DNA of 64,000 bases from Stentor roeselii. Its lineage: Eukaryota > Ciliophora > Heterotrichea > Heterotrichida > Stentoridae. A model generated the notes under the pieces. That model was not told where the DNA came from. It searched no databases and worked only from the letters and a program-made list of their open reading frames with translations. This document shows, one piece after another, positions 1 through 64,000 of this stretch (its first letter is position 1; every line of letters starts with the position of its first letter). A program made the translations under genes and the position numbers. The stretch spans positions 166,165 to 230,164 of the forward strand of contig RSEH01000020.1 in NCBI GenBank assembly GCA_006503475.1. The letters are read 5' to 3'.

Positions 1-728
1 TCACCAAACCTTCTTCCTAAAAAGACTTCAACCACTTCTCCATGCCTTTCGAAGTGTTTTTTCACTTCATCCACATCAAGTCCAACTCGTGGAAGTCCTT
101 TGACTTCAACGGCATAATCAGAAATTTTAGCCTTTTTATTAATATGAGCAAAAACCGCCAAATACGTGTAAATCAAGAATAGCAAAACACAAAACAAAAA
201 AAATCCAGAACAAGCCGCATCACAGATCCAAACAAATTCATAATTTTTATCAATTTCACTAGAATCAGCAGTTTTATTAACAGCACTTCTCTCTCCATCA
301 ATATTTCCAATAGAAAAAAAATCCAAAACGCTTTGAGTCTCAGAATCCGTGAAATAATTCCCGTTGTAGTTAATATAAAGAAGAAGAACACTAGCCCCAG
401 CGATACAAAACATCATAATCATCAATTGTTTTAACAGCATAAAATGCAATGCGAAGCCGACAGAGTATTCCCCGATTTTCCAAGTCGAAGTACACCAAAA
501 CGAGTGTTTTTTAGCGACTTGGTCTTCCCAGCAACGCAAAGAGTTCAAATTTCGATGTTCAACAGCAAGATCCAGCTGAGCCTCAGACTTGATATCATCT
601 AACACCTTCTTCACGTAGTCCTGATGATTCGCTTCTGAGTACTCTTCAATCGCGTAGTTCATGAGTGACTTGCTGATAGAGTTCATCATGACTCCAAACC
701 TGCCAAGGGCATTTGAAAGTGCATTCAT
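1..728 (-). CDS. multi-pass membrane protein, N-terminal part (possible ion channel), partial
   Basis: Reading the minus strand from the ATG at 728, the frame stays open for 242 codons to the window edge, so only the N-terminal part is present. I see two strongly hydrophobic segments, at about residues 92-118 and 173-200, separated by a polar stretch with possible N-glycosylation sites. After the second segment comes a soluble stretch (SDYAVEVKGLP, then HFERHGEVVEV) that resembles the RRM-like cytosolic start of OSCA/TMEM63-type or anoctamin-like ciliate channel proteins. The family call is a weak inference because the pore region lies outside the window. The gene is divergent from the flippase gene, with only 32 bp between the two ATGs. 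No intron is needed. The coding call is strong because the frame is long and the hydrophobicity pattern is coherent. Confidence 0.82.
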   Translation of the reverse strand, partial: MNALSNALGRFGVMMNSISKSLMNYAIEEYSEANHQDYVKKVLDDIKSEAQLDLAVEHRNLNSLRCWEDQVAKKHSFWCTSTWKIGEYSVGFALHFMLLKQLMIMMFCIAGASVLLLYINYNGNYFTDSETQSVLDFFSIGNIDGERSAVNKTADSSEIDKNYEFVWICDAACSGFFLFCVLLFLIYTYLAVFAHINKKAKISDYAVEVKGLPRVGLDVDEVKKHFERHGEVVEVFLGRRFG

Positions 729-760
729 TATAATGCTTTTCCTACAAAACCTTCTAATAA
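729..760. promoter_or_regulatory. 32-bp divergent promoter between two genes
   Basis: The start codons of the minus-strand membrane protein (728) and the plus-strand flippase (761) are 32 bp apart. Both sides carry AT-rich start-proximal sequence: CATTATA before the minus ATG and TCTAATAA before the plus ATG. Both promoters and both 5' leaders must fit here or overlap the coding sequences. Confidence 0.6.
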
Positions 761-3757
761 ATGACTGAGGAATATCGGACGATTTCTCTCTCGGGGCAGC
801 TGAACTTCACAGCAGTTTCCAATTCAGTGAGCAACACGAAGTACACTTTTTTCAACTTTCTCATCAAGTTCTTGTTCATTCAGTTCAGTCAACCGATGAA
901 TTTCTTTTTCCTGGTTATTTCATTGAGTCAGACCTACCCGCCTTTCCAAGTCGGATTTTTATTCACGTATATCGCGCCGCTTATTTTCGTACTCGTCATC
1001 ACCATGGGAAAAGAGATCTACGACGACTTGCAGAGGTACTCGAGGGATAAAGAAGTCAATAGTCAGACGTGCACTCGACTGACTGTTGTTCAAGAAGAAA
1101 ATATTCCTTCAAGTGATATCAAAGTCGGACATCTACTCAAATTACATCGAGGTGAAAGGGTCCCTGCTGATATGGTCTTGTTGAAAACTAGTGAAAGTTC
1201 TGGAACTGTATTTATTAAAACTGACCAACTTGATGGTGAGACTGACTGGAAACTGAGAAAAGGACTGAGTGTTACTCAGAAGTTGGAAGATCAGGAAATT
1301 GTTAATTTTAAAGGAGTGGTCAAGGTGAAGAAGCCGATGAAGGATATTTACCAGTTTCAAGCTGTTTTTGAATATGGCGATGGGAATCAGGTAGGATTAG
1401 AACTGGATAACACCATTTGGGCGAACACTTCGCTTGCCTCTGAAAGTTGCATTGGAATTGTTATTTACACTGGGAAGGAAACTCGCAGTCAGATGAACAG
1501 TCGCGAGCCTTCGAATAAAATTGGAATAACTGACATGGAATTGAATGAACTTTCGATTTATCTCGTTGTTCTCATGTTGTTAATCGCGTTTTTCCTGTTG
1601 AGTCTCAATGGCTTCACTGAGAATTGGCCAGTTACCTTGATTCGCTATGTCTTGTTACTCACCAACATCATTCCCATCTCGCTTAGGGTCAACCTGGACC
1701 TGGCGAAGATGCTTTATTGTCATGATATCTCCAACGATGCCTCAATCGGCAACCCCCAAACCCGCAACAGGACCTTACCTGAAGAACTTGGAAGGGTTCA
1801 TTACTTGCTCACTGACAAAACCGGCACTTTGACTAAAAACGAGATGAAATTGAAAGTTGCAGCTTTGGAATACTCAACTTTTAAAAATGATGAGGCAGGG
1901 CAACTTGAAGAAATGAAAAATTTGATTCAACAGAACCTTGAAGTTAGTCTTTTTCCTATTCATGACCAGCAAAAAAGAAGAAAAAAAAGAGAAGACCATT
2001 TCGCATTTAGAGACTTTGTCACTGCCCTTGCCTTATGCAACAATGTGACACCTGTTCAAGACAGTACTACGAAAAGTACTATTTTCCAGGCGAGTTCTCC
2101 TGATGAAATGGCTTTAGTTGAATTTGCTCAGCTTGTGGGAGTTAAACTTCATAAAAGAAACTTGAAGAGAATTGTGCTGAAGACTGATAAAGGACAAGAC
2201 AAGTATAAAATCTTAGAAACTTTTCCTTTTTCATCGTCAACGAAGAGAATGGGAATTATTTTATATCATAAAGCGACTGATCGGATCATTTTTTACTTGA
2301 AAGGCGCCGACGAGGTCATCAGCGAAATGATCGGCTCGAAAAATGCAAGGACTAAAATGTTAGAAGAATGCGAAAACTATGCAGCAGAAGGACTTAGAAC
2401 TTTAGTCATCACTCAAAGGGTCATGGATAGAGCTGAATATGAAGAGTTTCATCAGAGGTACTCACAAGCTGCTGCTTTAATGGAAAATCGAGAAGAAAAT
2501 TTAAGGGAAGCTGTCAAGTTTATTGAACGTGGAATGAATTTTTTAGGAGTCACGGGAGTTGAGGATAAACTTCAAGATGATGTTGAAAAAGTTATCTCGA
2601 AACTTAATAGTGCCGGGATTAAAGTATGGATGCTCACTGGTGATAAAGTTGAAACTGCTAAATGTATTTCTATTTCAACTGGATTGAAAAAAAGAGATCA
2701 TAAGTTTTATGAACTCGTTGGAATCAGTGACTCGAAAAGTATCTTGATGAAACTTGAAGGGATTATGAAGGATTATGTTCTTATTATTGATGGATTTACT
2801 CTTGGAATTATCATGAGTGAAAAATTGGAAGAACTTTTTGTTAGGTATGCCAGTGCATGCGACGGTGTAATTTGTTCAAGAGTGAGTCCAACACAGAAGT
2901 CACTAATAGTAGAAGCCCTCCAAAGGTTCACACGTTGCAGAGTCTCAGCAATCGGAGACGGTGGAAACGACGTAGGAATGATTTTATCATCTCACGTAGG
3001 AATCGGTGTAGAAGGAAAAGAAGGTAAGCAAGCATCACTGGCTTCAGATTTCGCCATTTCAGAATTCAAGCATTTAACGAACCTAATCCTCTGGCACGGT
3101 CGTTTAAGTTACATGCGAACCTCAAAGTTAACAAATTTCATCTTCCACCGAGGAATGATAATATCAGTGATTCAAATTCTCTTCATTGTCCTCTTCTACT
3201 ACTCAGCGATTCCGATTTTCAACGGGTATCTGATGTTCGGGTATTCAACGATCTTCACTTCACTTCCAGTCTTTGCTCTGGTGTTAGATGAAGACATCAG
3301 TCGAGAGCTGGTCTTGACCTACCCGTTGCTTTACATTTCAAATCAACTTGGAAGAGCTTTGAATGGGACTCGTTTTTGTTTGTGGCTTTTTAAAAGTATT
3401 TATCAAGGGTCAGTCATCATGTTGCTTTCGATTATCTTGTTTCCTCATGATAACTTTGTGAATGTGGTCGCGATTACTTTTTCTTCTTTGGTTCTGACGG
3501 AACTTCTGAATATTTATTCGCAGATACAAAGATGGAAAGTTCTTATGGTGCTTGCTGAGTTGTTTTCACTTGTGGCTTATTTGGTGTCTATTGTTTGGCT
3601 TAAGAGTTACTTTGATGTGAAGATGATTGTTACTGCTGATTTCTTTTGGAAGGTACTTATTATCACTTTTATTGCCTGGCTCCCACTTCATCTTACAAAG
3701 ATGATTAAAGAAACTGTCTGGCCACCCAGGTCGAAACAAATACAAGAACAGTCATAG
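761..3757 (+). CDS. P4-type phospholipid flippase ATPase (Neo1/ATP9-like)
   Basis: A full-length 998-residue P-type ATPase. The phosphorylation loop DKTGTLT has its aspartate at residue 352. The actuator signature DGETDW is near residue 160. The hinge motif GDGGND is at residues 732-737. The DQLDGETDWK form of the actuator motif and the short length are typical of the P4B (Neo1/ATP9) flippases, which usually work without a CDC50 subunit and act at Golgi/endosome membranes; that is family knowledge. Membrane segments appear near the N terminus, around 265-320, and as a cluster after about residue 800. In the family, ATP hydrolysis drives aminophospholipid movement to the cytosolic leaflet. The start is the first ATG after TCTAATAA. 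The stop TAG is 10 bp from the convergent neighbour. No intron or missing motif is seen. Confidence 0.93.
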   Translation: MTEEYRTISLSGQLNFTAVSNSVSNTKYTFFNFLIKFLFIQFSQPMNFFFLVISLSQTYPPFQVGFLFTYIAPLIFVLVITMGKEIYDDLQRYSRDKEVNSQTCTRLTVVQEENIPSSDIKVGHLLKLHRGERVPADMVLLKTSESSGTVFIKTDQLDGETDWKLRKGLSVTQKLEDQEIVNFKGVVKVKKPMKDIYQFQAVFEYGDGNQVGLELDNTIWANTSLASESCIGIVIYTGKETRSQMNSREPSNKIGITDMELNELSIYLVVLMLLIAFFLLSLNGFTENWPVTLIRYVLLLTNIIPISLRVNLDLAKMLYCHDISNDASIGNPQTRNRTLPEELGRVHYLLTDKTGTLTKNEMKLKVAALEYSTFKNDEAGQLEEMKNLIQQNLEVSLFPIHDQQKRRKKREDHFAFRDFVTALALCNNVTPVQDSTTKSTIFQASSPDEMALVEFAQLVGVKLHKRNLKRIVLKTDKGQDKYKILETFPFSSSTKRMGIILYHKATDRIIFYLKGADEVISEMIGSKNARTKMLEECENYAAEGLRTLVITQRVMDRAEYEEFHQRYSQAAALMENREENLREAVKFIERGMNFLGVTGVEDKLQDDVEKVISKLNSAGIKVWMLTGDKVETAKCISISTGLKKRDHKFYELVGISDSKSILMKLEGIMKDYVLIIDGFTLGIIMSEKLEELFVRYASACDGVICSRVSPTQKSLIVEALQRFTRCRVSAIGDGGNDVGMILSSHVGIGVEGKEGKQASLASDFAISEFKHLTNLILWHGRLSYMRTSKLTNFIFHRGMIISVIQILFIVLFYYSAIPIFNGYLMFGYSTIFTSLPVFALVLDEDISRELVLTYPLLYISNQLGRALNGTRFCLWLFKSIYQGSVIMLLSIILFPHDNFVNVVAITFSSLVLTELLNIYSQIQRWKVLMVLAELFSLVAYLVSIVWLKSYFDVKMIVTADFFWKVLIITFIAWLPLHLTKMIKETVWPPRSKQIQEQS

Positions 3758-3767
3758 TTAGTCATTA

Positions 3768-4448
3768 TTAACTAATTGAAAGTAAAGGCTTGGCTAGAGC
3801 TGTTCTAGTGTCGATTATGACTTTCTTTTTCAAGTCTATTGTTAAGATCTCCTCGTCGAAGCCGTAAGTATAGACTCCCGTAGTAAAGTTCAAAATATCC
3901 TCAATTTCCCTCACAATTGGACGGACAGTCCCATCATCAGACATCCATCCATACGCTTCACGACGAAGATGCTGCCTTTTCACCGGGTAGCAGTAATGTT
4001 CTTTTTTCCCTTCAGCTAATACTTTATCACCAGAGACATGCATATCTTTAAATGTGAGAACAGCAGGTGATTCAAAAAGCGTAATACTCGACCTAATCAA
4101 GCCTTTAATGAAGTCAATTTCTATTTTATGCTGCATTTCTCTAGAAAACGCGACTTCCGTCTGACTAGCATCTAGAAATTGCCATTTCCCATTAAGCGTC
4201 ACGTTTTTACTATCATAATGGGGAAGACCACTAACATCGTAGTCTTTTTTCGCTCCTCGTGGGTCGAAAGCAAGAATATTCGGAGCTTCAATGATTTCCA
4301 AGTTTTCACTCTGAGTGGCTTTAGAAGGGACGAACTTTTCACTGAGAACTCTCTGATCAAGTTTATCAATGAGTTTATCCTTAACTTGCACATTCCCCGA
4401 GCCTACCACGATTGGTTCGTTCAAAGGTCGAGCAGGTGAGCATCCCAT
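3768..4448 (-). CDS. unrecognised protein with N-terminal acylation motif
   Basis: A 226-residue protein I do not recognise. It begins MGCSPARP, which fits an N-myristoylation site (Gly2) followed by a palmitoylatable Cys3, so attachment to a membrane is plausible. The rest is soluble and mixed alpha/beta, with no transmembrane segment. The first 60 residues look disordered and the remainder looks folded, for example YCYPVKRQHLRREAYGWM near residue 150. The start is preceded by AATTAAA. It lies on the same strand as the PG-rich-repeat gene upstream, whose stop codon is only 9 nt before this ATG, so the two could share a transcript or overlap in their untranslated ends. The 3' end is convergent with the flippase gene, 10 bp away. 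The CDS is well supported; its function is unknown. Confidence 0.8.
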   Translation of the reverse strand: MGCSPARPLNEPIVVGSGNVQVKDKLIDKLDQRVLSEKFVPSKATQSENLEIIEAPNILAFDPRGAKKDYDVSGLPHYDSKNVTLNGKWQFLDASQTEVAFSREMQHKIEIDFIKGLIRSSITLFESPAVLTFKDMHVSGDKVLAEGKKEHYCYPVKRQHLRREAYGWMSDDGTVRPIVREIEDILNFTTGVYTYGFDEEILTIDLKKKVIIDTRTALAKPLLSIS

Positions 4449-4457
4449 TTTAATTAT

Positions 4458-5867
4458 CTAATCAAAGGATTCATATTGTTTAAGTCGATCATAATGATTT
4501 TTCCGTGTTTTCGGTGGTCTCTGCTCAGAGTACTTCACAAAAGTGCAATTTTCTTTCACCCAAGAAAACTCCGTCATTTTTGAAGCTCTTGACAAACGAG
4601 ACGTCTGGACCATCATCGTCCTTCCAGGGCTTTGCTGATCTTTAAAAGGTGAATAATCCCCAGGGCCAGGTGACAGTTCAATCCTTTCAAATCTAGAACT
4701 TTTTCCAATTGAAAACTGAGGAGAAAACGACTCAGTCTTCGGGTCATAAGCTCCAGGTCCAGGTGTAGAAATTCTTAAATCATTCAAAGATTCTGAAAAA
4801 CTTTGCATAGAAATTCCAGATTCATCAGTAAAAAGCGCCTTTCGAGGAGACCTGGAAAACCTCGGCTTTAATTGAGTTGACTGTAAAATCGGTGAATAAG
4901 AAGCAGGACTGACAAGACTTGCTTCAGTTTCCAGGAACTTTTTCGACCTGCCGAATGAAAAAGCTTGAGAAGCTGATAATTTTCTTTCAGAGTAACTTCC
5001 AGGACCTGGGGAGGCGATTGTCTTGGAAGGTGTTTTCACGCCGATGACTCCTCCTAATGTTGAAAGGCTGGAAGGCGGGTTGAAGTTCGGCCCTGGTGAC
5101 TCACTTCTGCTTGATGAAGAACGTAAAGACTTGCCAAAAGTTCCTGCAGAGGCTCGTCTCGGTTGCAAGGCGCTGTAGTCCCCTGGGCCTGGGTAGTTGT
5201 TCCTCACGATGTCAGGGCGAGAGGCTTTTGGCATTGAGTACTCAGCGGCTTTTGGGTAGGTCTTCGCCGGGGGCACTTCGTAGTCCCCTGGACCAGGCGT
5301 TTTCAATGAAGGCTCTTCACGCCTTGATGAGAAAATCGCACTTGGACTGTGATTTCTTTCTTCTGGACTGTAGTGACCTGGGCCTGGTGTCGGAGAATCT
5401 GTGAAAGGAAGTTTTTTCAAGTCACTGATTTTAAATGATGGAGAATTCGATTTTAACTCAGGGATTTCGTAGTCGCAAGGACCTGGACTTGAGGAGATCT
5501 CCTGGAAACGCTTGCTTTGGCTTATTGAGTAACTGGCTGAAGTGGCTTCTCGCTCTGGGTTGTAAGAACCTGGACCTGGAGAAGGGGGTATTGGCTCTGT
5601 TTTTGGCTTTCCTAGAAGAAGACAGGAGTAGGAATGGGATGTGTCTATCGGGTCGTATGCACCTGGACCTGGTGATGAGAAAGGTTTTGAGTTTAAGGAT
5701 TTTTTTTCAGGGTTTTTCTGGATTTTTGAAATGATTTGAATGAAGATCTCGGATTTTTGGATTGATGAAGGCGCTTTGGACTGTGTTTTTATCGATGATT
5801 GAGACTTGGCTTCATTTTTAGACTGGGTAGGTCTTGGTTTAACTGTTGTTTTTCTTGAACTGGACAT
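4458..5867 (-). CDS. PG-rich repeat (STPGR/SHIPPO) protein, probably ciliary
   Basis: A 469-residue basic, Pro/Ser-rich protein with about ten copies of the PGPG[ASDH]Y motif spread along its length (PGPGAYDP, PGPGSYNP, PGPGHYSP, PGPGDYEV, PGPGDYSP and degenerate forms such as PGPCDYEI). This is the sperm-tail PG-rich (SHIPPO/ODF3) repeat. Known members are filamentous or microtubule-associated proteins of cilia and flagella, including ciliary microtubule inner proteins. The first 55 residues are a low-complexity Ser/Lys/Gln leader. Repeat spacing is irregular (roughly 30-50 residues), so this is an old repeat rather than a recent expansion. The start ATG lies after TTAATTAACGAC. It is divergent from the gene at 6104 and 9 nt upstream of the MGC protein. 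The ciliary role is inferred from the family. Confidence 0.9.
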   Translation of the reverse strand: MSSSRKTTVKPRPTQSKNEAKSQSSIKTQSKAPSSIQKSEIFIQIISKIQKNPEKKSLNSKPFSSPGPGAYDPIDTSHSYSCLLLGKPKTEPIPPSPGPGSYNPEREATSASYSISQSKRFQEISSSPGPCDYEIPELKSNSPSFKISDLKKLPFTDSPTPGPGHYSPEERNHSPSAIFSSRREEPSLKTPGPGDYEVPPAKTYPKAAEYSMPKASRPDIVRNNYPGPGDYSALQPRRASAGTFGKSLRSSSSRSESPGPNFNPPSSLSTLGGVIGVKTPSKTIASPGPGSYSERKLSASQAFSFGRSKKFLETEASLVSPASYSPILQSTQLKPRFSRSPRKALFTDESGISMQSFSESLNDLRISTPGPGAYDPKTESFSPQFSIGKSSRFERIELSPGPGDYSPFKDQQSPGRTMMVQTSRLSRASKMTEFSWVKENCTFVKYSEQRPPKTRKNHYDRLKQYESFD

Positions 5868-6103
5868 GTCGTTAATTAATTTATTTGATTTAGTTCAAGA
5901 TGAGCACTTCAGGCACTTTCCTTATCGATAAAAAAAATTAATTCAACACTTCTGTCATCTTTTCTCTAAATTGAAACCTGAACGATCCATGATTTAATAA
6001 ATTCTTCTAAAACTCTTCTAAAATTTTATAATCTCAGTCATTACTCATAAATATCTCTCTTCACATTCGTCAATATTTTCATGGCTGAAATTTTTCTTAA
6101 AAT
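5868..6103. promoter_or_regulatory. intergenic divergent promoter region
   Basis: A 236-bp AT-rich spacer separates the divergent PG-rich-repeat gene and the 226-residue protein gene, and must contain both promoters. Next to the minus ATG is TTAATTAA, and next to the plus ATG is TTAAAAT. I see no other element. Confidence 0.4.
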
Positions 6104-6784
6104 ATGTGCATCTACGGTGAAAGCCTTTCATGCAGCCATGCAGAATGCCAAAGTCCCTGTTTATCTTACAATCCATATATGCCCTTTGATACCATATTGA
6201 TCAATAAACTCTACGAAGTCCTTCAAGTCCAAAACCAAGACCTTCAAAGCATCTTCGAAAAAAACCGTCTTCTGTCATCAGCCGTGGATTCTTTGGTCCA
6301 GAAGGTAAAAATGCTGGAAAGGGTCAAAGAAGAAAGCATTGTCCCAATTAACAGCAACACAACACTTGACATTATTTTAAGAGAAGAAAGTTATGAGTTT
6401 GCCATCAGTCTTGTTGAGAACCTTCCTGAAGTGATTCTGAAAGAAAAAGGTTTTAAATTAACTATTGGACTTTTGGACTTGACGCAGAAAAGAATTCATA
6501 TTCCAGTCGAGTTTAAGTTCAGACTTGAACTTTTCACGATGGATGAACCTGCAAAGTTGCTTGAGTCGAACATTCATGGAAAAAAAATATTGAGAGGGAC
6601 AATCAGCGCCCATTCTCTTGATCACTGGACCGTTACCTTCACCAATGTGGTGATAAATGAAGTATCTTCACATTACAGTAATGATAGCCTCAGAATTGTG
6701 GTTTTTTTAAATGGCTCACATATTGTCAAGCCACTTATTCTCAACAATGTCAGCATAAGGGCGAGGAAGAATATAAATAAATAG
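6104..6784 (+). CDS. unrecognised protein: short coiled coil plus beta-rich domain
   Basis: A 226-residue protein I cannot name. The N terminus has four Cys (CSHAECQSPC). Residues about 33-75 form a Leu/Gln-rich helix likely to be coiled coil. From about 88 to the end there is a beta-rich domain that ends with EVSSHYSND, then IVKPLILNNVSIRARK. That closing pattern (EVSS...KPLI...V.ARK) recalls an Ig-like/p53-like beta sandwich seen in some protist regulatory proteins, but this is only a resemblance. The ATG at 6104 follows CTTAAAAT; an in-frame ATG in MPFDT (residue 26) is an alternative start. The gene ends 16 bp from a convergent gene. No intron is needed. Confidence 0.72.
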   Translation: MCIYGESLSCSHAECQSPCLSYNPYMPFDTILINKLYEVLQVQNQDLQSIFEKNRLLSSAVDSLVQKVKMLERVKEESIVPINSNTTLDIILREESYEFAISLVENLPEVILKEKGFKLTIGLLDLTQKRIHIPVEFKFRLELFTMDEPAKLLESNIHGKKILRGTISAHSLDHWTVTFTNVVINEVSSHYSNDSLRIVVFLNGSHIVKPLILNNVSIRARKNINK

Positions 6785-6800
6785 TGTTTTTATCTTTAGT

Positions 6801-7328
6801 TTAATTCCCATCGTTTGATAAATCGTTTTCTGCTATTAATGGGTCGAGGACAAGCTCTTGGACTCGGATTAACTTTTGACCGAAGTTTTTAGAATAATTG
6901 TCGATTTGTCCTGCTTCGATTCTTTTAAAAGTCTTTTTATTTACCATTGAGTCTTTTATTAAACTTGTTTGGACTTGCAACTTCGGCTCGGGAACTATTC
7001 TTGAATATTGGAAGTCGTTTAATGATCCTCCTACGTCGCTTGATCGTCTTGGTCGAGGAAAATTATTGGGCTTTTTTTTAAATGCTGAATAAGCCAACTT
7101 CGGAATTTCTAAAGAAAACACCCCGGATGACGTGTTTTCTGTGAATTTTTCAAGGTTTCTATGAGGACTTTCGAAGATTCTTTGAGGGTCTTCAGAGATT
7201 TCTTGTTGATTCCGAGGAAATGTTGAAAAATCGAATGAGCATCGTTTGTGGATCAAAGGAAGTTTGAAGTTATTATCTTTGAAGTCTTTAGTGAGACTTC
7301 TGTTATGGCTTCTCCTATTTCCAAGCAT
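6801..7328 (-). CDS. unrecognised basic, mostly disordered protein
   Basis: A 175-residue protein rich in Arg, Lys, Ser, Asn and Phe, with little predicted fold. Features seen: a basic start (MLGNRRSHNRS), a central KKKPNNFPRPRRSSD patch that could be a nuclear localisation or phosphorylation region, and a more ordered C terminus (QKLIRVQELVLDPLIAEN). No domain is recognised. The ATG follows TTACTTACTAAT. It is convergent with the gene ending at 6784. The frame is clean, the GC content matches its neighbours, and the antisense frames are broken, which supports a real gene. Confidence 0.65.
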   Translation of the reverse strand: MLGNRRSHNRSLTKDFKDNNFKLPLIHKRCSFDFSTFPRNQQEISEDPQRIFESPHRNLEKFTENTSSGVFSLEIPKLAYSAFKKKPNNFPRPRRSSDVGGSLNDFQYSRIVPEPKLQVQTSLIKDSMVNKKTFKRIEAGQIDNYSKNFGQKLIRVQELVLDPLIAENDLSNDGN

Positions 7329-7486
7329 ATTAGTAAGTAATAGAAAATAATGAAATCTTCTCTAGTAAAGTATTTTCTTGAGATTTCAAGAAAATTAAAT
7401 AAATCTTCTCATTTTAAATCAACTATCCTTGCCTAGCCCTCCATCTTCCCAATCCAAAAACCCGCGAACCAAAAATTTACCCTAAT

Positions 7487-8194
7487 CTACTCATTAACCC
7501 AGTAGCTTATCTCAATAAAGATCTGCACAACACTTTCATTCCTATCAATAACCAAATCATTCAAACTTTCCTTCACCCTCCACAAATTATTCCTGACAAA
7601 CTCATGTGCAAAGCTCCTGCACTCATCAACATTATTCAAAAAAACCACATCAGCCTCTTCACAAAAGCCACATCGAAAGCGCAGGTCCTTATCAACAGCG
7701 ATAGCTTTAAGTTTATGATGAAAAAAGCAGAATCCAGTAGATTTGACGAATTGCATCAAAGCCCGAATAAGCTTCAATTTTTCCTCAGCTGTTTTTTCCT
7801 TTACTATCTCGCGATGAACACTGACAAAAAACTCCTGATTGATCATCTGTGAAAGCTGCAACAATCTATCATCAAGAAAGTTCTGAAACAAGTCATCCTG
7901 CATTAAAGTCCCTTGTTTTCCCGCTCGACATTCTTGACAATAAGGTAAAAAAGTAGAGTTTTCAATGAAATCCGCAGTTTTTTGATGATTCACACAGATA
8001 AGGACGATTTTCTTTAAAGTTTCAAGAAACGGGAGAAACTCTTGGGCTGGTTTTTTATGGTTTTCAGCGCAAAAGACACAAATTATTTGAAGACAAGTCT
8101 TGCAACAGACAGCGCCGCAGTCACTGACGAAAGGTACTCGAGTGAGATGGTTAAACAATTCAAAGCAAATAGGACAGTGAATTAGGTCTTTCAT
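7487..8194 (-). CDS. degenerate RING-finger protein
   Basis: A 235-residue protein with a RING-like zinc site at the N terminus: C7-x2-C10, C26, C31, C34, C39-x2-C42. The position that is normally His (in the common CGH pattern) is Ala28, so the classical C3HC4 set is incomplete; Cys30 might compensate. Two further Cys/His clusters follow: around residues 87-116 (CVNHQK ... CQEC) and 150-180 (CFFHHK ... CGFCEE). RING proteins are usually E3 ubiquitin ligases, but the missing ligand makes activity uncertain. The start is the only sensible ATG (GAATACAAG before it), 52 bp from the divergent dynein start. The C terminus is helical and unrecognised. A Py-rich 158-bp spacer lies downstream of the neighbouring gene start at 7328. 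Confidence 0.8.
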   Translation of the reverse strand: MKDLIHCPICFELFNHLTRVPFVSDCGAVCCKTCLQIICVFCAENHKKPAQEFLPFLETLKKIVLICVNHQKTADFIENSTFLPYCQECRAGKQGTLMQDDLFQNFLDDRLLQLSQMINQEFFVSVHREIVKEKTAEEKLKLIRALMQFVKSTGFCFFHHKLKAIAVDKDLRFRCGFCEEADVVFLNNVDECRSFAHEFVRNNLWRVKESLNDLVIDRNESVVQIFIEISYWVNE

Positions 8195-8246
8195 CTTGTA
8201 TTCAAGACATTTTCTCGACAGTTATAAATAATTTCTGACCATTCTT
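8195..8246. promoter_or_regulatory. 52-bp divergent promoter (RING protein / dynein)
   Basis: Only 52 bp separate the start codons of the RING protein gene and the 13.7 kb dynein gene. It contains TTATAAATAATTT about 25 nt before the dynein ATG. Shared regulation of the two genes is possible but not shown. Confidence 0.5.
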
Positions 8247-11200
8247 ATGTCGCAAGACAAGCCAACGATAGTCACGCGCGAAGATTACATAATTTTCCGT
8301 GTACTTGCCTTACTCGGTCTAAAAAGAAGCACTGACAGGCTTAAAAAGCCTTTAGAAAACGAAGACAACCAAAGAACCATGCAAACTTTTCTTGGCGCTC
8401 ACGACGATTTGGGCCATTTGATCATGTATCAAACTGGAGGTGACAACCTCATCATCAGTGAAAAAGCTCCACCAACCAGCACCATGAGAAGAAAAATCGT
8501 CTTAGTTTACAAAACTATTCGTGGAGTCGAAATTTTGATGGAAAAACTGCCGGAACTCTTGGGATTTATGGAACTTTCGAAAAATGCTCTGGAAAATATG
8601 AGTCTCACTTGTCAAGAAGTTTTTCTTCCTGTTCTAGCAAACCCGGCAAATCAACAAGGGTGGTCGGATTTGGTGTCAAAGGATTTAATTGAAAATAAAT
8701 TTCACAACTTTTTAAGTACGATTTATGTCACTATTGGAGAAGTTAAAGGAAGGACCATGCTACCGATTCCACCTCAGGAAACTACCACTTCTGATAGGAT
8801 TTCAAGTAAGGATAAAGCGCATGTCCTTGAAGGTGCTGTCATCACTTGGACGAAACAGATAAAAAACGTTCTTAAACAAGACCCTGAAACCGCTTTAAAG
8901 CAAGGACAAGACCCAGGGCCACTTGTCGAACTTGACTTCTGGAATAACAAAGCAGAAAACCTTAACTCAATCCACCAGCAGCTCCAAAGTGAAAAAATAA
9001 GCAAGGTGTTAAAATTCCTGGAGCAAAATAAAAGCACTTATACCAACCAGTTCTCAAAGTTAAAAAAAGAGGTGAAAGCAGCGAGATTAGAAGCGAATGA
9101 CAATTATAAATACCTGAAGACTTTACAGCCACTTTTCATTGAACTTACAGATGAAAGCAAAGAGTTTTCAGACCTGGAACTTGTTTTCGTGCCGATAATG
9201 CACACGATTCTGTTGATATGGGAACATTCGGAGTACTACAACACCCCTGCTCGACTTGTGGTCCTCATTCGTGAGATCTGCAACGCCATCATCACTCAAG
9301 CCTGCAAGTACCTCTCAGGAAAAGACATTTTCGAGATGATCACCAATGAAGAGCCAGGCATCGCCTGTGATAAACTCGGAATGATTTTAGACATTATCGC
9401 AAAGTTCAAAGAAGCCTTTTTTGAGTATAAAGCTCAAGCGAAGGACAGTTGGAACATCACAACAAACGCGCTTTTTGTAAGACTCGACGCTTTCAGCGAA
9501 CGATGTCAGGACATTCAACACTTGACGACAACTATTGTGCAATTTTCAAAGCTGAATAAAATCGAAATAGGAGGCACGAAAGGAAAGACCCTGACAACTT
9601 CAGTGAAGCAGATTCACACAGAGTTCTTACAAGCTGTTGATGAATTCAAGAAAGTCACTTATGATATCATGAACGTCGGCGCCAAAGAATTCGATGACGA
9701 TTTTTATGAGTTTCGATGCAAGATCAAAGAACTTGAAAGACGACTTGCAAGTATTTTAACTCAAGGTTTCGACGACTCTGACACTATTTATGGAAGGTTT
9801 AAACTTTTAGATAGCTTTGAAGGACTCCTCACTCGGCCCATCATTCAAGATGAACTAGAAAAAAAACACATCACTTTAATTGAAAGTTATAAACAAGATG
9901 TCAAAGCTGTCCAACAAATTTTCCTTGAAAATAAAGCACTCGTCGATAAACTCGACCCTCGCGCCCCGATATCGAAAAACATGCCGCCAGTGACAGGAGC
10001 TATTAACTGGACACGCGGTTTGATGGAAAGAATTAAAGAACCAATGGAAAAACTGTCAAATCTCAGTCAAACAGTCTTAGAACGCGAAGAATACAAAGAC
10101 GTTCAAAAGTTATACAAGTCTCTAATGAAAAACCTCAGCGAGTACCAACAAGCGAAAAAGGAAGAATGGGCTTCAGAAGTCGAAAAGTCCTGTAAAGATA
10201 AACTGAATCAACCTCTTCTGGCAAAAGACTCAAAAGACTTGTTAAAGGTCAACTTTGACCCTGTTCTTGTGAAACTTTTAAGAGAAGTCAAGTACTTTTT
10301 ACTGATAAACATGCAAGTCCCTCAAGCGGCTCAGAAGATTTTCACTGATCAAGAAGTATACAGGACACAAACAGGGAATCTCGACATGATTGTCGGGATG
10401 TACAATGAAATCAAGCAGAACTTACACCCTGTTGAATATCCTCTTTTACATGAAAGGATTTTGAAAATGGACCAAATTTTAGAACCTGGGTTTAAGGAAC
10501 TTAAATGGAGATCAGCAAATATCAACGATTTCATTCATTCCGCAATGAGCTTCGTGAAAGACGTCAACTCGACTGTCAAGTCAATGCAGTCCAACCTCGC
10601 TTCTATTCAGAGGGTCATGGCAAAGTGGGCAGAAAAACCTCTTCTTGAAAGAAAAAGCAAACCAATGACACCTGACGATTTCGATCAGGCACATAAGGCT
10701 TCAGTCGTCAATCGACACTCAGAAATCACTACCGGCGGCAGAGATATCAATAAACTTATGAAAGAAACTGGAGAATGTGTCAAAGGCGCCAAAAAAAGCC
10801 CTGAGTGGATCACTTACCAGGACTTTGTCAATGAAAAGGTGATAAAAGGACTAGGAGAAGTGATATCGATCAGTCTTTTCCACCTTTCAGACCTGTTCGA
10901 CCCTGTCATCATCAAAAAAACAGACGTCATGCCCATGTTTGACATCCGCATTGAACTTGCTGATACTCGTGTTGTTTACACTCCTGAAATCGAAAGCAAG
11001 GTTCGTGAAAATGGCCTTCGCGACCTGGTTCACGGTTGGATTAAAGACTTTATGAAGATCTGCACACTGGTCAATCGCATTGACACTGCCCCTGGAGACT
11101 ACTTGATTGAAGTTCGGGATCAGTTTGAAATCAAATTCGGATTAAGCAAAATTGAAAACCATCTGGACTGGATTGAAAATGAAACAAATAAATTCAAAAA

Positions 11201-14200
11201 TACTTTCTTGGAATATTCTTATCTTTGGAATGAAGACCTCAATCAGGTCTTTGATGAATTCTTGAAACTTGCTGAAGTGACTAAAAAGTCAGATGACCCG
11301 AACTATGACGAGGAAGAAGAAAAGGCGAAGGATGAGAAGTTGAAGTCGCATCCTATCTTTCAAGGAGTCAGCATAAAAATCCCTGAACTTAACTTGTTCA
11401 ATGAAAAGATCTCTCATCTGAAAACAGTGCAAACGAAGATAATGTCAGTTCAAAGTCCCAACGACATCGCCTGGCTGCGAATAAGCGTTGAGCCATTAAA
11501 AATCGCTTTGAACAAACGAGTAACAAACTGGATAAACATCTACACAGAGTTCCTCCAAAAGAACGTGACAGGAACTATAAGAAACCTGACGAAATTCATA
11601 GAAAACATCGGAAAAGCCATTGAAATTCAAGACTCAGAAAATATTCCTCAAGATATTTTAATGAGAGTGATGAGCAGTATCCGTGATGTCCGAACGATTA
11701 AAAATAAATGCGACACATTATTCACCCCAATGCGCGAACAGGTCGTTATGCTGAAAAAACACGGAGTTAACACAGACGGTGACTTGATCGGAAAGATCGA
11801 CGAGTTGAAAAACAAGTGGGATGAACTGAAAGGAAAAGTTGAAAGGGTCAAAGGAATGATCATGGTGCACCAGACTGAAGAGACTAAAAAAATCAAAATT
11901 AAACTTTCTGAGTTTGATAGAAAAGTTGATAAGTTTCGTGAAGAGTTTATTAAATCTTGTCCTTTCAGCTTTGAAGAGTTAAGTGATGAAATCATCAACG
12001 GGTCTTATGAACTTATTGATAAATTGCATAAGTCGGTTTTGGAAATCAACTCTGAAGCTAATGGGATTAATGAACTTAATGAACTGTTTGAACTGGATAG
12101 ACTTAATTATCGACCGTTGAAGGAATGCAAACAAGAACTTGAATTGTTGAAGTGTCTTTGGGATGCTATTTCTCTTGTTCAGAATCAGTATAGTGACTGG
12201 AAAACTACACTTTGGGATAAGATTGATACTGAAGAACTACTTGAACAAAATAAAAATTTGGAAAGAATGACGAAAGCATTACCGAAAGAACTTAGAGGAT
12301 GGAGAGGGTATATTGCTTTAAGTGATACAGTCAAAAATATGACCACTGTCCTACCGCTTATTAATGAGCTGCATAGTCCATGCATGGAGCCTCGTCATTG
12401 GTCAGCCCTAATGAACATAACTCAAAAAGTAATAAACCACACCTCCCCAACCTTCTGTTTAGAAAACCTTCTCCAGCTAAAACTCCACAACTTCGCCGAC
12501 GACGTAACCGAAATCGTATCCCAAGCTGCAAAAGAAGCCACAATCGAGAAAAAGCTAAACAACATCGAAAACCTCTGGGCTAAAAGCGAATTAACCTTCG
12601 AGACCCACAAAGACTGCCCAGTGATCCTTCCATTAGACGAAACAATAGAAATGCTTGAGCAGCACTCGATGGAACTGATAAGCATGCAAAGTGGAGGCAA
12701 GGGTGTCGAGTACTTCCGCGAACGTCTCAACCACTGGCTGGGAACTTTAAAAACCGTTGAAACTGTCCTCACAGTCTGGATCAAGGTGCAAAGAAACTGG
12801 CGACGTCTTGAAACGATCTTTCTTGCCAGTGAAGACATTCGAAGTCAACTCCCTGACGAAACAAAACAATTCGAACAGGTCGACAACGACTTCAGAGAAG
12901 TCATGGCGGAAGTAAGAGAAAATCCTCTGGTTGTCGAAGCGACGGTAGTTGAAGGCCGAGAAGAAGCTCTTAATAATCTCTACCAGCAGATCGAGCACTG
13001 TGAAAGTAAACTAAACGACTACCTCGCTCAGAAGAAAAAACAATTCCCAAGGTTTTACTTCGTGTCAAACCAGGCCCTTCTCGATATTTTAAGCAATGGA
13101 AACAATCCCCATAAGGTCTGCGAGTACTTAGGAGACCTTTTCGATGGAATGCGTGCTATTCACTTTGAAGAAGTCAACGGGCGCAAGTTAAACTCAGCAG
13201 TTGGAATGTACTCCAAGACTGAAACTGAATACGTTCCTTTTCCTGATAAAGTCAACGGTGGTCGCTTTGTTTGTGAAGGCGCTGTTGAGTTCTGGCTCGG
13301 TGAGTTAGAAACAATGATGCGAAAAGTACTGAAGTGCATCTTGGAAAACGCGCGTCAAACCGCCGAACTTTGGGACATTCAAGGCGAAAAGTCCCGAGAT
13401 ATCTGGCTTGACGACTACCCTGCCCAAATCGCCTTGGTCGGCACTCAGATTGTCTGGACTGAAGAAGTCGCCCGGACCATTGAAGAAGTTTTCGCTGGGT
13501 CTGAAAGTGCGATGAAGGATTACTTCAAAGTCTCTAATGAAAGAATCAATAAACTCATCGACCGAGTCATCGACCCGAAGATTTCAAAGGACTTAAGAGC
13601 GAAGATCATCACTATCATTACCATTGACGTGCATGGAAGAGACGTGGTGGACAAGTTCGCCTTGAATAAAGTCTCAGACACGACGGCTTTCGCTTGGCAA
13701 AGCCAGTTGAAGTTCGAGTGGCGTGACGACCAGGCGATAAAAGACCCGAACAAAGACTGCAGAATTACGATTTGTGACTGGAAAACGGTTTACACCTATG
13801 AATACGTCGGAAACTGTGGAAGACTCGTTATCACTCCTCTTACTGACAGATGTTACATCACACTCACCCAGGCACTTAAACTCACCATGGGCGGAGCACC
13901 TGCAGGACCTGCTGGAACTGGAAAAACTGAAACTGTGAAAGACTTGGGAAGGGCCATCGGCCTGCCTGTCATTGTCTTCAACTGCTCTCCACAAATGAAT
14001 AAAGAGTCCATGGGTCGCATCTTCCTCGGCCTCGCCCAAACTGGCGCCTGGGGCTGCTTCGACGAGTTTAACCGAATCTCGATTGAAGTCCTTTCAGTCG
14101 TCTCTACCCAGGTCAAGTCCATCCTCGACAGTCAGAAAGAAAAGAAGGACAGGTTCAACTTTGAAGAAGAGGAAAATATTGTCTTAAAGCACACTGTTGG

Positions 14201-17200
14201 AATGTTCATCACCATGAACCCTGGATACGCTGGAAGAACAGAACTTCCTGAAAACATCAAAGCTCTCTTCAGGTCCTGCGCAATGGTCGTACCTGACACG
14301 ATTCTCATCTGCGAAAACATGCTCATGTCAGAAGGTTTCAAAAATGCGCGACTTCTTTCACATAAGTTCGTCACACTTTATGAACTTTCAAGAGAACTTC
14401 TTTCAAAACAAAAACATTACGACTGGGGACTTAGAGCTGTCAAGTCTGTGCTGAGAATGGCTGGAAAGCTCAGAAGAGCTGATCCTGATATGGACGAAGA
14501 CCCTGTCTTGATGAGAGCTTTGAGAGACTTCAACTTGCCGAAGATCGTGACTGATGATAAACCGATTTTCCTTACTTTGATTCGCGACTTGTTCCCAGGA
14601 ATCGACCCTGAGCCGAAGGTAAACGCTGACTTGAAGGTCAAGGTCACGGCAGTCACCAAGAAGGCCAAGTTGCAGGCGGAGGAGATTTTTGTGAATAAAA
14701 GTATTCAACTGTCTGAAATCATGGAAGTCCGACATTCAGTCTTCGTGATTGGACCTCCTGGATGTGGAAAGACTCAAGTTTGGAAGATGTTGGCTGCTGT
14801 GAGTGGAAATGAATGTGCTTATGAGACTATCAACCCGAAAGCTGTGACTGCGAATGAATTGTTTGGGTATCTTACCAAGTCGAAAGAGTGGAAAGATGGA
14901 GTTTTGAGTGTTGTGATGAGAGATATGTATAAGAATCAAGGACATTTCAAACCTTCACATAAGAGTAAGTGGATTGTTCTTGATGGAGACATTGATCCTG
15001 ACTGGATTGAAAGCTTGAACACTGTCATGGATGATAACAAGGTCCTCACTCTTGTTTCTAATGAAAGAATTCCACTCACTGATGCTATGAGACTTATTTT
15101 TGAAATTTCGCATTTGAAGAACGCCACACCTGCTACTGTCTCTCGCGCTGGAGTCTTGTTTATTAATGAAACTGATGTCGGAACAAAACCTTTCATGGAC
15201 TCTTGGCTTGAAAGCATCGAAGATAATGAACTTGCTAGAAGTCATTTCATGTTGGCTTATCAACAAATTATTGAAACTAATATTGAGGAAATCAGAAGGT
15301 TCACACCTATTGTGCCTAATGTTGACTTGGCTATTGTTCAAGCTCTTTGCACTATTCTTCAGTCATTACTGGAAACTAAGGATTTCAAAGATGTTTATAA
15401 GACTAAAGATGAAGCTGAAAAGAAAATTATTTATGAAGCATTTTTCATTTATGCAGGTATCTGGGCAATCGGAGGTGCGATCGGCGATGACAAAATCCAA
15501 GGTTCCTTCAATTCCTGGTGGAAGCACATAGCGAAGAAATTCCCCGAAAACGGTACCGTTTTCGATTACTTCTACGACCCTAAAAAGATGAGTTGGCAGC
15601 CATGGTCTGAGAAGTTAGGAGAATACATTCCTTTAAGTGATATGCCAGTTTCTTCAATCATTGTGCCGACAGTCGACATTGTGCGAGTTCGAGCAGTTGT
15701 CGAGTTAAGCATAGACGGATGTCGACCAGTGATGTTCGTCGGAGTCAGTGGAACTGGAAAGACCACTCTGTCAAAAGATTACCTCTCTTCTATCAATCAA
15801 GAAGAAAAACAGTTCAATACGATTAACTTCAACAATTATACTGATTCACTTGCCTTGCAGAGATTCATCGAAGCTCATGTTGAAAAGAAGATGGGTCGAG
15901 AATATGGACCTCCTAATGGAAAGAAACTATTGATTTTCTTTATTGATGACTTGAATATGCCTTTTGTCGATAAGTATGGAACTCAGTCACCTATTGCACT
16001 TATTATTCAACTACTCAATTATGCACAGCTTTTTGATCGAGACCATCTGGAGGAACAGAAAAGGCTTAAGGATATTCAGTTTATTGCCTGTATGAATCAG
16101 AAGTCTGGGTCTTTCACGGTTGACATGCGACTTCAAAGACACTTCACCACATTTGGCTGCGCGCTTCCCACAAGAGAAACCCTCGGAAACATTTTCAGAA
16201 GTATTCTAGGTGGTCACCTGCGAGGTTTCGACAACTCAATAAGTAAGCTAAAAGACAAAGTAGTAGACGCCACAATCGACCTATTCAAGATGATAACCGA
16301 CAACCCTGAATTTTCTCCATCAGCTCGAAAGTTCCATTACCAGTTCAACCTTCGAGACATATCAAGAATTATCGGAGGAGTGATGAACAGCACCCCAGCC
16401 TTATACCGAGGAGCGAACGACAAGTTCGTGCGTCTTTGGGTCCACGAGTGCGACAGGACCTTCTTAGACCGTCTGATAACAGAAAAAGACGTTGAGACCT
16501 ACAAGGACTACCTGACCAAGTCATCAAAGCGCTTTGAAGAAGACATCGGTCCAGAGATAATGATATCTCCTAATATTTACACTTCTTTTGTAAACGGCAC
16601 TGGAGGGGACAAGGCATATCTGCCAATCAAGGACATGGCACAACTGAAGAAAGTGCTTGAAGAACGACTCAACGAGTACAACGAGGTCAACGCTCAGATG
16701 AACCTCGTGTTATTCGACATTGCAATGGAACACGTTTGCAGAATCACGCGAATCATCGAGTCCCCTGGAGGCAACGCGTTATTAGTCGGAGTAGGAGGCT
16801 CAGGAAAGCAGTCCTTAAACAGACTAGCTTCTTTCATCCTTGGATACGACATCACCCAAATCCTAGTCTCTGAGAAGTACACAATGAACGAGTTCAAAGC
16901 AGATATTCAAGAAATGTATAAAAAAGCTGGAGTCAAAGCAGGAGGCCAGCCGATGGTCTTCATGATCACCGACACCCAGATTCAAGATGAAAAATTCTTG
17001 ATTTACATCAACGATATGCTCAGCTCTGGATACGTCCAAGACTTGTTCGAAAAAGATGAACTTGATAATATTTTCAATACTTTAAGAAATGAGGCTAAAG
17101 CTGCTGGAATCATCACCGAGTCAGCTGAACAGATGCTCGAGTTCTTCATTGATAAATCTCGTAGAAACTTGCATATTGTCCTCTGCTTCTCGCCTGTCGG

Positions 17201-20200
17201 CGACCTCTTCCGAAAGCGGGCCAGGAAGTTCCCAGGGCTCATCAGCTGCACTCTTGTCGACTGGTTCCACCCTTGGCCAAGAGACGCCCTGGTGGACGTC
17301 GGCACACAGTTCTTACTTGACGTCGACATTGAAAGTGATGAAAAAAGAGCTGCGATGGCGAACTATATGGCAGACGTTCATGTTTCAGTCAATGAGGCGA
17401 ATGTGCAGTTCTTAGCACGTGAAAGGAGATATAATTATACAACTCCTAAATCATTCTTAGAACTTATCGACTTCTTTAAAGTCTTGCTTAGGCAGAAACA
17501 GTCTTTACTTGAAAGGTCAATTGAAAGACTTAAGCAAGGACTTGATATTCTTCTTCAAACTCAGAGCAAAGTTGAGAATTTGAAGAAAGACTTGGATGTT
17601 AAACTCATTGAAGTCAAGGAAAAACAAGATGAAACTGATAAACTCATTGCGAAGGTCACTGTTGCTAAAGCTGGAGCTGATAAGGAAATGGAAGAAGCTG
17701 GAAAAGAAGAAGCGATCACTTCTCAACTCACTGAAGCTGCTAATAAATTGAAAGAAGAAGCTGATAAGAAGTTGGAAGAGGCTAAACCTGCCATGCTTCG
17801 TGCTAAGGAAGCTGTTGATTGTCTGAAAAAGGAAAATATTCAGGAAATGAAAGCTCTTGGAAAACCCACTCAACCTATTCAAGATGTCGCTAAAGCAGTT
17901 CTTTTGCTTAAAGGGGACAAGTCGAACTTTACTTGGAACTCTGCCTTGAAAATGCTGGCTAATCCGATCAAGTTCATTGATGAGATCAAAGAGTATAAAA
18001 AGGAAGAAATTGATGACTGGATCCTGGAAAAACTTAAACCTATTCTTAATCAGCCTTTCTTCAATCAGGAGGATATGAAGAATCAGAATCAGGCTGCTTC
18101 TTTCTTGTGTGCTTGGGTCGTCAATGTCGTGGAATTCAATAGAATTTATAAGAAAGTAGAACCACTTATGAGGGAAAAGGAAGGAGCTGAAGCTGAAGCT
18201 GCTAAAAAGGAAGAAGAACTTGCTGTTGTTAGAGCCAAAGTCAAAGCAGCAACCGACACCGTCGAAGGCCTAGAAAAAGAACTCCGAGATGCAGTAGCAA
18301 CAAAAGAAAAAGTCGAAAACGAAGCCAGTGAATGTCTGAAAAAGCTCGAACTAGCTAAAAGACTAGTAGGAGGACTCGGTTCAGAGAACACTCGTTGGAA
18401 TGAAAACGTAGCAAAGTTCCGAGAAGACACTAAGACAGTAGTAGGAGACGCTTTACTTGCCTCTGCCTTCGTATCATACATCGGTCCTTTTTCAGCTCAG
18501 ATCCGTTTGAAACTCTGGCAAAGCATTTGGCTTCCAAACATAAAAGACCGAGACATCAGCTTCACCCCAGGGGTCGACCCTCTGCGAGTCCTTTGCACTG
18601 AGTCCGACGAGGCCAAATGGAAGAACTTCGGACTGCCCGCTGACAGGATGAGCACTGAAAACGCTTCAATCGTCACGTCTTGTTCCAGGTGGCCACTTAT
18701 CATCGACCCGCAACTGCAGGGGTCGAAGTGGATTCGAGGAATGCATGGAGAAGTCTTGGAAGTCATTCAGTTCTCACAGGACAGGTGGATTAAACGACTT
18801 GAAGGAACTATTCAATTGGGAAAGACGGTTTTGATTGAAAATATTGGACAGGAACTTGATGCTATCCTAGAACCACTCTTGGCAAGAGCTATCATTAAAA
18901 AGGGAAGAAACTCGTTTTTCATTAAGTTGGGAAGTGAGGAAATTGAGTATAGTCCTACTTTTAAACTTTATCTTCAGACAAAATTGTCGAATCCTCATTA
19001 TCGCCCTGAAATCGCTGCACAGTGCACTATTATTAATTTCATTGTTACTGAAAGTGGACTTGAAGATCAACTCTTGGCTACTGTTGTCAATCTGGAAAAA
19101 CCTGAATTGGAAAAACAGAAACAGGAACTTGCTAAGCAGCAGAATGATTATAAGGTCATTCTTGCTAAACTTGAAGAGGATTTGCTGAATAACTTGTCTT
19201 CTGCGGACCCGAATACTATTTTATCGAATACTGAATTGATTGAAGGACTTGAAACTACGAAGAAACTTGCTGAAGAAATCAAGTTGAAGACTATCGATGC
19301 TCAGAAGACTGAAGTGCAGATCAATCAGTTGAGAGAAGTTTACAGACGAGTGGCTGCAGAAGGTGCAACTCTTTATTTCTTGATCATTTCCCTCTGCGTA
19401 GTAGACCACATGTACCAATACTCCCTAGAGTCCTTCATGACCTTCTACCTAAAAGCAATGGACAAGACTCCAAAATACGACGAAATCGACCCAAGAGTTT
19501 TTCATCTGCGAGAAAACATCCGAATGACGATCTACCAATGGGTAAGTCGAGGTTTATTCGAGAAGCACAAACAAATCTTCCTGACCCAAATCACCTTAAG
19601 ACTGATGCAAAAAGGAGTAATAAACACTCCATACGACTCCCAAATGGTGAGCTTCCTTCTAAAATGCCCTCTGAAGCCATCTGTAGAAAAGCCAGCAACC
19701 CTCGACTGGCTTCCAGACCTTGCATGGGCCTCAGTTCAAAAGCTGATCGAAATCGAAGAATTCCAGCCTTTCGCTCAACACATGGAAAAAGACGCTCCAA
19801 CTCGTTTCAAAGAGTGGTTCAACGACATCACCCCTGAAAAAGCGAAGCTGCCTTTAGACTGGAAGCGCCTTGACAACACTCCTTTCCAAAAGCTTCTTGT
19901 TTTGCGGTGCCTGAGACCTGACAGACTGACCACTGCAGTGAGTGACTGGATAAGAGAAGCCCTGCCCAACGGCAACCAATACGTCGACATTGACCAGGGT
20001 TGTAGTTTTGGAGACATTTTGGAAAATGTGCTTGAAGATTGCACGAATACGACTCCTATCTTCTTCATTCTCAGTCCTGGAACAGACCCGGTGTCTGATG
20101 TGGAAAAAATTGGAAAGACCAAAAGAACGACGAACAAACTTGAACTTAACAAAAACTACTGGAATGTCGCCATGGGTGAAGGAACTGAAGGCACTGCAAT

Positions 20201-21902
20201 CAAGTGTCTGGAAACTGGACACAAGGAAGGCCATTGGGTTGTTTTGCAGAATATTCATCTTATGCCTCGCTGGCTGCTGGTCCTTGAAAAGAAACTCGAC
20301 GCTTTCGCCTCTGAAGGCTCAAATATTGACTTTAGACTATTCCTGAGTGCCGAGCCGTCAACAGAGATCCCCATCGGGATCCTTGACAGAAGCATCAAGT
20401 TAACTAATGAACCTCCTCAGGGCATGAAGGCCAACTTGAAGCGAGCTTTTGCCCAGTTCCCTAAAGAAGACTTCAACGAAAAAGACCCAAGAGTCAAGTC
20501 AATTCTTTTCGGTCTTTGTTACTTCCACGCGACAGTCGTTGAAAGAAGGAAATTCGGTCCTAAAGGATGGAACATGCGTTATCCCTTCAGCGTTGGTGAC
20601 TTGCGAGACTCTTCTCTTGTGCTTTATAATTACCTGGAAAATGGCTCAGGTTCCACTAAAATCCCTTGGGAGGACTTGAGGTACATCTTCGGAGAAATCA
20701 TGTACGGAGGACACATCGTCGATGACTGGGACCGAAAACTCTGCAGAGCTTACTTGACCAACTTGATGGACAACCCGCTCCTGGACGAAACTGAAATGTT
20801 CCCCTTCTCAGATGGAAAAGCTGCGAGTTTCAAATCGCCTAGTCCCACTGATTACCTGAAGTATGTTGAGTATATTGATGAGAAGTTCCCGCCTGAAACG
20901 CCTTTGGCCTTCGGAATGCACTCGAATGCTGAAATTGGATTTAGAACTACTCAGGGCAACTTTATGTTCAGCACTTTACTTGAACTCGCTCCGAAAGATG
21001 AAGCAAGTGCTGATGAGGCCAATGTAAGGACCAAGAATGAAATCGCCCAAGAAATCGTTACTCATATTTTAGATGATCTCAACTTGGAAAACATGAAATT
21101 CGACCTGGAAGATATCAAGTCTAAGATCCCTGAAGGAGAAGAAAAGCTTTGCTTTATCAATGTCTTTTTGCAGGAATGTGAATATATGAATGTTTTAACT
21201 CAGGAGATTTTAAGAAGTCTACAAGAAATCAACTTGGCTTTGAATGGAGAACTGACTGCTACTGAGAAGATGGAGCAGACCATTGACAGTCTTGTTCTGG
21301 AAAGAGTTCCTGTCACTTGGACTGAACTTGCTTATCCTTCTTGCAGAGGTCTTGGCTCCTGGCTGGTGAACCTTCAGCTGAGGGTCGAGCAGCTGAGTAC
21401 CTGGAAAGATGAACCGACGAACATTCCCAAGATAACAAACATAGCACGACTGTTCAACCCTCAGTCGTTTTTGACAGCAGTGAAGCAGTACCACGCTCAA
21501 AGGACTCAATCAGAGCTGAACCGACTTTACATTCAGACTGACATAACCAAGAGATTCGAACATGAGACTGAAGACGCTCCAAGAGAAGGCACTTTGGTCA
21601 CTGGACTCTTCTTGGATGGCGCCAGGTGGGACGTGACTAACAATCAACTAGATGAAAGCAGGCCTAAAGAAATGTTTTGTCCTATGCCAGTCGTCAACTG
21701 TAAAGCAGCCATTGTGCAGGTTGAGGCCAAGGAAGATAAAAATCTTTACCTTTGTCCTGTTTACAAGACTGAAAATCGAGGAAATACTTATGTTTTTACT
21801 TCTCAGTTAAGAACTCCAAGATACCCTGCACCGAAGTGGGTGTTGGCTGGTGTCGCGATGATCATGGATATTGAAGGTCTTGGAGATACTTCAAAGAAAT
21901 AA
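8247..21902 (+). CDS. axonemal dynein heavy chain (outer-arm beta-like)
   Basis: A single 4551-residue frame, the normal length for an axonemal dynein heavy chain. The four P-loops are present and intact: AAA1 GPAGTGKT at about 1887, AAA2 GPPGCGKT at 2169, AAA3 GVSGTGKT at 2499, AAA4 GVGGSGKQ at 2848. AAA1 is followed by CFDEFNRI and ITMNPGYAGRTELPE. The stalk coiled coils run roughly from residue 3090 to 3400 and flank the microtubule-binding tip (GKPTQPIQDV). The C-terminal cap ends with CPVYKTENRGNTYVF and WVLAGVAMI. The tail and cap look most like the DNAH9/11/17 (outer-arm beta) class; class assignment is by eye. It converts ATP hydrolysis into sliding of doublet microtubules for ciliary beating. 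There is no intron in 13.6 kb. The LRR gene begins 37 bp downstream. Confidence 0.96.
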   Translation: MSQDKPTIVTREDYIIFRVLALLGLKRSTDRLKKPLENEDNQRTMQTFLGAHDDLGHLIMYQTGGDNLIISEKAPPTSTMRRKIVLVYKTIRGVEILMEKLPELLGFMELSKNALENMSLTCQEVFLPVLANPANQQGWSDLVSKDLIENKFHNFLSTIYVTIGEVKGRTMLPIPPQETTTSDRISSKDKAHVLEGAVITWTKQIKNVLKQDPETALKQGQDPGPLVELDFWNNKAENLNSIHQQLQSEKISKVLKFLEQNKSTYTNQFSKLKKEVKAARLEANDNYKYLKTLQPLFIELTDESKEFSDLELVFVPIMHTILLIWEHSEYYNTPARLVVLIREICNAIITQACKYLSGKDIFEMITNEEPGIACDKLGMILDIIAKFKEAFFEYKAQAKDSWNITTNALFVRLDAFSERCQDIQHLTTTIVQFSKLNKIEIGGTKGKTLTTSVKQIHTEFLQAVDEFKKVTYDIMNVGAKEFDDDFYEFRCKIKELERRLASILTQGFDDSDTIYGRFKLLDSFEGLLTRPIIQDELEKKHITLIESYKQDVKAVQQIFLENKALVDKLDPRAPISKNMPPVTGAINWTRGLMERIKEPMEKLSNLSQTVLEREEYKDVQKLYKSLMKNLSEYQQAKKEEWASEVEKSCKDKLNQPLLAKDSKDLLKVNFDPVLVKLLREVKYFLLINMQVPQAAQKIFTDQEVYRTQTGNLDMIVGMYNEIKQNLHPVEYPLLHERILKMDQILEPGFKELKWRSANINDFIHSAMSFVKDVNSTVKSMQSNLASIQRVMAKWAEKPLLERKSKPMTPDDFDQAHKASVVNRHSEITTGGRDINKLMKETGECVKGAKKSPEWITYQDFVNEKVIKGLGEVISISLFHLSDLFDPVIIKKTDVMPMFDIRIELADTRVVYTPEIESKVRENGLRDLVHGWIKDFMKICTLVNRIDTAPGDYLIEVRDQFEIKFGLSKIENHLDWIENETNKFKNTFLEYSYLWNEDLNQVFDEFLKLAEVTKKSDDPNYDEEEEKAKDEKLKSHPIFQGVSIKIPELNLFNEKISHLKTVQTKIMSVQSPNDIAWLRISVEPLKIALNKRVTNWINIYTEFLQKNVTGTIRNLTKFIENIGKAIEIQDSENIPQDILMRVMSSIRDVRTIKNKCDTLFTPMREQVVMLKKHGVNTDGDLIGKIDELKNKWDELKGKVERVKGMIMVHQTEETKKIKIKLSEFDRKVDKFREEFIKSCPFSFEELSDEIINGSYELIDKLHKSVLEINSEANGINELNELFELDRLNYRPLKECKQELELLKCLWDAISLVQNQYSDWKTTLWDKIDTEELLEQNKNLERMTKALPKELRGWRGYIALSDTVKNMTTVLPLINELHSPCMEPRHWSALMNITQKVINHTSPTFCLENLLQLKLHNFADDVTEIVSQAAKEATIEKKLNNIENLWAKSELTFETHKDCPVILPLDETIEMLEQHSMELISMQSGGKGVEYFRERLNHWLGTLKTVETVLTVWIKVQRNWRRLETIFLASEDIRSQLPDETKQFEQVDNDFREVMAEVRENPLVVEATVVEGREEALNNLYQQIEHCESKLNDYLAQKKKQFPRFYFVSNQALLDILSNGNNPHKVCEYLGDLFDGMRAIHFEEVNGRKLNSAVGMYSKTETEYVPFPDKVNGGRFVCEGAVEFWLGELETMMRKVLKCILENARQTAELWDIQGEKSRDIWLDDYPAQIALVGTQIVWTEEVARTIEEVFAGSESAMKDYFKVSNERINKLIDRVIDPKISKDLRAKIITIITIDVHGRDVVDKFALNKVSDTTAFAWQSQLKFEWRDDQAIKDPNKDCRITICDWKTVYTYEYVGNCGRLVITPLTDRCYITLTQALKLTMGGAPAGPAGTGKTETVKDLGRAIGLPVIVFNCSPQMNKESMGRIFLGLAQTGAWGCFDEFNRISIEVLSVVSTQVKSILDSQKEKKDRFNFEEEENIVLKHTVGMFITMNPGYAGRTELPENIKALFRSCAMVVPDTILICENMLMSEGFKNARLLSHKFVTLYELSRELLSKQKHYDWGLRAVKSVLRMAGKLRRADPDMDEDPVLMRALRDFNLPKIVTDDKPIFLTLIRDLFPGIDPEPKVNADLKVKVTAVTKKAKLQAEEIFVNKSIQLSEIMEVRHSVFVIGPPGCGKTQVWKMLAAVSGNECAYETINPKAVTANELFGYLTKSKEWKDGVLSVVMRDMYKNQGHFKPSHKSKWIVLDGDIDPDWIESLNTVMDDNKVLTLVSNERIPLTDAMRLIFEISHLKNATPATVSRAGVLFINETDVGTKPFMDSWLESIEDNELARSHFMLAYQQIIETNIEEIRRFTPIVPNVDLAIVQALCTILQSLLETKDFKDVYKTKDEAEKKIIYEAFFIYAGIWAIGGAIGDDKIQGSFNSWWKHIAKKFPENGTVFDYFYDPKKMSWQPWSEKLGEYIPLSDMPVSSIIVPTVDIVRVRAVVELSIDGCRPVMFVGVSGTGKTTLSKDYLSSINQEEKQFNTINFNNYTDSLALQRFIEAHVEKKMGREYGPPNGKKLLIFFIDDLNMPFVDKYGTQSPIALIIQLLNYAQLFDRDHLEEQKRLKDIQFIACMNQKSGSFTVDMRLQRHFTTFGCALPTRETLGNIFRSILGGHLRGFDNSISKLKDKVVDATIDLFKMITDNPEFSPSARKFHYQFNLRDISRIIGGVMNSTPALYRGANDKFVRLWVHECDRTFLDRLITEKDVETYKDYLTKSSKRFEEDIGPEIMISPNIYTSFVNGTGGDKAYLPIKDMAQLKKVLEERLNEYNEVNAQMNLVLFDIAMEHVCRITRIIESPGGNALLVGVGGSGKQSLNRLASFILGYDITQILVSEKYTMNEFKADIQEMYKKAGVKAGGQPMVFMITDTQIQDEKFLIYINDMLSSGYVQDLFEKDELDNIFNTLRNEAKAAGIITESAEQMLEFFIDKSRRNLHIVLCFSPVGDLFRKRARKFPGLISCTLVDWFHPWPRDALVDVGTQFLLDVDIESDEKRAAMANYMADVHVSVNEANVQFLARERRYNYTTPKSFLELIDFFKVLLRQKQSLLERSIERLKQGLDILLQTQSKVENLKKDLDVKLIEVKEKQDETDKLIAKVTVAKAGADKEMEEAGKEEAITSQLTEAANKLKEEADKKLEEAKPAMLRAKEAVDCLKKENIQEMKALGKPTQPIQDVAKAVLLLKGDKSNFTWNSALKMLANPIKFIDEIKEYKKEEIDDWILEKLKPILNQPFFNQEDMKNQNQAASFLCAWVVNVVEFNRIYKKVEPLMREKEGAEAEAAKKEEELAVVRAKVKAATDTVEGLEKELRDAVATKEKVENEASECLKKLELAKRLVGGLGSENTRWNENVAKFREDTKTVVGDALLASAFVSYIGPFSAQIRLKLWQSIWLPNIKDRDISFTPGVDPLRVLCTESDEAKWKNFGLPADRMSTENASIVTSCSRWPLIIDPQLQGSKWIRGMHGEVLEVIQFSQDRWIKRLEGTIQLGKTVLIENIGQELDAILEPLLARAIIKKGRNSFFIKLGSEEIEYSPTFKLYLQTKLSNPHYRPEIAAQCTIINFIVTESGLEDQLLATVVNLEKPELEKQKQELAKQQNDYKVILAKLEEDLLNNLSSADPNTILSNTELIEGLETTKKLAEEIKLKTIDAQKTEVQINQLREVYRRVAAEGATLYFLIISLCVVDHMYQYSLESFMTFYLKAMDKTPKYDEIDPRVFHLRENIRMTIYQWVSRGLFEKHKQIFLTQITLRLMQKGVINTPYDSQMVSFLLKCPLKPSVEKPATLDWLPDLAWASVQKLIEIEEFQPFAQHMEKDAPTRFKEWFNDITPEKAKLPLDWKRLDNTPFQKLLVLRCLRPDRLTTAVSDWIREALPNGNQYVDIDQGCSFGDILENVLEDCTNTTPIFFILSPGTDPVSDVEKIGKTKRTTNKLELNKNYWNVAMGEGTEGTAIKCLETGHKEGHWVVLQNIHLMPRWLLVLEKKLDAFASEGSNIDFRLFLSAEPSTEIPIGILDRSIKLTNEPPQGMKANLKRAFAQFPKEDFNEKDPRVKSILFGLCYFHATVVERRKFGPKGWNMRYPFSVGDLRDSSLVLYNYLENGSGSTKIPWEDLRYIFGEIMYGGHIVDDWDRKLCRAYLTNLMDNPLLDETEMFPFSDGKAASFKSPSPTDYLKYVEYIDEKFPPETPLAFGMHSNAEIGFRTTQGNFMFSTLLELAPKDEASADEANVRTKNEIAQEIVTHILDDLNLENMKFDLEDIKSKIPEGEEKLCFINVFLQECEYMNVLTQEILRSLQEINLALNGELTATEKMEQTIDSLVLERVPVTWTELAYPSCRGLGSWLVNLQLRVEQLSTWKDEPTNIPKITNIARLFNPQSFLTAVKQYHAQRTQSELNRLYIQTDITKRFEHETEDAPREGTLVTGLFLDGARWDVTNNQLDESRPKEMFCPMPVVNCKAAIVQVEAKEDKNLYLCPVYKTENRGNTYVFTSQLRTPRYPAPKWVLAGVAMIMDIEGLGDTSKK

Positions 21903-21939
21903 TTAATGAGTTTCTTAAAATTTCAGTAAATATAACTTA

Positions 21940-24576
21940 ATGAACCTAAGTGCGAAACTCCCACTCATCAAAAGAAGGGAAAATTCAAGAGAATCACTTA
22001 ACAAAAGAAGAGATTCAAAAGAATCTCTGAGTAGGTTCAGTCAACATCTATTCTCTCCACGAAAGCCAAAAGAACACCCAATCCGTTTCCTTCGGCCATC
22101 TCGTGAAAAAAGGTCAGGTTCAATGGAAAACTACTCAGGTTCAGTCGGTAACGAGGCAAAGCTGGAGTTTTACGAGACCTTCATCCACCTTCCACTGTTC
22201 ACCCAAAGAAACCGCGCAGAGAACCTGGAAGACACTCCAAACGTCTTATATCTTGAAGAGATCAACAAACAAAAGCTCTGTCCTGAGCCCTTCGGAATAG
22301 TTCGCCGCAAAGGGCCGAGCAATCAACTCGACATTCACGAGTTCGGCATGGGCGACGAGTACGCGAAGGCCTTCAGCGAAGCGATTGGGATAGTGAAAGA
22401 CATCCAGACTTTGAATTTGAGGGCTAACCGACTGACTGACAAAGGAGTCGTCAACATCCTCGCCAAGCTGACTTCAGCGAATATCAAAAGCATTGTTCTT
22501 TCTGAAAACCGTCTTGGCTTCAAGTCGGTTGAATGCCTCGGACGCGTCTTGTATAGTGTTGACTGCCAGATCAAAATATTAGAATTGGAAAATATTCATC
22601 TTGGCGAAAGAGAACTAAGCAGCTTGATTCGCTCTATTTCTGAGAATAAAACTGTCACAAAACTATGTCTTGCCAAGAATAATATTGGAGAAGGATGTGG
22701 AAGTGCCTTGAAGGATCTGCTTAGGTATAACTCGGTCATCAAGTACCTTGACTTGCATTGGAATGTTCTTGGAAAGGGAGGACTTGCGGACTTCTGTGAA
22801 GGACTTACTGAAAATGAAAGCTTGCGTCATTTGGACCTCTCCTGGAACTCCCTAGGCCGCAGTAGCAGTCTTTTAAACGCGAAGTCATTGTCCAGGTGTT
22901 TGTCAGGTCAGCAGTCTCTTCAACATTTAGACCTATCCAACAACTACTTCAACCAAAAAGAATGCGAAATCTTAGGAGACGGTCTTAAAGTGAATAAAAA
23001 GATCTACGGGATTCATGTTCAAGGCAATGACTGTGAAATCGACGCGAAAGGCTACATAATTCCAGTGGAGTACTCCAATAAGACAGAGCAAGGCCATCTA
23101 CATACGAGGATAATGGAGACTCCTCGATTCAAACCTCACAAACTCGCTCGTTTAAACTGCTGGGTCTGTGAAAAATGGGTCCAGGCCACTTTTTCATGGA
23201 GACCTGGCACGTCAGGGCCGAAACTGGACTCGCCTTTTTACGTGCATTTGGAATGTGACAACTACAAACCCACCCCCGCTGAGAAAAACGAAGACGACAC
23301 TTATACCATCACTCGAATGGTCCCTGCAGGCAACGTCAGGTTCTTTTTTCGGTCAGGGACTCGACTGCTGAGCTCAAAAGAGTACCCAACTCAAACTGTT
23401 CTTAACCCTGTCAGGTTTGAACTGAGTGCGACTGATGGCCGTCGTCCTAGTGTGTCGATTCACAGTGTTAACTCGTTATTTGTAGAGCCACAGGAATGGG
23501 ATTTCAAAAAAGTTACTGTCAAGCCCAGGAGTGACTTGAAAGTGAAAGAGTGGACTGAAGTGATTTTAGAGAAAATTATTTGGAATTTTGAAACTAGTGT
23601 TTTTAAGGGGTACCAGTTTGATAATCAAGAGATTATGGCGAAGTGCTGTAGTTATGATATTGATGTCTCGCATATCAAGGATATTATCAGTGATCCTGGT
23701 GAACTTGCTGAAGTTACTAAGATGTTGGAGATTAACTATAAAACTATCACTGAAGCTTTTAGACATTTGTCTGGACTTAGTGGAATCGAACTCTTCGCTA
23801 TCAGCAAAAATATTTTAGGAGACTTTTTGAGAAAATGTGGATTACTTGCGAATGATTATAATTTGAGTGATGTTGCTATTTTGTGGAACCTTTCTAATGC
23901 TCCTCAGTCGAAAGGAGAGATTTTTAACTCTGGTAATGGACTTTGTAGATATGAGTTTTCAGAGTTTTTGATTAGACTTGCGATTGACAAGTTTTTTAAG
24001 TCTAAACAAGCGAAATCAGTTTTAGAAGCCTTTGAAATGCTTTTGCATCAGTATATCATTCCAGTAGTAAAAACTTTTGACACAAACTCCTGGCGATCTC
24101 AATTCTACCTCCTCGAAGATGTAGACTGTGTTCTAAAAGCCTACAAGCCAATTCTAGAAAGCATATTCGTGAAGTACTCTGCAATGGGAAAAGGAGCACT
24201 AGACAAGATGAACCTAAGTGAATTCCGAATACTTTGCGGAGAAGCCGGTCTAATGAAAGGAAGTTTTGTAGTCCGAGACATCGACTGGTGTTTCCGCCAA
24301 GCAATGATGACCGAAGTTGACGAAGTCCTTGCAGGTGAGCACCTTGAAATGATTTACGTCGAGTTCATCGAAGCCCTAAGCCGAGTGGCTGACTTTTTAT
24401 ACCCGACAAGCGAGCAACACCCGAGCCTTGACAAAAAGTTAGAGTCGCTGATGCCAGCTCTGATAAACTTAGCCCCTGAAAACGTGAGCAAGTTTTTTGA
24501 AACCCCGACAGAAGAAACTTATTTGAACATGAAGTACTCCAAGAAGTTCGTGCAAAGACAAGAAGTGGTGCAATAA
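21940..24576 (+). CDS. leucine-rich repeat protein with EF-hand-like C-terminal region
   Basis: An 878-residue protein. After a basic Ser/Arg-rich start (residues 1-60), about eight RNase-inhibitor-type LRRs run from about residue 155 to 365 (LNLRANRLTDKG, LDLHWNVLGKGG, LDLSWNSLGRSS, LDLSNNYF). A central module begins with CWVCEKWVQATFSW and contains two aromatic strands ending in VRFFFRSG, which resembles a carbohydrate-binding/Ig-like beta sandwich. The C-terminal 300 residues are helical and EF-hand-like in layout (SEFRILCGEAGLM, YVEFIEALSRVADF), but no perfect calcium loop is seen. This combination fits LRR proteins found in ciliary proteomes. The gene starts 37 bp after the dynein stop and ends 17 bp before the MFS gene. 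Function is inferred only as scaffold-like. Confidence 0.85.
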   Translation: MNLSAKLPLIKRRENSRESLNKRRDSKESLSRFSQHLFSPRKPKEHPIRFLRPSREKRSGSMENYSGSVGNEAKLEFYETFIHLPLFTQRNRAENLEDTPNVLYLEEINKQKLCPEPFGIVRRKGPSNQLDIHEFGMGDEYAKAFSEAIGIVKDIQTLNLRANRLTDKGVVNILAKLTSANIKSIVLSENRLGFKSVECLGRVLYSVDCQIKILELENIHLGERELSSLIRSISENKTVTKLCLAKNNIGEGCGSALKDLLRYNSVIKYLDLHWNVLGKGGLADFCEGLTENESLRHLDLSWNSLGRSSSLLNAKSLSRCLSGQQSLQHLDLSNNYFNQKECEILGDGLKVNKKIYGIHVQGNDCEIDAKGYIIPVEYSNKTEQGHLHTRIMETPRFKPHKLARLNCWVCEKWVQATFSWRPGTSGPKLDSPFYVHLECDNYKPTPAEKNEDDTYTITRMVPAGNVRFFFRSGTRLLSSKEYPTQTVLNPVRFELSATDGRRPSVSIHSVNSLFVEPQEWDFKKVTVKPRSDLKVKEWTEVILEKIIWNFETSVFKGYQFDNQEIMAKCCSYDIDVSHIKDIISDPGELAEVTKMLEINYKTITEAFRHLSGLSGIELFAISKNILGDFLRKCGLLANDYNLSDVAILWNLSNAPQSKGEIFNSGNGLCRYEFSEFLIRLAIDKFFKSKQAKSVLEAFEMLLHQYIIPVVKTFDTNSWRSQFYLLEDVDCVLKAYKPILESIFVKYSAMGKGALDKMNLSEFRILCGEAGLMKGSFVVRDIDWCFRQAMMTEVDEVLAGEHLEMIYVEFIEALSRVADFLYPTSEQHPSLDKKLESLMPALINLAPENVSKFFETPTEETYLNMKYSKKFVQRQEVVQ

Positions 24577-24593
24577 GATTATAATAATTAATA

Positions 24594-25919
24594 ATGAACT
24601 CTTTGCTTAGACTTGAAATCGTTCTTTTTTCTGCTTTCGCTTTGAATGGGTTGAATTATAGCTTGGCATTTATTTATTGGCAGTCTATTATTGAAAATAT
24701 TGATTTAGAGACTTGGATTTCTCAGATTTTTTTGGTAATTGACTTGATTTCAGCTATTTTTAGTTTAGTGTTTGTTAGGAAGTGGTTTTTTGGAGAGAAT
24801 CGAGGGAAAATGATAACGATTGCGTCGGGACTAGCTGCTGGGTCTTGCTTTTTTAAGTCTTTTGGAAGGGGACTGTCTGTTCCTTGTGTGGTGATTGAGC
24901 GGGTTTTGAATGGAGTGAGCTTGGGGCTGATGACTAGCTGTGTTCCTGGGGTGTTACTCAGCAGCAACTCGCATAAAGCAGAAGGAATTATTTCAGTGCT
25001 TCAGTCATTTTACGCAGGCGGGTTTTTTATTGGTTCAATTTTGATGATATCAGCAGGTTTTAACTCTTACCAGTACTTCGCAATTATTCTTTCAATTTTT
25101 TACATTTTGCTGGCTTTTTTCCTTCAAATGGTCCTGAAACCTGAAGAAAAAACTACTCAAGGAAAATTCAAGTCTTTTTCTTTGATCAAGAAGCCAGTAC
25201 TAGGTACTTAGCGACTTTTATTAGAATTTCAAATCCAGTTTCTAGCATCTCTTTCATTTTACTTCGTAGAGAACCTTCTGGAGACAAGCCCAGGTTACAT
25301 CTGGACTTTTCAACACAGTTCCTTTTCAATACAGCACGTTTTTGTATTAAGTTACTTTACAGGTGCATTTTCTTCTTTTGCCGTGTCAAGACTTTTCCGT
25401 CATGAAGGGCGAATGATATGCGGGGGTTTGTTTTTAAGCAGTTTAGGCTACTGTTTGTTAAGCAGGTCAATTTACAGTTACTTTCCTATTTTCCTTAAGA
25501 GTTACTCATCAGTAGAAATCGCTGCTGTGACTCTAATCGGGAGTGGAAACGCTTTCATGTTTAGTAAGGACTAAGCAGTTCCAACTTACTCAAGAATAAT
25601 CAAAACCGCGAACAAGCATTACTCAGTAGAAAAGACAGAGTCACTCATGAACGAAATCGCTTTGACCAGTTGTTTTCATCTTTGCAGCGGCAGATTGATC
25701 GGGGTGCTGATGGGCACTTGGCTGGAATCCCTTCTTTATATCGACTCTGGACTGCTGATCTTCGCAGTCATTATCAACCTCGCAATGATTATCTACGCTT
25801 TCTTGACTGACGTTTTCAACTTATTCAACGAAGGACTTACTGACAAGTTAAACGACATTGAAATCATCGACCTGAGCATGGTGAACGAAAACGACGTGCA
25901 CCCTATTCCCATTCAATAA
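24594..25919 (+). CDS. MFS transporter, three exons with two 15-nt introns
   Basis: The uninterrupted frames break at two places, and removal of two 15-nt GT...AG introns (25197-25211 and 25564-25578) joins them into one 431-residue protein. The product has about 12 hydrophobic segments in two groups, a short central loop, and an MFS-like loop motif VRKWFFGENRGK between the second and third helices. The stretch NGVSLGLMTSCVPGVLLSS resembles the drug/amine-transporter branch of the major facilitator superfamily. The C-terminal tail is acidic and cytosolic. The substrate cannot be told. The start follows ATAATTAATA. Neighbours are on the same strand at 17 and 43 bp. Splicing of exons 2 and 3 creates an Ile codon across the junction. 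Confidence 0.88.
25197..25211 (+). other. 15-nt intron 1 of the MFS gene
   Basis: GTACTAGGTACTTAG starts with GTA and ends with TAG; an A sits at position 10, where a branch point is expected in such introns. It lies between codons (after ...IKKP). It contains an in-frame stop, so failure to splice would truncate the protein. Removing it restores an open frame into RLLLEFQIQF. Confidence 0.9.
25564..25578 (+). other. 15-nt intron 2 of the MFS gene
   Basis: GTAAGGACTAAGCAG splits a codon after its first base. Position 10 is A (CTAAG). It contains an in-frame TAA if unspliced. Removal gives the continuous reading NAFMF-IPTYSRIIK into the last exon. Confidence 0.9.
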
Positions 25920-25962
25920 TACTTAACACCACTGCTCATGTTCACCGTAAACCTCTTAAAAC

Positions 25963-26781
25963 ATGTCAGAAAAACTCTCTCAAATCAAAGACCTCTTCAA
26001 AGACGAGAGACTGGCCCAGGCCTATTCTCTGATCAACGAGGTCGGCGATTACAACCCTCAAGACGCTCCTGAAATCGACGTCATAAAAGCTGACATGAGC
26101 CTCGCTGATGAGTGTTTGTCGCTTCTCGCAGATTTAGAAAGCTGGGAACTCGTGAAACAATCTGAAGACATCGCAACTTTTTCTAAAGGAAGCAGTTCAG
26201 AGTTCATAGTTCGCTCTGAAATGTTGGTCAATTCCCCGATGCTTAACATTTTGGCTTTATTTTCAGAAGTTCACCTTTTGAAGACCTGGGTGAAAATTTT
26301 AGAAGACGCTTCATGTCTAGCGACTCCTTCGAAGTTCAGAAGGATTATTCAGTATAAGTTCGACTTGCCCTGGCCTGCGAATAACATGGACATGGTGGTT
26401 TCTGCTGTTGGGATCCCGATTCCAGAGAATAACTCGGTGCTTATTGTTTTGAGGAGTCTTGACACTGTTGAACAGTTTTTAGATGTGGCGATTCCGAAGC
26501 CGGCCGGGACTAGACTGACTTTGACGATCGGGTGTTTGAATTTGACGTATCTCGGACCTGAACAGACCCAGGTTTCTTTGATTGCGAAGAGCAACCCTCA
26601 TATGAGTATTATTCCTTCGCAGCTGATTAACTACGCAACGAAGTTCGGGATTTACTATTTTATGGAAGGTGTTAAGAATAAAACTCTCGGCTTTGCAGGA
26701 AGTGAATTTGAACAATTGATGCTGGCGAACCCGAGTTATTACAAAGACTTGAAAGAAAGGATTGATGGATTGAATAGATAA
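25963..26781 (+). CDS. START-like lipid-binding domain protein
   Basis: A 272-residue soluble protein. After a helical N-terminal region of about 60 residues comes a START-type fold: WELVKQSEDIATFSK (the first strands with the typical W...K.......Y/F..), EFIVRSEMLVNSP, LLKTWVKILEDAS (matching the '..W' after the core helix), and a C-terminal amphipathic helix ending in FMEGVKNKTLGF. START domains bind single lipid molecules, such as sterols or phospholipids, in a hydrophobic pocket. No signal peptide or membrane anchor is present, so cytosolic lipid transfer or sensing is the best guess. The ATG follows CCTCTTAAAAC. It is on the same strand as both neighbours. The ligand is unknown. Confidence 0.78.
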   Translation: MSEKLSQIKDLFKDERLAQAYSLINEVGDYNPQDAPEIDVIKADMSLADECLSLLADLESWELVKQSEDIATFSKGSSSEFIVRSEMLVNSPMLNILALFSEVHLLKTWVKILEDASCLATPSKFRRIIQYKFDLPWPANNMDMVVSAVGIPIPENNSVLIVLRSLDTVEQFLDVAIPKPAGTRLTLTIGCLNLTYLGPEQTQVSLIAKSNPHMSIIPSQLINYATKFGIYYFMEGVKNKTLGFAGSEFEQLMLANPSYYKDLKERIDGLNR

Positions 26782-26840
26782 TGTTAGAGTCATTTGTTTT
26801 CTTATGATTATTAATAAATTATTCAGAATGTCAATCTATA

Positions 26841-28376
26841 ATGTCTGCCATCAGGAAAACGAAAATAATCATAACTCTTGGAAAAGCATCTTCTTCGACT
26901 GAGTCTCTTGTCAAGCTGCTTAATGCTGGCATTGATGGCGTCAGGATCACGACTCGTTTTCTTCCGTCTGAACTGAGGAACCAGGTGCTTGAAAATTTAA
27001 AAGAAGCTGAAAATATCACTGGAAGACTTGTTTGTGTCATTCTCAGCTTGAGGGAAGGAGATATCAGGATTGGAAATGGAAAGTCGGAAAAAATATTAAC
27101 TTTGAGCACTGGCGATGAAATCATGATTGTGCCGCAAAGATATGAAGGGGAAAATTCTAATACTATTGTTTGTAACAACTCTGCACTTGGGTCTATGGTT
27201 AAAGAAGGAGATAAACTTCTGGTAGAGTTTGGAAAAGCCATTTTGACTGTTGTACGACTTGAAGATTATCATTTTAAGTCTGACCCGTCGACTCCGAAAG
27301 GAGAGGACCAGGGAATTGAGAGGTATAAAAGAACGAAACCGAAAATACAGAAAACTGTGAAGATTGTTGTTTGTCGTGCTGAAAATGACTGTGTCCTTGA
27401 TGGCCAGAATCCTTTGAATTTTATGAATGCGAGTAGTGCAGATCCTTCAACTTGTAACAACGAACTAGAAGACATCAGACAGCTCGACTGGGCCCGTGGG
27501 AAAGACATCGACATAGTAATCTACAAGCAAGTCCGTGACAAAGAAGACCTCGAAGACCTATGGAACTTCGAGATTCCTAAAGACGCAAAGCGTTTCGTAG
27601 GGATTCAAACACGTGAAACAGCAGAAAACCCTGAAAATTACCTAGACGAGAGCGATGGCTGTTCAATAGGAAGAGGAATTCTGGGCGTTGAGACTTCCCA
27701 TTCAAAAGTGACATTCCTCCAAAAGCAGTTAGTCAAGCTAAGCAACATCAAAGGCAAGCCAGTCTTCATCTCAACCCACGTCCTCGAAAGCATGGTGGTG
27801 AACGACAAGCCAACCCGCGCCGAAGTAGTCGACTCTTACTGCGCAGTGACTGACGGCGTCGATGGCATCATGCTCACAGGGGAGACCGCTTTTGGGAAGT
27901 ACCCAGAACTGGCTGTTCAAACACTTGACCGTATTTGTGTTGAGGCCGAACAGCATGTTAACTATAAAAAGCAACGAGATCTCGTTATTGAAGGCATTCC
28001 TGGAATTTTAAGCACACCTGATGGACTCTGTTATTTCGCTGCTGAAGCTGTTGAGAAAATTGGAGCTTCACTTATTATTTGCTTGACTAGAACTGGAAGA
28101 ACTGCCAGAAGCTTGTCTAGGTTTAAACCGAATTGCTTGATTGCCGCTGTTACTGACTTTGAGAAGACTTTTCGGTTTTTGAGAGTTGTTAGAGGTGTTT
28201 ACCCGATTTTGGTTAATTGTAGGGAGGATCGGGAAAATGAAACTATTGCTTTGAGACTTGTTAAGGAACATCAGCTTGCTAGGGATGGTGATCGAGTTGT
28301 GTTTATAGGAAGCAGTAGGGATACTATTATTGAAGGGGCGACTTCTAGTCTTAAAATCATTACTTTATCTAATTAA
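26841..28376 (+). CDS. pyruvate kinase-fold protein lacking catalytic residues (probable pseudoenzyme)
   Basis: A 511-residue protein that aligns along the whole length with pyruvate kinase, including TRAEVVDSYCAVTDGVDGIM (the TRAE...ADA..D) and GETAFGKYPELAV, plus the C-terminal TRTGRTARSLSRFKP...RGVYPIL. However, the usual active-site residues are changed. Where the family has the catalytic Lys and Glu of KIEN, this protein has Gly254 and Gln256 (GIQTRE). The Mg-binding Asp of ARGDLG is Ile280 (GRGILG). Asn and Ser of NFSHG are Thr37 and Arg39, and the Asp of DTKGPE is Ser69. The spacing between these sites is preserved, so this is not misalignment. A regulatory or structural role, rather than PEP-to-pyruvate catalysis, is inferred. 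The frame is intact and the start follows CAATCTATA. Confidence 0.92.
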   Translation: MSAIRKTKIIITLGKASSSTESLVKLLNAGIDGVRITTRFLPSELRNQVLENLKEAENITGRLVCVILSLREGDIRIGNGKSEKILTLSTGDEIMIVPQRYEGENSNTIVCNNSALGSMVKEGDKLLVEFGKAILTVVRLEDYHFKSDPSTPKGEDQGIERYKRTKPKIQKTVKIVVCRAENDCVLDGQNPLNFMNASSADPSTCNNELEDIRQLDWARGKDIDIVIYKQVRDKEDLEDLWNFEIPKDAKRFVGIQTRETAENPENYLDESDGCSIGRGILGVETSHSKVTFLQKQLVKLSNIKGKPVFISTHVLESMVVNDKPTRAEVVDSYCAVTDGVDGIMLTGETAFGKYPELAVQTLDRICVEAEQHVNYKKQRDLVIEGIPGILSTPDGLCYFAAEAVEKIGASLIICLTRTGRTARSLSRFKPNCLIAAVTDFEKTFRFLRVVRGVYPILVNCREDRENETIALRLVKEHQLARDGDRVVFIGSSRDTIIEGATSSLKIITLSN

Positions 28377-28393
28377 GTATTGGTATACTTATA

Positions 28394-28525
28394 ATGATAA
28401 TGGAGGTATTCAAGAATAAGTCACCTGCAAAACTTATTCCTAAACTAGCCATTTACCCATTACCCATAACCCTCCTTCTTTTTTTCTCAAAATCCTTTAA
28501 AATCCTCTCCCACGATTCCCCCTAA
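28394..28525 (+). CDS. possible small membrane protein (43 residues)
   Basis: A 43-codon frame beginning MIMEVFKNKSPAK, with a hydrophobic centre (LAIYPLPITLLLFF) and a TAA stop. Its ATG follows ACTTATA, the same start context as the proven genes. It sits 17 bp after the pyruvate-kinase-like gene and before the signal peptide gene at 28620. The surrounding sequence is pyrimidine-rich, so chance is possible. Recorded as a candidate only. Confidence 0.22.
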   Translation: MIMEVFKNKSPAKLIPKLAIYPLPITLLLFFSKSFKILSHDSP

Positions 28526-28619
28526 ATTCCTCCAACTCATTCCAAGTCTCTATTCACCTTTTCCAAATTCCCAAATAAAAATTTCAATTATATCCTAAGC
28601 CATTGGTGAATTAATAAAA

Positions 28620-31220
28620 ATGGGACGAGCAGCCTTCCTTTTGACTCTCTTAGCCCTTTGCCTATTAGGGTCAAGTGAAAACCTTCGAATAAGTGACAAC
28701 CCTTACGACCTTTCGAACATCCAAATGAGCAGCGATGGAATAATCGCACTGGGGACTTATCACTTTGGTGGACTTGAGTCAGCTCCAGAGACCCCGATCA
28801 TGAAGATCTTCATCAACATCACGTTCGACAACGCGCATCGACTGAGGATCCGAATCACTGACAACTCGACAGCGAGATGGGAAGTTCCTTATGATCTGGC
28901 GACGTATACGATAACAGGAAGTTTAGGCCTTTACAATGTGAGCATCTCGCAACAGCCCATGGGCATCCAGGTGGTGCGCAACGCGGACAATAAAGTGATT
29001 TTCAACTTGGATCCTAATATTTTCTTCAGTTACGACGATCAGGATATTTTGTTCACGAATAACTTGGGATACCCCATCAATGTGCTTGGTTTAGGTGAAA
29101 GAATCACTTCTTTTATTATTCCTACTGGAACTTACACCTTGTGGTCTAGTGACAAGGCTTCACCTATTGATGATGGGCAGAGCATGACTGGGAACATGTA
29201 CAGTTCTCATCCTTTTTATATGGTTATTGATGAGTCAGGAAAAGCTTTCGGTAGTCTTTTTTATAACTCTAATGCAATGTCAGCGACTGTGAACCCCACT
29301 TCAATCACCATGAGGAGCACTGGAGGAATCATCGATGTCTGGATCTTCATCGGGCCTGAGCCTGAAGATGTGATTTTCCAGTATCACAGTTTAATTAATC
29401 CACCTGTTCAAATTCCTTATTCGAGTTTAGGATGGCATCAATGCAGATATGGATACAAAAATGTTTCAGTTTTAAGCCAAGTGCTGGATAATTATACTGC
29501 AAATGGCCTGCCTCTTGATTACCTGTGGAGTGACATTGATTATATGTCTACTTATGAGGACTTTGTGCTTGACCCTGTCAACTACCCAAGGACTAACATG
29601 ACAGTATTGATTTCTAAATTGCAATCGTTGAACAAGGGCTGGATTCCTATTGTTGATGCAGGAACTGCTCAAAATCTGAGTGATCCTTATTATAACAAAG
29701 GAACCAGCATGAATGTGTGGATTATGGATCCTTATAATACTAATCAACCAGCAGTTGGAATTGTCTGGCCTGGAAATGCAACTTTTGTGGATTGGGTTCA
29801 TCCTAATGCATCTGATTATTGGTCTTACTGCTTGTCTTCTTTCGAAAATACTATCGCATTTTCAGGGATTTGGCTTGATATGAATGAAGCTAGCAATTTC
29901 AATAATGGGAATGTTGGGCATGCTCCTACATTAATTAATAGCACTACTATGCCTTGGACGCCAGGTGATGACTTAAACACAAGGTCACTAGATGTAGCTT
30001 CAATTCACTACAACATATACCCCAACGCTCCAAAGAGTAACCTCGAGTACAACATGCACTCACTATACGGTTACCTTGAAAGTAAGGCAACAAGCCAATG
30101 GTACATAAACAACAGAAATCGACCTTTCATCATTTCCAGAAGTAGTTTCCCAGGAAGTGGTCAATGGGCTTCTAAATGGCTAGGAGACAACTACGCTCAA
30201 TGGAGCTTCATGGAGCACTCAATCACCGGCATCTTTACCTTCGGAATGTTCGGAATTCCGATGATTGGAGCTGATATTTGTGGATTTTTGGGAAATACAA
30301 ACTTGGAACTTTGCGCCAGATGGACTCAACTAGGGACCATGTATCCTTTTTCGAGGAATCATAATGATATCAACTCTATTTCGCAGGAACCCTGGGCTTT
30401 AGGACCACTTCTGCTTGAAACCAACCAGTTTTCTATTAGAAACAAGTATATGCTTTATTTATACTTCTATTCGAGAATGATGGAACTTTCTATGCACGGT
30501 GGAATGTTCTTCAAACCTGCCTTCTGGGCTTATCCTAATCAGATGTCTCTCCTCTATAATGCAACTTCTTCGTTTATGCTTGGAAATGCTCTTATTGTTC
30601 ATCCTTGCTTGTGGCATGGAATCAAGGGATCGACCTCGTTTTTCCCAGATGATATTTGGTACGACTTATACTCAGGAGAATATAAGTTCTTAGACTACGA
30701 CAATTCTCTCTACCTCCAAATGGACTGGCCAGGTCTTGTTAACATTCACTTGACAACCGGTCATATTATTCCAACAATTGACAACTACAAGACTGCCACA
30801 TCATCATTTGATACAAGACGTTCAAACATAAGTCTCATCATTACTCAGAGTGGAACTGCTGACGCGAATGGAAAGGTAATCTTCGACGATGGACTCACCT
30901 GGGGAACCCTTTCAAATGCTCAGTACACTGATATTGAGTACGACTTCTTCTCTTACAACAGCACTTTCGATATCTTCAGCGTTCAAGAACTGGCTGATGG
31001 ATACACCAGAGCACCAGGAGAATGGCCTTACATTTCCACGTTGATTTTCTATGGATGCACAGCTGCTCCAGAAAGCGTCTATTTGTTTTCTCAGAACAAC
31101 TTCAAGCAACTCGCGGTTTCAATTTATTGGAATGCAGCTGATATGATTTGCAAGATTTGGCTTAAGGATAACTTGGCTCCTGACCAACCAGCGACTCTTT
31201 ATATAGACTATTTGATCTAA
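28620..31220 (+). CDS. GH31 alpha-glucosidase, secreted or lysosomal
   Basis: An 866-residue family 31 glycosidase. The first 20 residues (MGRAAFLLTLLALCLLGSSE) are a clear signal peptide. The catalytic nucleophile is Asp420 in WLDMNEASNF, and the acid/base is Asp523 in WLGDNYAQW. Other family marks are DIDYMSTYEDF, GIPMIGADICGF and RNHNDI. The length fits lysosomal or secreted maltase/acid alpha-glucosidase, which releases glucose from alpha-1,4 (and some 1,6) links in maltose and glycogen or starch. Many N-glycosylation sequons are present. No trefoil domain or C-terminal membrane anchor is seen. For a filter-feeding ciliate, digestion in food vacuoles is the likely role (inference). The start is preceded by GAATTAATAAAA. 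No intron is required. Confidence 0.95.
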   Translation: MGRAAFLLTLLALCLLGSSENLRISDNPYDLSNIQMSSDGIIALGTYHFGGLESAPETPIMKIFINITFDNAHRLRIRITDNSTARWEVPYDLATYTITGSLGLYNVSISQQPMGIQVVRNADNKVIFNLDPNIFFSYDDQDILFTNNLGYPINVLGLGERITSFIIPTGTYTLWSSDKASPIDDGQSMTGNMYSSHPFYMVIDESGKAFGSLFYNSNAMSATVNPTSITMRSTGGIIDVWIFIGPEPEDVIFQYHSLINPPVQIPYSSLGWHQCRYGYKNVSVLSQVLDNYTANGLPLDYLWSDIDYMSTYEDFVLDPVNYPRTNMTVLISKLQSLNKGWIPIVDAGTAQNLSDPYYNKGTSMNVWIMDPYNTNQPAVGIVWPGNATFVDWVHPNASDYWSYCLSSFENTIAFSGIWLDMNEASNFNNGNVGHAPTLINSTTMPWTPGDDLNTRSLDVASIHYNIYPNAPKSNLEYNMHSLYGYLESKATSQWYINNRNRPFIISRSSFPGSGQWASKWLGDNYAQWSFMEHSITGIFTFGMFGIPMIGADICGFLGNTNLELCARWTQLGTMYPFSRNHNDINSISQEPWALGPLLLETNQFSIRNKYMLYLYFYSRMMELSMHGGMFFKPAFWAYPNQMSLLYNATSSFMLGNALIVHPCLWHGIKGSTSFFPDDIWYDLYSGEYKFLDYDNSLYLQMDWPGLVNIHLTTGHIIPTIDNYKTATSSFDTRRSNISLIITQSGTADANGKVIFDDGLTWGTLSNAQYTDIEYDFFSYNSTFDIFSVQELADGYTRAPGEWPYISTLIFYGCTAAPESVYLFSQNNFKQLAVSIYWNAADMICKIWLKDNLAPDQPATLYIDYLI

Positions 31221-31417
31221 TTAGGTAGTTTAAATTTGTTTTGAGAATTTTAAGTTTTTAGAAGAGATAAAAAGGATTATTTAGGTTTTAACTATGAAAG
31301 TCTTATGTGTGAAAAGTTTCTTTAAGTATCACTTAAGTAATCAAAATTTTATCAAATCTAAGAAAAATTCTTTCATCACTTAAAGTTAAGAAAAATTATA
31401 AGAAATGTCTAAAATAA

Positions 31418-32869
31418 ATGCAAAAGCCTCTGGAAGTAAACACGTCTTTAAGTCGTGGCTGTGCAGATGTCCTTCACGAAATCATCTTAAAAAATAACTG
31501 GAGAGAAGTTCAAGGAAACCGAGGAAAACTGATCTGGTACGGCCTGGCAATAAAACCTGAAGACCTCGAGTCCTCAAACAGAAAAATAGTAAACCGTATT
31601 CCTGGACTTGAAGAAACTTCTCACAAGCGTCCTCTAGGTGAATTACTGAAATTTACCCACAAGTACTTCCCTGAGCATTTCAACATCTTTCCTCGAACCT
31701 TTCTATTACCTGAAGACTTCGAAGAACTTGAAGAGCTGACTAAAAACAAGTCATCATATTTCATAGTAAAACCAACGAGTGGCAGTCAAGGCGAAGGAAT
31801 TTTCATAATAAACAAAGCAAGAGATCTTCAAAACTGCACTCTTAAAAACTGGTCAGACCTGGTAGTCCAAGAGTATCTCCACCCGCCGCTTCTACTGAGA
31901 CAGAAGAAGTTCGACTTGCGGATTTACGCTTTGATCACTTGCATTGACCCACTTTGCGTTTTTATCAACGAAGAAGGACTAGCTCGGTTTTGCACTGAAG
32001 ACTACGAAGCTCCAAACAATTCTAACATTTCCAATGCTTTTATGCATCTTACCAACTATTCCTTGAATAAAAGAAGCACGAAATTCGTTCATACTGATGA
32101 AATCACTGAAGTTAATGAAGGCTCGAAACAGACTTTGCAAAGCTTTTATGCTGAACTTGAACAAAACGGTTACCCGGTGGATGTGATCAAGAGAAATATC
32201 AAGGATTTAGTTGTAAAAACACTTCTGGCAATACAACCTGCTATGAACTTACAGCTTAAGTCTTACCTAAAACTTGCGAAAGTTGAGAAATTGAGATATT
32301 TTCATATTTTAGGAGTTGACGTACTTCTCACTCAAGATTGTCGTGCCTGGCTTCTTGAAATCAATGCGAATCCCAGCTTAAGAATTGATTTTGAGCAGGA
32401 GGTCAAACCTGGAGTCATGCAGAGCTTTCCAAGTGAACTTGATCGATATGTTAAGACTAAGGTTGTTGAAGATGCTATCAAAATCGCGGTTATGAAGAAA
32501 AGAGAACAGATTGCTTTAGATCAGTTTGAAAGCTATGAAAGGATTATTCCTGGGAATGGAGAACTTGGAGAATGCTCTGATGTGCTTATGAAGATCTTTC
32601 ATGTATTTAGTGGATTGACTGATATTAAGAACCCATCTGTTGTTCCTCTTGGGAAATTTAGGAAAATATTTCAGAAGGTCAGAGGAAGACTTGCGAAAGA
32701 AATAGTTTCTGCGGACTTTGATATCATTTATATTAAAATATTGAAAAAATTTGGATGCAATCAGATGGGATATGTGTCTTTTGTTTCGGCTATTGAAGAA
32801 ATTGCGAGTAAGTTTTTGAATGGAACTTCGAAGGAAAATCTTGTATATGTTCTTAATTTAATTGCATAG
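31418..32869 (+). CDS. tubulin-tyrosine-ligase-like (TTLL) enzyme
   Basis: A 483-residue TTL-domain protein. ATP-grasp marks are present in order: KPTSGSQGEGI (Lys118), VVQEYLHPPLLL and KFDLRIYAL near residues 150-168, MHLTNYSLNK around 210, and the metal-binding LLEINANPSL with Glu314 and Asn316. The family ligates amino acids, most often glutamate or glycine chains, to tubulin tails in cilia and cortical microtubules. Which amino acid is added cannot be told here. The 120 residues after the core are helical and may bind microtubules. The ATG at 31418 follows TCTAAAATAA; another ATG at 31405 is in a different frame. This is the last gene of the dense left block. The frame is intact, with stop TAG. 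Confidence 0.92.
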   Translation: MQKPLEVNTSLSRGCADVLHEIILKNNWREVQGNRGKLIWYGLAIKPEDLESSNRKIVNRIPGLEETSHKRPLGELLKFTHKYFPEHFNIFPRTFLLPEDFEELEELTKNKSSYFIVKPTSGSQGEGIFIINKARDLQNCTLKNWSDLVVQEYLHPPLLLRQKKFDLRIYALITCIDPLCVFINEEGLARFCTEDYEAPNNSNISNAFMHLTNYSLNKRSTKFVHTDEITEVNEGSKQTLQSFYAELEQNGYPVDVIKRNIKDLVVKTLLAIQPAMNLQLKSYLKLAKVEKLRYFHILGVDVLLTQDCRAWLLEINANPSLRIDFEQEVKPGVMQSFPSELDRYVKTKVVEDAIKIAVMKKREQIALDQFESYERIIPGNGELGECSDVLMKIFHVFSGLTDIKNPSVVPLGKFRKIFQKVRGRLAKEIVSADFDIIYIKILKKFGCNQMGYVSFVSAIEEIASKFLNGTSKENLVYVLNLIA

Positions 32870-35412
32870 CTTTTTTAGGTTTGGAGTTTATATTAGATAT
32901 TTAAGGATATAGTTTGATTAGACTAATCATTTTTGTTATTATTAGATATTATATTGAATAGAGAATCAAAACATGATTTAGGCACCGCCTTAAAGCATAA
33001 AATTAAATTATTTTATCGATTTGTAAATAAATGAGTATTCGATGGTAAATGAATTATGAGTAGTTCGAATTTTTCTATGCAAGATCAAAGATGCATTAAC
33101 CATTATCTGTTTAAAAAAGTCAGTGGCTTAATATCAGTCTCCTTTAAGATGTGAAAGAATATTTGATTTTTTATCATATCGTCAAAGAGTAGAGTTAATA
33201 ATTAGTAAACTCTTGAAAAATTATACACAAGACTTACTTCAAAATATTAAAATTATATATAAATCAAAATAAATATCTTTGGAATTGAGTTTAATAAGAA
33301 CCTTCGAAACTTTGATCAAAAGTTATTTTCAAATCCAATTTTCAATTAAGTTAAGTGTTTAAAATATTTTATATTTACTGGTTTGGCATGAATGATAAAT
33401 CATCAGGATTTGAAAGTTTTTAAGAGCTTTGATTATTTTTTTGAATTTCTATAGTAATATTTTCAAATGCTATTCCATTATATATTTGCCAGTTATACAT
33501 TTTTAAGGAAAACACTCAGTATCTATTCATAGATAAAGATCATCAAGAGATTTATCAATTTATATTATCAAAGTATATATTTAAACTGCAGCATGTTTGG
33601 AGTTATTTTCCATTTCCAAATTCTTTAGAAATTAATAATTTCTAATAAAATATCTATCTTACAGTCCTATGAAAAATTTTCAATTCTTGTATTAAAGCAA
33701 TACTTAAAAGGCTTATCAATCCTTTAGTATATTTGAATAATTCTTCGTAGATTAACATTTGAAGTGCCACTGAAAATTGTTTGAGACTGATAGAAATAGC
33801 TCGTGTATAATATTATTACTTTTAATATCTCACTTCTGTAACATTATCTGAAAAGCATAAATAAAATAAATCTAATTTCATTATAATTAAAAATATTTTA
33901 TCGATATATTTTGATCTTAAATTACCTGAATAAAATAGAAATGACTATAAATTAGATAAAACGAGCTTTTAACTGAAATTTAAAGACTAGTGCAATTTCA
34001 ATACACTATTTGACCTCTCAATAAGTGAATTAAGTCTTGCTTGGTAGCTTCAATCAAATTGTAAAAAACTTGATAAGCTTTAAAAAAATCTATAATTCAA
34101 AATTTATAGTATCAGAAACTTACTTAAGTTATTTTCAGATATTTAAAAAACTTATATAGACATGAATTTAGACTGGAAAAGTGTAAATTATTTTAAAATT
34201 ATTCTTTAACAATATTTTTCTACCAAAATAGAGAAAGCCTGCCACTTTTGAGTCTAAAATTTACAAAATAGCATAAATTTTTATGGTATGCTAAAATTGA
34301 ACTCAAATATTATTTGCATTTCTAATCTCTATCAAACATTTATTCATAGATTATTCTTAATTAAATTATCAAACGAATTGTTTAGCTAAAGATCTATTTA
34401 CAGGTTTAATTGAAAGTCTTTTTAAGAAAATTCAAAATTTAAATAAGATAATAAATAAACCGAGTAATAAAATTTTGTTTAATAAATTCATAAAGCATAA
34501 TTCTAAAATCAAATCTTTTGAGTGAAGGTTTGCTATAATATCTTTTTAATTCAAAAAAATCATTATTATATCAGTTGATATTAACTCTATTACATATATT
34601 ATTTCTGATAAAATTATAACGCAGTCTACATTTAGTTTTATGACTAAATAGTTTACTGTTTTCAGATACAATTAATTGATTTTATATATTGGAAATTGCA
34701 AAATATATATTTAAATAAAACTTATTTATAGACTACTTATTAAACTGGATATATAAAAATCGATTACAGTCTGCCAAAAAAATTATTATATTATTTAGAC
34801 AAATAATTTTTCAAGAATGAGCGAGCAGATACACAAACTTCTTATATATTGAATGTAAATTGGATTCATTTAATCATAAATACTTAAATTATAAACTCTA
34901 AAATTTCTTAAAATCATAAATTCTTTGAAGTTTCTTAAGGTGCTAATCTCAATACCTAAAAATAACTCTAATATTTCTGAACAATTGATCTTACAAATAT
35001 TACTGATTAGTTAACTAAAATTAAATGCTTAAAATCCTTGAAATATTCTTAGTGTAAACTTTGCGAAAACTTATCTCTTATGTAAGGATAATTATCTAAA
35101 TTTCCTTTAATTCTATGTTGAGATAATTTTTTGAACTGCAAATAATTATTATGAGAAAAAATTCATATAAATCTAACTAGAGTTCAATCAAGGAGTTTAA
35201 AAAGATAATTCGGGTTGTATCTAAATGAATTAGCACAAAATTAATACTGAAGTATAGAAAAATCGAAATATTATATAAGAAATAGCAATTTAACTATATG
35301 CCTGCTTAACAATCTGTGCTTTTTTTGAATCCTGTTGCATTTTACCTAAACATCGATGAAATAAAAAATTAAACCTCATTTCCATTGTTGAATATATATT
35401 TTATAATATATA
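32870..35412. other. 2.5 kb AT-rich gene-free stretch
   Basis: The base composition falls abruptly after the TTLL gene. No frame of useful length, no tRNA-like structure and no recognisable relic was found on either strand. The last 40 bp carry AT runs ending in TATAATATATA directly before the next start codon. Confidence 0.6.
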
Positions 35413-38400
35413 ATGGCAAAATTATTATTGAAAGTGATCTTTGTTCTTTCTTCCAAGTGGTTAGAGTATCGATTTAATCGTGATTATGGAAATTTCTTTT
35501 TTGACTATTCCCTAAATGGTCGATATGCTGAAAATGGAGGGAAGTCAGGAACAACCCGGGCTAAAATCACAGATAGAGGAATATACTTTCTTAATGATGA
35601 TAGTCACGTAAAAATCTACAACTCAGAGTATCTACCATCAACATTTAGCATCTCAGCTTGGCTCTTCACTCCAGACACATACTTTTGTATCTTTTATAGT
35701 AAAAACAACAGCTATGGAATATCATTTGGCAGATATAATACAGGTGATTCTTTCAGATTATATATAAACTCAGATGATAATACTGGTGATAATAATTGTT
35801 TTCTTCCAAGTAATTTCTATTCAGATCTATGGAAATTTCTGACTCTTGTTTATTCAAGTGGTGCTTTTAAGGGATATATTAATGATAAACTATGTTTAAC
35901 TAAATCTTTTAGTTATTCACAATCCAGACCTCATGAAACTGGTATAGGTCCAAGCGAAATATGGAAAGTCTTAACATGCATTATATGGAACTTTGTGATC
36001 TTAGACGAAGAAATAAACTTTTCCAAATATCTTCAACTAGCAGGTTCATCAAACTGTCTTTTAGGGCCAGGGACTTGTAATCCATGTGATACTGCCTTTA
36101 TTGATCCTATTTTAGGCACGGGGTGCATTTCAACCTCGATGGATATAAAAAAAAATGCTTTAGGAATAGCCTGTGACCATGAAAGCTGCACCAAAACAGT
36201 TTCTCTTAACTGTTCGAATTCTAGTTTATTTTGCACTTACGACCAAACCACCCACTCTTGTTTCATTAAAACTCTCACTAGTTCTTTATCCTCTGAACCA
36301 AATACTCAAATCGCCTGTACCTGCGAAAGCCAATACATCAGCCGAGACAATAAATGCTGCGACAGTCATTGTTCAAGCTGCGATTATTTGAACACTTGCA
36401 AATCATGCTATTCAAATAATGCATTTTACAATCTTTCGAAAAATTGCAATTGTTTGGAAGGTTTTTACAGTAAAGGGAACTTGGAGATAAAGACAATTGT
36501 GAGCCTTGTAGTGTAGGGTGCCCTAGCTGCAATTCAACACACTGCTTACGCTGTAAGGATCATAATTCTTATTTAAATGGTTCAGAATGCGTCTGTAATC
36601 AAAAATATTTTGGAAGCCCTGATAACTGCGCCCCTTGTTTAGAAGAATGCGAAAGTTGTATTACTTCTGAATCGTGTTTGTCTTGTGTTGATAAAAGTTT
36701 GAAGTTAAATGAAGGGAGATGTGGATGCACTGTTGGATACTATGATGACGGAGTGAATTGCTCTTTATGCAATCCTTCATGCAAAAACTGCAGCTCGTCT
36801 ATATTGTGTCATGAATGTAAGGTGGAAAAAGCTGTTGTTAATCAAGGAGACTGCATTTGTGAGAAAGGATTTTTTGGAGATGCTTCAATTTCTTGTCAGC
36901 CTTGTGATCCAGTTTGTTCTAGTTGCTTATCTTCAAGTGAGTGTCTTGGATGTTCTGATGGAAATAGTGAGTTAAAAGATAGAAAATGTGAATGTTTTAC
37001 TGGATACTTTAAAAGTGAATCTTTTACTTGTTTAAAATGTCATGAAGAGTGCCTTACATGTGAAGTTTATGATTATTGCACTTCGTGTAAAGCTCTGAAT
37101 TCGATATTAGTTGATGGAAAATGTCTTTGTGATGAGGGTTTCTGGAGCTCTTCTTTGCTAGATGATAAATATTCGTGTAATAGATGTCATGAGATGTGTG
37201 TGAGTTGTTTAAATAACTCTTTTTGTTTAAACTGTACTTCGAATTCAACCTTGGTCGATGGGAAATGTGAATGTCTTCCAGGATTCAGGCTTGAACAGAT
37301 GAAATGCATTCAGAGATACTTTCATGGGACTTCATATGTGGAAAACTCGTATATTGTTTGGATAATTTTCAATGAAACTTTAATCTCGGAGTTTCAAGAA
37401 AATGACTTTTCTGTCCATTTAGAATCTGAAAAAATTGAATATATTTTAATCAAAACAGATGGAAAAATTAAGTATGGTATTGAGCCAAAACTGTCTGGAA
37501 TTCAGAAAGATTCGATCATTGAAGTAAAAATAAATTCTAAGGTTTTTTCAGTGTTTGGCTCAATTCTATCTACATTTATATTTAGAGAAAAAATTAACTT
37601 TAGTGAAGAAAATTTAGTTGAGCAGAAATATGAAACAGAAGCTAGTCTTCAAAATGAAGCCTCTAAAAAAGTCTCTTCAGCTGGAGCTATTGCAGCTCTT
37701 GGAATTTCATTGATTACTGTTGATCCATCGAGTTTTTTTAACTTTATTAATACAGCTGAAATGATCTACCCAGTTTATCTGTTAAATCTAGAAATAAACC
37801 CAATACTTAGAGAGTTTCTATTGGGCATCAGAATTCAAAATTCAATTCCTAATCCTTTTGAATATATCATCGATGAACGTAAAGGGATTATACTTTCGAA
37901 AAAGATGGTAAAGTTTGGATTTAAAACTAGTTTACTCATCATCAATTCAGGGATTTTGTTTTCTATTCTTATCATAAATCTAATAATGCTTACAGTTTCT
38001 TTCTTAGCAAATTGTATTCCGATATTAGGTTCTAAAGCCAAGTCATTTATCTCCTGGATAATCTTCTCTTCCCTTCTTAAACTATGGGTTCAAAGTTTTT
38101 TTGAACTAATGATTACAGCAAGTATTTCAATTAAAAACAATATAAACTCAACAGATATTCAAATAATTGACGTAGGTTTATTTTTAGTTGTTATTGTAAT
38201 TTTCGAATAGATCACTGAGTTCCTCATGACGTTCTTGCTATTATATCTCATCAGAACAAGAAGAAGAATTGAATCCGATGATAAGTCAGAAGAGTTTGAT
38301 GAAAAATATTCGATTTTCTTCAAAGATTTCAAAGCAACTGAATATAAACATTCAACATTTTACCTCGTGTTTATTTTAAGGAGAGCAGTTATTGCGATCA

Positions 38401-38798
38401 TTACCCAAACAGAGTTATCTGGATTAATTCAACTGGTAATTATGCTTGGATCTAACTTTTTAGTATTTCATAATCAGGTTTTGGTTTATATCATTTATTC
38501 AAGGTCCTTCAAGAACTGGGTTTTTACTGTTTATCACGCTGCTATCGAAGGATTTATTGTTTGCTTTAATATAATTTTGATTATTGGGCTATGCTTAGGA
38601 AAGCTCTATACTCTTGGACTTATATCTAATATATGCATTTATATTATTTATATATGCTGGAGTATTAATGCACTTTTAAGCTTTTATTCTTTATTAGTGA
38701 ATCTGTCTGAAAAGATAAAGAAATTGAGGATATTCATGACCAAGAGAGTTAGAGATAAGAAAGTTACTGCATACACAGTAGATACGAAAAATAACTGA
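35413..38798 (+). CDS. lectin-like, Cys-rich, multi-TM surface protein (three exons)
   Basis: Joining three frames by a probable 17-nt intron (36470-36486) and a clear 15-nt intron (38196-38210) gives a 1117-residue protein; the summed exon length is an exact multiple of three. Layout: hydrophobic N terminus (residues 1-15, likely signal); a ConA/laminin-G-like beta domain to about 205; furin/EGF-like Cys-rich repeats from about 215 to 625, each with C..G[FY][FY]...C..C; an extracellular stretch; then six or seven membrane segments from about 830 to 1085; and a short basic cytosolic tail. The shape resembles ciliate furin-repeat membrane proteins with a TRP-like membrane part. Surface sensing or adhesion is inference. 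The gene stands alone in AT-rich DNA and starts directly after TATAATATATA. Stop TGA. Confidence 0.82.
36470..36486 (+). other. probable 17-nt intron (or frameshift) in the Cys-rich gene
   Basis: The upstream frame ends 30 nt further on, while the Cys-repeat continues in another frame. GTAAAGGGAACTTGGAG begins GTAA and ends AG; removing it gives GFYNKDNCEPC, which matches the repeat spacing elsewhere (for example KYFGSPDNCAPC). A shift of two modulo three is needed, so a 15- or 16-nt intron cannot do it. A one-base sequencing or mutational indel is the alternative. Confidence 0.55.
38196..38210 (+). other. 15-nt intron in the Cys-rich membrane gene
   Basis: GTAATTTTCGAATAG separates two frames that together form one hydrophobic segment (FLVVI-ITEFLMTFLLLYLI). 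Unspliced it has an in-frame TAG at its end. The size is identical to that of the two MFS introns. Confidence 0.88.
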
Positions 38799-39960
38799 TA
38801 GTTAATCGTTTATTACTCTCATAAAATAGTTTTTTCATAATATTATATTTTATTTAACTCTTTAATGTTTAGAGTGTAATTACCACATCAATTTTGATAA
38901 CTTTAAGATCCATAAAGTTTAATCTTAATTATTATTGGGTATTTAAATGATTTATGCATATCTATTCTACCTCGTCATTCAAATTATTAAAAATTGCAGA
39001 TATGAATTTATAAGATTGAAATAAATAGATATTGATTAGGTATGGCTCTTATGAAAAATCAAAGAAATTACTTGTTGATCATAAGATATAAAATTAATCA
39101 CAATTATATATCTATTTCAATAAACATTAAATAATATATTCATTTCAGACTCCAATTTAATTCTATTAGGAAAAAAAATCAAGAATCTAATATCAAGGAA
39201 GAAACTAATCATTCCATTTGAATTTGAAGCAGAACGGTAAAGTTTACTCCTTGAAAATAATTCTAATAGAAGAAATCAGGTTTTTTATGATAGATTGATG
39301 CCCATATTTCGTTACCATCTTCGATGAGTTGAATTAAACTTTTCCATTAATTGAACTGAGACTTCATGACTATCCGTCAAGGAATTACTACTTTTTGAAT
39401 ATTTTGGTGGATGCTGAAGATGCCTATATTAGAATTCAAGATCTCCGAGAATTAAAAGCTTGAAGGAAAAGTTGAAATGCAACGAATAATAAGAAATGAA
39501 TCTATCCTGGCGAGCAGAATAATAAAGAAAAGTTGATGTAAAGATTAAAATTCCAATATCGATCAAATCGATTGACTGTCTTAGATTTAATCCTATCTTA
39601 GAACAAACACTTAAATAATCATGATAATTTGAACTAAAAAATATTAGTTATAAAAGATTATTCCTTTCTTACGATGAATATTCATTAAGATTCTTTGAAC
39701 TTTTGGTCACTTCAAGTTGATTATGAGACTTTTATAAGTCTGCATCTTAAACTTTCAATATATTTATTGATAAAAACTAAAAGTTGTGATTTCCTGTACT
39801 TTTGAAAACAAGAAGGAATCAGCTTTAATTTCGGTTTTAAATGGCTTGTGATTAGGATTTTTGGAAGATAAAAGTTTGAGTTTTATGGATTTAAAGCTAT
39901 TATCTAATTAGGGGTTTTCCTTACAATCTTGAAGGCCTTAGTAATTGGACCGCTTATAAA
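38799..39960 (+). other. AT-rich spacer with possible coding relic
   Basis: Mostly AT-rich with no usable frame. Around 39360-39463 the composition is coding-like and one frame reads RLHDYPSRNYYFLNILVD before a stop, so a decayed exon is possible. The last six bases before 39961 are TATAAA, the start context of the broken peptidase gene. Confidence 0.35.
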
Positions 39961-41117
39961 ATGGAAGGTTGGATGCTGCCTTTTCATATGATAGGCTCGA
40001 ACTACTTCGGGGACGCTGCTATCCTAAGCGTACAGAGTGGTGGTGTTTCTTTTAACCCAACTGATCTGAATCCTCCTTCTGACTTCGTAATGCAGTCTAC
40101 AATATTGACAAAAAAGGAACTGGCTTTCTGATTTCAATATCAGAAATAGGCTTAAATGAAGTCTTAAAGAGAGTAGGGCTGCTTCTCACTAAAGCTCATG
40201 TTGTTCTCGATTTGCGAACTTGAAAGGCTTCATCTCAGACATTTGAATGCTACTTGAGTGATATTCCTGATAATGCTTATTTCCTTAGAGAGTTTACTCA
40301 AGATACAATCACTGACCACAAGTGTACTTCGACTGGTTCTTTGTATTGCTTACCAGGAGACGTTGGAATTTTGCTGATTGAGTTAGACAACTCGAATCCA
40401 CCTGCATTTTTCCAACCAGCGAATGCAGATCGAATCATAAAAGGAAAACCTGTTATGTTGCAGGTTTTCCAGTTGCCCCTAATAATCCTCGATATTGTAT
40501 CCCTTCCTCTGCCATTCCAGATGCTCAATTAAAATCCGAAATCCAAAAAATCTTTAAAGATTTTGTAGGAATAGTGTATTCGCATGGTGCGATTTTTGAG
40601 CAAAACAATGAAATCGTAGAAATTTCTTGTAGTACAACCAGTGGAATGAGTGGCTCTTCCATCATATCTGAGGGAAAGTACATTGGTGTATATGTTGAGG
40701 ACCAGCTTTACCTGGCCAGAGAGAACTTATTGACTCAATCAATAAGATTAGAGAAGGAAACTTCTGTGAGGCTCTTATAATACTGAAAATTTGAAGAAAT
40801 TTAAAAATTTTTATCAAGAGAAAGTTTTCTTTAGATTTTTGTCCCAAAATATTGATTTCATCAAAGCGTTAACAAAAAATGAAGTTGGAAAACCTTCGAA
40901 ATCGAGACCAAAAAAAATAGTTAAAAATTATCAAAATAGACCAGCTGAGAAAATTGCATATCATAAAGCATTTAATAACTCATGCATAGGATTGCTATAT
41001 GAACTTGTCTGGAAATTCAAGGATAGGGATAACTACGTTTCAAATCTGGGGATAAGTTGCAAAAATGAAGGCTTTAAAAAGGTGGAAGATTATGTAAGAA
41101 AATTTCAGCTTGCGTAA
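39961..41117 (+). pseudogene. broken trypsin-like serine peptidase gene
   Basis: All three catalytic landmarks of a trypsin/HtrA-like domain are visible but in broken frames. After an ATG at 39961 with TATAAA directly before it, the first frame reads to about 40081. A shifted frame then gives KKGTGFLI and LLLTKAHVV (catalytic His codon at 40197). An in-frame TGA at 40221 interrupts it. The frame continues to GDVGILLIEL (Asp codon 40359). A further frame change near 40450 is needed to reach AGFPVAPNNP and TTSGMSGSS (Ser codon 40649). A C-terminal Lys-rich part (40791-41117) is again in another frame. At least two or three shifts and one stop are present, and none is cured by a 15- or 16-nt intron. 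The gene is therefore dead, unless the assembly contains errors. Confidence 0.75.
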
Positions 41118-42199
41118 AAGATGCATTTTTCTGATATAGATGAGTTGATTAGGCATTTAAATAATTAGTTTTATTAGAGGATTTTAATTAACAAAAAACT
41201 CTAAAGTATTCGTTCATAGAAGTTAAATATTTAATTTTTCTTACGAAAATTAAGACTAGAAATGTACTGTGAGTAATTCTAGTTAGAAAAGCGTGAAAAC
41301 GTAAAAATTAATCAAGTCGAATTACAAGGCGAAGCCAGTGGGAATTTCTCATTTTAATAATTATTTCTATTAATAATCCTGTGAATAGGGTTGAAAAAGT
41401 TGGGCTTAGGGATGGTGTAACTATGTTAGGGTCGAATCGGTTGTTGTTGAGACCATTTTCGAATTTTCTGGTTTTCTCTTATGAAAGTATCGGCCCAAAG
41501 GTTTACTTCGGTATTATAATATTAGGATTAAAGATCGAAATATGTCCTTAATTTTACAACAAAAGAAACAAAATGATATATTCTACATATGGCTAAACTA
41601 TTAGAATTCTTGATTCCGAATGTTTAGATTTAAAATTTCTGTAATCCTTTAGGATTCTAGAAATTTTCATAAAATTATATAGATAAAAATTTTTTAAAGA
41701 TCCTAGGTCTTTAAAAACAGTAATAGTATTTCTTTTTCGTTTTTAATTTCCAGATGGAATAATAGATATTTAAATGTTGCATTCATAGTTATCAAAACTT
41801 GATTTGAATCATTTTTTAGTAGTAGTTAGCTTAGAATATTATGCAAATATTTTTTATTGAATAAGAATGATTAAAGTATAATCCAAAGGTAAGAACAGTT
41901 GAAAGTATATTGATTTAATTTAGATTTTAGCTGATCCTAATGTTTTGTTATATTAAGTGTGTTAACAAAAAATTTCATGAAGTAAAGCTTGAAATAGGTA
42001 ATAAAATTTCGAGGAGATTTAAAATTTTGATATTTCAGAAGGGTGCAGGGATATGTTTACAATTTTGAGGTGATTATATTTTCAGAGAGCTATTCAAAAT
42101 TACAATAAAATCAGTGAGATCACTTGTATTCTGCAACTAAGTTTAACAGTGGGTTGTTTTGAAGGCTCATGATATATAGTTTAAATTATTATTAGTACT
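41118..42199 (+). other. AT-rich spacer with a short coding-like island
   Basis: Mostly featureless. From 41375 to 41551 the GC content rises and a 59-codon open frame without ATG reads, in part, LLLRPFSNFLVFSYESIGPK. It looks like a remnant of a conserved protein I cannot identify. Nothing else was found. Confidence 0.35.
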
Positions 42200-42421
42200 A
42201 TGCAACTTCACTCAGTATCAAAACAACTCGTTTTTAAAACTGACTTTGATCAGCGAGTTTTTAATACTTACTTCTCTGATAATAATAATGCAATAGTTCA
42301 AATAAAAAATATTATAGATATTATCAATCCAAATGATGAGAGTAGCAGTAGTAATTGTTTTGGATCAGCGACGACTGTATCATTGATTGGATTATTCATA
42401 ATTAGTAAATCTAAAAATTGA
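42200..42421 (+). CDS. possible 73-residue protein, unrecognised
   Basis: An ATG frame of 73 codons with a hydrophobic C terminus (TTVSLIGLFIISKSKN). The start lacks the TATAA context of the better genes, and the composition is that of the surrounding AT-rich DNA. It could be a fragment or chance. Confidence 0.2.
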   Translation: MQLHSVSKQLVFKTDFDQRVFNTYFSDNNNAIVQIKNIIDIINPNDESSSSNCFGSATTVSLIGLFIISKSKN

Positions 42422-42825
42422 TTTAATTGAAGGATTTCATTTGAAAATATAATTTTAAATATTTTTATCATTCACTCCAATCTGAAAATCATTTGGATCT
42501 TACATATATATCAAGTAATATATATTTTTATAACTTCCTTTATAACACATTTCTAAAACCAAAATAATGGATCTAAATATTAACTATTATTTAACTATTC
42601 CAATCATTGAATTTGCATTCTGGATAAAAGTTCTTCCATCTCCGAGCATATGATCCATCATTCAAGAAATTTGGCTCGCCAGTAGTGCGTATCTCCATAC
42701 TCCTTTTATAAATATTATAAACAATCACTGATTATCTGATACATGCTCGGTCATTAGTTCCATTGTTTACTTTTGGTGAATTACTGTCTTAAATAATGAT
42801 TACAATCTATATTTGATTCACCTAT
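42422..42825. other. AT-rich spacer
   Basis: About 400 bp without a gene, lying at the 3' end of the coiled-coil gene. I see nothing in it beyond short AT runs. Confidence 0.5.
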
Positions 42826-44397
42826 TTATGAATTACATCTAAACAGAAAAGTATCATTATTTGAAATAATAAACTCAGAGTCATTTTGATTAATATTTAA
42901 AACAAACTCAAAATTCTCAGAAATAAGCCTCCTTTTTTCAGGCAAATCTAATACCCTTAAGGCTAAATAATTAAAACCTTGTGATGTAATCAATCTTCGT
43001 GTGGTAATTATATTCTGATCTATTTCAATAACTTGATTTTGAGTCAATATTCTTTGATTAAAATTATGCTGAAGTTGATTAAAACTTGTAGTCATATTAT
43101 TTAATTCCTGCTGCATTCTATTATTTTCATTCTGAAGTTGATCACGACTCATTCTTATATTATTTAATTCCTTTTGTATTCTATTTTTTTCATTCTGAAG
43201 TTGATCGCGACTCATCCGTATATTATTTAATTCCTGCTGCATTCTATTATTTTCATTCTGAAGTTGATTAAAACTTGTCCTCATATTATTTAATTCTTGC
43301 TGTATTCTATTTTTTTCATTCTGAAGTTGATCAAAACTTGTAGTCATATTATTTAATTCCTGCTGCATTCTATTATTTTCATTCTGAAGTTGATTAAAAC
43401 TTGTCCTCATATTATTTAATTCTTGCTGTATTCTATTTTTTTCATTCTGAAGTTGATCGCGACTCATCCTTATATTATTTAATTCCTTCTGCATTCTATT
43501 TTTTTCATTCTGAAGTTGATTGCGACTCATCTTTATATTATTATTTTCATTCTGAACTTGATTACGACTCATCCTCATATTATTTAATTCTTGCTGTATT
43601 CTATTATTTTCATTTTGAAGTTGATCAAAACTTGTCCTCATATTATTTAATTCCTGTTCCTTTCTATTTTTTTCATCCTGAAGTTGATCAAAATTTGTCC
43701 TCATTTTATTTAATTCCAGCCCCTTTAAATTAAATTCATCTTTAAGTTCCTCGTTGCACTTCAATAATCCAATATATTTTTCTTGAAGTTCATTTAATTC
43801 AATGATCTTATCATTTAATATATTCCAAGGATTACCAGAGTCTCTGTTTATTAGAGAAGATTCATTATCAATTACATTCGATTCATCATTTTTTATAATT
43901 ACTTGAAACTCATCCTTCAATTTATCTTCATAAATAGATTTAGTGTTTTCATAGTACAGAATTTTTTCAAGTAATTCTGTCTGGTACTCATCACATTTTT
44001 TAATTTTTTCTTCTAACTCTAGTTCTTTTTCTCTTATTTTACTTGTAAAAACATCATGGCCAAAATCATTGAAAATGAATTCCGCTGCATTCATAAGCGA
44101 AGGTTTTATAAGTCTATTAAAGGCACTTAGTTTAACTTCAGATAGACCTGAAACTTTATTCCTTTCCTTAAGGTCCTTGATTTCTTGATTTAATGCCTTT
44201 TTCAATACAGTGATCACATCATTCATTTCTTCTGATATCTGAATAATGCAACTGTTGATTTTTGAAGTAATTGAGCTTTCATTACGAAGCTTCCATAGTT
44301 TCAGCTCATTGCACTCCCTAGAGTAACTAATTGGATTCAAAGATTCAATACTAAGAGATTCAGCTGGATTAGAGTTACCTTCAGACATGGAAGACAT
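42826..44397 (-). CDS. coiled-coil protein built of 21-residue tandem repeats
   Basis: The frame can be extended to a TTG at 44409, but the ATG at 44397 is the better start: it is preceded directly by TCTATAAAA. The product is 523 residues. Residues about 1-220 are helical and acidic with no known domain. Then come about eleven copies of a 21-residue unit of the type ELNNMRTSFDQLQNENNRMQQ, with the variants RMSRDQ/RTSFNQ/TTSFDQ and EKNRIQ/ENNRMQ. Twenty-one residues are exactly three heptads, so a long parallel coiled coil is expected. The unique C terminus (about 75 residues, EFVLNINQNDSEF) looks globular. The function is probably structural or tethering; no homologue is recognised. One unit is shortened (NENNNIKMSRNQ). 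Confidence 0.82.
   Translation of the reverse strand: MSSMSEGNSNPAESLSIESLNPISYSRECNELKLWKLRNESSITSKINSCIIQISEEMNDVITVLKKALNQEIKDLKERNKVSGLSEVKLSAFNRLIKPSLMNAAEFIFNDFGHDVFTSKIREKELELEEKIKKCDEYQTELLEKILYYENTKSIYEDKLKDEFQVIIKNDESNVIDNESSLINRDSGNPWNILNDKIIELNELQEKYIGLLKCNEELKDEFNLKGLELNKMRTNFDQLQDEKNRKEQELNNMRTSFDQLQNENNRIQQELNNMRMSRNQVQNENNNIKMSRNQLQNEKNRMQKELNNIRMSRDQLQNEKNRIQQELNNMRTSFNQLQNENNRMQQELNNMTTSFDQLQNEKNRIQQELNNMRTSFNQLQNENNRMQQELNNIRMSRDQLQNEKNRIQKELNNIRMSRDQLQNENNRMQQELNNMTTSFNQLQHNFNQRILTQNQVIEIDQNIITTRRLITSQGFNYLALRVLDLPEKRRLISENFEFVLNINQNDSEFIISNNDTFLFRCNS
43052..43718 (-). repeat. 63-bp tandem repeat array inside the coiled-coil gene
   Basis: About eleven units of 63 bp, very similar in DNA (the antisense pattern TTCATTCTGAAGTTGAT recurs in nearly all). 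Two sub-types alternate, which suggests duplication of blocks of two or more units. One unit has lost part of its length but stays in frame. Confidence 0.88.
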
Positions 44398-44409
44398 TTT
44401 TATAGACAA

Positions 44410-45213
44410 TAGTAATTTGAGAATATAGATTAAGTATCCATAAACTAGTTATTCAAATGACTATGGATTCTTTTATTTGGTTTCTAATTCTTGCGTAAGT
44501 CCAAATACATTCAATTCTTCAAGGCTTTTCATCATATTTATGACTGAGAACTGGTTTGAATAAGGAAAGTTTGAGATTTTTTGAAGTTTGATGGATTTTG
44601 GATTATCATTTGAGATTTAAATTTATTGAAAATTATTGTGAGAGAAGGAGACTGCTTATTTTACAGTTAAGAGTGATTTGATTATTTTATTTGAAAATAT
44701 TTGTAAGTAGAGCGTTGTTATGAGAAGATTGTGAATAGTTTTTGTTTAGTTATAAAAAAGATGCTGTTAATGGAATGGGTTGGAAAATTGGCATCAGAGC
44801 TTTTTTCATACTTAAACTTATTAAAAACCTTAAAATAATGAAATTTCTGATTTTTTGGACGGATTTGATGAAATCAGACACAATAAATTCATCAATCCTT
44901 CATCCTAATGATTTAACATATAATTTTATTGAATACTTAGTTTGGTATACCGTCTTGTCGATTTCTATCAAAATGATTAAAATGACTAAAGATGATATTC
45001 GAAATATAAACTCAAAGCAGTTCCAGTCCTAAATCCTAAAAATCCACAAACCCTTGCTCAATCTAATAATTTCCTATCCCACATAAGCTCTTATAATTTT
45101 TCAAAACTTAAAATATACAAGTATTCTAAAGATCTAAAGCCATATCAAACCCTAAATATTCATTCTTCCTAATCCAATCCTCTATTCCATTAGGCCAAAA
45201 AGTCCTTATAATA
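44410..45213. other. AT-rich spacer
   Basis: No convincing gene. A frame from a TTG at 44742 to 45032 gives a Lys/Ile-rich peptide and overlaps a shorter ATG frame at 44764; neither looks like a protein. The end has CCTTATAATA just before 45214. Confidence 0.45.
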
Positions 45214-45484
45214 ATAGACCAGCGTTGTTCAATTGAGGGCTGCCCAGGGGGTCCGAAGTACTGCAGCAAAGCGACCCAAGCCAATTATACTCTTCCGGGC
45301 ACTCAACCCAGAAGATAAAAAGCCTACAAGTCAAGCCGACCTTCGCAATCAGAGAAAAGGGAAACTCTCAGGACTGGTATATGACGTAATTAAAACAGGC
45401 AAAGGCATGTTCAAAAGATCTGCAACAAGCTTTGCTCAATCACCGACGAACCCTCAAAAAAGACAGCAACAATATGCGAAATAA
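45214..45484 (+). pseudogene. GC-richer coding island, possibly a damaged B-box-type gene start
   Basis: This short stretch is clearly less AT-rich than its surroundings. Directly after TTATAATA there is ATA instead of ATG, and that frame reads DQRCSIEGCPGGPKYCSK, which recalls the Cys-rich start of zinc-binding B-box-like proteins, before stopping at 45318. An overlapping frame from 45233 (TTG, no ATG) is open for 83 codons to 45484 and is basic and Gln-rich (PQKRQQQYAK). The simplest reading is a gene that lost its start codon and frame. An alternative is a real small gene whose start I cannot find. Confidence 0.35.
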
Positions 45485-46702
45485 AGATTTCAAATGATGG
45501 AAAATATGGGTTTGTCTGTATTTTACACTCAGGTATAAGTTAGCAGATTGTATGGGAAAAAAAGGTATATTTTTAAGATGTAGAAATAAAAATTAAGACC
45601 TAATTAAATAAATTCATCAAACGATTTGGATTCAAATGCTGTCAAAATCAACAACACCTAAGCACTTGCATTGAAAAGTGGCGACTCTTGAAAGACTGGA
45701 TTTTCAAAAATATTCCAGGATATTATTTTTAGCTTAAATATTAGAAATTGAAGTTCTATGATCTTATTTCTCAACTTACTATAGAGATATAATTTTTGAA
45801 GAATTGAAATTCATTGAAGTATCTCTGAATTAATTATATGGATTACGAATTATTATTTATATTGAAAGGGTTGTGAGGTAATTGAGACTGCTGCAATTAT
45901 ACTAAATGCTATTAGCGTTCTTATCCTTTATCAACCAAAAACTAAATTTTAAGCTTTTTTTTACAAGTTCACCGTTTCAAGTGGCTATACTAACTAGTAA
46001 TTGTTGTTGTTCAATTAAGTGATTGAGTATTTTCTTCTATACAAGTTTTTCGATTAAGTTAGAGATTTGAAATTTTGATTAGGTTAAAAACACTATAAGA
46101 CCTCATTACTAAAGTACAATTGATAAAATAGAGAGAGTAATATCGGTTTAAAATTATCCAAATTTCAAATAGTAAACTTATAAAAAACGAAGAGGCTATA
46201 TAATAGCTAATGATGGTGCAAGTCATAGATAAAAAGATTAATTATTGAATATTTTGAAAAATATTCATTTTTAAAAAATAATCAGAAACTTATCAAATTT
46301 TTAACTAATAAAATCAGAACCCTTATTTCTTAAGATATCTCAAGATTTTAATAATTAAACATTAAATATTAGTTTAATTTAACCATGTAAATTTAACTTT
46401 GGATTTTAAGTGATTGATCTTCTGAGATATACTAATTTTTTAAAGAATGATCATTTGATTATCATACACTATTGAATTATTAGCCATCGATGTGCCATTT
46501 ATTAAATAAAACATTCAGAAATATTGATTGAAATATCTAGAAATCACTGAAAGATTAAAAAATACATCAACATAAGGATGAAGAATCAAGAGAAGCATTT
46601 AATAATAATCAAATCTAAAAAAACTAAAGTTTCTAATCAGCAAGTTTCCTGCTTATGGCAGTAGAAAATTTGAAGGAATAAAGAGATTATGAATTATCTA
46701 AA
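45485..46702. other. 1.2 kb AT-rich spacer
   Basis: No gene, repeat or RNA was recognised on either strand. It includes the 3' flank of the minus-strand WD40 gene. Confidence 0.5.
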
Positions 46703-48700
46703 CTAAAAAAGTGTCCTAGTGTGTTTAAGTGATGATAAAATCAACGATTCTCTGCACAATTTCATACTTCTATTGTTAGTGCAAAGTACTTTAAAACTTT
46801 CAACACTATTGGATATTCTTGAATTTTTCAAATCTATCAAAGAATAACTGGATTGAATATTTTTAGATAGGATAAAATTGCAAAACTTAAAACCATAAAA
46901 TTGAAGTCCACAATTTCTTCCTATTTTCAGTAGTTTATCGAACTTATAAAAAACAAAAAGATCCCAATCAGAATCAACAAACATAAAAGAATTTGATGAA
47001 AATATTCCTGAATATATTCTTTTTTGAAGGGATAGTAAACTTTTAGATGATCTCAAATCAATCATTTCTGATTTTTGTTCAGTAGAGAAACAAATAATCT
47101 TTAAATCTCTTGATAAACAAACAAAATAAATACAAGATTTTTCAAATAAATACCTGCTCTTTATGTCAAGTCCACCACAATCTATAACAAAAATATCACC
47201 TTTAATTGTTCCACATAGTAAAATCGACTTCAAAAGACACAAACTTGTAATCCGACAACCAAACTCTATCGATTTTATATCTTTCAATGATTTTAAACTG
47301 AAAAAGTAAATTTTATCAAATCCATAAACAATCAGATTCAGTTTTAATGATAAACACAAGCAAAATTGATAAATTTTGTTGAGTTTAGTTGATGTTATTG
47401 TTTTTGAAGAACAAATATTGAGTAGTTCAATCTCACAATTATCCCCTCCTAAGTAAAGGTTTTTGTTTGAAATTTGAAGACAAAAAGCTCTATATTTTAA
47501 GTGATCAAATGATTTTTTAACTTGAAACGATTTTGAACACCAAAGCTTTATAGAATAGTCTAAAGAGCATGTTGCAAATATTCGAGTGTTTTTGCAAAAA
47601 TCGTTTGAATTTATTTCAGATGAATGAGCTTTTGAACTGCTCAACAAACATAGAGTTTTCGAATTTATAAACTGTACGCATCCATCTTCATGTCCAGTCA
47701 TTAGGATCTCATGATCTTCATCAAAACTACTGCAAACAACACTACCTTTAAAATGAGCATTTTTTAAAGGGTTTAGTTTGTTTAACTCCAACAAACTAAT
47801 AATTCCATCTTCACAAACAAAAACAATTTGTTGAGTTTTGTTTTTGAGTAATACGAATCGAACTGCTGAAGTTGCTTTAAACAAATAAATAAGTGAAGGG
47901 TGAGCAAAGTTCCAAATTCCAATAGTTGCATCCTGGCATCCGCTCAAAAATGTTGTTGAATTTTTTCTAAACTTTAAAGTATTTATTCGATATTTATGGC
48001 CATGAAAGACTGTTTTTAGTTTTTTTGTTTTAACATTCCATAAACAAATCAAGTTATCACAACCACCTGATAATGCGAAATTGGATGAAGAATCAATATC
48101 AATAGCCCAAATTGTTGACTTATGACATGAAAGGGATGCGATGTTTTGAAGAGTTCGCGCATTCCAGAACCTGATTTTTGAATCGTAGCCCCCACTCATT
48201 AAAATTTTCTTATTTTCTGAGAGACGTAATGATATAATAAATTGACTTCTATTCTGAAGAAAATAATTAAAATTCATATTGCTTTGTTGTTTTAAGTATT
48301 TAAAGATTGTAATTTCTTTTAATGGTTGTTTGTTAAATACGTCAATTATTTTTAAAAAAGAATTTGAATTATGTTTTATATCATAGTGGTTAGGAATTTC
48401 AGAATAAACAATAATTTTACAGGTTTTTATACGCAAAGAGATATCTTTTTCAGAAGCATTATAGAATAAGTATTGTGGTAGAGTTACCCAGAACCAAATT
48501 AATTCGTATAGAGATAACTTTAATAACTGGCATCTTTGAAGTATATTTTTTTCGAATTTGATTATTGGATTTGGTGATTTATAAGTTTCTATAGTATGCT
48601 TTATAGGTTTTTTTAAGTGAACTTTTAGATCTTTTGGTGAAATATGATTTATTTGGCAACTGCACTTATATGTCCTTTTTTCTGACGTCAGATTTTCCAT
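46703..48700 (-). CDS. WD40-repeat protein (divergent repeats)
   Basis: A 665-residue protein. The N terminus contains a Cys/His group (YKCSCQINH) followed by a helical region to about residue 150. From about 160 onward come roughly ten divergent WD40 repeats. The best are LMSGGYDSKIRFWNARTL, ALSGGCDNLICLWNVKTK, FLSGCQDATIGIWNF and FATCSLDYSIKLW; later ones are weak. One or two seven-bladed propellers acting as a protein-interaction platform are expected. Unlike the gene at 57010, the repeats are not similar at the DNA level, so they are old. The start ATG follows GTTTATAAAT. The gene lies alone in AT-rich DNA. Function unknown. Confidence 0.8.
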   Translation of the reverse strand: MENLTSEKRTYKCSCQINHISPKDLKVHLKKPIKHTIETYKSPNPIIKFEKNILQRCQLLKLSLYELIWFWVTLPQYLFYNASEKDISLRIKTCKIIVYSEIPNHYDIKHNSNSFLKIIDVFNKQPLKEITIFKYLKQQSNMNFNYFLQNRSQFIISLRLSENKKILMSGGYDSKIRFWNARTLQNIASLSCHKSTIWAIDIDSSSNFALSGGCDNLICLWNVKTKKLKTVFHGHKYRINTLKFRKNSTTFLSGCQDATIGIWNFAHPSLIYLFKATSAVRFVLLKNKTQQIVFVCEDGIISLLELNKLNPLKNAHFKGSVVCSSFDEDHEILMTGHEDGCVQFINSKTLCLLSSSKAHSSEINSNDFCKNTRIFATCSLDYSIKLWCSKSFQVKKSFDHLKYRAFCLQISNKNLYLGGDNCEIELLNICSSKTITSTKLNKIYQFCLCLSLKLNLIVYGFDKIYFFSLKSLKDIKSIEFGCRITSLCLLKSILLCGTIKGDIFVIDCGGLDIKSRYLFEKSCIYFVCLSRDLKIICFSTEQKSEMIDLRSSKSLLSLQKRIYSGIFSSNSFMFVDSDWDLFVFYKFDKLLKIGRNCGLQFYGFKFCNFILSKNIQSSYSLIDLKNSRISNSVESFKVLCTNNRSMKLCRESLILSSLKHTRTLF

Positions 48701-51680
48701 ATTTATAAACTTATAACCAAAATATATAGTTACTAAACCAATACTAGTTTTTTTAAAATATTTTATGAGTAATCTTCACTGTTCTATTTGCATTTCTGTA
48801 AGTATCTGCTCTTTAAGTCTTAATTCATATAAGATTAAGATATAACAAAAAAATGTCAATTCCAACTCTTAATATATATTTCAAGATAACGTATTTTAAT
48901 TTAACTAACTTGATATTCGCAAAAAGTAAATATACAAGACTATATTGATTAAACTTCAAACAAATACAAAAACAAGATAAATCCTTTTGAAACTCGAACT
49001 TGAAATATTTTAAAAGAAAACAGTGATATCAATATATTTGAGAGTTTATCTTGTTGAAATTATAATTATTTGGTTAGATTTCTTTATAAGAACTAAATTC
49101 TATTTATAACTTTGTCTTTTATCTAACTTATTAAGTTTCATTACTGTTTTCCTAAAAAAAAAATTTAGTTTCTAACAATAGGAAAAATTTAAAGAGGTTA
49201 ACCTACTTATCTGATATAAGTTTTATTGCGATTAAAATAAATTTTCTATCCCTTTCTTATGATTTAAAAATAAATTTTCTATCCCTTTCTTATGATTTAA
49301 AAAAAAATATATAACTTAAACAGAGCATTTCTAAATGTCTTATGCACACTTATCTGATATTATGGTTTTTTTTATTTATTATTTTTGATATTAAGGTGCC
49401 TTAACTATCAATCAGAGTCTGATAACAGCTTGATATTCTTTATACTTTCTAATGCGATCTATGGCTTGACCTGTGAAAATTAAAAATCCTTGTTTTTTAT
49501 CCAAGGTTCTAGGACTCAGCTATAATTCAACCTTTAATATATTCAAGATTGATAAATTTTTACTAGATGCTCTTGTTGTCCTTTAGTAGAATAAAGGGCA
49601 TATCTACAGATATTTTCAATTTAGAGGAAACAAAATTGCTTGAATTGAGTTTTGGATTCTAGTACCTTATCTTGAAGGACTTATCAGGAATGAAGAGAGT
49701 TTTAATATTTAAACAAGATTAATACTAACAATTTGCAACCCTTAAAAACAAGGATAAGAACAAATTTACAATAACGATAAATCGGCCTGAGGAATCCAGT
49801 AAAACTCTAAGATTATAAACATCAATATCAAGCTGAACAAGCTCTTTGGTCCTGTTAGTATACCAGAGCTCTAAAAGCCTGATTTATAAGTACTTTAATC
49901 AAAATGATTATCTTAAAAAATTATTTTAATGATATTAAAGTACTAATCCAATTAAAAAAAAAGTGATTACTATTTCACTTTGTCATCAAACACTGAACAC
50001 AAACTCTGATATTTGATAGTTTTATTGAACTGAAATTATTAACTTTAGTCTTAATATTTTTTAATATTATAACGGTATTTGTATATGGAGTTGTTTTTTT
50101 TTAATTATAATTTGAACCATTAAATGTTTTTTCACGTGATTTGAAAAAAAATTTCCACTATAGGCTGCAAATATAGGATTTTAGATACTTTAAATATTAT
50201 GTGGATTTAAATTCTAAGTCATTTTCTTTTGAATGTAATAATATCACATAAAACAATTCTCTGAACTTAGGTTTAGTTCAACTGGATGCTTGAGTCTTTG
50301 TTTAAAGCTTCGAGTCGATATTGGATAGAGGTTTATTTTTTAATTTACGAATAGGATTTATATGAACTAAATCTTTTGAGTTAAAACATTTTTGTGAGTT
50401 GATTCTTGTTTTTTATTAATGCAATTGACACTTTTCTAAGTCATCAATTTTGAGAAGTGTTTTTTTCACAGAAAATGTTTTTTCAGATACACAGACGATT
50501 TTCTGCTTTTTATATAAATCAAAAAATTTGTGATTGATTCTTTTTGAAATTTCTTTGATTATCAGAGACTAATTACGTAGGATAACGAGTTAGACTTCAT
50601 AGACCAATCCTTGAAATTTATTGCTGAACAGCTTGGAATTAATGTTTGAACTATCACGTTCTGCGGCTTCTCAGTTATTTTTTACTTGAATAAGAAATCC
50701 TAGAAATAGATTAAAGCAGAATCAATGATTTATTGGGTTAGTTAGGGATATTCTTAGAATTAATTTATTTTTATGAATTCGATTAAGTGGATTTGATATA
50801 TTTATTGAGAAAGTTTGTTAAATTTCATATTAGAAAGTAAGAATTGACTAAGTTTTTAGAATAATTGAGATGAACTTTGATTATTTGTGATTAGAATATC
50901 AAATTCAAAATGCAATACTTAATGAAAATTATACCTAAATATGTTATTTAAGATAATTTCAAGAAAATAAATATTTAGTAATATTTTTGATCATCATAAG
51001 CAGGGTTTTATAAATTTAATAATATATGGATTAGATTAGTAAACCATTTAAATAAAACCTATTATATGATCATAAATTTTCATTGATATAACCTTATATC
51101 AACCAATTTCATACATATTATGTAAATATTAAAATATTGATTAAAGATTGAATCCTGAAGTGAATGATGATTATAATTTTTAATCAGAAATTCTAATAAA
51201 AAATTTATACAAGACACTCTTTAACATACGTAGTAGGCACAAAGCTAACCTTCTATTAAACTTAGAAAAATATATCTCAAAAATTCTAAACCTACCGAAA
51301 TTATTAATCAAACTCAATTACTCAGCCATGATAAACATGCCTTCCTTATGTCTTCATTCTAGCCTATTTTCATGGGAGTTAATATAAAACATAATTGTGC
51401 ATAGATAGAAGACTATATATGATTTGTTAAGATGCCCCAAGATAGATGTTGTTTTACTTTATAAAAGTTATTTTAGGATATGAATGAATTGATTGCTTAA
51501 AATACATTTATAAACATTTTATTAACAATTTAACCCTATATCTAATAAATATAGAGATCATATGAGATTAGATTGAAACATTTCAATCTCATGATAATAA
51601 ATTAAATAGAATCATCTAGCTACCAATCAATAATTCTAAAATTTTAAAAGAATCTTCTTATCAAGATAATTTAAATCTAT
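48701..51680. other. 3 kb AT-rich gene-free stretch
   Basis: No frame of useful length. It holds one perfect short tandem duplication (49234-49299) and otherwise only AT-rich sequence; I found no relic that I can name. Confidence 0.5.
49234..49299. repeat. perfect 2 x 33-bp tandem duplication
   Basis: The 33-bp unit (containing TTCTATCCCTTTCTTATG) occurs at 49234-49266 and again at 49267-49299 with no mismatch, which points to a recent slippage or duplication event in non-coding DNA. Confidence 0.9.
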
Positions 51681-54032
51681 CTAAACCTTTAAAACTCTTA
51701 TATCCTCTTCATTTGATTCAACAGCAATAAACTTTCCACTACTTGTGATAGACAATGAGTGAATCTCTTGTTCAAATACTTCAAAAGCTTTCAATTTTTC
51801 ACTTCTTCCTACTTCCCACAATAAAACAACCCTGTCACTCGACCCACTCACAACAAGCCTGCCATCTCTAGAAAAAGCTGCTGCGATAACCCAGCTGGAA
51901 TGGCCCTTAAAACATTGAATTTCATTTCCATGCAAATTCCAAATTTTAACACAACCATCATCACCTCCACTAAGAATAAACTGTGAATCATTAGAAAAAC
52001 AAAGAGTTCTTATCCAATTCTTATGCGCCTTGAAACTTAAAATTCTTTTTGCCTGATCAACATCCCACAAATTCAAAATCTTTCCATTTTCACTAACAGC
52101 ATATTTTTTATTTTTTGAAAAACTGATGGGTTCATAACTTTTGTACTTGTCATTTGAATTAATTTCTAGATAATCCTGCAAATTCCAGATATCACAATGG
52201 TATCGATAAAAGATTGATAAAAATTTACCATTCATTGAAATTTTCTTAATACAAGATTTTGAGTCAGTGATGAATTCTCTAAATTTTCCAGTAAGGTTCC
52301 AAAATTCCATATTGCAAAATTTGGTGATTAAATAGTTTTCAGAAATCCATGCACTTTTATAGTTACTGTTAATTTCAGGATTAAAGGTAAATTCTAGAGA
52401 TTTATCAAAAATATTCCAAATATTAGAAATGCTTTCATCTGATATACCAATGATCGATTTCTGATCTCTTGTAAAAAAAATAGATATAATTTTTCCATTT
52501 TCTACTTTAAAACTAGATACTTCACATTTATGCGAAATACTCCAGACTCCAATATAACCATCTTCAAACCCGCAAGCAATAAAACTGCAATCAATTGAAA
52601 ATGAAGCGATTGAAGTATTGATATCTCCTCTTTCAACATCAAAGACCTTGAAATTTTCCATAATATTCCAGATACTAAAACAAGTATCACTGGTAACAAT
52701 AACAAGAGAGAAATCATTTGATATAGAAAATTTTTCAGAAGTTCTTTTTAAAGAATTAACTCGAAAAATAACTTCGTTGTTTGTTAAGTTCAAAATATTT
52801 AAATTTTCCTTTTCTTGAGTTAGTAAAAAACGATGATCCTCTGAAATCTGAAAAGAATAAATTTTTGATTTAATCTCAGTTATAAAAAACTCAACTCGTT
52901 TTTCCTTCATGTTGAAAATTTGTAGGCCTTGAGAATAGCTGCTAAGCCCTACATATTTTCCTTCGTGTGATATCGAAACATGGTTAATATCTTCAGAGTC
53001 TAAATTTTGAAAGTAGCTAATTTGTTTAGGTATCTTAGAGATCTTCCAAATATAAAGACTATTATCAACACTACTACCAATCAAGGTCTTTTGATCAGGA
53101 CTGAAATAAATCTGGCATTTAAATGAACTATGCTCAAAAATGATTTTTGTTACTTTTTTCCTCTCGATATCGAAGAGTCTAATAAACTCATCATATGTCG
53201 TAAATGCAAGGATCTTATTGTCAGGTGTAAATGAAACTGAAAAAATACTATCCTGATGCTTAAAAGTAAAAACTTCACTTCTATCATCAAGATTCCAAAT
53301 ACTTAAACTAGAAAGAAAAATACCCGCAGCAAATTTACCATTTTTCGAAATAGCGACAGTACCAACCTGCTTCTGACTTCCAATCAATCTGACTTCCTGT
53401 CTCCTGGATTCAAAATTCCATAAAATAATCGACCCATCTCGTGACCCGCTGATAAACCTGCCATTAGGACAGCATTTTATTGACATCACAATCCCTTCAT
53501 GTCCATTAAGTCTAAACTCTTCTCTTTTCTCAAAGAAACTCCAAAAAACTATAGATTTTTCCTCTGGATATGCAACAAATTTTCCATCTGAAGTAAAAAT
53601 GGCTCGATAGGACCTTTCGGATGAGATCGGTATTCTTGAATATAAGGTTTTTTGGTGAAAATCAAGGATTTCTAGGAAATTTGAATACCCGCAGAGGAGA
53701 TAGTCCCCGCTTGGAGAAAAATTTAAAGATTTGAGATCTTTTGGTATTTTGATATTTGGCTCGAATTGATTTTGGGGAATGTTTAGGACTTTTATTACTT
53801 CTGAACCTCCCAGTAATGCGAATATTCCACAAGGTGAGACTACTAATGCTACCACATTTCCGATCCTATAGATTCGATGTGCTGTACAATTTGAAATGTA
53901 TTCCTTGTTTTGAGAATTTTTTATAATTTGGTAAAGATTTTTTTGGGTGTTGTTTTGAAGGACTTGACTTTTTGATTTTTTATGTCTCGAATCAGATGTA
54001 TGTTGTGATTTCGAAAGCTGAAATTCGCTCAT
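51681..54032 (-). CDS. WD40-repeat protein, about 13 divergent repeats
   Basis: A 783-residue protein made almost entirely of WD40 repeats after a short basic Ser/Gln leader (residues 1-45). Good repeats include FISGSRDGSIILWNFESR, ILSGGDDGCVKIWNLHGN and VVSGSSDRVVLLWEVGR near the C terminus; several central ones are degenerate. Two stacked propellers are likely. The family acts as a scaffold; no enzymatic domain is fused. The start follows TTAATTATTATA. It is flanked upstream by a decayed partial copy of itself (54200-55260) in the same orientation, so this locus has been duplicated. Repeats differ strongly from each other in DNA, unlike the gene at 57010. Confidence 0.83.
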   Translation of the reverse strand: MSEFQLSKSQHTSDSRHKKSKSQVLQNNTQKNLYQIIKNSQNKEYISNCTAHRIYRIGNVVALVVSPCGIFALLGGSEVIKVLNIPQNQFEPNIKIPKDLKSLNFSPSGDYLLCGYSNFLEILDFHQKTLYSRIPISSERSYRAIFTSDGKFVAYPEEKSIVFWSFFEKREEFRLNGHEGIVMSIKCCPNGRFISGSRDGSIILWNFESRRQEVRLIGSQKQVGTVAISKNGKFAAGIFLSSLSIWNLDDRSEVFTFKHQDSIFSVSFTPDNKILAFTTYDEFIRLFDIERKKVTKIIFEHSSFKCQIYFSPDQKTLIGSSVDNSLYIWKISKIPKQISYFQNLDSEDINHVSISHEGKYVGLSSYSQGLQIFNMKEKRVEFFITEIKSKIYSFQISEDHRFLLTQEKENLNILNLTNNEVIFRVNSLKRTSEKFSISNDFSLVIVTSDTCFSIWNIMENFKVFDVERGDINTSIASFSIDCSFIACGFEDGYIGVWSISHKCEVSSFKVENGKIISIFFTRDQKSIIGISDESISNIWNIFDKSLEFTFNPEINSNYKSAWISENYLITKFCNMEFWNLTGKFREFITDSKSCIKKISMNGKFLSIFYRYHCDIWNLQDYLEINSNDKYKSYEPISFSKNKKYAVSENGKILNLWDVDQAKRILSFKAHKNWIRTLCFSNDSQFILSGGDDGCVKIWNLHGNEIQCFKGHSSWVIAAAFSRDGRLVVSGSSDRVVLLWEVGRSEKLKAFEVFEQEIHSLSITSSGKFIAVESNEEDIRVLKV

Positions 54033-54199
54033 TATAATAATTAAAGATGATATGGATGTTTAGGTTTCTTAGGAAAAATTATTTTTAGTTTTTTCACATT
54101 GTGGATACTGATATGATTGCTAATTATTTATTCAATAAGTTAGCTAAAGTTATTCGCAAGAAAATTCTAAGCTTTCAGAATGAGCTAAAACTTATCAAC

Positions 54200-55260
54200 C
54201 TAATTTAATCTCTAAGTATTTCAAATCTTTAAAACTCTTAAAAATCCTTCACTGACTAGATTACAAAAACTTTCTACTACATGTAAAAAACAGCAAGAGT
54301 ATGTGCTCAAATAATTCAAAAGCTTTCAATTCTTCACTGATCCCTACTTCCCACAATAAAACAATTTTATAATTTCGCCCACTCACAACGAATCAGCCAT
54401 CTCTAGAAACCTGCAGTTCGAATAGCTTTAAGACATTGAATTTAATTCAAATCCAAAATTTTACTCAATCATCATCAGTCAACAAAGAATAAACTGTTCG
54501 TCATGAGAAAATGAGAGAGTTATTATTCGATTCTTATTAGCCTTGAACCTAAAATTTTTTTTCTAACATCCCATAACTTTACAATCTTTTCATCCGGTAA
54601 CATCATGTTTTTAAATTAATAGAAACATATGGTTTGAACTTATCATTGCTTTTCAATTATAAATTATCTTTATTTTCCAGATATCTCAATCATTGTGAAA
54701 ATAGTGACACATTTATCGATAAAATTTTCTTAGGATTTAATGTGCAATCAACTGTCTCAAAGTCAGATATAATAAATTTTTATCTATCTATACAACTTTT
54801 AAAGTAATCAAATGCAGATTCAGTAAAACTTTACTTTTCACTCTTATCATCAGCATTCCAGACTCAATTAGTCCATCTGCTAATCTAAACGCAATAGACC
54901 TGCAATCATCCAAATTAAGTAACTGATATTCATACTGTTCCTCTTTCAGCATCAATAAATTTGAAATTTTTAATTAATTCTAGAGACTATAACAAGTATC
55001 AATTATTAAAAAAAAACAAAAGAAGTCTTCTATATAGGAATTGATTATTTTTCATTATTCTTTTTGGAAAGAAATCAACACTAAACATAATCTGATCGGT
55101 TTTTTAATGAAAAATTTAAAAATTCCTAGAATAGCCAAAAATGAATTTTTCAAAAGATTTTACTTAAAATTATTTGACTAAAAAAACGACTCAATTTTCT
55201 ACTGAGTTAAAAATTTTCAAATTTATCGACATATTTTACTTTTTATTACAAGATTCTGTA
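54200..55260 (-). pseudogene. decayed tandem copy of the WD40 gene at 51681
   Basis: The sequence aligns with the 3' part of the neighbouring WD40 gene in the same orientation. Around 54321-54405 it matches 51786-51870 at a constant offset of 2535 bp without indels (shared AGCTTTCAAT, ACTTCCCACAATAAAACAA, CATCTCTAGAAA). By 54858 the offset has become 2316, so about 220 bp were lost. Weak matches continue to about 55200 (offset near 2300). Stops and indels break every frame. It corresponds to the last 370 or so residues of the protein. Confidence 0.8.
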
Positions 55261-55761
55261 GACATTTAAAAAAAAATAGATCAATTATAAGAAATGTAGA
55301 TCTCTAAGTTAAAATATTTCTATAAATAAATGTAGACATTTTAAAGAGATTATGAGATATATTTGTTAAGTATAGTTTATTAGAGTCTTTGTATTTATCA
55401 GTCCAAAATAAATATGTTTCATCTAACTTATTCTTTTTATTTTAAGATTACTTCAATTTACAAGATTAATATATGAGTCGAAAATATTTTTTATAACATT
55501 ATTTAAATTTATATTTATGGCAAACAACTACATTCATTGAGATCATTTTTATTTGCTGCAAACCAAACAAAAATATTCCAATGAATAGGCTTTCCTCTTT
55601 ATTTTTCTCATTCAAAAATACCTGCAGTACATCAATTAAAGGATTATCTCTTGCAAGGATTTTAAGTTCTGCTCATTATCCGAATCTCTGAAACAAAAAA
55701 TCCTTGCTTTATATCGGCTTCAAATGATTGACTAATAACTGAAATGAAAGCTTGCTAAAAT
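55261..55761. other. AT-rich spacer between two relics
   Basis: No coding frame was found between the WD40 relic and the kelch fragment. The part nearest the kelch fragment may be its decayed 3' extension, but I cannot show this. Confidence 0.4.
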
Positions 55762-55950
55762 TCATAATAATTCCTTTAAAGAAAATTCCCAGAGGTCATT
55801 ATAGAAGCAGTTTTCACTACAATTACCAAAAACTATTATCCATTCTTTGGATTTCATGTAGTCTATAAGGATGTCTCCATGGAAAGGCGAAGAAAATCTA
55901 AAAGCTGGAATAAAATCAACTTTCAGTGAGAAGCAGAGGCAAAGATCTGC
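55762..55950 (-). pseudogene. fragment of a kelch-repeat protein gene
   Basis: On the minus strand, from 55950 to a TGA at 55762, a 62-codon open frame without a start codon reads as a kelch motif: AFRFSSPFHGDILIDYMKS followed by EWIIVFGNCSENCFYND and LWEFSLKEL. The order (R..H, WIIVFG, NDLWEF.L) is that of a kelch blade. Only one blade remains, in AT-rich DNA with no ATG and no TATAA start, so it is a gene remnant. Confidence 0.6.
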
Positions 55951-57009
55951 ATAAAAAAAAATATTTATATTGTTTAGACCAAAATTTAGATAATTTCTTC
56001 TAATTTAACAAGGAAACTAACAACTAAAGACAGTGATTAAAATTGAAGATTATTTTTAATAAACTCTTAGGATGATTAATTTATCTTCTTTGATTATATG
56101 ATAATCAGTAATTTCAATAAAATTGAAGTTTTTAGTTTTAGTGAATTGAAATAAAAGATAACTCGATTTACTTTTATTGATATAAAGTTGGATACTCTGG
56201 TGATATTATGATTAAAGGTATTATGCTATTATTTAGGTAGTTTATGGTATTAAATTATTCATAAGAAAAATATTATGTATTGTTGATTAATGTATTATAG
56301 GTATTTCAAAGAAAATATATATAAAAATTTATAAGATTTCTCTTATTTTAATGAAAGGAGAAGAATTTCAAAGTCTATTATTCAGTTCTTCTTCTGATTT
56401 ATGATTTTTGGGTTTCAATTCACATGAATTTTCCGAAGAATTGACCTAATATATCAGAAGTATTATAACTCTGGCCATTGAATTATTATAAGAGTTTATT
56501 TTTCATTATTTATTGACTTTAGTATTTTCTAGAATGAAAAATTTAGATTTTTATAGACTTAATGTTCATAAGCAAAGCAAAACTTAAGTAATTAATATCA
56601 GATAAAAATACAAGGATCCAAAATTGTACTTCAACTGGTGGAAAGGCCAATCATAGCAAACTAGTCGATAATTAGATGACAATCGATAATTAAATACAAA
56701 AAAGATCATAATATATCAAATCCTCTCTATCTGTTAATTAGAAGAATACTATATAATTGACAATTTGGACATTGATGTTTGTTGTGAGGATTGAATGAAG
56801 ATTAATCTAAAGTCATTTCATACATCAATATATGATTAGTAAAATCTTGAATTTTTACCTGCCCTTGGATTAATTTTGAAGTATTATTTATTAAATTTAG
56901 CAGAGTTTTTAACTACTATTACAACAGAAGATAGAGAATTATAACTTTTGATTAGAATTTAGTATTAACCATCGAAGGCATATTTTGGCTTGAAAATCTA
57001 AGTCTATAA
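55951..57009. other. AT-rich upstream region of the 17-repeat WD40 gene
   Basis: About 1 kb without a gene. The last 31 bases (to the ATG) are 27/31 identical to a second copy at 62571-62601, so they are either a promoter or part of a duplicated unit. Confidence 0.45.
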
Positions 57010-57012
57010 ATG
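57005..57012 (+). promoter_or_regulatory. TATAA element abutting the start codon
   Basis: TATAAATG: the TATAA at 57005-57009 touches the ATG at 57010. The same arrangement, with a gap of 0 to a few bases, is seen at 39961, 62599, 63037, 26841, 35413 and on the minus strand at 44397, 48700 and 54032. A core promoter or transcription-start element so close to ATG would imply a very short leader. Confidence 0.55.
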
Positions 57013-60000
57013 ATGGAATCTGGTTCAAGCAGAGTAGAGAGAGAAGATATACTCAAAATTTCGGGAGATAATGATGATAGTAATGGAGCTGAGCTTCAAA
57101 AGACGATATATAAGTACAATAAAAGATATTCGAAATTCAAAGCAAAAACATATTCATGGCCTATGAATGTCTTTGAAAAAGGAGGACATTCAGATTGGGT
57201 TTCTTGCTGTTCTTACTCTCCTGATGGAAATTATCTGGCAACTGGATCAAGAGACAACACAGCTAAAATTTGGAATATCAAAGAGCAAAGAGAAGAGTTC
57301 TCTTTAAATGAACATTTAAGCTTAATAAACTGCTGTTCTTACTCTCCTGATGGAAATTATCTGGCAACTGGATCAAGAGACAGCACTGTTCAAATCTGCA
57401 ATATAAAAGAGAAAAGACAAGAGTTCAGACAGAATGGGCATAAAGGTTCAATAAACTGCTGTTCTTACTCGCCTGATGGAAATTATCTGGTAACTGGATC
57501 AGATGACAAAACAGTTAAAATCTGGAATATCAAAGAGCACAGAGAAGAGTTCACTCTCAACGGGCATTCAGATTCAATAAATTGCTGTTCTTACTCGCCT
57601 AATCGAAATTATCTGGCAACTGGATCAAGAGACAAAACAGTTATAATCTGGAATATCAAAGAGCAAAGAGAAGAGTTTACTCTCAACGGACATTTAGATT
57701 CAATAAATTGCTGTTCTTACTCGCCTGATGGAAATTATTTGGCAACTGGATCAAGAGACAAAACAGTTAAAATCTGGAATATTAAACAGAGAAAAGAAGA
57801 GTTCACTCTTAATGGGCATACAGGTTCAATAAACTGCTGTTCTTATTCTTCTAATAAATATTATCTGGCAACTGGATCAATAGACAGAACAGTCAAAATC
57901 TGGAATATAAAAGAGCAAAGAGAAGAGTTCACTCTTAATGGGCATGCAGGCTCAATAAACTGCTGTTCTTACTCGCCTGATGGAAATTATCTGGCAACTG
58001 GATCAAAAGACAAAACAGTTAAAATCTGGAATATCAAAGATCAAAGAGAAGAGTTCACTCTCAACGGACATTCAGGTCCAATAAATTGCTGTTCTTACTC
58101 TCCTGATGGAAATTATCTGGTGACTGGATCAGATGATAACACTGTTAAAGTTTGGAATATCAAAGACCAAAGAGAAGAGTTCAGTCTCAATGGACATTCA
58201 GATTCTGTGTGTTGCTGTTCTTACTCTCCTGATGGAAATTATCTGGCAACTGGATCAGATGACAAAACAGTTAAAATCTGGAATATAAAAGAGCAAAGAG
58301 AAGAGTTCACTCTCAACGGACATTCAGATTCAATAAATTGCTGTTCTTACACTTCTGATGGAAATTATCTGGCAACTGGATCAAGAGATAAAACAGTTAA
58401 AATTTGGAATATTAAAGAGCAAGGAGAAGAGTCCACTCTCCATGGGCATTCAGATTCGATAAATTTTTGTTCTTACTCTCCTGATGGAAATTATCTGGTG
58501 ACTGGATCAGAATACGAAACGATTAAAATCTGGAGTATAAAAGAACAAAGAGAAAATTTCACTCTCTATGCAAATTCAGATTCAATAAAATGCTGTTCTT
58601 ACTCTCCTGATGGAAATTATCTGGCAACTGGATCAAGAGACAACACGGTTAGAATCTGGAATATCAAAGAGCAAAGAGAAGAGTTCACTCTTAATGGACA
58701 TTCAGATTCGGTATGTTGCTGTTCTTACTCTCCTGATGGAAATTGTCTGGCAACTGGATCAATAGACGGGAAAGTTAAAATCTGGAATATTAAAGACCAA
58801 AGAAAAGTGTTTACTCTGAATGGACATTCATATTGGGTATCTTGCTGTTCTTACTCTCCTGATGGAAATTATCTGGCAACTGGATCAAGAGACAATACAG
58901 TTAAAATCTGGAATATAAAAGAGCAAAGAGAAGAATTTACTCTCAATGGAAATACAGATTCAATAAATTGCTGTTCTTACATTCCTGATGGAAATTATCT
59001 GGCAACTAGATCAACAGACAACACGGTTAAAATCTGGAATATAAAAGAGCAAAGGGAAGAGTTCACTCTTAATGGACACGCAGGTTCAATAAATTGCTGT
59101 TCTTACTCTCCTGATGGAAAATATCTGGCAACTGGATCAAGAGACAAAAGAGTTAAAATCTGGAATATAAAAGACCAAAGAGAAGAATTCACTCTCAATG
59201 GACATTCAGGTTCAATCAATTGCTGTTCTTACACTCCTGATGGAAATTATCTGGTGACTGGATCAGACAACTATAAATTTCATATCTGGAAATTAAAAAA
59301 GCAAAAAGTGGGTTTATATATGAATGAGAATAGCGATATAAGCATCAATTATAAACTTGAAGACTTGACAAAAACTTTTAAACCACAAAAATATTCAATT
59401 ACTAATATCAGAAAGCCTACTAACGATGGATTATATACTATTAATTTGAATGATAATGGCAGTATTTCATTTTGGAACATATTAGAAAGTAGAGAAGATT
59501 TCATTTTATGTTATGACAGCTCAAAAATTATAGGTTTATATTTTATAGAGAATGAAAAATATCTAGTAGCTGTATACAGAAGTAATATTTTTATTATAGC
59601 TTTTTGGAACAAATTGTTATATATTCTACATGAAAATCTTTTTAAGTGTATCATTACAAGAGCAAATATTAAATTACTATTTAAAGATGCAAAAGTAGCT
59701 ATATTTATTCAAAAATACTATAATGAATATTATAAAAGCAAAGTTAAAATTGATGAGCAACTACAATTGATTGTAAGTAAGCTTCTCATAAAATATGATT
59801 TTCAAAAAAGATCTAAGACGGCTCTGAAATTATCAATATATCTTGTTAAATTTGCATATTTAAATTATAGGATTAAACATCTTAACGATGGAGCTGAAAG
59901 AATCCTTATGAAATTTTATTCCATAACCAAAAATAAAAGGCTTAATATCGAATGGATATATGAATCACAGATATTAATATTTTTATATGATTCAATAGTA

Positions 60001-60063
60001 GAATATGATGCTAAACAAAAGATAGGGATTTTATTAGATCAGCTGATACAATTAAGTAGTTAA
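57010..60063 (+). CDS. WD40 protein with 17 near-identical 42-residue repeats
   Basis: A 1017-residue protein. Residues 1-57 form a charged leader with a basic end (KYNKRYSKFKAKTY). Residues 58-771 are exactly 17 WD40 units of 42 residues without any insertion or deletion, each based on NGHxxSINCCSYSPDGNYLA followed by TGSRDxTVKIWNIKEQREEF. Variation is concentrated at the residues after GH (SD, SG, TG, AG, KG, SY) and at the TGSxDx position (RD, DD, ID, KD, EY, TD). One or two degenerate units follow (GSISFWNILESRED), then a helical C-terminal region of about 180 residues with no known domain. WD40 propellers bind other proteins. Homogenised repeats with variable loop positions suggest a recognition surface under change, as in fungal incompatibility proteins (inference). 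The start abuts TATAA. Confidence 0.92.
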   Translation: MMESGSSRVEREDILKISGDNDDSNGAELQKTIYKYNKRYSKFKAKTYSWPMNVFEKGGHSDWVSCCSYSPDGNYLATGSRDNTAKIWNIKEQREEFSLNEHLSLINCCSYSPDGNYLATGSRDSTVQICNIKEKRQEFRQNGHKGSINCCSYSPDGNYLVTGSDDKTVKIWNIKEHREEFTLNGHSDSINCCSYSPNRNYLATGSRDKTVIIWNIKEQREEFTLNGHLDSINCCSYSPDGNYLATGSRDKTVKIWNIKQRKEEFTLNGHTGSINCCSYSSNKYYLATGSIDRTVKIWNIKEQREEFTLNGHAGSINCCSYSPDGNYLATGSKDKTVKIWNIKDQREEFTLNGHSGPINCCSYSPDGNYLVTGSDDNTVKVWNIKDQREEFSLNGHSDSVCCCSYSPDGNYLATGSDDKTVKIWNIKEQREEFTLNGHSDSINCCSYTSDGNYLATGSRDKTVKIWNIKEQGEESTLHGHSDSINFCSYSPDGNYLVTGSEYETIKIWSIKEQRENFTLYANSDSIKCCSYSPDGNYLATGSRDNTVRIWNIKEQREEFTLNGHSDSVCCCSYSPDGNCLATGSIDGKVKIWNIKDQRKVFTLNGHSYWVSCCSYSPDGNYLATGSRDNTVKIWNIKEQREEFTLNGNTDSINCCSYIPDGNYLATRSTDNTVKIWNIKEQREEFTLNGHAGSINCCSYSPDGKYLATGSRDKRVKIWNIKDQREEFTLNGHSGSINCCSYTPDGNYLVTGSDNYKFHIWKLKKQKVGLYMNENSDISINYKLEDLTKTFKPQKYSITNIRKPTNDGLYTINLNDNGSISFWNILESREDFILCYDSSKIIGLYFIENEKYLVAVYRSNIFIIAFWNKLLYILHENLFKCIITRANIKLLFKDAKVAIFIQKYYNEYYKSKVKIDEQLQLIVSKLLIKYDFQKRSKTALKLSIYLVKFAYLNYRIKHLNDGAERILMKFYSITKNKRLNIEWIYESQILIFLYDSIVEYDAKQKIGILLDQLIQLSS
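57181..59322 (+). repeat. 17 x 126-bp tandem repeats coding for WD40 blades
   Basis: From GGAGGACATTCAGATTGGG to the end of unit 17 the array is exactly 17 x 126 = 2142 bp. Units share long identical DNA stretches (for example TGATGGAAATTATCTGGCAA in most), including synonymous positions. This shows recent unequal crossing-over or gene conversion and not just protein-level selection. Confidence 0.95.
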
Positions 60064-62570
60064 TTAGAATAATTAGTGATTTTATAATATATATCTGTAT
60101 TTTATATGTTTAATCAAGAGTTTATGATTTTTATGATAGTTATATATAGTTATACATAGTTATTAAACTCAAAACGAGGAAGAAACTTAAGAATATTTAT
60201 CCTTTCTTGATTTGTCCAAATTAAAAATTGAATTTTTATCATTAAAAAATTATAGATAGTCTAAATCACTTCAATATAATTTTATTCAGATAGAGAGAGA
60301 AAAAAATACGTAGATAGTCTAATCACCTCTATTATGAGATATCTTATTAATAATTTTTTTAATATTCAATAAATTTAATTGCATCTTATTTATTTGATGT
60401 TGCTTCATGGAAAAAATCTGAAAAATTTTGAAAGTAGATGAAAGCTTATATTTTAAGCAGGGAAACAATTAAGCTTTGATGATGATAGTTTTCTTAAAGA
60501 CCTAATTGTGGAAATCTTATATATCTGATGTTTCTTGGCAAATTTAATATTTCTGATATTTATTGGCAAATGCAATATTTCTGATATCTATTGGTAATAG
60601 TAAACCAAAATAACATGTTTGATAATAGATTTAACCTAATTTATGACTTATCATAATATTTTTATTATAAAAATTATTATATAATTGCAATGAATGTATT
60701 GAAAATTTATCCTTGTGAGATTAGATGATAAAATATAAAGTTTAGCTAAAGCAGCTAAAAAAAAAAATGTCGCAATTAATTATCTCATGAAAAAACTTCA
60801 AGAGTTAAATATCCTTAAGCATACTTACGAAATAACTACTCTTATTCTAAATTATATTGCAGGGTAGAGTAAGGAAATACCGTATGATATACAAGGTTAA
60901 TTAGAAATCTAATATGGCCATCTACTTGGTTGCATTTTTTAAAAATATTTGATTCAATCATCAAAAGTGATTTATAGTGAGCTTAAACATGAAAATTGTA
61001 CAAAGAAGCTGAATCATGCAAATCATAAAAACTATCTACATGTGAAATTTTCTTCCTTTTAGGTATTCGGTTATATTAGTTTAATTTTAAACAAATTTAA
61101 TAAAAAAGCTTAAAAGTTCATTCCCAAATATTTTTAAGTTGATTAATAGATATAATGAAAAGGTAATCAAAGTTAAATGCTATATTTTTTATTACATGAA
61201 ACGGTGTATTATATATTCTTAAGGTAAAAAAATATAGCATTTTATTGAAACAATTATAGTTTCTTTAACATTTATAATAATTTATCAATCATGATTATCT
61301 CAAATACTTTTGAGTTGATATAGTTCTTAGTCACCAAATATTCCTCCTAATGTTCTTAAGTCCTAAATTCCTGAAACTTTTAAAAAATATAGTATCCCTA
61401 TGATATACTATTTTTTATCCATTTAAATTTACTTTCAAATGTTTGATATCTAGTTAAGCCCAACAAAGGTATTATAGTTGTACCTCTAAGCAGTAAGCTT
61501 GAAAATACTATGCAAAAATTTAAGAATATAACTTTGAGTTTTTTCAAGTTAAAATAAAATCAATATTTATCAACTTAACCATAAAATGCATAATCAAAAT
61601 TTAGAAGCAGAGCATATCCAATATTTAGTAAAGTAATTTATTAGGTATTTCTACTGGTGAAACAATAATCAATTTTGGAATTTGTAAGTTATTTTAAATA
61701 TTTCTTGAAATTTCGAACACAAGATATGGTCAATTTTCAAATAAATAAATATAAACTAATTGGTAAAAATACTTTTTCGAAAATATGTTAGGTGTAGTTT
61801 CTCACAAGTTAGGCTATAATATCAGATATTTTTAAATTTAGTTTTTAAAAATTAAAAATCTTTTGTTTTTTCATCAATTTATACTTAATTCACTGATAAG
61901 ATATAATTTCATAAACAGTTAGAAGATAATTTATTTGAAAAGTAAAGTTTACTATCATTTAATGCAGCTGGAATATTTTCAATCCTTTTTTAACCACTTT
62001 TTGAACTAAACCTCCCGTTATAAATTCTACAAGGAGTAAAAAATTTCATTTATAAAACCTGATAATCTACTCCATAATTTATATTTCTACTTATAAACTT
62101 TGAGAAATTATCTTAAATTATCTATTATGTTAGGAGCCAGATCTATTTTTCAATCAAACAATCTAGAAACTGATAAATCTGACCATAAATTAATCTAATA
62201 GAATGCAGAAAGAATTAAAAAACTTCTTATCATCCGAAAATATATGCATTCAGTTAAGCATTTCCAAATCACTATGTTTTAAATGCATTTCTTTTCAAAA
62301 AAAATTATATTTTAATGTATATTCCAGTTTTCGCAGAAACTGAAGAAACTAATTGTATATGGATTAGGTCTTTGTACATTTTCAAATTATTTTCTGATAA
62401 TTAATTCTTACTTTATTTTAAGGCTATCAAGTTTATATAAAGCGTATGGCTACTCCAAGAAACTTCCTGAAGATTTTTTTATTTTTTAAACAAAGGAAAA
62501 AACTATTTAAATGAAAAGATAAATAATGAGACTTTTTCTAAGGTTTTTAGTATTTAAAAATTCTACTGAT
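60064..62570. other. 2.5 kb AT-rich spacer
   Basis: No gene. It contains a small imperfect tandem repeat at 60526-60600. A 39-codon frame at 60751-60867 (with VAINYLMKKLQELNILKH) faintly recalls a kinase N-lobe but is too short to call. Confidence 0.45.
60526..60600 (+). repeat. 28-bp imperfect tandem repeat, 2.7 copies
   Basis: Units TGATGTTTCTTGGCAAAT.../TGATATTTATTGGCAAAT.../TGATATCTATTGGTAA... start at 60526, 60554 and 60582. Non-coding. Confidence 0.75.
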
Positions 62571-62681
62571 ATTTTGGATTGAAAATTGAGGTCTATAAAT
62601 GGCAAATTTGGTTCTCAAAAAGTAGCTAGATAAGATATTATAAAAAATCATTGAAGAGGATTATATCAGTAAAGTGTTAAT
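62571..62681 (+). pseudogene. relic of the 5' end of the WD40 gene at 57010
   Basis: 62571-62601 matches 56982-57012 at 27 of 31 positions, ending in GTCTATAAATG in both. Similarity continues weakly for about 40 bp into the coding part (TTTGGTTCTCAAAAAGTAG versus TCTGGTTCAAGCAGAGTAG), but the relic frame stops early. Either a dead duplicate of the gene start or a shared promoter block. Confidence 0.55.
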
Positions 62682-62800
62682 GATAGAAGAATTGGTAAAT
62701 AAATGCTAAACAAGCATGAAAAAAGCCTTTGATACTCAGCGATAGAAGAATTTGGGTACATAATATTAAGCAAGCATGAAAACAGCTATGAGACGGAAAA
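62682..62800 (+). repeat. 59-bp tandem duplication
   Basis: GATAGAAGAATT... starts at 62682 and recurs at 62741; both units contain AAGCATGAAAA(A/C)AGC. The copies are imperfect, so the event is older than the one at 49234. Non-coding, beside the WD40 relic. Confidence 0.7.
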
Positions 62801-63036
62801 TATTGATCAAAATCTAATTTTTAGGTAAATTTTTTATTAAGTCTTCGGATCTAAACAATTCGAACATCCTCAAAGGAAGATTCTGAAAATTGGGCCAGAA
62901 AGACTCGAACTTGAAGGCAGACTCTTACAAATTTCCAGGGACCTGAAATAAAATGAGACTATTCTTAGACTTGCTAATAATCTCAAATTTGGGTTTTGGG
63001 TATGATTGATTTAAATTTTTTAAATGGCTATAAATA

Positions 63037-63603
63037 ATGAGTTGTGCTAAAGAAAATTGCTCTCAAACAAAGCTTAAAGCAAAGTGCATAGAGTGCAACC
63101 AAGTAAGTTATTATTGCCAACGTCATGCTGGAGAACACTTAAGCTTTACAGGCCATAACCTTAAAATGATCAATCCTGATGAAGTATTGAAACTACGATC
63201 TAACATCATTAAAGGAATGCTTAAGACTCAAAAACTTTTGATATCGAGTGAAGCCAGTAGACTTATAAGAGAAATAAAGTCTGCCTCACAAAATGCACTT
63301 AAAATACTGAAGAATTTAAGCAAGCAGATGACTTCAATCAATCAATTCAAAACTTTTGAAAAAAACGAGAATAGAGTTTGTAAAATTATTGATTCAGTAA
63401 AATCATTATTTAAAATACCTGGTAATCTAAAAGAAGAGCCTAACGAACTTGTTGATCCTGTAGGGATTGCTTTAGATTCTGAAACAGCTAGAATTATACT
63501 CAGTCAATTTGCAAGTTTTGACCTCGGTAAACCAACTCTGATTACAATAACAACTGATAAAAAACTGGCGTTTTTATGTAAGGCTAATAAGACTGTTAAA
63601 TAA
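63037..63603 (+). CDS. B-box zinc-finger protein (short or truncated)
   Basis: A 188-residue protein starting right after GGCTATAAATA. The N terminus carries a B-box-type zinc site: C3, C8, C17-x2-C20, C27, H30, H34 and H40 (ECNQ ... YYCQRHAGEHLSFTGH). Residues about 50-130 are a Lys-rich coiled coil, and the last 50 residues look like the beginning of a folded domain (IILSQFASFDLGKPTLITIT), which then ends at a TAA. In this genome region B-box proteins would be expected to carry a propeller or kelch C terminus, so the gene may be truncated; the AT-rich sequence that follows has many stops in the same frame. B-box proteins usually mediate protein contacts. Real coding at the N terminus is well supported. 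Confidence 0.75.
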   Translation: MSCAKENCSQTKLKAKCIECNQVSYYCQRHAGEHLSFTGHNLKMINPDEVLKLRSNIIKGMLKTQKLLISSEASRLIREIKSASQNALKILKNLSKQMTSINQFKTFEKNENRVCKIIDSVKSLFKIPGNLKEEPNELVDPVGIALDSETARIILSQFASFDLGKPTLITITTDKKLAFLCKANKTVK

Positions 63604-63772
63604 AATTCAGGTGAAAAAGAATAAGATGGTGAAAAAAAACAAGAAAGTAATAAAAAGGGGAAGGTTGAATTAAAGAGATTGTAAGTGTTTATTGAGGTAT
63701 AAATGAAAAGGTGATCAAAATAAAGGTAAAAAAAACAAGAGTAAGAAAAGCAAAGTTTGTTAAAAAAATAAA
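63604..63772 (+). other. purine-rich A/G spacer
   Basis: Almost pure A and G with scattered T. In the B-box frame it would read as Lys/Glu-rich sequence interrupted by many stops. It leads into the 33-bp array. Confidence 0.4.
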
Positions 63773-64000
63773 GGTATTAAAAATGAAGACTGTAAAAGAA
63801 ACGAAGGTATTAAAAATGTAGCAAGTAAAAGAAACGAAGGTATTAAAAATGAAGGAAGTAAAAGAAACGAAGGTATTAAAAATGAAGACTGTAAAAGAAA
63901 CGAAGGTATTAAAAATGAAGACTGTAAAAGAAACGAAGGTATTAAAAATGAAGAAAGTAAAAGAAACGAAGGTATTAAAAATGAAGAGCGTAAAAGAAAC
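63773..64000 (+). repeat. 33-bp minisatellite, at least 6.9 units, runs off the window
   Basis: Units of exactly 33 bp begin at 63773, 63806, 63839, 63872, 63905, 63938 and 63971 (the last cut by the window edge). The unit reads GIKNEDCKRNE in one frame, which is open through every unit; the other frames have stops. Variation is limited to the GAAGACTGT part (GAAGGAAGT, GTAGCAAGT, GAAGAAAGT, GAAGAGCGT). It may be part of a gene that extends to the right. It is not telomeric. Confidence 0.9.

What the first reader, a model, noticed from the sequence alone, without database searches (positions are those of the whole stretch)
57010..60063. WD40 gene with 17 homogenised repeats and variable loop positions
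The array is 17 x 126 bp with no indel and high DNA identity, including at silent sites, while a few codons (the two residues after GH and the residues around TGSxD) differ between units. This is the pattern of repeat-based recognition genes under concerted evolution plus diversification, such as the high-internal-conservation WD40 genes of fungal self/non-self systems. In those, the variable positions lie on one face of the propeller. No nucleotide-binding domain is fused here; the partner could be the unique C-terminal region (about 770-1017). A ciliate recognition or variable-adaptor gene is a possible new system.
Basis: partly seen in the sequence, partly recalled or inferred. Interest (0 to 1): 0.78.

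Follow-up and report, generated by a model that had tools for sequence, protein, structure and literature searches.

The report
Ciliate gene family of diversifying propeller repeats
A ciliate-like genome carries a large family of genes, often near contig ends, whose WD40 repeats are alike except at residues expected to touch a partner, a pattern known from fungal self/non-self recognition genes, and some sister genes join such repeats to a dead kinase or to an ion-channel-like domain.

Summary
In detail: 57010-60063 (+) is an intact 1017-aa gene with 17 WD40 units of exactly 126 bp. It is one of dozens of paralogues in a 44-Mb genome that looks like a heterotrich ciliate; they cluster near contig ends. 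In 16 gap-free genes (176 units) codons 24, 5, 8, 26, 6 have pN/pS 3.1 to 1.5; a neutral simulation stayed below 1.4. Three are published WD40 top-face hotspots, and all five fall in the seven positions listed for Podospora HNWD non-self genes. Against the nearest paralogue the C-terminus and last unit agree (92-94% nt), while N-terminus (82.5%), unit number (17 against 7) and unit order do not. The 'unique' C-terminus is a shared domain under purifying selection; relatives continue into a pseudokinase, absent here. Seven long genes carry such arrays on an ankyrin/ion-channel-like C-terminus, with largely the same variable sites. Best reading: a cytosolic recognition repertoire working like the WD40 sensors of fungal NLRs, without a nucleotide-binding domain. 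Ligand and function are inferred.

The parts
57010..60063 (+). Intact gene, 1017 aa: kinase-less member of the ciliate WD40-array family
57010..57180 (+). N-terminal 57 aa, shared by family members; median dN/dS about 1 between paralogues
57181..59322 (+). Array of 17 gap-free 126-bp WD40 units; hypervariable unit codons 5, 6, 8 (d-a loop) and 24, 26 (b-c turn) in each unit
   Evidence: loop and turn names from PMC1805685
59197..59322 (+). Last unit (17), 94.4% nt identical to the last unit of the 7-unit paralogue C476: an anchored edge of the array
59323..60060 (+). C-terminal domain (aa 772-1017), no Pfam match, shared by dozens of loci, under purifying selection; in sister genes it links the array to a pseudokinase
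   Evidence: helices in the last ~145 aa only from low-confidence models
51681..54032 (-). Ordinary WD40 gene, 783 aa, not homogenised (23% between units): internal control
46703..48700 (-). Ordinary WD40 gene, 665 aa, not homogenised (13% between units): internal control

Best explanation
The gene encodes a cytosolic multi-blade WD40 receptor or adaptor belonging to a contig-end (probably subtelomeric) recognition repertoire of a ciliate. Supported by sequence: unit frameworks are kept alike and are reshuffled by recombination within and between arrays, while the residues predicted to face a ligand are driven to differ (163 distinct five-residue codes in 176 units; 15 in the 17 units of this gene). 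Also supported: relatives join this kind of array to different C-terminal modules, namely a shared domain alone (this gene), that domain plus a pseudokinase, or an ankyrin/ion-channel-like module. Inferred: the array binds a variable protein or peptide ligand on the top face of its propellers, and binding is passed to a pseudokinase- or channel-bearing partner. The window gene, from a lineage that seems to have lost the pseudokinase, would act as an adaptor or decoy in that system.
For: Multigene family. Codons 24, 5, 8, 26, 6 have pN/pS (against unit-wide pS) of 3.05, 2.15, 2.04, 1.67, 1.48; 0 of 2000 bootstraps over genes fell to 1 or below. In the 77 within-gene pairs at 92% identity or more they are 3.49, 2.55, 2.23, 1.54, 1.96; a neutral simulation gave at most 1.36 over all codons and 60 runs. 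All five lie in the seven-position set of Podospora HNWD (offset fixed by the printed HET-E repeat; P 2.5e-5); 6, 8 and 24 are R1-2, R1 and D-1 of WD40 top faces (rule). In the channel-fused family codons 6, 8, 5, 24 lead (7 genes, 158 units). 163 distinct five-residue codes in 176 units. Nearest neighbour in the same gene for 81 of 176 units, shuffle mean 11, maximum 22; linkage between sites decays with distance inside the unit (0 of 1000 permutations) and, pooled over 16 genes, adjacent units are most alike (0 of 1000). 17 against 7 units, not collinear, between genes whose 3' flank is 92% alike. C-terminal dN/dS above 1 in 0 of 66 pairs of 12 genes.
Against: No ligand, expression or strain data. 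Hotspot diversity is also reported for highly repetitive WD40 proteins in general (PMC5587647, passage) and need not mean immunity. Codon 1 also exceeds 1 (1.43) and is outside the HNWD set; the cut at five codons was made after seeing the ranking. Codon 26 is not above 1 in the channel family (0.83). The window gene is only slightly more alike within (82.9%) than to other family members (81.0%), and in it alone the neighbour effect is not clear. Its N-terminus is only 82.5% like that of C476, so that pair may differ by exchange of the 5' part rather than by fast turnover in place. Most contig ends looked at carry no telomere, so part of the end clustering may be assembly breaks. Several copies contain stops, C476 included.
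Confidence: 0.57

Rival explanations
1. Scaffold family with internal partners: each paralogue evolves to bind its own diversified host protein (insulated signalling wiring), so diversification reflects partner specificity inside the cell rather than recognition of non-self.
For: Sister genes carry signalling-type modules (Pkinase; ankyrin and Ion_trans). The C-terminal domain is conserved and under purifying selection. Hotspot diversity is reported for highly repetitive WD40 proteins in general.
Against: Array length and unit order differ between paralogues that share the 3' flank, more than expected for fixed wiring; contig-end clustering is typical of contingency families (recalled).
Confidence: 0.24
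2. Ordinary subtelomeric birth-and-death of a repeat gene with relaxed constraint at loops; no selected function of the variability.
For: Repeats amplify readily in propellers (PMC9218822, passages); some copies carry stops; N-terminal dN/dS about 1 (median of 120 pairs).
Against: Relaxed constraint alone should not give pN/pS of 2-3; the neutral simulation reached at most 1.36 against 3.05 at codon 24. Nearly the same codons in two families. C-terminal domain with dN/dS above 1 in 0 of 66 pairs.
Confidence: 0.13
3. Surface antigenic-variation family like those of parasites with subtelomeric gene stocks.
For: Location near contig ends.
Against: By reading, the N-terminus is hydrophilic, with no evident signal peptide or membrane span (no predictor was run); WD40 arrays with kinase-like or ankyrin domains are cytosolic types (recalled).
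Confidence: 0.03

Closest known systems
Podospora anserina HNWD genes (het-d, het-e, het-r): fungal NLRs with WD40 repeats of high internal conservation
   Same: 42-aa WD40 units in tandem, varying unit number, unit exchange, diversifying selection at matching unit positions (theirs 10, 11, 12, 14, 30, 32, 39 equal ours 4, 5, 6, 8, 24, 26, 33), unit counts that are not multiples of seven (passages and one section seen)
   Different: No HET and no NACHT domain found; array is N-terminal and followed by a different C-terminal domain, pseudokinase or channel-like module; family larger than the ten NWD genes and found mostly near contig ends in a ciliate-like genome
Highly repetitive WD40 propellers of bacteria (solved example 2YMU, listed as 'WD-40 REPEAT PROTEIN')
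   Same: Nearly identical blades; best solved match of the window protein (E 8.6e-174); hotspot sites reported as the diverse ones in such proteins (PMC5587647, passage)
   Different: Different unit framework; the C-terminal domain was not matched in 2YMU (match covers array only); bacterial origin of 2YMU is recalled
Tetrahymena rapidly evolving LRR genes
   Same: Large ciliate family of tandem-repeat proteins enriched at pericentromeric and subtelomeric regions (PMC6564038, passages)
   Different: LRR, not WD40; repeats are 90-bp exons between introns; location given for germline (MIC) chromosomes
WD40-kinase proteins such as PkwA and cyanobacterial or planctomycete WD40 kinases
   Same: WD40 and protein-kinase domains associated or in one chain (PkwA among PDB hits; PMC5587647 passage)
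   Different: Here the kinase-like domain is C-terminal, lacks the HRD Asp and DFG Gly in 8 of 8 read, and is absent from the window gene

Membership tests
WD40 beta-propeller proteins | WD40 repeats above Pfam cut-off | tested here: met
   PF00400 706 bits, 17 stretches
Fungal HNWD / NLR (STAND) family | NACHT or NB-ARC nucleotide-binding domain | tested here: not met
   C-terminal 246 aa: 0 Pfam families at E<=1; the only other part outside the array is 57 aa, too short. In the whole-protein scan 25 of 59 families were shown, all propellers; 34 were not shown
Fungal HNWD / NLR (STAND) family | HET effector domain | tested here: not met
   as above
Fungal HNWD / NLR (STAND) family | WD40 codons under diversifying selection at the d-a loop and b-c turn | tested here: met
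   five top codons all inside the HNWD seven; a sixth, codon 1, is outside
Fungal HNWD / NLR (STAND) family | Unit-number polymorphism between strains and allele-specific recognition | not testable with these tools
   one genome held; paralogue comparison only
High-internal-conservation repeats (criterion of PMC4986451: over 85% over at least 100 aa) | Over 85% internal identity | tested here: inconclusive
   mean pairwise aa identity 72.7%; 83.9% to the gene consensus, 10 of 17 units at 85% or more
Highly repetitive propellers (cut-off 60% in PMC9218822) | Internal sequence symmetry above 60% | tested here: met
   72.7-74.5% by my measures, not by that paper's method
Active protein kinases (sister genes, not the window gene) | HRD Asp and DFG motif | tested here: not met
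   Pkinase 42.8 and 38.3 bits in the two scanned, above cut-off 31.7; HRD Asp and DFG Gly absent in 8 of 8 read; a lysine like that of VAIK is kept in 6 of 8
TRP channels (long sister genes) | Ion_trans domain above cut-off | tested here: inconclusive

The most novel reading that the evidence does not exclude
A heterotrich ciliate has an innate, NLR-like intracellular recognition repertoire built without a nucleotide-binding domain: hypervariable WD40 arrays at chromosome ends feed either a pseudokinase relay or directly gate an ion channel. It evolved independently the same residue code that fungi use for non-self recognition.
Probability: 0.34. Interest if true: 0.88.

Novelty: new variant of a known kind. 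Interest (0 to 1): 0.72.

Why it matters
If right, the combination of repeat homogenisation and face-specific diversification known from fungal allorecognition arose separately in a ciliate, in two protein contexts. That would give single-celled eukaryotes a candidate cytosolic recognition repertoire and make the question of how a protist tells self, prey, symbiont and parasite apart open to direct test. Fusion of a hypervariable sensor to a channel-like module would be a new output. I saw no report of such a family in the listings of nine full-text searches of the open-access library; that library lacks most subscription papers and preprints, and the Stentor genome paper was not held.

Tried and rejected
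AlphaFold2 on the window protein and on aa 730-1017 without an alignment gave mean pLDDT 41.6 and 36.3, so no fold search or surface mapping was made from them; face assignment rests on published rules. A remnant of the pseudokinase downstream of the window gene was sought with one query and not found (best hit in the window E 0.28, at 48509-48592). A fused nucleotide-binding domain was not found. An antigenic-variation reading was set aside because no signal peptide or membrane span is evident by eye. The reading that the window gene is strongly homogenised was dropped: its silent divergence is the third highest of 16.

Rows dropped: the unit statistics use 16 of the 43 family genes read (those with only 42-aa spacing and at least 7 units; four of them are cut by a contig end). 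The C-terminal dN/dS uses 12 of those 16 (at least 230 aa of C-terminus read). The channel family used 7 genes and only units followed by the next at 41 aa. Two of 45 ORFs (C92_5449, C127_217848) were not counted as family. Six genes cut by a contig end were left out of the end test. Family genes were read only for places with high scores, where 45 of 1079 candidates were scored.

Full report
WHAT IS THERE. The gene at 57010-60063 (+) is intact. Its 17 WD40 units are each exactly 42 codons. Two other WD40 genes in the same window show no tandem DNA repeat by TRF and share only 13% and 23% between units, against 74.5% here by the same HMM; three diverged relatives elsewhere share 23-38%. So the repetition is special to this gene and its close relatives, not to WD40 genes of this genome.

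ORGANISM. The window is the last 64 kb of a 230-kb contig in a 44.4-Mb, 522-contig genome. Several contig ends carry (TTAGGGTG)n, the CCCTAACA repeat reported for Blepharisma (PMC9942806, passages). Long ORFs read under the standard code, including a 4551-aa dynein heavy chain; 21 ORFs end in TAG 10, TAA 10, TGA 1. Blepharisma instead reads UGA as tryptophan. A Stentor-like heterotrich is inferred; the species is not identified. That Stentor has this telomere is recalled; its genome paper was not held.

FAMILY. The whole protein has 116 matches in this genome (45 of 1079 candidates scored, so a lower bound). The C-terminal domain alone has 78, of which 50 are at 49% identity or more, some being fragments at contig ends or copies with stops. 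I read 45 ORFs and counted 43 as family. Gap-free genes carry 7 to 17 units. Of 37 genes not cut by a contig end, 29 lie within 10 kb of an end; on contigs of 100 kb or more it is 21 of 27 against 2.9 expected (P 5e-16), and 23 of those 27 have the 3' end towards the nearest end. Telomere repeats were seen at the nearest end for eight family genes (C427, C146, C161, C476, C122, C80, C85, C391), seven of them within 5 kb and C85 at 12.6 kb. Most ends looked at directly had none (11 of 16 and 15 of 16, last 50 bases only; the window's own among the former), and one search listed only the first 100 of 378 telomere-pattern places. Some clustering may thus be assembly breaks in repeats. A telomere-proximal place of the window gene, 3.9 kb from the contig end, is likely but not proven.

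OUTPUT MODULES. The C-terminal domain has no Pfam match. In relatives such as C92 and C71 it continues into a protein-kinase fold (Pkinase 42.8 and 38.3 bits). The HRD aspartate and the DFG glycine are missing in all eight sequences read (C71 by eye), so these are pseudokinases by motif, although a VAIK-like lysine is kept in six. The pseudokinase query has 126 matches, many of them probably other kinases; 16 are at 52% identity or more over at least 160 residues. In a tree of the C-terminal domain rooted on three diverged relatives, the 20 genes labelled kinase-less, the window gene included, fall in one clade (local support 0.875), consistent with one loss; one of the 20 (C453) is read only to a stop. 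Seven long genes (1746-2104 aa as read) carry 41-aa units of the same kind. Pfam was run on the C-terminal parts of two: both show ankyrin, one (C146) shows Ion_trans, below its cut-off, with TRPV3 as best channel in PDB at E 0.008. The other six match the C146 module at 56-74%. That module has 68 matches in the genome; whether the rest carry arrays was not checked.

SELECTION. Over 16 genes (176 units), unit-wide pS is 0.198. Codons 24, 5, 8, 26, 6 have pN/pS 3.05, 2.15, 2.04, 1.67, 1.48, with no bootstrap at or below 1; codon 1 also exceeds 1 (1.43). The excess holds in recent pairs, and a neutral AT-biased simulation gave at most 1.36 at any codon. In the channel family codons 6, 8, 5, 24 lead (1.58 to 1.30), while codon 26 does not exceed 1 (0.83). 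The C-terminal domain has dN/dS above 1 in 0 of 66 pairs (median 0.55); the N-terminus is near 1 (median 1.01, 60 of 120 pairs above 1). Cautions: NG86 counts ignore recombination, the denominator is the unit-wide silent rate, and units are not independent, so genes rather than units were resampled.

FACE. In the rule of PMC3419727 (abstract and passages) the hotspots are R1, the residue after the first bulky residue of the a-strand bulge; R1-2, two before it; and D-1, before the tetrad Asp. Applied by me to this unit these are positions 8, 6 and 24. PMC1805685 (passages) finds HNWD codons 7, 9, 25, 27 under strong positive selection, flanking conserved 8 and 26, in the d-a loop and b-c turn on top of the propeller. 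PMC12222747 (passages and one section) prints a HET-E repeat and lists positions 10, 11, 12, 14, 30, 32, 39; aligning GH to GH gives our 4, 5, 6, 8, 24, 26, 33. Our five top codons are all in this set (P 2.5e-5). The cut at five was made after seeing the ranking; with codon 1 counted it is five of six (about 1.4e-4, by hand). No usable structure of this protein was obtained.

TURNOVER. The window gene and C476 are 91.8% alike over the C-terminal coding region and 94.4% in the last unit, but the other six units of C476 have no collinear partner and best match units 9, 14 or 5 of the window gene at 85-91%; C288 and C281_154 behave in the same way. Against a simple reading, the N-terminal coding regions are less alike (82.5%, 85.4%, 85.4%), so the 5' parts may have been exchanged between genes rather than the array having turned over in place. 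Either way the array is not inherited as a block with its 3' flank. Units find their nearest neighbour in their own gene more than by chance (81 of 176 against a shuffle mean of 11) and otherwise in other genes. Linkage between sites falls with distance within a unit, and pooled neighbours are most alike. This is what unequal exchange and conversion predict. Also against a strong version: the window gene is only 82.9% alike within and 81.0% to other genes.

HOW IT LIKELY WORKS. Supported by sequence: framework kept, top-face residues diversified, arrays reshuffled, C-terminal modules varied. Inferred: ligand binding by stacked propellers, as modelled by others for HET-E with its double propeller, and signal transfer through the C-terminal domain to pseudokinase- or channel-bearing partners. 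The window gene, lacking the pseudokinase, is best seen as an adaptor or decoy. Whether the ligand is non-self, prey, symbiont or an internal partner is open.

KNOWN OR NEW. It works like the WD40 sensor of HNWD genes but is not a member of that family, because NACHT and HET domains were not found. High internal conservation at the 85% criterion of PMC4986451 (passages) is inconclusive; the 60% cut-off of PMC9218822 (passages) is met. PMC5587647 (passages) already notes hotspot diversity in highly repetitive WD40 proteins, so the principle is known. New here, as far as the listings of nine searches show, are the ciliate lineage, the C-terminal modules and the contig-end setting.

Noticed in passing
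window 42826-44409 (-): Coiled-coil-like gene with 63-bp tandem repeats (TRF, 88% matches) and a Filament match below cut-off; another repeat-built gene in the same contig-end half.
   Followed up: no
window about 32000: G+C falls from 0.36-0.44 to 0.22-0.34 and long ORFs thin out, as if a subtelomere-like region of some 32 kb begins there.
   Followed up: no
window 63771-64000: 33-bp tandem array of seven copies runs to the contig end; no telomere seen there.
   Followed up: partly
L049 (G000:C127:3800-9000): Near the opposite end of the same contig lies a diverged WD40 gene with the same C-terminal domain (28.6% identity).
   Followed up: partly
G000: The ankyrin/ion-channel-like C-terminal module has 68 matches genome-wide in long open frames; seven were seen to carry WD40 arrays, the rest were not checked.
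   Followed up: partly
window 51681-54032 (-) and 46703-48700 (-): Two ordinary WD40 genes beside the array gene, not homogenised.
   Followed up: partly
window 35413-38798 (+): Three consecutive ORFs, the first with a Laminin_G_3 match, the others without Pfam matches.
   Followed up: no
window 1-33000: Housekeeping region: phospholipid-translocating ATPase, dynein heavy chain (4551 aa), pyruvate kinase, GH31, tubulin-tyrosine ligase-like.
   Followed up: partly
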